Below, piece by piece: positions 1 through 23,112 of a stretch of 23,112 bases of DNA. This DNA is from a virus. Location: positions 1-23,112 of IMG/VR virus record IMGVR_UViG_3300025153_000247; one strand, written 5' to 3'. The position numbers and the translations under genes are program-made. The notes beneath the pieces are model-generated. The model ran no database searches. It saw only the letters and a program-made list of their open reading frames with translations, and was not told the origin of the DNA. How positions within the stretch are numbered: the first letter of the stretch is position 1; every line of letters begins with the position of its first letter.

Positions 1-939
1 TCAAAGGCGGGCTGCGCCAGAGGAGAGGGTGGTGAGGAAATCCTGATAGGCGGCGGCGAGGCCGTCGCGGAAGCTGACGACAGGCGACCAGCCGCTGGAT
101 TTGATGAGTGAAATGTCTAAGAGCTTGCGCGGCGTTCCGTCCGGTTTGGTGGGATCGGTGAGGATCTCGCCCTTGAAGCCGACGGTCCCGGCGACGAGCG
201 AGGCGAGTTGCAAAATCGTCACGTCCTCGCCGACGCCGACGTTCACCCAGTCCGGCGGCGAATCGAGCGAGAGCAGATGGAAACAGGCGGCCGCGAGGTC
301 GTCCACATGCAGGAACTCGCGGCAGGGCGTACCGGTGCCCCAGATGGTAACGGTGGCCGCATTGCTTTCCTTCGCTTCGTGGAAACGCCGGATGAGCGCG
401 GGGATGACGTGCGAGTTTTCCGGGTGATAGTTGTCACCGGGGCCGTAGAGATTGGTCGGCATCGCACTGTGATAGGTGATGCCATGCTGGGCGCGGTAGT
501 GCTGGCAGAGTTTCAGCCCCGCGATTTTCGCGATGGCGTAGGCCTCGTTGGTGATCTCCAGCGGGCTGGTGAGAAGGCAGTCCTCCGGCATCGGCTGCGG
601 CGCCATTTTTGGATAGATGCACGATGAGCCGAGGAAAAGCACGCGCGGCACGTCCGCCCGGCGGCTGCCTTCGACGAGGTTCGCGGCGATGGTGAGGTTT
701 TCGTAGATGAAATCCGCCGGATACGTCGAGTTCGCGTGGATGCCGCCGACTTTGGCTGCGGCGATGATCACGATGTCCGGTTTCTCTTCAGCGAGGAAAT
801 CGAAAACGGCTTCCTGGCTCAGCAGATCGAGCTGGTCACGGGTGGCGGTGACGATCTGATAGCCGCCGAGTTTCGCGGCCTCGCGCATGAGCGCGGAGCC
901 GACCATGCCGCGGTGGCCTGCGATGAATAGTTTTTTCAT
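1..939 (-). CDS. fcl: GDP-L-fucose synthase (GDP-4-keto-6-deoxymannose epimerase/reductase)
   Basis: This enzyme makes GDP-L-fucose from GDP-4-keto-6-deoxy-D-mannose by 3,5-epimerisation and NADPH reduction, in the cytoplasm, for surface glycans. The 312-residue protein is a full-length extended short-chain dehydrogenase. The nucleotide-binding motif GHRGMVG lies at residues 8-14, the SSCIYPK active-site strand at about 105-111, and the catalytic pair Y134/K138 in [19 protein letters not shown] near the C-terminus is typical of the family. The stop codon occupies the first three bases of the window. The ATG at 939-937 is chosen because the protein then begins [11 protein letters not shown], and it overlaps the glf stop by four bases (ATGA), implying translational coupling. 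The open frame extends upstream of this ATG, but only as antisense or out-of-frame glf sequence. The assignment is very secure. Confidence 0.96.
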
Positions 940-2108
940 GAATTCGATCCGTATAGGGTGATGAGTTTGTCCGCTTCGGCAAGGGCCATGCCGGTCACCT
1001 GGTCCATGTTGTAGTAGCGGTAGGTGGCGAGCCGGCCGATGAAACTGGTGTTTTTCTCCATAGCTGCGAGGTACGCATATTGCTGATAGGCGGTGCGGGC
1101 GTGCGGGGCGGGGATGGGGTAAAATGGCTCGTCGTCCGGCGTCCAGTCTTTGGGAAACTCGCGGACGATGGTGGTCGCGTCGGTTTGCTGGCCGGTGGCG
1201 TGTTTGATTTCCACGATGCGCGTGAACGGCACGTCGGCACCCGGATAGTTCACCTGCATCGCGGGTTGCCAAAAACCGGGCTTTCCGGAAACCGCCTCGC
1301 GCTCGCGCAGTTGCTCGGATGAAAACGACTCGTGCTCGAAACGCAGCGATCGATAAGGAAGGGGACCGAAACGACGGTCATAGAACTCATCCACCGCGCC
1401 AGTGAAGATGAGGTGCTTGTGCTTCCAGCGCGCGCGGGCCTCCTTGAAATCGACGCCGAGGTGCAGCTCCACGCCGGGCGAGGCATTGAGCATGGTTTCA
1501 AACATCGCGGTGTAGCCGTGTTTCGGCAGCGCCTGGAAATTTTCCGATAGATAGCGGTTGTCGCGGTTCGTGCGGATCGGGATGCGGCCGCAGACGGAGG
1601 CGTCAAGTTCGCGCGGGTGGGCCTTCCATTGCTTGAGCGTGTAGCCTTTGAAAAACAGTTCGTAGAGCTCGCGGCCGACCTGCGAGATGATGACTTCCTC
1701 GGAGTTTTTCGGCTCCGCGATCGGGATCCGGTTCTGTCCCAGCCACGTGGTGAACTCGGCCTCTGTGGCTTCCCCGCCGATCAGCTCCTCGAACGTGTTC
1801 AGGTTGATCGGGAAACTCCAGTAGCGTCCGCGGGCGTGGCTTTTGATCGTGTAATCGACGGCATGCCACTCGGTGAAAGCGGATAGATAATCGACGATGC
1901 GCGGAGAGTTCGTCCGGAAATAGTGGGGGCCGTAGTGATGGACGCGCACGCCGGCCGTATCGATGCTGTCATGGGCATTTCCTCCCAGGTGGCTGCGTCG
2001 GTCCACGACCACGCACTTCCATCCGGCTGCGGACAGACGCTCGGCGATGACGAGGCCGGAGAAACCGGCGCCGATGATCAGGAAATCGGTGGAGGCGTCG
2101 GATTCCAA
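936..2108 (-). CDS. glf: UDP-galactopyranose mutase
   Basis: This flavoenzyme interconverts UDP-galactopyranose and UDP-galactofuranose, supplying galactofuranose for cell-surface polysaccharide. The 390-residue product has the usual length. An N-terminal FAD-binding Rossmann motif GAGFSG is at residues 13-18, followed by LGGNAHD (41-47) and the [11 protein letters not shown] signature near 57-67. The C-terminal [13 protein letters not shown] stretch is also typical. The start is uncertain: the first plausible codon is TTG at 2108-2106, giving [15 protein letters not shown]. No ATG or GTG in frame lies between the upstream gene and the FAD motif, and no Shine-Dalgarno is seen. The gene overlaps fcl by ATGA and sits about 200 bases downstream of the NusG paralog, consistent with one polysaccharide operon. 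Confidence 0.95.
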
Positions 2109-2309
2109 AGATGTCTGGGGGGAAGTGGCTGGACCGGCACGCTGCCGCCCGTGGTCGCTCCCGCCGTGATGGAGGGAAACCAGATGTGAGCAAACGTGCT
2201 TGTCGGGGAGGGCGTCATTTTTCGGGATTAACCCGGGCCATAGACGGCCATTGGCCTTGATAGATCAATCAGAAACGGGTCACGTGATCGCGTAGCAGGT
2301 GGGTGGAAG
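2109..2309. other. Spacer between NusG paralog and glf with two small palindromes
   Basis: This 201-base stretch has no convincing gene. It contains GGCCATTGGCC (2246-2256) immediately followed by TTGATAGATCAA (2257-2268), a 12-base imperfect palindrome with a 2-base centre, and CACGTG at 2281-2286. These could be protein-binding sites or part of the leader of the glf-fcl message. No hairpin followed by a T tract on the minus strand is evident, so transcription from the NusG-paralog gene may continue into glf. Confidence 0.35.
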
Positions 2310-2858
2310 TCACGGGGTCGGCCGCCTTGGGAGGAGGATCGAAAACAGATCCATGTCCACCGCCTGGGGCTGGCCGAGGAACTCGAGCAGGATCTTCACC
2401 CGTTCGGATGCGGAAGGAACGGCGACCACCGTGCCGCGCATGCCTTGGAGCGGGCCATGGGCGATTTCCACCTCGTCGCCGAGCTCGATAGTGGGGCTGA
2501 CGTTGAAAATTTCCTCGGTGGGTCCCTGACGCGAGCGGACTTCCTGTTTCAGAGTTTCCACAAACGAATCAGGCACGGCGGGAATGCCGGAACCGAAGCG
2601 CACCAGCCCGCGCACTCCCTGGCAGAAAGTGACGGCGCGCTCCATTTCGGCGATGCTGAACTTCGCCAGCACGTAGCCGGGGAAAAGCGGCTCCACCCAC
2701 CAGATCTTCCCGCGCCGCGTGGCCTTGCGGTAGCGCAGGCGGGGGCAGAAAACGTCAACTCCCTCGATGACTCGCAGGTGTTCGGCGGCGATGTGCTCGC
2801 GCTTCGTCTGGCAGCGGACGCAGAACCACTCGCGCAGGCTTGGATCTTTTTTGGTCAT
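2310..2858 (-). CDS. Specialised NusG paralog (RfaH/UpxY-like transcription antiterminator)
   Basis: The 182-residue protein has an N-terminal NGN domain (about residues 10-105, with WFCVRCQTKRE and EPLFPGYVLAKF) and a C-terminal KOW domain (about 124-160, ELGDEVEIAHGPLQGMRGTVV). It binds elongating RNA polymerase. Its position at the head of a sugar-nucleotide gene cluster, rather than in the secE-rplK locus, suggests an operon-specific elongation factor like RfaH or the UpxY proteins that drive capsule operons. The ATG at 2858 overlaps the stop of the upstream regulator by four bases. A housekeeping NusG is the alternative, but the neighbourhood argues against it. I saw no match to the enterobacterial ops element on the sense strand, so the recruitment site is unknown. 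Confidence 0.88.
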   Translation of the reverse strand: MTKKDPSLREWFCVRCQTKREHIAAEHLRVIEGVDVFCPRLRYRKATRRGKIWWVEPLFPGYVLAKFSIAEMERAVTFCQGVRGLVRFGSGIPAVPDSFVETLKQEVRSRQGPTEEIFNVSPTIELGDEVEIAHGPLQGMRGTVVAVPSASERVKILLEFLGQPQAVDMDLFSILLPRRPTP

Positions 2859-3358
2859 TGTCCGAGGATCTTTTGAAGGATGGGCAGCACCTTGCCGCTG
2901 CTCCGCATCCAGGTTTCGAGACGCTCGATGCGCTCGCCGAGAAATTCCCTGCGCGTGGCGTCGTCGATCTCCTGCGCGGTTTCCGCCAAGCGGCTGATCT
3001 TGGTTTTCCCGCTCTCCAGATGGGGGCGGACTTGCTCGCGGATGAAGCCGCCGACGAGGCGCTTGAGCTCGATGGCCGGCTCGTAATACGTCCGCCGCTC
3101 GGCTCCGGCCTCGGCTTCGCGCACCGCGCCAAGGCTCTTGAGCGCGCGCAGACCCTGGCTGGCGGAACCCTTGCTGATTCGCAGGCGCAGCACCAGATCG
3201 TCCAGCGAGAGGGGATTTTGGGAAATGAACAGCAGCCCGTAGATTTCCCCGATCGACCGGGGCAGCCCCAGCACCTTCACTCCATCGACGAATACCGCCA
3301 CGACCTGACGCTCCAGCGGGTCGAGTTCGTGTTGATCTCCGTCAAGAAGATGGGGCAT
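2855..3358 (-). CDS. GbsR/MarR-family winged-helix transcriptional regulator
   Basis: The product is about 167 residues. A winged-helix domain ([37 protein letters not shown], then [10 protein letters not shown]) is followed by a charged helical C-terminal region, as in GbsR-type MarR relatives that act as dimeric repressors. Two starts are possible: GTG at 3367 and ATG at 3358. I prefer the ATG because a sigma-70-like -10 box (TATAGT, 3371-3366) overlaps the GTG, which puts the expected transcription start at the ATG itself. The gene is translationally coupled (ATGA) to the NusG paralog and probably regulates itself through the inverted repeat just upstream. Its inducer is unknown. Confidence 0.85.
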
Positions 3359-3365
3359 GTGCCGC

Positions 3366-3393
3366 ACTATAAGGAAACGGGCCGGTTGTTCAA
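3366..3393 (-). promoter_or_regulatory. Predicted sigma-70-type promoter for the regulator operon
   Basis: Read on the minus strand, TTGAAC (3393-3388) and TATAGT (3371-3366) are separated by 16 bases. They match the -35 and -10 consensus at five of six positions each. The expected start point, about seven bases after the -10 box, falls at or next to the ATG at 3358, so the transcript would be nearly leaderless. The -35 box lies inside one arm of the adjacent inverted repeat. Confidence 0.5.
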
Positions 3394-3407
3394 ACTTTTT
3401 TGAACAA
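3386..3407. promoter_or_regulatory. Inverted-repeat operator candidate
   Basis: TTGTTCAAA (3386-3394) and TTTGAACAA (3399-3407) form a perfect 9-bp inverted repeat with a 4-base centre. It lies between the divergent regulator and UDP-xylose synthase genes and covers the predicted -35 box of the regulator promoter. Size and symmetry suit a dimeric MarR/GbsR repressor. The AT-rich arms make a transcription terminator unlikely. Confidence 0.55.
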
Positions 3408-3509
3408 ACCAGCCGGACGCGGTGGCGGGGTGGGTTTGGAAACGGTGGAATCTCATTTCCTGCCGATGAAATCTTGATTCGCGGTCCGGATGCTGCTGGG
3501 TTTCACGGC

Positions 3510-4445
3510 ATGCGCATCTTGATCACCGGCGGAGCGGGATTTCTGGGGTCCCACCTTTGTGAACGGCTTCTTCGGGAGGGCAACGAGGTGATCTGTCTCG
3601 ATAATTTCTACACCGGACGGAAGCGGAACATCGCCCACCTGCTGGAAAATCCCTACTTTGAGCTCGTCCGCCACGACGTCACCGAGCCTTTCAAATACGA
3701 GGTGGACCAAATTTACAACCTCGCCTGCCCGGCCTCGCCGCCGCACTACCAGCACAACCCGATCAAGACCACCAAGACTTCGGTCATGGGCGCGATCCAT
3801 TGCCTCGGGCTGGCGAAACGGCTTGGTGCACGCGTTTTCCAAGCCTCCACCTCCGAAGTTTACGGCGATCCGGACGTTCACCCGCAGCCGGAATCCTACT
3901 GGGGCAGCGTGAATCCGATCGGCATCCGCTCCTGCTATGACGAGGGAAAACGCTGCGCGGAAACCCTGTTTTTCGACTACCACCGTCAGAACAAGGTCGA
4001 TATCCGCGTCGTGCGGATTTTCAACACCTACGGCCCGCGCATGCTGCCGGACGACGGCCGTGTCGTTTCCAATTTCATCGTCCAGGCGCTCCAAGGCAAG
4101 GACCTCACCATCTACGGCGACGGCACCCAGACCCGCTCGTTCTGTTATGTGGACGACCTCATCGACGGCTTCATCCGACTGATGAACCATCCGTCACTGA
4201 CAGGCCCGGTCAACATCGGCAACCCCGGCGAGTTCACCATGCTCCAGCTTGCCGAACTCGTTTTGAAAAAAGTCGGAGGACCCTCCAAAATCACCCATCT
4301 GCCGCTTCCCGGTGATGATCCGAAGCAGCGCCGCCCGGACATCACGCTGGCCCGGAAAGAGCTCGGTTGGGAACCCGCGATCTCGCTCGACAAGGGTCTC
4401 GACTCGACGATCGGCTACTTCCGGAAGCTTCTCGCGGAAGGTTAA
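3510..4445 (+). CDS. uxs: UDP-glucuronate decarboxylase (UDP-xylose synthase)
   Basis: This enzyme converts UDP-glucuronic acid to UDP-xylose with bound NAD+. The 311-residue protein is a standard-length extended short-chain dehydrogenase: [10 protein letters not shown] at residues 7-16, D31 in [11 protein letters not shown] for NAD binding, STSEVYGDP at 113-121, and the catalytic YxxxK as RSCYDEGKR (Y143, K147), which is characteristic of UXS enzymes. FNTYGPRM follows at about 172-179. The ATG at 3510 gives the canonical [13 protein letters not shown] start; an in-frame extension to 3357 would cross the regulator promoter and is rejected. The gene diverges from the regulator operon and supplies a further precursor for surface polysaccharide. 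No clear Shine-Dalgarno is seen. Confidence 0.94.
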
Positions 4446-4512
4446 GCAGACACAATCGGGTTAATTCGTTTTTTGATAATCAGATGCAAAGGGGGGCGTA
4501 TCCGAGCGCCGA

Positions 4513-5435
4513 ATGCATCGCCTTGTTCTGTCGCTTTATTTGATTCTGGCCATTCTGCCTGCCCGTGCCGACGAGCGCGCGCTGGCGGTTTCATGGATCT
4601 GGAAAAGTACACCGCCAGGTGCGACCGAGCGCGTGTTTTTCCGCCGCGAGTTCCAACTTCCTCCGGATGTCGCCAGCGCGGTCGTCACCGTGTCTTGCGA
4701 CAACTGGCAACGTCTGTTTGTGAACGGTCACGACATGGGCAAGGGCACTGATTGGCACAGCCCCAGCACCTACAACGTGCTGGCGCAGCTCAAGCCCGGC
4801 ACCCGCAACGTGATCGCGGTGGAAGGTCGCAACGAGGGCGGAGTCGCGGGTATGGCGCTCAGTTTCCGCGCGACCTTGAAGGATGGGAAAAAACTGCACG
4901 TCGCCTCCGATGGAAACTGGCTGTGTGAAAACGAAGCTCCCGAAGGTTGGCAGGACCTTGATTTTCCATCCACCTCGTGGGCAAAAGCTGTGGTGCTTGC
5001 GAAAGTGGGGGATCCGCCGTGGGGCGATGTCATGAAATTGGAATCCTCCGAGCCGGCTGCCGTGCAGGACAAGAGCGGCTCCTTTAGTCTGGCGCCTGTT
5101 ACCGACACCGAGGAAGCACACGTCAAACTCCCGGCCGCGCCGCCAACATCGCCGACACCATCCTCGATCCCAGCAAGGTGATTTCCAACCTATACGCCTT
5201 CGACCAGATCAGCCGCAAGGATGGTACCGACATCAGTGGCAAGATCATCGAGCAGAAGGATGAAAAATGGATCGTCGCTACCAATCCCTTCGACCGCAGT
5301 CAGACCATCGAGATCGAGCGCAACGACTTCAAGGGCATGAAACCCTCACCCGTTTCCCCGATGCCGCCCGCCCTCATCAACCGCCTCAATCCAGAGGAAC
5401 TCAAGGACCTGCTGGCTTACCTGCTGGGAAAATGA
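4513..5435 (+). pseudogene. Internally deleted PVC-type haem-binding domain protein
   Basis: The first part (4513-5135) encodes a signal peptide (MHRLVLSLYLILAILPARA) and an N-terminal sugar-binding-like beta domain with CDNWQRLFVNG, ending at HVKLPA. In full-length family members that stretch is normally followed by a long propeller and HEAT-repeat region and a CxxCH cytochrome motif. From about 5136 the reading frame shifts. The remaining sequence (NIADTILDPSKVISNLYAFD onward to NPEELKDLLAYLLGK) is the extreme C-terminus of the same family. The middle of the gene, including CxxCH, is absent, so haem attachment is lost. The frame break coincides with the junction at CCGGCC, as expected for one deletion. 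The upstream frame would end in a nonsense tail at 5181. I infer a decayed gene; full-length relatives usually approach 1000 residues. Confidence 0.8.
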
Positions 5436-5540
5436 ATCAAGGAGCGCGGGCACTCCCCCCTTCGACGTTTGTGAGGTCAATGCTTGTTAGCCGGACCCGG
5501 AGACGACCCCATGGAATCTCACTGTGTTTCCCTGTCGGAT

Positions 5541-6380
5541 TCAAGCATAGGCGAGGTTCTTGAATCCATCCCAGTTGTCGCGGATGAAAACGATGTCCAT
5601 CTGCCACAACGTCGAGTCAACCTTGCGGTGCAGCAAATCCACCATATCCACACAGCGGAATCCCTTCCTGGCCAGCATGGCGCAGAGTTCCCAGAAGAGC
5701 ACGGCCTCACCCGTGATCTGAAAATTATAGGCCTCGATGATCAACACCGAGCATTGCTCCAAGGCTCCGACCGCCCCGGCCAGAATGCTGGGTTCAAAGC
5801 CATGAGTATCAAGTTTGAGGAGAAAAGGCCCTTTCAGTGAATGCTCCTGAACCGACCGGTCGATTGTCGTCATAGGGACTTGGATCATGTGTTGGCCAGC
5901 TACGCTGCTTAGGGCTCCTCCAAAAGGATCTTCCGCCTGGAAATAAGTCATGCCGTCAGTGGATCCCACAGCCTTCTTGATCAGGGTTACATTCTTTGCG
6001 CTTTTGCTTTTAAACGCGTCGAGTTCCGGCTCGTGCACCGGCTGGGGTTCAAAAAGCACATAATCTGTCGCTGCGATGTAGCGCATGCATTGGCTGGACC
6101 AGCAACCGTTGGAGGCCCCGACATCAAGCACGGTTTTGATTGGAATTCCACTGCCTCCCAACCACTCCAGCGCACCATTCATCGTCGCCCGGACAGGCCG
6201 TGCGGGCGCCGGATTTTTTGGGGGCTCCGGGCTATTTTGGACTACCCGGCTTTTCTTGGATACCTGTTTCTCTTGAGGTTTCCGGACTTCGATTTTTTTC
6301 AACGCCCAGCCGGTTTTCCGGATCCCGTGGTTAATTAGCTTTCTCAAAGATTTCATGAAGTTTTGTGGAGGACGGTTCAT
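5541..6380 (-). CDS. FkbM-family SAM-dependent methyltransferase
   Basis: The 279-residue protein has a basic, proline-rich N-terminal extension (residues 1-65) and then an FkbM-type Rossmann methyltransferase. The SAM motif VLDVGASNG is at about 84-92, the acidic end of strand 2 at VLFEPQP (108-114), and FLLKLDTHGFE at about 186-196, a family signature. C-terminal strands LIIEAYNF and DIVFIRDNWDG complete the fold. FkbM enzymes O-methylate sugars or polyketides; beside sugar-nucleotide genes a glycan substrate is plausible. The ATG at 6380 is used; an internal ATG at 6356 (MKSLRKLIN) is an alternative. The gene is convergent with the haem-protein remnant and separated from it by 105 bases without a clear terminator. 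It is the last host-type gene before the prophage. Confidence 0.88.
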   Translation of the reverse strand: MNRPPQNFMKSLRKLINHGIRKTGWALKKIEVRKPQEKQVSKKSRVVQNSPEPPKNPAPARPVRATMNGALEWLGGSGIPIKTVLDVGASNGCWSSQCMRYIAATDYVLFEPQPVHEPELDAFKSKSAKNVTLIKKAVGSTDGMTYFQAEDPFGGALSSVAGQHMIQVPMTTIDRSVQEHSLKGPFLLKLDTHGFEPSILAGAVGALEQCSVLIIEAYNFQITGEAVLFWELCAMLARKGFRCVDMVDLLHRKVDSTLWQMDIVFIRDNWDGFKNLAYA

Positions 6381-6763
6381 CCCGTCTAGGAATAAGTTAG
6401 GATTAACTGGCGAGGTGTGCCTGGATTCTCATTGTTGCAAAGACAATGCCGCAAACAATCTTCCTACGTAGGATGAAAAGCCTAAACGCATCGCTATGCT
6501 AGTCAAACACAAAGCGCTGCCGTAGCGCGTGCCATTCAGGCCTGATCAACCGCCTCAAGCCGGACGTGCTGTGTAAGCGCGAATTGCATCTGAGAATTTT
6601 CCGCAGAGAAATGAGAATTTTGTCCTTTTCTGGCTGATGAAAGCCTCTTGGGAAACTTCATTCCTTTAGCTTTTTTACTTGGTTTTCACGCGGTTTTTTC
6701 TATGCTGCCTACAGCGCTGGATGTCCTTTATTTGATGCTCCAGGCCGCGCCGCAAGTGAGCTT
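6381..6763. other. Host-prophage boundary spacer without a gene
   Basis: No convincing coding sequence is present in this 383-base spacer. It holds a 12-bp perfect palindrome TCCTACGTAGGA (6463-6474), a TGT-beginning stretch from 6572 that could be a mobile-element end, and a direct repeat. It separates host-type genes on the left from phage tail genes on the right, so the prophage end should lie here. No tRNA fragment was recognised. Confidence 0.45.
6591..6621. repeat. Direct repeat TGAGAATTTT x2, possible transposase-binding end
   Basis: TGAGAATTTT occurs at 6591-6600 and 6612-6621, with starts 21 bases apart, or two helical turns. A TGT trinucleotide lies 19 bases upstream at 6572-6574. 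Such phased repeats next to a TGT terminus are seen at ends of DDE-transposase elements, including transposable phages and IS21-type insertion sequences. Only one end is visible, so the identity is inferred. Confidence 0.35.
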
Positions 6764-7447
6764 TTAGCCGATGCTGCAATTGTCCTGCAAGCCCGCCGCA
6801 GCCGCGTAAACGATCCGGATCCCGGCCGCTCGGGCGGGGTGCAGCGCCGAGGATGGCCCATCGGCCGCCACGATCACCCTCGCCGTGAGCAGCCGCTTCC
6901 AATCCGAAAGATAGTCCAGTATCCCCGCCCGGTCCCGCTCTAAGTCCGCGCTCAGGGCGGCCGACTTCGGCAGCATGTAACCCACCTCCAGCGCATCCAG
7001 CACGCGCCGGATCTCAGCTCTCCGCGAGTCCGCGAACACGAATACCGGCGCTCCCAACGGCGCGTGATAGGCCGCCATCATGGCCAGCCGCCAGGCATCG
7101 GCCGCCGGGTTGCGGTGGAATCTCGCCGCCAGTGCCACCGTGCAGCCTGGCTGCGGAGTTCCTGCCATCGCCTGCATGATCCGGGCGTAGGCGGCATCAG
7201 CGGTCGCACGCTCGCCCGCCGCGTCCCAGCGCTCACAGCCCAGCCCGTCCCATACCGTCGCAGGCCACGGCACCGCGCCTGGCGTGAATTCCACCCCGTC
7301 GATCCCCTCCGGGAAAACTTCCCGCCAATCCACCGGGCAATGCTCATTCACGAACCAGGGAAATTCCACCGCCGCAGCCCGGCTCAATCCGTTCGCCAGC
7401 GCCGCCACCCGGTTGCCCAGGCCTTCGTTGCAATGCACCGCGCTCAT
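6764..7447 (-). CDS. Putative glycosyltransferase, NodZ/O-fucosyltransferase-like
   Basis: The 227-residue product begins MSAVHCNEGLGNRVAALANG. The GLGNR motif followed by an alanine-rich helix is typical of GT-B fucosyltransferase-like enzymes (NodZ and relatives). A strand PVFVFADSRRAEIRRVL and the segment VIVAADGPSSALHPAR match the region where these enzymes hold the nucleotide-sugar. The ATG at 7447 overlaps the stop of the upstream gene (ATGA); the longer open frame to 7507 would run into that gene. It is the last phage gene before the boundary. It may glycosylate a virion protein or a host surface glycan. Similarity rests on a few motifs, so the sugar and even the family are uncertain; the protein is also shorter than most GT-B enzymes. 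Confidence 0.6.
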   Translation of the reverse strand: MSAVHCNEGLGNRVAALANGLSRAAAVEFPWFVNEHCPVDWREVFPEGIDGVEFTPGAVPWPATVWDGLGCERWDAAGERATADAAYARIMQAMAGTPQPGCTVALAARFHRNPAADAWRLAMMAAYHAPLGAPVFVFADSRRAEIRRVLDALEVGYMLPKSAALSADLERDRAGILDYLSDWKRLLTARVIVAADGPSSALHPARAAGIRIVYAAAAGLQDNCSIG

Positions 7448-8019
7448 TTGTCGCGCGGCATTACCCTCACTCTCGCCATCGGTGGTGGTCGGTGCACAGC
7501 ATTCCATGCTGCCGAGGTGGCTCCCAAATGGCGGAGGTTTGGAAGAGGCTCCGCGTAGGTGCCGCCGAGATCTATTTTTTGGAGATGGATTGCGGCTTTG
7601 AACAGTGCCGCTTCGTCGTCCGCTTTGTCCCGCTGGAGAGTATACCGCGTGCTCCAGGCCTCGCAGAGCTGCCGTGCCGTCGCTAGATCCCCGGCGACGA
7701 CGACCGTGGACGCCATAAATACCATCGCGTCAAATGGAGGCGGAAAAAAGCCAGTGATCCGCGCCGCGATCTGGCCGGGCTCCAGCGCCGGTGGCGGCAC
7801 GAATGGCCCGGTCGCGAGGCAGTCGCAATCCAAAAACATAACCGGGCCGGGGATGTCCTCCGCGAACTCTCCGAAGCGGGTTTTCAGCCGCTGCCCGCAC
7901 TCGCCCGCCCGCCCCGCGATGATCCGTAACGGTGGCCAGCCGTGCTCGGCCATTGACTCGGCCATCGCCCGCGCCATACCGAGGTGCCGTTCGCCTGTCG
8001 CGGCGGTTAGGATTTGCAT
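7444..8019 (-). CDS. Putative GT-A-fold glycosyltransferase (GT8-like)
   Basis: The 191-residue protein starts MQILTAATGERHLGMARAM, like small nucleotide-diphospho-sugar transferases. VMFLDCDCLATGPF carries a DxD motif (DCD) after a hydrophobic strand, the metal and sugar-nucleotide site of GT-A enzymes. A later DDEAALFKAA segment resembles the acceptor-side acidic motif. The start is either GTG at 8028, four residues' worth from the preceding stop, or ATG at 8019. The ATG is preferred because GTCGGTG lies a suitable distance upstream. The gene follows the baseplate hub with only a few bases between and overlaps the next glycosyltransferase by ATGA, so the pair forms a two-gene glycosylation cassette. 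The substrate is unknown. Confidence 0.65.
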   Translation of the reverse strand: MQILTAATGERHLGMARAMAESMAEHGWPPLRIIAGRAGECGQRLKTRFGEFAEDIPGPVMFLDCDCLATGPFVPPPALEPGQIAARITGFFPPPFDAMVFMASTVVVAGDLATARQLCEAWSTRYTLQRDKADDEAALFKAAIHLQKIDLGGTYAEPLPNLRHLGATSAAWNAVHRPPPMARVRVMPRDK

Positions 8020-8032
8020 GTTAAACACCGAC

Positions 8033-10390
8033 TTACGGCGGAGTCACGTAATCCGGGCCGCCCACCTCCGGATGCACCCAGCTCACTCTGACGATTGTTA
8101 CATCCTCATCTGCCGGGTAGCCATCCGGTTTAGTGTCAAGGTGAGCGACGCCTCGTAGGAAATAAATTTTATTTATGGGTTCCAGATCGGCCTCGTATTT
8201 GACGGCACCCTCCTCGCCTGGGCCGCCGCCGTAGCTGGCGATGCCCCCGTTCCAGACCTCCAGGATGAACGTGTCCCCACGGGGCTGCGCGACGTGGAAG
8301 ATCGGCCCACCGCTCTGGAACGGCTTGGCCACCAAATCGTCACCCACCATTTCGAACTCCGCGATTTTGTAGTAGAATTCCCCATCTAATGCATCAGATC
8401 CCGGCTTGTTAAATTTCGAAACTTTACCCTTCACGTCTTTTTCGATCGTGACCGCGGTCGGAACACCGTGTGTTTCGGTCACCACCTTGCAGAACAGCGC
8501 GTCAGCCACGGTCACAGAGTGAGTCGGAGCCGGGGAGTCCTCCATGCCAGTGGGCATCCAGTATTTCGAGACCGGGGAGGCATCCTTTTTTGGGTTGAGA
8601 AAATGCACGTAGCCCGGCTTCACCGTCGCCTTCCAGGCCCCTTCAACCTTTGCCAGCGTCGTCGCAAATTGGGAATTATCCTCCACCGGCGGCGAGTCGA
8701 AGGTCGTCTCCGGCACATCGTAGGGCGTGATCGTGTCCCCTTGCGCGCTGGGCTTTTGGTCAGCGCCAAGCCGATTAGACTTCCGTTCCCCTATACTCCA
8801 CCACGTCGCGGGCCGGAATCTCAGTATCCGCTGAAGCTCGATGAAATCCTGCGGTGCCAAGTGCGGTGCCGGTCCGAAGCTGATGGTGATCTTCCCGCTA
8901 TCCACGTCCCAGTCCGTCGAGTGTACCGCCGCTATCATGGTTGCCCACTCGGCATCGCCGCCTGTCAGATTTACTTTGTTGCCCAGGAATGGCAGCGCTG
9001 GCAGATTCTTCGCCGTGATGGTTACACTACCTTGATAGAGGATACCGTTGAGGATTGCATCATACACGTCTTGCGCCACTCCGCTCGGCACGTCATCTGC
9101 GGCCACCCATTGGCTGATCCCCTTGTAGGTTTTCGTGATCGCGTTCGTCGCCACCACGGTGAGGCCGCAGTTTCCATCCTTGTCTTTCGGCACGCTGTCA
9201 AAGTCCTTTTTCTGGGCGGCGGATGGTGGAGTGGCCCCAGGGGTGAGCAGCAGGTTGAATTTGAGGTGGACCTTTCCGACCTTGCGCCGCATCCACTCGG
9301 CCACGTTCCCGCGCACGAGCTCGTTGGGCAGATGCGCCAGAGTCGTCCCCTTGAGCCGTGATGCTTGGCCGCTGATTTGGGGTGCTTGCTCCTCCTCGTC
9401 AGTGATGACTTTCCTGACGAGGCCTGTCGCCGCCCATCCCGCATCCGGGAGGCTGGCGAGCTGGGGAAATTTCAGCTTCAGATAGTCATGTAATTCCTCG
9501 TTCGTCGCCGGCAGTTTCCGCGCCTGCACCTGGCTTTTTTGAATCTGCATGCTCATGCCTGCTAGCGGAATCGTCGCTTGGATCAGCCGCGGGCCGCCGT
9601 CCGGAGCACCGGCCGGATATTTGTCGATTTTCACGTTGCGATAGACCTCGTCTTCGATGGTCGTCGCGAATTCGTAAATTACCCGCACGCCGCTCGGGAT
9701 CAGGTCGTCCCGCTTCACGCATTCGAAGCTTTCCACTTCCACGCTGCCGTCCACTGGGAAGGATCTCGGCGTCATTTCCGCCACCGGCGTCACATTGATG
9801 GTCGGCGTGGCCGTCGCGTGGTCGATCCACGGTATCCAGTCCGGATGCAGCTTCAGCACCGTCTGGATCAGCTCCGCACACATCTGGTTTTCGATCTCCG
9901 CCGGAATCATCAGCTCGCCTGTTGGGAAGCTGCCGAGCTGGAGGTTCACGCCCTGGCCGATGGCATACGTCAGGATGTTTTTCACCTGCGCGCCCACCGT
10001 GATTCGTTCATAGTCCGCGCCAATCAGGCCGAGTCCCAGCACCGCACGCGGCAGCATCACGCTGCTGGTGCCCAGTCCCCATGTCTCCTGATAGACCGTC
10101 GTTTCCAGCTGCGCCCATGCATCTTCGATTACATATTGATGCCCCTCGGAAGCACCGTCGCCATGCTTCGGCACAGAGGTGACCTGGCCGGTGAAATACG
10201 GGATCGTGACCCCGTCTTCCACCCGGCTCAGCGTCACGGGCTCGCGCTCTGTGAAGAGCTGGGCAGCATCGAAGTCACAGCCGAGTTCCAGGGTGACGGA
10301 ACTCACCGCCTGCACCCGCATGCTGCACGCCACCACGGACAGACCAAGGTCCTCCAATTTCACCCCGTTGATTTTCCAGTTCACTGCCAT
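8033..10390 (-). CDS. Large baseplate/tail hub protein
   Basis: The 785-residue protein is encoded two bases after the tape measure, the standard place for tail-tip proteins. The N-terminal 110 residues (MAVNWKINGVKLEDLG, then EPVTLSR, PYFTGQVTSV and YVIEDAWAQLE) resemble the hub domains of gp27/gpD-type proteins that cap the tail tube. The middle (about 230-500) is a mixed region including the VRVIYEF and VNLTGGDAEWATM strands. The C-terminal third carries acidic, fibre-like beta segments (YGGGPGEEGAVKYEADLEP), and the protein ends HPEVGGPDYVTPP. No lysozyme or peptidase motif was recognised. The length suggests a fusion of hub and receptor-proximal domains. The role is assigned from position and N-terminal pattern, not from a strong motif. 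Confidence 0.7.
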   Translation of the reverse strand: MAVNWKINGVKLEDLGLSVVACSMRVQAVSSVTLELGCDFDAAQLFTEREPVTLSRVEDGVTIPYFTGQVTSVPKHGDGASEGHQYVIEDAWAQLETTVYQETWGLGTSSVMLPRAVLGLGLIGADYERITVGAQVKNILTYAIGQGVNLQLGSFPTGELMIPAEIENQMCAELIQTVLKLHPDWIPWIDHATATPTINVTPVAEMTPRSFPVDGSVEVESFECVKRDDLIPSGVRVIYEFATTIEDEVYRNVKIDKYPAGAPDGGPRLIQATIPLAGMSMQIQKSQVQARKLPATNEELHDYLKLKFPQLASLPDAGWAATGLVRKVITDEEEQAPQISGQASRLKGTTLAHLPNELVRGNVAEWMRRKVGKVHLKFNLLLTPGATPPSAAQKKDFDSVPKDKDGNCGLTVVATNAITKTYKGISQWVAADDVPSGVAQDVYDAILNGILYQGSVTITAKNLPALPFLGNKVNLTGGDAEWATMIAAVHSTDWDVDSGKITISFGPAPHLAPQDFIELQRILRFRPATWWSIGERKSNRLGADQKPSAQGDTITPYDVPETTFDSPPVEDNSQFATTLAKVEGAWKATVKPGYVHFLNPKKDASPVSKYWMPTGMEDSPAPTHSVTVADALFCKVVTETHGVPTAVTIEKDVKGKVSKFNKPGSDALDGEFYYKIAEFEMVGDDLVAKPFQSGGPIFHVAQPRGDTFILEVWNGGIASYGGGPGEEGAVKYEADLEPINKIYFLRGVAHLDTKPDGYPADEDVTIVRVSWVHPEVGGPDYVTPP

Positions 10391-10392
10391 GA

Positions 10393-12207
10393 TTACCGTC
10401 CGTTCCGGTTGTTTTTGATCTGCCCCTTGATGACCTCGATCTGCTTTGCCTGCCCGTCCAGAGAGGAGAGCAGTTTTTGCAGCGCCGCCACCATGGACGC
10501 GCCGAGTTCACCTTGCTTTTCCTTCACCAGATCGCCGAGCTTTTGAATCTCCGCCGCATTGGTCCCATCCGATAGCTCCTTGCCGATTTTCGCGAGAGTT
10601 TCGTTGCCGCTCTTGAGCCCCTGGTTCCGGGCCTGGAGTCCGCCCTGCCTGGCATTTGCATTCAGCCCGGACTCAGCTGCATCCCTCTTGTTTTCCAGAT
10701 CTTCACCACGCCCCTTCCGCTTTTCATCATCGGCTTTTTTGTCCTCGTCTAGTTTTTTAGCCGCTTTTTCAGCCTCCGCCTTCCTCACTGCGGCGTCGGT
10801 TGTCACACTCCTGGCATCGCGGCCGGATGCATATTGTTGGATGATCGCGGGGGCTTGGATATTCTGGATTTCCTCCGCTTTTCGGCCTGCGTCCCGAGCG
10901 CTCCGCGCCCGGTCCTCCGCTTCCTTTTTCTTCGCGGCGGCGGCGGCTTGGGTTTCGCTGGCGCGCTTGATTTCATCTTCGATATCACCGCCGGATAGCC
11001 TCGCCCGATCGGCTGTCGTCACTGAGTTGGATTTCGCTTCGGTAGCCTCGCGCTGTTTCTTCAAACCCTCATACTGAGCCTTGAGTTTCGCTTGATCTTC
11101 TGGGCTGTAGCGTTCGCTCGCCGCCGCGAATTGGATCGTCCGAGCGTCATTTTCAGCGGCCACCTGAACAGGTAAGGCTTCCTTAGCCTTGTCCGCAGCC
11201 GCTACGTTTCTTGTGAGTTCCACTTTCTCCGTTTCCAGTGCACGTTTCCGAGAGCTGGCGGCCACTTCATCTTCTTTGGCGCGGAGTCCGTCCTCCATGG
11301 CCAGATCCTGCTTCTGTTTCTCGGTTCGCCTCTTGTCCGCTAGATCATCCAGTTTTTCTTGAGCCTGCGCTTTTATATCATCCTCCCGGATGGCGGCGGT
11401 TTCGCGAATTTTGTCGGCGTCGCTCTTTTTGGGGTCGGCTTGGATCTTCGCGATTTCAGCTTCGCGTTGCGCGGAATCCACACCAAGCTGAGCGGTGCGT
11501 CGCAGAGTTAGAAGCTCCACATTCCGTGTCAGAATCACGTTTTGGTCTCGGTAGGCCTGATCCTCGTCATCGAGCGCATCCAGCCACTCCTGTAATTCCG
11601 CAGCCGACTTTCGAGCCGCGATCTCGCCGGCGGCCTCTTGCAGTTTTTTGAGTTTGGGTGCTGCATCATCCGCCTTATCACCGGCGGATTCCGCCGCGTC
11701 TCCCATTTTGAAGAGCGCACCAGCGAGCGGAAACGCAATCGCCGAAATCGTGCCGAGCAAGATCCCCCAGGGTCCAAATCCGCTCAATAGTTGAGGTGCC
11801 TGCTGGCCGAGGGATACCATCGCCGATGTTCCGGCTCCGATCTGCACTGCCACGTCTTGCACTTGGTATCCGACATTCCTCCAGCCGGTGCCCATTTGCA
11901 CTCCGGCTTGCGTTATCTTTGTCGCCGCCGCCGCTGCCGCCGCTGCCGATCTCTCGATTCTGACCTGCGCCGCCTCTTCCATCGCGGCCGCATTGTGAGC
12001 AAGCACGGCCATCCGTGCCGCCTCTTGTTCCGCCCTGTATGACGCGCCGGGATCGTCAAAGCGGACGCCTTTCGTTCGATCTTCCATCTGCTGTTGCAGC
12101 GTCTTGTGCGCCTCAACCGCCGCCTCCGCTGGTTTCCGCACTTCCGCTGCCGCCTGGTCACCGCCAGTCGCCAAGATCTTGATCTCGATGTTTTTTCCTT
12201 CCGCCAT
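10393..12207 (-). CDS. Tail tape measure protein
   Basis: The 604-residue protein is alanine-, lysine- and glutamate-rich. After a helical N-terminus, residues 101-166 hold the lambda-GpH-like element VGYQVQDVAVQIGAGTSAMV, then GQQAPQLLSGFGPWG and a hydrophobic hairpin (about 148-166). From about 184 almost to the end it is predicted coiled coil with repeated KKxEAEDRAR-type segments. This fits a tape measure that sets tail length and passes through the tube during DNA ejection. At roughly 1.5 angstrom per residue it would specify a tail of about 90 nm, suggesting a siphovirus-like or modest contractile tail. The stop is two bases before the hub gene's ATG. The start ATG at 12207 has no clear Shine-Dalgarno. 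Confidence 0.88.
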   Translation of the reverse strand: MAEGKNIEIKILATGGDQAAAEVRKPAEAAVEAHKTLQQQMEDRTKGVRFDDPGASYRAEQEAARMAVLAHNAAAMEEAAQVRIERSAAAAAAAATKITQAGVQMGTGWRNVGYQVQDVAVQIGAGTSAMVSLGQQAPQLLSGFGPWGILLGTISAIAFPLAGALFKMGDAAESAGDKADDAAPKLKKLQEAAGEIAARKSAAELQEWLDALDDEDQAYRDQNVILTRNVELLTLRRTAQLGVDSAQREAEIAKIQADPKKSDADKIRETAAIREDDIKAQAQEKLDDLADKRRTEKQKQDLAMEDGLRAKEDEVAASSRKRALETEKVELTRNVAAADKAKEALPVQVAAENDARTIQFAAASERYSPEDQAKLKAQYEGLKKQREATEAKSNSVTTADRARLSGGDIEDEIKRASETQAAAAAKKKEAEDRARSARDAGRKAEEIQNIQAPAIIQQYASGRDARSVTTDAAVRKAEAEKAAKKLDEDKKADDEKRKGRGEDLENKRDAAESGLNANARQGGLQARNQGLKSGNETLAKIGKELSDGTNAAEIQKLGDLVKEKQGELGASMVAALQKLLSSLDGQAKQIEVIKGQIKNNRNGR

Positions 12208-12243
12208 AAATCAGAGCCTGAGAATCAGGAGTGGGTGATAGAA

Positions 12244-12271
12244 GCGGGCCGGGTTTGAGGCCACGGCCCGC
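12244..12271. repeat. GC-rich hairpin upstream of the tape measure gene
   Basis: GCGGGCCG (12244-12251) and CGGCCCGC (12264-12271) form a perfect 8-bp stem with a 12-base loop. It sits between the small exported protein and the tape measure. The minus-strand sequence after it has no T tract, so it is not a typical terminator; it could act in mRNA processing or stability. A smaller inverted repeat, CCTGA/TCAGG, lies next to it at about 12218-12230. Confidence 0.5.
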
Positions 12272-12278
12272 CGTGCGG

Positions 12279-12614
12279 TTACTTTCTCAATGCCGCCACT
12301 GCCGCTTTGATCTTGGCGACGTTTTCGGTGCCCAGCGCGGCGGCAATATCCGCTGCCGAAATGGCCGGAGTTACCACGTTGCCTTTGGCGTCCTTGCGTT
12401 CGGGTTGCCCTTTTTCCAGCATTTCTGAGACACGATAGACCGTGTTGTTGATCTGCGAGACGATTTGATCGGCCACCTGCACCGGGGCTTGCTTTGCCGC
12501 CGACGCGGCGGGCAGCTCAAGGACCGGTTCGGGGCGTGTTGGCGGAGTCGCCGGGCCTTGTGCGAAAGCAAGCGGGGCGGCGAGGATGGCGAATAGTGTA
12601 ATAAGTGTTTTCAT
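12279..12614 (-). CDS. Small exported protein of unknown function
   Basis: The 111-residue product has a clear Sec signal peptide (MKTLITLFAILAAPLAFA, probable cleavage after AFA), then a proline-rich linker (QGPATPPTRPEPVLELP) and a helical domain (VADQIVSQINNTVYRVSEML and ISAADIAAALGTENVAKIKA). No known family was recognised. It lies between the exported repeat protein and the tape measure, in the same direction, with an A/C-rich leader (ACCAAACCAAAT) instead of a Shine-Dalgarno. A secreted product inside a tail operon is unexpected. It might be a chaperone or partner for the neighbouring exported repeat protein, or a lysis-related periplasmic factor; neither can be shown here. Confidence 0.7.
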   Translation of the reverse strand: MKTLITLFAILAAPLAFAQGPATPPTRPEPVLELPAASAAKQAPVQVADQIVSQINNTVYRVSEMLEKGQPERKDAKGNVVTPAISAADIAAALGTENVAKIKAAVAALRK

Positions 12615-12662
12615 ATCAGTATTTGGTTTGGTTTCTCAGAGGCGATTAGTTAGGGATGATGA

Positions 12663-14207
12663 TTAGAGCCCGTTGATCGTTTCACCGACCGTGGCAGACC
12701 ATCGGATTTCGGTAGCTGCTGTGCCAGTTGCCATTAGGGTGATGAGATTGGTTGATGGCGTGATGGCGAGGGTGTAGGCGGCATTACCGACAAGCGGCTC
12801 AATGGCGTTGGTAGCGGCGATGGTGACTGCCCCCGAATCATCAACCGTGAGCGTCACGGCCCTGTGGATGCGGGCAAAATCGCTGCCATCGGCTTTACGG
12901 GCGAGCATTACAATGTCCAGATGGGCGATGCATGAGCTGGGGAGCACATAAGGCGATCCGTCTTGGAGTCCCAGCGCAAGCGGTGTGTCGTCGGTAGTGG
13001 TCCCGCCCACCGTCGCGATTTGGCGGCCTGAGTTGCTGTTGTAGCCTGCATGAGCGTGGGAGTAGCTGAGTCGCGCGGTGGCCCCGCTGTCGGCGTGGCC
13101 GCTAGTGGCGTTGTTGATACCGCTGCTGTCAGCGTGGCCGTATTGGCCGGAGTTGATACCGCTGCTGTCAGCATGGCCTTGGTAGCCGGAGTTTTGACCT
13201 ACGCTATCGGCGTGGCCTTGTTCGGCGGTGTTGGTGGCGTTGCTGTCAGCATGGCCGCGTAAGCCGCTGTTTTGACCTACGCTGTCGGCGTGGCCTTGTT
13301 CGGCGGTGTTGGTGCCGAGGCTATCAGCATGGCCTTGATAACCAGAGTTTGTGCCGTAGCTATCAGCGTGGCCGTATTGGCCGGAGTTGTTACCGGTGCT
13401 GTCGGCGTGACCTTGGCTGCCGGAGTTTTGACCGAGGCTATCAGCATGTCCGTAGGTGCCGGAGTTGTTACCGGTGCTATCGGCGTGGCCATAGGTGCCG
13501 GAGTTGTTGCCGTTGCTGTCCGCGTGGCCTTGATCGGCAGTGTTGATACCGTAGCTATCGGCATGGCCGCTGGCGGCGGAGTTTTGACCGGTGCTGTCGG
13601 CGTGGCCTTGGTAGCCGGAGTTTTGACCTACGCTATCGGCGTGGCCGTTGGCACCGGAGTTGATGCCGGCGCTGTCGGCGTGCCCGCCATTACCGGAGTT
13701 GATGCCGACGCTGTCGGCGTGGCCGTTGGTGCCGGAGTTGATGGAGCCGCTATCGGCGTGTGCGTCATCGGCAGTGTTGGTGCCGGAGCTATCGGCGTGG
13801 CCGCGTAAGCCGGAGTTGGTGCCGGTGCTGTCGTGCCAGCCTAACGTGTCCCAGCCGTGCAGTCCGTTGGACAATGATCCGGTGCCATCACCGGGGATGG
13901 AGTCGGTGGGAGTGAGGAGAGACGTGGCCGACACGTTTGCGACAAGGCTTGTTTTGTTGACCGGCGTTAGCACCCCGTCAGCGTCCCACGCCATCACGTA
14001 GTCATTGCCGGGGGCGGGCATGGTGAAAATACTGGCCCCCGTTTCGGTGGCACCGATCGCGGTGCGAAAGGCTGACTGGTTTGAAATGCCCGCGCCGTTA
14101 CCCGAGACGGTGCCGCCAGTGGAGGCACCGGGGGCGGGAGGCGCTGCGCACAATGGCAGCGAGGCGGCGAGGAGCGAGAGGAGCGAGAGGAGGATGATGT
14201 GTTTCAT
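12663..14207 (-). CDS. Exported fibre-like protein with twenty 13-residue HADS repeats
   Basis: The 514-residue protein starts with a signal peptide (MKHIILLSLLSLLAASLPLC, then AAPPAPG). Residues 25-124 form a glycine/serine-rich N-terminal region with SAFRTAIGA, a phrase common in phage tail-fibre proteins. Residues 125-384 consist of twenty 13-residue units of the form HADSxGxNSGxxG. Residues 392-514 form a beta-rich C-terminal domain (VTLTVDDSGAVTIAATNA to WSATVGETING). The repeats recall the SHAEG-type beta-roll repeats of phage fibres and trimeric autotransporter heads but have a different spacing. A beta-solenoid stalk or adhesin is inferred. The position between tail tube and tape measure suggests a virion part, while the signal peptide suggests export; both cannot be simply true. 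Confidence 0.75.
   Translation of the reverse strand: MKHIILLSLLSLLAASLPLCAAPPAPGASTGGTVSGNGAGISNQSAFRTAIGATETGASIFTMPAPGNDYVMAWDADGVLTPVNKTSLVANVSATSLLTPTDSIPGDGTGSLSNGLHGWDTLGWHDSTGTNSGLRGHADSSGTNTADDAHADSGSINSGTNGHADSVGINSGNGGHADSAGINSGANGHADSVGQNSGYQGHADSTGQNSAASGHADSYGINTADQGHADSNGNNSGTYGHADSTGNNSGTYGHADSLGQNSGSQGHADSTGNNSGQYGHADSYGTNSGYQGHADSLGTNTAEQGHADSVGQNSGLRGHADSNATNTAEQGHADSVGQNSGYQGHADSSGINSGQYGHADSSGINNATSGHADSGATARLSYSHAHAGYNSNSGRQIATVGGTTTDDTPLALGLQDGSPYVLPSSCIAHLDIVMLARKADGSDFARIHRAVTLTVDDSGAVTIAATNAIEPLVGNAAYTLAITPSTNLITLMATGTAATEIRWSATVGETINGL
13056..13835 (-). repeat. In-frame 39-bp tandem repeat array (20 units)
   Basis: Twenty consecutive 39-bp units encode H-A-D-S-x-G-x-N-(S/T)-(G/A)-x-x-G. 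The first unit begins at the histidine codon at 13835-13833 (as HDS) and the last fully counted one ends at 13056, where it is already degenerate. HADS and the asparagine are nearly constant. Positions 5, 7, 11 and 12 vary. Units are very similar in DNA, so slippage or recombination could change the copy number. This is coding sequence, not a CRISPR array. Confidence 0.92.
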
Positions 14208-14231
14208 GGTGATTTCGATAGGTTGGAAATT

Positions 14232-14915
14232 TCAGGGAAGAGGATGGAAAGTGATCTGTTCGGATCCAGCCGCGCCGGTCAGACGCAAGACTTGATAGAT
14301 TGACTGCGTATTGTTCCAGAAAGCGGCCTCGAATCCTCCGGATCCGTCCGGAACAACCTGGAAACCCGAATCGACGGTAGGACCGGTCGGCAGGTACCGC
14401 GCGTCCGCCTGTTCCAGCGTGATTAACGTGCCGGGGTTCTCAGGTGGCGGATCTTCGGCGACGTTGTTGTCCTCGTGCAGGAAAAAGTTACCCGCCGCCA
14501 GCGTGACCTCTTTGCCGGAAATCATGATCGCCGTCGCCACCAGCCAGAGTGTGCGGCGGGCACCTTGCGGATCGAGGTTCATTTCCGCATTTGAGAAATC
14601 AAAGGCCGCATGCGCCTTCGTGCCATCCGCCCAGGTCTCCGCGTCCAGCGTGAGGTCCAGATCCTCGGCGGCGATGGTTTGGTCTGCCAGAGTGCCGCTG
14701 GTGGTCTGCGAGGGTTGCAGCTTGAGGTTGATGCTCTGGACGTTGGATAGATCGTAAAGCTCGCCCTGCGGCGTGAAGAATCCGAACTCGAAGCGGGTGG
14801 CATTCCCGCGCACGGTCTCCGGCGTCTGCGAGGTGCGCTGATCTTGTAAGGTGGCGGGGAACGGGCTGCCGATGGCGGATGCGCAGCGGACAAGACGGTT
14901 AGATAGGAGTGGCAT
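14232..14915 (-). CDS. Tail/baseplate protein, BppU-like N-terminus with fibre motif
   Basis: The 227-residue protein has an N-terminal beta domain (RGNATRFEFGFFTPQGELYD, then LSNVQSINLKLQP) of the kind found at the start of upper baseplate and fibre-anchoring proteins. Next comes a proline-rich linker (EDPPPENPG) and the phrase LITLEQADARYLPTG, a very common hinge in tail fibres. A short C-terminal beta domain (VVPDGSGGFEAAFWNNTQSI) follows. It probably anchors or forms part of the receptor-binding apparatus. It lies directly upstream, in transcription order, of the exported repeat protein, with 24 bases between them. Family membership is inferred from pattern only. Confidence 0.6.
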   Translation of the reverse strand: MPLLSNRLVRCASAIGSPFPATLQDQRTSQTPETVRGNATRFEFGFFTPQGELYDLSNVQSINLKLQPSQTTSGTLADQTIAAEDLDLTLDAETWADGTKAHAAFDFSNAEMNLDPQGARRTLWLVATAIMISGKEVTLAAGNFFLHEDNNVAEDPPPENPGTLITLEQADARYLPTGPTVDSGFQVVPDGSGGFEAAFWNNTQSIYQVLRLTGAAGSEQITFHPLP

Positions 14916-14922
14916 GGTAAGA

Positions 14923-14943
14923 AGTGGATGGTTGAAAGTTGAT
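14923..14943. repeat. Degenerate heptamer array RGTTGAN in spacer
   Basis: AGTGGAT, GGTTGAA and AGTTGAT follow one another in a strict 7-base register in the spacer between two tail genes. The same heptamer class recurs in two other spacers at 15466-15493 and 16441-16461. Confidence 0.5.
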
Positions 14944-14948
14944 GGTGT

Positions 14949-15392
14949 TCACGCGGGCTCCCCCACCGGCGGCGAGGATTTGATCAGTCCGCCGGTGACG
15001 GTGTAGCTGAGATCCACGGACACGCCTGTCACGGCGCGGGTGGGAGGTTGGACGACGGCACCGGCCATGTAGCGCCGCGAGACGCCGCCGCCGGGTTGCG
15101 GGCTTTCGAAAATCAGTGTGCCAGAGCGGGGATGCGAGGCGTCGTAATCCAGCGACCACAGCTCCGCTCCCACCGCCGTGGCGAACTTGCGCGTGGTCCC
15201 GAAACTGATGGTGGTTTGTAGGTTCTTGCGGTCCAGCACTTCCACGGCCGCTGCCCTCACCCTGCTGATCGTCTGCACCGCAATTGCAGGCGTCAGGCGG
15301 AAGCCGGATACCGACGAGAATTCGCGCTCATTCACTGCCGGTTGCCCGGCCAGCCAATAAGTCATCCCTCCCGTTCTCAGTGCCACGCGCAT
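14949..15392 (-). CDS. Phage tail-region protein, function unknown
   Basis: The 147-residue protein begins MRVALRTGGMTYWLAGQPAV and appears mostly beta-stranded (LQTTISFGTTRKFATAVGAE, SLDYDASHPRSGTLIFE, VSVDLSYTVTGGLI). There is no signal peptide or transmembrane segment. It lies between the tail tube and the fibre-anchoring gene, where siphophages often have distal-tail or assembly genes. The sequence does not look like a tail-assembly chaperone. A distal-tail-like or tail-tip role is a guess. Both flanking spacers carry phased 7-bp repeats. Confidence 0.5.
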   Translation of the reverse strand: MRVALRTGGMTYWLAGQPAVNEREFSSVSGFRLTPAIAVQTISRVRAAAVEVLDRKNLQTTISFGTTRKFATAVGAELWSLDYDASHPRSGTLIFESPQPGGGVSRRYMAGAVVQPPTRAVTGVSVDLSYTVTGGLIKSSPPVGEPA

Positions 15393-15409
15393 GTTCTATT
15401 TTCTGTTGC

Positions 15410-15493
15410 TTCGAGGTTCGATGTTGGACGTTCAGCTTGGATTGGAGTCTCAGTCTTTTCTTTCTATCAACCGTCAACTCTCAACCCTCGACT
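15410..15493. repeat. Two phased heptamer arrays in a 104-base spacer
   Basis: The first array, on the plus strand, is TTCGAGG, TTCGATG, TTGGACG and TTCAGCT (15410-15437). The second, read on the minus strand, is AGTCGAG, GGTTGAG, AGTTGAC and GGTTGAT (15493-15466). Both keep a perfect 7-base period. The rest of this spacer (15393-15496) shows no gene. Such heptamers resemble the short tandemly repeated repetitive sequences known in other bacteria. Confidence 0.6.
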
Positions 15494-15496
15494 GCT

Positions 15497-16429
15497 TCAA
15501 GCGGTCACCGCGATGCTGAAAAGCGGATCCAGTGCCCCGGCCGTCACTGTCCGCGTCGCAATCCACTCGCACGAGCCGAGACGTTTCTTATCCGAGCTGT
15601 AGGCGAACTGGGCATCTGCCAGTGAGGCGTTCTTCACCGTCGCCGTGACAGCGGCGGATGCGATCACCAGATCCGCACCACCGGCCGCGAGTGAGCTGCC
15701 CAGCGCCACGGCCGGCATCAGCTTCGCCATCGCCTGTGCCATCGTCGGGCCGACCGGGATCGCCTTCGCGGAAACATCCAGCCCTTGCAAGCTCATGTCC
15801 ACCGTGCCGAGGCCGTCCACTTCCTGTTCTTTCAGCTTGAGCGAAAATGCGATTTCCCAGCCCGCTTCCGTCTGGAACGAGCTCCACGGTGCCGATCCGC
15901 CCCAAACCGTGGTGAAGGCACTGGTCGGGATATCGCTAACGGCGAATCCCGCATCCCCCGGATAGGCGGCGGCGGCGATGGTGTAATACGCAGCCGCATT
16001 CGCCGGATCGGTGGACTTTGCGAGCAGGCCGGTGAATTTTACGTTGCCGGAAATCGTCTTGCTCACCCCGAGGCGCAGATTCGGCATCTGGGTGAGAGAG
16101 GCGTTGTGGATCGTTAGTTTCACGCCGTCCACACCCCACACCACCAGCGCACGATCCGCCGCACCGTAGATGCTCGTGCCGATGTTCGTGCCCGCGTAGG
16201 GCCAGAGCACTGCCGCAAGACCGGCGGTGAACCGGCCTTCCGGCTCGAAGGTCACCTCGATCATCCTGCTGGAAAACCGCTCGTCCACTTTTCCAAAGCG
16301 GGAGGTCTCCACCGGGAAGCGCTTGTTTTTCGGCGCGACCGTTACGTCGCCCTTGCTCCAGAAGGATTGGCCGGCGAACTGCACGATGCAGGGTCCGGTG
16401 ATGATGGTGGTTCTGTCGATGCCTGGCAT
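15497..16429 (-). CDS. Tail tube (major tail) protein
   Basis: The 310-residue protein begins MPGIDRTTIITGPCIVQFAG and is rich in beta strands and small residues, as tail tube proteins are: VTVAPKNKRFPVETSRFGKV, RMIEVTFEPEG, then KTISGNVKFTGL, IAFSLKLKEQEVDGLGTVDM and SCEWIATRTVTAGALDPLFS. It lies right after the tail-completion-like genes, the usual site of the major tail protein. The substrate is the growing tail, where it would polymerise as hexameric rings around the tape measure. No contractile sheath gene is visible nearby, which favours a non-contractile tail. The assignment rests on position, size and general pattern. Confidence 0.65.
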   Translation of the reverse strand: MPGIDRTTIITGPCIVQFAGQSFWSKGDVTVAPKNKRFPVETSRFGKVDERFSSRMIEVTFEPEGRFTAGLAAVLWPYAGTNIGTSIYGAADRALVVWGVDGVKLTIHNASLTQMPNLRLGVSKTISGNVKFTGLLAKSTDPANAAAYYTIAAAAYPGDAGFAVSDIPTSAFTTVWGGSAPWSSFQTEAGWEIAFSLKLKEQEVDGLGTVDMSLQGLDVSAKAIPVGPTMAQAMAKLMPAVALGSSLAAGGADLVIASAAVTATVKNASLADAQFAYSSDKKRLGSCEWIATRTVTAGALDPLFSIAVTA

Positions 16430-16440
16430 GGTCGTGTTCT

Positions 16441-16461
16441 AGTTGATGGTTGTTAGTTGAT
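16441..16461. repeat. Heptamer array RGTTGWT x3
   Basis: AGTTGAT, GGTTGTT and AGTTGAT follow in a strict 7-base register just upstream of the tail tube start codon. In the leftward mRNA they appear as ATCAAC-rich A/C leader sequence with no Shine-Dalgarno. The remainder of the 85-base spacer (16430-16514) holds no gene. Confidence 0.6.
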
Positions 16462-16514
16462 GAGTTTTTTAAAGAGAGATGGGGAGTAAAGATCTTCAGT
16501 TTGATATTTCATTT

Positions 16515-17222
16515 TCATGCGGTTGCTTTGAATTGCAGCACGTCCCCCGGATTCAGCCCGGCCTTGAACGCCGCCGTCCTAACCACCGTCCCGGCAGGCA
16601 GAGTGATCGGCACCGTGTAGCCGATGGTGCCCGCGCCGCCCTGCGTCGGGAAGCTGCCGTCCGTCGTGTAGTAGATGGTCGCTCCCACCGTGCCGCACGT
16701 CAGGACGTATTTCCCGGACACCACGGACGCCTGCACGCCCAGCGGCTTCACCGCCGGATCCAGGCCGATCTCGAAAACATTCAGTGTGACCAGGTAGGAC
16801 ACATAGCCCTTCTTCACCTTCATCTTCTTCGCCGGGTCTTTCTCCGCGTAAAGGATCACATCCCCTAACGATTGCCGGTGCAGGGCACCGATCACGCGCA
16901 GAGCGCCCTTCGCCGCGCTGATGCCGGTGCCACTCTTCACATCCCGGTTCATCAGCACCTGCTCGATGACTTGGATCTCGATCTGAAAATTCATCACTGG
17001 CCCCGGCAGGTTCTTTTCCGCACTCACCACTTCCGGCGCGAAGATGACGACGGCCAGACCGATCTTCCCCTTAGGGTCGATCAGCGTTTGCAGTTTCCGC
17101 TGCACTTCCGTCTCGATGTCCCCCTCGTCATCCCGCAGGACGGTCACGGTGGACAGCGACGGCACGCCGCCCAGGAGCGAGAACACGTCGGCATGCAGCC
17201 GGTCGATGATTCCATCGTTCAT
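16515..17222 (-). CDS. Tail-completion-like protein with C-terminal chitobiase-C/FN3-type domain
   Basis: The 235-residue protein has two parts. Residues 1-150 (SLSTVTVLRDDEGDIETEVQ, LAVVIFAPEV, MNFQIEIQVIEQ and GYVSYLVTLNVFE) resemble tail-terminator or gpU-type proteins that cap the tail tube. Residues about 158-235 match the chitobiase/beta-hexosaminidase C-terminal type domain: VSGKYVLTCGTVGATIYYTT, then DGSFPT, VPITLPAGTVVRTAAF and KAGLNPGDV. That immunoglobulin-like module is common in extracellular enzymes and is presumably displayed on the virion. The ATG overlaps the previous gene's stop (ATGA). The domain at the C-terminus is more certain than the function of the first part. Confidence 0.65.
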   Translation of the reverse strand: MNDGIIDRLHADVFSLLGGVPSLSTVTVLRDDEGDIETEVQRKLQTLIDPKGKIGLAVVIFAPEVVSAEKNLPGPVMNFQIEIQVIEQVLMNRDVKSGTGISAAKGALRVIGALHRQSLGDVILYAEKDPAKKMKVKKGYVSYLVTLNVFEIGLDPAVKPLGVQASVVSGKYVLTCGTVGATIYYTTDGSFPTQGGAGTIGYTVPITLPAGTVVRTAAFKAGLNPGDVLQFKATA

Positions 17223-17836
17223 GCCGGGCCTCCGTTTCCGCTAGTGATCAGCGCATCGAGATATTCCTCGGCGGCGATTCCTGAAATTTCTCCCAGCTCT
17301 TCAAACGGGATGAGTGATGGATCTTCCGGGATGTTCGCTTCCGTCACCAGAATGTATTTCACATCCAGATCCTGCGTCCCGCGTCCGGTGGTTTTCTGTG
17401 CCAACACCGGCTGATGCTTCGGTCCCACGCGGGCAAAAAACAAATCATCGAACTCGCCGGCACGCTTGCCGTAGGAATCCTCCGCCACGGCGATGGTCAG
17501 ATAGTATTTACCCGCACCCGGCTTCACTATCACCGGTCCGAAGGCCGCTGCCAGCCGTGAGGCCCGTGGCACTAACAAAGACGCGCCGGAATCATCGCTC
17601 TGGCTCTCGATCTGTTCATAGGCTTTCGCCAGGTGACCGGTCGGCTCCGCACCCAGCCGCGTGGCAGAGGCGTGTTGCCCGGCCGCGATCACCGAGCCCG
17701 TTTCCTTGATCCAGTTCTCCGCCGCTCCGGCGATGGCCGCGTGCAGCACCGCAGGCTTGGACAGCTCCTCGCCGATGGCGCGCAGATCCGCGCTCGCGAG
17801 ATCCGAAAAATCAATCTGCACGGCGATGGCACTCAT
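17219..17836 (-). CDS. Head-tail/tail-completion protein, gpV/HK97-gp10-like
   Basis: The 205-residue protein starts MSAIAVQIDFSDLASADLRA and contains an amphipathic helical stretch (VLHAAIAGAAENWIKETGSV) and GHLAKAYEQIESQSDDSGAS, then LLVPRASRLAAAFGPVIVKP. Such a helix, a sandwich of strands, and an RAGEFDDLFFARVGPKHQP segment are what small virion-morphogenesis proteins of the gp10/gpG type look like. It joins the head and tail or completes the tail. It overlaps both neighbours by ATGA, making a tightly coupled trio with the minor-head-like and tail-completion-like genes. The assignment is by position and size. Confidence 0.55.
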   Translation of the reverse strand: MSAIAVQIDFSDLASADLRAIGEELSKPAVLHAAIAGAAENWIKETGSVIAAGQHASATRLGAEPTGHLAKAYEQIESQSDDSGASLLVPRASRLAAAFGPVIVKPGAGKYYLTIAVAEDSYGKRAGEFDDLFFARVGPKHQPVLAQKTTGRGTQDLDVKYILVTEANIPEDPSLIPFEELGEISGIAAEEYLDALITSGNGGPA

Positions 17837-18876
17837 GCTGCAACACCTCCGTTTTTCGCAGCATAGGCATCCGCCGCGCGTTTCACCGCCTTGTCCATCA
17901 GCGCCTTCTTCCGCGCATCCCGTGCCGCCTGGCGATCGCTGAACGTCGCCTTGCCATCCGGTGCCACGGTCGCGCCCGTCGCCTCTTCGAACCGCTTAAC
18001 GATTTTTGGATCCACTTTCTTGAGAGACATCACCGGCGTCGGCAGCGGCAGCGTTCCCGCCATCACCTTTGGCCGCTCCATGCCCGAGTGAAATTGCCGG
18101 ATCGATTGCCCGTCCGGGCCGGTCACCCCGAGCTGCACGCAAGTGGCTAACGAAACCTCGCGCCATCCCATTCCCGAATTGAAAGCGAACGGCGGATGAT
18201 CCACATCCAGCGCATCGGAGAAGTTGCCCGTCGCGCCCAGCTCGCCCCACACCGGATCACCCTTCAGCGCGATCATCCGGCGTGACACAGACATTCCTGT
18301 CTGTTCTTCACCGGGGCCGAAAAGCTGCCCGCCAGCGATCGTCCACCGCGAGCGAGGATCCGCCTTGGTCGGCGCGCTGCCGTCCCAATTCCGCGGCGCG
18401 GTAACCTCGAAAACGCGCACCAGTTCCCACGCCGGGAAAGCCGCCAGCCTCGCCGCCTCATGGCCGCGATATTGCTGGCCCGCGCCCTGCATGAGCTGCC
18501 GCTGCGTCCGCACGATGAGATCCAACCGGCGGAACGATGACAAATCCTGAAGCGTGCCTTTCAGCGCCGGTGGCACCGCGCCAGGCGGCGTGTCCGGAAA
18601 CCCGCCTTTCGGGGTGTAGCGCAAAGCCCTTAGTGTTTCCAACAGAGTCACACGGGCAGTCGCTTCGTTCATCTCGCCGTTAGCGATCGCATCCGCCACT
18701 TCCTTGATCTTGGAAACAAAAATCGCATTCGCGCCGTGCGCACAAAACACCGCCCGGTTCAGCACCCCGCTGCCCAGCTCCCGCAAGCCCGCCGTGTCCA
18801 GCGTCGTCGGCATCAGCCTCCGCTCGCGTGCCAGGCGGAACGCGTCGAAGATCGGATTTGGATCGGGAGTTGGCAT
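17833..18876 (-). CDS. Minor-head-like phage protein
   Basis: The product is about 347 residues from MPTPDPNPIFDAFRLARERR. The N-terminal half is helical (LDTAGLRELGSGVLNRAVF, KIKEVADAIANG, TARVTLLETLRALRYTP). Then come LDLIVRTQRQLMQGAGQQYR and the segment DPVWGELG with HPPFAFNSGMGWREVS, which resembles a motif of phage head-morphogenesis (Mu-F/SPP1-gp7-like) proteins. The C-terminal tail is basic and helical. Two starts exist: ATG at 18891, which lies in the loop of a hairpin, and ATG at 18876. I prefer the second. A second copy of the hairpin element is embedded in the coding region (18287-18304) and encodes QTGMSV. No portal is visible in the window. Confidence 0.5.
   Translation of the reverse strand: MPTPDPNPIFDAFRLARERRLMPTTLDTAGLRELGSGVLNRAVFCAHGANAIFVSKIKEVADAIANGEMNEATARVTLLETLRALRYTPKGGFPDTPPGAVPPALKGTLQDLSSFRRLDLIVRTQRQLMQGAGQQYRGHEAARLAAFPAWELVRVFEVTAPRNWDGSAPTKADPRSRWTIAGGQLFGPGEEQTGMSVSRRMIALKGDPVWGELGATGNFSDALDVDHPPFAFNSGMGWREVSLATCVQLGVTGPDGQSIRQFHSGMERPKVMAGTLPLPTPVMSLKKVDPKIVKRFEEATGATVAPDGKATFSDRQAARDARKKALMDKAVKRAADAYAAKNGGVAA
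18287..18304. repeat. GACA-TTCC-TGTC hairpin element inside a coding region
   Basis: ACAGACA (18287-18293), TTCC loop and TGTCTGT (18298-18304) form a perfect 7-bp inverted repeat. The core and loop are the same as in the element at 18884-18901. It lies in frame within the minor-head-like gene. Confidence 0.6.
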
Positions 18877-18883
18877 GAGGAGT

Positions 18884-18901
18884 CGCGACATTCCTGTCGC
18901 G
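18884..18901. repeat. GACA-TTCC-TGTC hairpin element at a start codon
   Basis: CGCGACA (18884-18890), TTCC loop and TGTCGCG (18895-18901) form a perfect 7-bp inverted repeat. The outer stem differs from the copy at 18287-18304 but pairing is kept, so the structure is conserved. One candidate start codon of the minor-head-like gene (18891-18889) falls across the loop. Confidence 0.65.
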
Positions 18902-18913
18902 GGTTTGGTTAGT

Positions 18914-19195
18914 TCAGATGAAAATGGTTTCCCCTTCGGTGATGGCGATGGCCGTCTGATCGAACTCCACGCGGATTTCCGTCAGCTCCAAGATCAGGCG
19001 CGGAATCATTCCCGCCTCGATCTCGAAAACCCAAGCAGCGTTCTGCCAAGTCGCATCCCCAGGAGATGGCGAAAAGAAATGGATCCGCGCGGCCTGGACG
19101 TTGATAAGCGCGGACACACGGAAAATGAACTGCGACCAGCGGACCTGCGTCAGCTTGTCGTCGGAATTCCCGATCTGGATGGTGAGTGTTTTCAT
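18914..19195 (-). CDS. Small phage structural-region protein of unknown function
   Basis: The 93-residue product begins MKTLTIQIGNSDDKLTQVRW. It looks like alternating beta strands (FIFRVSALINVQAARIHFFS, WVFEIEAGMIPRLILELTEI, TAIAITEGETIFI). No family was recognised. It is translationally coupled to the preceding connector-like gene, whose TAA overlaps the ATG by one base (TAATG). The gene order suggests a head-tail joining or adaptor protein, but nothing in the sequence proves it. Confidence 0.6.
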   Translation of the reverse strand: MKTLTIQIGNSDDKLTQVRWSQFIFRVSALINVQAARIHFFSPSPGDATWQNAAWVFEIEAGMIPRLILELTEIRVEFDQTAIAITEGETIFI

Positions 19196-19635
19196 TAGAG
19201 ACCCCGTTGGGTGTCGCGGGTAAAAAGTCTTTGTTTTGGGGCGCTGCCTTCGATTTGCTGGCTGACGCCACTGTCATCCGTCGCGCCTTCAGGCTGCTCG
19301 ATCTGCACGCGGCCGTCAGACACCCGCTCGAAGAACCGCAGCGCATTCGCCGCCGCCTTGGCCCGCGCGTCGCTCACTTCCAGATCCAGCCGCGTCAGCA
19401 GCTCCACACGGATTAGGTGCAGGGCGGAAAGATGAGTGCGCTCCGGGAGAGTGACTCCCGCCGCCAGCTTGTTAGCCTTATTGTCTCCGATGTAGCCACG
19501 GCATTGGTTCACGACGGTGGTGAGCACATCCAGCATCACGTCCTGCGTTCCAGCTGCCGCCACTCGCTCGTAGGCCAGCTTCTCCGGCTCGTTCAGCACG
19601 CCCAGCACATCGGTTCCTGTCAGTTCTCTCCACAT
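19195..19635 (-). CDS. gp36/DUF1320-like head-tail connector protein
   Basis: The 146-residue protein begins MWRELTGTDVLGVLNEPEKL. It shows the plan of Mu gp36 (DUF1320): an N-terminal helix, the segment VNQCRGYIGDNKANKLAAGV containing a helix that starts the conserved core, PERTHLSALHLIRVELLTRL, and ARAKAAANALRFFERVSDGR near the end. This family lies next to the capsid gene in Mu-like phages and is thought to connect head and tail. The start is set at ATG 19635, since a frame extension to 19698 would cross a strong hairpin. The leader has three tandem TAGGA 9-mers directly before the ATG, an unusual ribosome-binding region. Confidence 0.65.
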   Translation of the reverse strand: MWRELTGTDVLGVLNEPEKLAYERVAAAGTQDVMLDVLTTVVNQCRGYIGDNKANKLAAGVTLPERTHLSALHLIRVELLTRLDLEVSDARAKAAANALRFFERVSDGRVQIEQPEGATDDSGVSQQIEGSAPKQRLFTRDTQRGL

Positions 19636-19662
19636 AAGTCCTATATCTCCTATTCGTCCTAG
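19636..19662 (-). promoter_or_regulatory. Triple TAGGA leader before the connector gene
   Basis: On the minus strand three 9-base units (TAGGACGAA, TAGGAGATA, TAGGACTTA) run directly into the TG of the ATG at 19635. TAGGAG is Shine-Dalgarno-like and lies about 9 bases upstream of the start codon, so it may provide ribosome binding here, where most neighbours lack it. Confidence 0.5.
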
Positions 19663-19675
19663 CGGTTCCCGGTGA

Positions 19676-19735
19676 CGCGGCGGATGATGCAATGCCATCC
19701 GCCGCGCGGACCGGAGTCCGTTAGCCCCTATGGGG
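19676..19735. terminator. Three consecutive inverted repeats after the capsid gene
   Basis: The first is CGCGGCGGATG (19676-19686) with CATCCGCCGCG (19696-19706), a perfect 11-bp stem. Next to it are CGGAC/GTCCG (about 19706-19719) and CCCC/GGGG (about 19725-19735). They fill the spacer between the capsid gene stop at 19744 and the connector gene. No T tract follows on the minus strand, so they may be a leaky attenuator or a processing and stability element that keeps capsid mRNA abundant, not a full terminator. Confidence 0.5.
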
Positions 19736-19743
19736 TGATTCGT

Positions 19744-20766
19744 TCAGCTCACCGTGAACTTGCGGATGCCCAGCGTGCTGGTGATCTTCGTGAGTTCGTA
19801 ATGCTCGACGACGATTTCATACAGCTTCGCGCTGATCTGCCGCTCATACACGCGCACCTTTTCGCCACCTTCGCAGGGGCTGAGGAAGCGCTTGATGTTC
19901 GAAGGATCTTCGGCATCCATGCCGTCCATCGCCAGGAACATCAGCACGAGGTTAGAGACCACCTCGGCCTTGGCACCGCCGGTGCTGTAACGCTCCTTGG
20001 AAACGAGCACCTTGTCCACGCCGATGAGGCCCGCCACCTGCTCCGGGGTCATCCCGGCACTGGCGAATCCGCCTGCGGTGTTTTGCGCACGGTGCGCAAG
20101 CATGCGCTTGCTCCACGAGGTGTCACCATAGCCCACGCGGTTCATGCGCACGCCGGAGGCAGTGGAGCCGGTGATCAGATCGCTGATGACGTCCTGATCC
20201 GGGTCCTTGCCAGCGGTGGTGTCCCACGTTTTCGCGGTGTTAGTCGCCGCCGCACTGAGCAGGGCGATGGCACGGCGCAGCGAGTTCCGGCGGAGGCGGC
20301 GGAGCAGCTTCCCGGTGTAGAACTCACGCCAGTTCTGACGGTCTGCCACTTCGTCGAGATCCACGCAGATCTTGAGTCCGCGGTTCTCCGTTTTTGCCAC
20401 CGTTTTCCCGGAGGTGTATTCCACGCTGCCGAAGTCGCCCTTGATCGCACGCAGGTCGTTATCCTCGGTGTAAAATTCCTCGGCGTTCGTATCCTCACGG
20501 TATTCGAATTTGCGGGGAACCATCACCTCGGGGGCGAAGAACTGGAGCGTGGCCTCGATGTCGTTAGAATCCCGCCAGCCCACCGCGTAACCGGTGAGAG
20601 GTTCGGAAAAGTAAGACTCGGTGAAGAGCGAGGCATTGGCGGCCACGACGCGGTCGTGCTGGAATCCGCCATCGTCCGGCGGTGCGTATGCGGCGAGAGC
20701 CATGGCTCCCAGATAGGCGTTCGCGCTGATGCGGCGGCCCGTGATGATCGGTTGTTTGCTTTTCAT
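19744..20766 (-). CDS. Major capsid protein
   Basis: The 340-residue protein (MKSKQPIITGRRISANAYLG) has the organisation of lambda-E/HK97-fold capsid proteins. An extended N-terminal arm with acidic and aromatic residues leads into EVMVPRKFEYREDTNAEEFY, then the long spine-helix region VCVDLDEVADRQNWREFY-like (residues about 130-160) and LLRRLRRNSLRRAIALLSAA. The end has strands KVRVYERQISAKLYEIVVEH and TSTLGIRKFTVS. It follows protease/scaffold and cement genes, as in Mu-like and lambda-like head operons. A hairpin element lies in the spacer on its 5' side and a cluster of three on its 3' side. The start ATG at 20766 has an A-rich leader without a Shine-Dalgarno. Confidence 0.85.
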   Translation of the reverse strand: MKSKQPIITGRRISANAYLGAMALAAYAPPDDGGFQHDRVVAANASLFTESYFSEPLTGYAVGWRDSNDIEATLQFFAPEVMVPRKFEYREDTNAEEFYTEDNDLRAIKGDFGSVEYTSGKTVAKTENRGLKICVDLDEVADRQNWREFYTGKLLRRLRRNSLRRAIALLSAAATNTAKTWDTTAGKDPDQDVISDLITGSTASGVRMNRVGYGDTSWSKRMLAHRAQNTAGGFASAGMTPEQVAGLIGVDKVLVSKERYSTGGAKAEVVSNLVLMFLAMDGMDAEDPSNIKRFLSPCEGGEKVRVYERQISAKLYEIVVEHYELTKITSTLGIRKFTVS

Positions 20767-20784
20767 GATCTTGTTTCGATTGTA

Positions 20785-20805
20785 GCGGCTGTCTGCGACC
20801 GCCGC
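20785..20805. repeat. GCGGC-type hairpin element, copy 1
   Basis: GCGGCTGTC (20785-20793), TGC loop and GACCGCCGC (20797-20805) give a 9-bp stem with one mismatch. It lies 19 bases upstream of the capsid start codon. The sequence and its TTGTA flank match the element at 21641-21661. Confidence 0.65.
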
Positions 20806-20814
20806 TGATAGAGG

Positions 20815-21321
20815 TTATGGGTTGACGGTGGGGAACCGTGGGATCACCGCCACTTGCTCACCGTCCGCAGCGGCGGAGCAGTAAGGAGCCGTCTTGCCTA
20901 CCCAGAAAGCGCCGGAGACCACCGCATCGGTGATCTTGCCGCCCGCCGTGGCATAGACGTTGGTGTTTTCCGCAATGGCCTTGCTGGCGATCATCTTCAC
21001 CGTACCACGAATGGCACCGAGGAGATGAAATGCCGCATAGTCACCGCTTGCCGGTTCATCGGCACATGGTCCCAGCGGGATGAGTGATGCCGTGCAGAGG
21101 ATGGCGGAGCCGGAGGCCGTGCCCTTCGCTCCCAGCAGGTAGCGGGTGGCGAAGGCGGCTTCGGTGATCAGAGTCACCTTACCATCTTCCAGCAGCTTGT
21201 CCGTCGCGCTATTCGTCGCCACGCCCTTGAGTTTCAAGCTCCACTCCCGCGCCATGACAGCGAGGACCGGAAGCACCAATAGGAGTGCCAGGATTACCCC
21301 GGCGATCAGTTGTAGTTTCAT
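20815..21321 (-). CDS. DUF2190-like capsid cement/decoration protein with N-terminal signal-like segment
   Basis: The 168-residue protein has a hydrophobic start, MKLQLIAGVILALLLVLPVL followed by AVMA, then a typical small beta-rich DUF2190-like cement domain (LLEDGKVTLITEAAFATRYL, AGDYAAFHLLGAIRGTVKM-like strands, ENTNVYATAGGKITDAVVSG, VWVGKTAPY-like end). Decoration proteins bind the assembled capsid. A second in-frame ATG (MAREWSLKLKG, at 21255) would give a protein without the hydrophobic part. The upstream ATG has a leader very similar to that of the nested scaffold start in the protease gene, which supports its use. A signal peptide on a capsid decoration protein is unusual. Confidence 0.7.
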   Translation of the reverse strand: MKLQLIAGVILALLLVLPVLAVMAREWSLKLKGVATNSATDKLLEDGKVTLITEAAFATRYLLGAKGTASGSAILCTASLIPLGPCADEPASGDYAAFHLLGAIRGTVKMIASKAIAENTNVYATAGGKITDAVVSGAFWVGKTAPYCSAAADGEQVAVIPRFPTVNP

Positions 21322-21366
21322 GTCTTTTTTTTCTTTGTTGGTCGGTTCGTTGTGATGGCTCGGCGG

Positions 21367-21618
21367 TTAGGCCTTGCCGGTTTTCTTCTCCAGCTTCGCC
21401 AGCGCGGCCTCATGCTCCGCTTGCGTCGTTAGAATGGTGATCGCCTGCTCCCGGCTGAGGCCGAGGCGGGTCTTTTCGAGGACTTGCTCTTCCGTGAATC
21501 GCGCCGGCAGCGGCGCGGGCTTCATCGCCTCGATCTCCGCACGGGCGGCGATGTCGATGTTGATGGGGGATTCGGAAACATTGGTCTCCGCTTCCCCTGG
21601 TGCTGTGTTTTTCGCCAT
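21367..21618 (-). CDS. Small phage head-operon protein of unknown function
   Basis: The 83-residue product begins MAKNTAPGEAETNVSESPIN. It is acidic and helical, with SREQAITILTTQAEHEAALA and a lysine-rich end (KLEKKTGKA). EEQVLEKTRLGLSREQAITI resembles a helical phrase found in short proteins of Mu-like head operons. It lies between protease/scaffold and cement genes. The ATG at 21618 has an A-rich leader (ACAAACCAAACAATCACG), and a hairpin element lies just upstream. Function is not known; a scaffold accessory is one possibility. Confidence 0.6.
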   Translation of the reverse strand: MAKNTAPGEAETNVSESPINIDIAARAEIEAMKPAPLPARFTEEQVLEKTRLGLSREQAITILTTQAEHEAALAKLEKKTGKA

Positions 21619-21640
21619 GATCGTGATTGTTTGGTTTGTA

Positions 21641-21661
21641 GCGGCGGTCTGTGACCGTCGC
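21641..21661. repeat. GCGGC-type hairpin element, copy 2
   Basis: GCGGCGGTC (21641-21649), TGT loop and GACCGTCGC (21653-21661) form a 9-bp stem with one mismatch. It lies 23 bases upstream of the start codon of the small acidic protein, between two genes. Copy 1 is before the capsid gene. Confidence 0.65.
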
Positions 21662-21669
21662 AGGTTAGC

Positions 21670-22224
21670 TCACTCGGCACTCTCTCCAGGCTGTTTCATG
21701 GCGGCGAAGAGCGGCGCGAACTGCGTATCCGATTGCACGGACTTGTAGGCGGCATCGTATTCGAGCCCATCTCGCTTCATGCGGGAGTTCACTTCCGTCT
21801 GGATGGCGGCGGTGCGCTCGCGGGAATTGCTGATGGCTACCTTCCGGCCGCCCAGGTCGATGCTGCCGGTGTTCATCACCTTCGGCTTCGCGCCCAGGGC
21901 CTTGCCTAGGACCACAATGTCTGCGCCCTCGGCGCTGAGGCTGTTCACGGTGGCCACGCGGTCGGCTTCGGTGATGACGCCGGCGGTGATGGCATTACCC
22001 ACGAGAGTTTCCGCCGTGTCCTTGCGGAGCGTTTGCAGCGCGGTGTTCGCAGCCGTCAGTTTGCCCTTCTCGGTTTCGAGCTCTGTCTTGGCGGAGTTCA
22101 TCGCGGTCTCCGCAGCGGCCTTCCCGGCGGCATTGGACTGGATGGACGTGATGGCGGAGAGAAGGGTTTCCTCCGTGGCGGTGGCGGGGTCTTGACCCAG
22201 CATCTTGGCGAGTTTGTCTTTCAT
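21670..22224 (-). CDS. Nested scaffold protein from an internal start of the protease gene
   Basis: An in-frame ATG at 22224-22222 (protein MKDKLAKMLGQDPATATEET) would give a 184-residue scaffold. The sequence directly before it, ACCAAAGAAAAAGAC, closely matches the leader of the cement-protein gene (ACAAAGAAAAAAAAGAC before ATG). This A-rich leader in the middle of a gene suggests a second translation start, as with I/Z in Mu and C/Nu3 in lambda. Confidence 0.5.
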   Translation of the reverse strand: MKDKLAKMLGQDPATATEETLLSAITSIQSNAAGKAAAETAMNSAKTELETEKGKLTAANTALQTLRKDTAETLVGNAITAGVITEADRVATVNSLSAEGADIVVLGKALGAKPKVMNTGSIDLGGRKVAISNSRERTAAIQTEVNSRMKRDGLEYDAAYKSVQSDTQFAPLFAAMKQPGESAE

Positions 22225-23112
22225 GTCTTTTTCTTTGGTTTCTTCGGTTGGAGATTCGGTGGTTTCGTGGGCAGGGATTGCCTCAAAGGTTTCGGAGTTC
22301 GCCCACGGAAGTGAGCCGGGGATGTTCGGCGTGTTCACGAGGCCGATGGACAGCAGCTCGTCCGGCTGGATGGTGTTGGCCGTGGTATGTGGATAGAGCC
22401 ATGCGGGCGAGGGATAGACCCACCAGCCCTCGGTTTTGTTTTCGAGACCCAGCGCGTTGAATTCCGCCCGGCCTTCCAGCGCGTTTGCTCCCGCGCGGAG
22501 TTCCACGATTTTTCCCAGGCGGCGGTCATCGGGCCAGCTCTTGGGATCCACGTCCGGATGCCCGTGGAAAATCGGCACGCCCCGGAACAGCGTCCCCATG
22601 CGGTGCCAGACGGAATTGAAGGTGGCCACCATTTGGTCCGCCTGTGCCTTGCCGAATTTTTGGACCTTCTTACGGTCCGCTGTTGGAAACTCACCGTAGG
22701 GCGCGATCACCTCCCACTCGCCACCCGAGAGCGGCGCGGCATTGGCGATGGCAGCGACGGCACGGATCTTGCCCGCGTTGGCGGTGACCGCACGCTTGCC
22801 AGGCCATCCCGCATCCCGCAGGTTCACCTCATGCCAGACCCGATCGAAATCCCGGAAATTCCCGACCACCCGGCCCTGCTTGACAAGCTCGTCGAGGGCG
22901 GTTGGATCACCACGGTCATACGCCATGAGAGCGGCCGCTTCCTTTTCTCCTGGACTCCCAGAGGGATCCAGGGCGCAAGCCTCATGAAGTCGGTAGCGCG
23001 AGACCTTAGCCTTGGACCCCAGGGGCTTCACGCCTTGCTCATCTTTTGTGACATCCATGGCAAGGATCTTCCGGATGACTTTGAATAATGAATTGAAGAA
23101 GTTTGGTTTCAT
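21670..23112 (-). CDS. Mu-I-like prohead protease/scaffold (5' end at window edge)
   Basis: The visible 480 residues begin with ATG at the very edge of the window, so the true start may lie further right. Residues 119-280 form the protease: GEWEVIAPYGEFP, then the histidine motif PIFHGHPDVD (H183/H185), LGKIVELRAG and ELLSIGLVNTPNIPG with candidate nucleophile S255. These match the Mu protein I-type peptidase family. Residues about 297-480 are helical and acidic (TAMNSAKTELETEKGKLTAA), the expected scaffold part, ending QTEVNSRMKRDGLEYDAAYK and the GESAE tail. In Mu-type phages the same gene makes protease and, from an internal start, scaffold. The first 118 residues are unassigned. Confidence 0.8.
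   Translation of the reverse strand: MKPNFFNSLFKVIRKILAMDVTKDEQGVKPLGSKAKVSRYRLHEACALDPSGSPGEKEAAALMAYDRGDPTALDELVKQGRVVGNFRDFDRVWHEVNLRDAGWPGKRAVTANAGKIRAVAAIANAAPLSGGEWEVIAPYGEFPTADRKKVQKFGKAQADQMVATFNSVWHRMGTLFRGVPIFHGHPDVDPKSWPDDRRLGKIVELRAGANALEGRAEFNALGLENKTEGWWVYPSPAWLYPHTTANTIQPDELLSIGLVNTPNIPGSLPWANSETFEAIPAHETTESPTEETKEKDMKDKLAKMLGQDPATATEETLLSAITSIQSNAAGKAAAETAMNSAKTELETEKGKLTAANTALQTLRKDTAETLVGNAITAGVITEADRVATVNSLSAEGADIVVLGKALGAKPKVMNTGSIDLGGRKVAISNSRERTAAIQTEVNSRMKRDGLEYDAAYKSVQSDTQFAPLFAAMKQPGESAE

Follow-up and report, generated by a model that had tools for sequence, protein, structure and literature searches.

The window analyzed here is the whole 23,112-nucleotide stretch of an IMG/VR virus record, and one minus-strand ORF within its same-strand tail operon (ATG start, 514 aa) encodes a protein with a long array of HADS repeats. 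This HADS protein is probably a tail fiber or tail spike, likely homotrimeric, of a temperate tailed phage with a probable Verrucomicrobiota host, and HADS rungs would build its stalk, with a tip at the C-terminus. Both are variants of fiber parts known from other phages. The secretion signal at the front is unusual for a tail fiber. The features of the locus are collected in Table 1, where uncultured viral contigs used for comparison carry numbers beginning with L.

Table 1. Features of the HADS locus, with positions in the window.
Feature	Position	Strand	Basis
HADS-repeat fiber gene	12663..14207	-	ORF with ATG start
Signal peptide, residues 1-21 (MKHIILLSLLSLLAASLPLCA)	14145..14207	-	Inspection and heuristic score 4.02
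N-terminal region, residues 22-123 (AFRTAIGATETGA...YVMAWDADGVLTP)	13839..14144	-	Without database match
Array, 20 thirteen-residue units, residues 124-382	13062..13838	-	Unit count; predicted two-strand-per-turn solenoid
Fiber C-terminal domain, residues 389-507 (TTDDTP...TGTAATEIRWSATV)	12687..13043	-	HMM 29.0 bits, i-E 3.8e-7
Upstream partner, possible fiber adaptor, ends in fiber-like stretch (LITLEQADARYLPT...)	14232..14915	-	Variable slot
Small 111-aa protein with predicted signal peptide, between fiber and tape measure genes	12279..12614	-	Heuristic
Tail tape measure protein, conserved module	10393..12207	-	PHROG_1538, E 1.4e-8; homologues in L110, L112-L115

The array has 19 perfect HADS units, each exactly 13 residues from the next, together with a degenerate first unit, HDST, at residue 125. 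The initial annotation had described 20 HADS units in one uninterrupted array, and this description is borne out in strict 13-residue register. The unit consensus given there, HADSxGxNSGxxG, stands in essence and is slightly corrected to G-H-A-D-S-x-G-x-N-[ST]-[GA]-x-x. Three-unit HA[D/E] patterns with 39-nt spacing occur 17 times in the DNA of the array (0 expected from 100 dinucleotide shuffles). The G-H-A-D codons differ almost only at the third position (CAC/CAT, GCC/GCT/GCG, and GAC/GAT), and in the codons of H-A-D-S the first two positions are invariant throughout. Selection therefore holds a protein motif, and not merely a DNA repeat. The length of the array could probably change through the gain or loss of 39-nt units. 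With a period of 13 and no Pfam match, the array is distinct from pentapeptide and hexapeptide solenoids, as previously noted. A Peptidase_G2-type fiber was rejected, as no C-terminal autoproteolytic Peptidase_G2 domain is matched in Pfam at E values up to 1.

Database searches with the whole HADS protein return no match in phages, viral contigs, Pfam, PHROGs, or PDB. Matches to Cupriavidus plasmids (23-24% identity) were judged to be low-complexity, and a two-unit GHADS search yields chance ORFs only (L179-L181). Two AlphaFold models of the array (pLDDT 73 and 80) form a solenoid in which each 13-residue turn has two short strands, supporting the earlier solenoid reading as a prediction. Foldseek matches the repeat-only model to no solved structure in the PDB (best E 6.5). 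In a longer construct, a beta domain is predicted after the solenoid. Phage tailspikes are the top PDB matches of this model, and an LbR_YadA-like phage protein (E 1.3e-10) is among its top viral structural matches, with low TM-scores (0.2-0.3) and with part of the signal supplied by the C-terminal domain. The modeled HADS array may have the geometry of YadA heads, a left-handed roll with two strands per turn, and its His and Asp residues could conceivably form a ladder.

Relatives of the repeat were sought with a DNA pattern of three HA[D/E] units 13 residues apart. This pattern matches 86 viral contigs, the majority of which encode fibers with HAEG arrays. Turns of 13 and 14 residues are found within one HAEG array, and the spacings number 246 of 13 versus 448 of 14 in this set, which was selected for 13-residue turns. 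The 13-residue turn had been thought to set the window array apart, and this is not supported, as such turns are frequent in the HAEG arrays of other phage fibers.

Two contigs, L089 and L091, encode pure 13-residue HADS arrays. Their profile scores 264 bits against the window array, where the best of 1000 column-permuted controls reaches 127. Against a HAEG 13-mer profile, the L091 array reaches 98 bits (best of 1000 permuted versions, 44). HAEG arrays match the Pfam family YadA_head (PF05658) in eight of nine cases, with a best E of 3.6e-10, and they match the solved YadA-type heads 7o23 (E 1.2e-27) and 1p9h (E 1e-6). Since the window links to L089 and L091, L091 to HAEG, and HAEG to the YadA head, the HADS array is a variant form of HAEG, a repeat that is common among the fibers of uncultured phages, and is connected to it through the L089 and L091 intermediates. 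Direct comparison of the window array with HAEG is weak, with 14-22 of 1000 permutations scoring equally high. The alignment of HADS and HAEG profiles by hhalign lends no support (probability 2%), and neither the window protein nor its array profile directly matches PF05658 or solved YadA heads. A literature search on the SHAEG motif returned unrelated papers only.

It is highly improbable that the array represents a new beta-solenoid class that has a stacked His/Asp ladder and no relation to the YadA head. The register is purely 13 residues over 20 units, the L089 and L091 arrays are also pure 13-mers where HAEG is mostly 14, and no Pfam, PHROG, or PDB entry is matched directly, all of which would suit a separate class. 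The stepping-stone sequence link through L089 and L091 to HAEG arrays and YadA heads argues against it, as does the mixing of 13- and 14-residue turns within single HAEG arrays. The proposal of a new class in the initial annotation is therefore not upheld in the form given, owing to this link. As a variant of the HAEG/YadA type, the HADS repeat shows that such a stalk can adopt a 13-residue turn throughout, and its regularity offers a test of how turn length sets the geometry of the roll.

The C-terminal domain ties the protein to other phage fibers. An HMM built from 48 domains of viral contigs, with the window left out, finds residues 389-507 of 514 at 29.0 bits, against at most 12.5 bits in 5000 shuffles. 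L091 has a C-terminus similar to that of the window, and there too the domain comes after a HADS array. In L055, L076, and L107 it comes after HAEG arrays, and elsewhere it closes fibers with collagen-like (L153) and YadA-like (L165, L143, and L146) stalks, among others. The motif VTGxAGxTIxWxA is found in 63 viral contigs. No Pfam or PHROG family matches the domain above cut-offs, and in annotated phages there is no match beyond one chance hit.

As an observation in its own right, this unnamed domain of approximately 120 residues (TTDATP...VTGxAGxTIxWxA) recurs behind stalks of many kinds in uncultured viral contigs (L117-L177). It is a widely shared fiber tip, and its description would aid the annotation of many uncultured phages.

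The gene is flanked by a phage head and tail module that includes a Mu-like protease, a capsid protein, a tail tube protein (15497-16429), the tape measure, and a tail protein of 785 aa; the capsid and tail tube are labeled from position and conservation, without a family match. L110 and L112-L116 have conserved counterparts of these genes, the tail tube, tape measure, 785-aa tail protein, and further tail genes among them. The HADS gene, its upstream partner, and the 111-aa gene are not conserved in these contigs, where other proteins fill the slot. A slot that differs between relatives while the tail module stays conserved is the behavior expected of a receptor-binding slot. The location in a tail operon and the fiber-like role that had been suggested are supported, and the mid-operon place of the gene between tail genes favors a fiber carried by the virion. 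The upstream partner, which we take to be a possible fiber adaptor, has no homologue in related contigs and no Pfam or PHROG match; its Tachylectin-like matches (best E 1e-3) are too weak to use. The 111-aa protein has a weak match to PHROG_1288 (E 2e-4), a PHROG of unknown function. Among annotated phages, relatives of the 785-aa tail protein are found only in two Akkermansia phages, and these relatives are the sole basis on which the host is probably a member of the Verrucomicrobiota.

Several other genes of the record and its relatives are worth noting. An odd fusion is found in a conserved tail-module protein (16515-17222), whose C-terminal end is a chitobiase C-terminal-like domain (PF13290, E 1e-12). 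The gene at 6764-7507 could pass for a host glycan gene. Its homologue in L112 (50% identity) immediately follows the homologue of the 785-aa tail protein, so 6764-7507 is phage cargo. In a decoration-like capsid protein (20815-21321), a hydrophobic extension at the N-terminus precedes a second ATG (MAREWS), and the start is uncertain. Positions 1-5435 are a host-like flank adjoining the prophage, with UDP-galactopyranose mutase, sugar epimerases, and NusG-like and MarR-type regulators. Within it, two overlapping ORFs (4513-5435) resemble the ends of one larger host protein with the middle missing, a sugar-binding N-terminus and a cytochrome-like C-terminus. In L091, the terminase ORF (615-4007) seems to hold an intein.

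By inspection and by a simple heuristic, the HADS protein has a predicted Sec signal peptide at its N-terminus, MKHIILLSLLSLLAASLPLCA/AP, so the signal peptide called earlier is supported as a prediction. This signal is at odds with the cytoplasmic assembly of tailed phages and counts against a fiber. The same heuristic also scores the 111-aa neighbor as having a signal peptide. Among the relatives, signal-peptide-like N-termini are found on a fiber of L110 (~12625-14457), on two fiber-like proteins of L116 (~7910-9217 and 9214-9963), and on a small protein of L115 (13152-13496) positioned as the 111-aa protein is in the window. Signal peptides in related phages also sit on fiber-like genes with unrelated bodies. 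None of 95 other fibers with a HAEG/HADS stalk or the C-terminal domain, and with complete 5' ends, reaches the same level in this small sample scored by a simple heuristic. Phage DGR target proteins are described as being without signal peptides, unlike surface-displayed bacterial ones (PMC6199706).

An ordinary cytoplasmic tail fiber, with an N-terminal hydrophobic stretch unused for export, is a doubtful alternative, though the least so of those considered. It is in keeping with a signal peptide call that is heuristic and with a start site and export that are predicted. It has to contend with the first ATG after the hydrophobic stretch, which is residue 63, leaving no earlier start between that stretch and the fiber body, and with the recurrence of similar N-termini in L110, L115, and L116.

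The protein could also be a lysogenic-conversion adhesin, produced by the prophage, exported by Sec, and then displayed on the host cell or released from it, built of borrowed fiber parts and not borne on the virion. This is unlikely. The signal peptide, the adjoining second gene with one (12279-12614), the zero count among 95 other fibers of these kinds, and the host surface-polysaccharide genes next to the prophage all speak for such an adhesin. Against it, the HADS protein sequence shows no outer-membrane anchor, lipobox, or autotransporter barrel, its C-terminal domain is a phage-fiber domain, and its gene is mid-operon, flanked by tail genes. In addition, the signal peptides on fiber-like genes with unrelated bodies in related phages point away from it. 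A type Vc trimeric autotransporter adhesin was rejected separately; the Sec signal peptide of that class is found by heuristic and inspection, Pfam gives no match to a membrane-anchor barrel, and the C-terminus is a phage fiber domain.

For the preferred tail fiber or spike, export is possibly a lineage trait of these phages, judging by sequence. Signal peptides on fiber-like proteins of the window, L110, and L116 (where two genes have one), versus none of the 95 other fibers, suggest a broader but improbable proposal. Here a tailed-phage lineage, probably of Verrucomicrobiota, would routinely place Sec signal peptides on its tail fibers, which would be exported, fold outside the cytoplasm, and then either join tails at lysis or serve as lysogen adhesins. 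If the signal peptides are used, tailed-phage fibers with an extracytoplasmic stage would be unexpected and directly testable.

From these parts we infer how the fiber would work. The signal peptide would take the protein into the periplasm; folding may occur there, with attachment to tails following at lysis. The N-terminal ~100 residues, where the region of residues 22-123 reads like a fiber protein, would attach the protein to the tail, directly or via the upstream partner. Residues 124-382 would be the stalk, a relative of the HAEG/YadA-head roll in which beta turns of 13 residues are stacked. The C-terminal beta domain common to many phage fibers likely nucleates trimerization and/or touches the receptor.

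The closest known systems share parts of this plan. HAEG fibers, e.g., those of L107, L027, and L045, have a tandem array in a phage fiber with the register S/G-H-A-D/E-S/G-x-G-x-x-x-G-x-x, as in the window, and those of L055, L076, and L107 have a related C-terminal domain. The window differs in having D-S in place of E-G, G in place of S before H, and N in place of A, and its array is purely 13-residue whereas HAEG is mainly 14-residue. The HADS fibers of L089 and L091 have the 13-mer register of the window, and L091 also has its type of C-terminal domain. Their unit is S-HADS-x-G-x-A-S-G, compared to G-HADS-x-G-x-N-S-G in the window, and their phage backbones differ. The L089 fiber starts without a signal peptide, unlike the predicted one in the window, and the N-terminus of L091 is cut off. 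The heads of the trimeric autotransporters YadA, BpaC, and UspA1 (1p9h, 7o23, and 3ntn) have a repeat related to that of the window via HAEG arrays. They have 14 residues per turn compared to 13 and no direct sequence match to the window protein, which is without a membrane-anchor domain and ends in a phage fiber domain. A marine phage tail fiber with a C-terminal YadA domain has been described (PMC3909814). Its phage group and fiber architecture differ from those of the window, and a signal peptide goes unmentioned in the passages on it. Like the HADS protein as proposed here, it uses a YadA-type module in a phage fiber.
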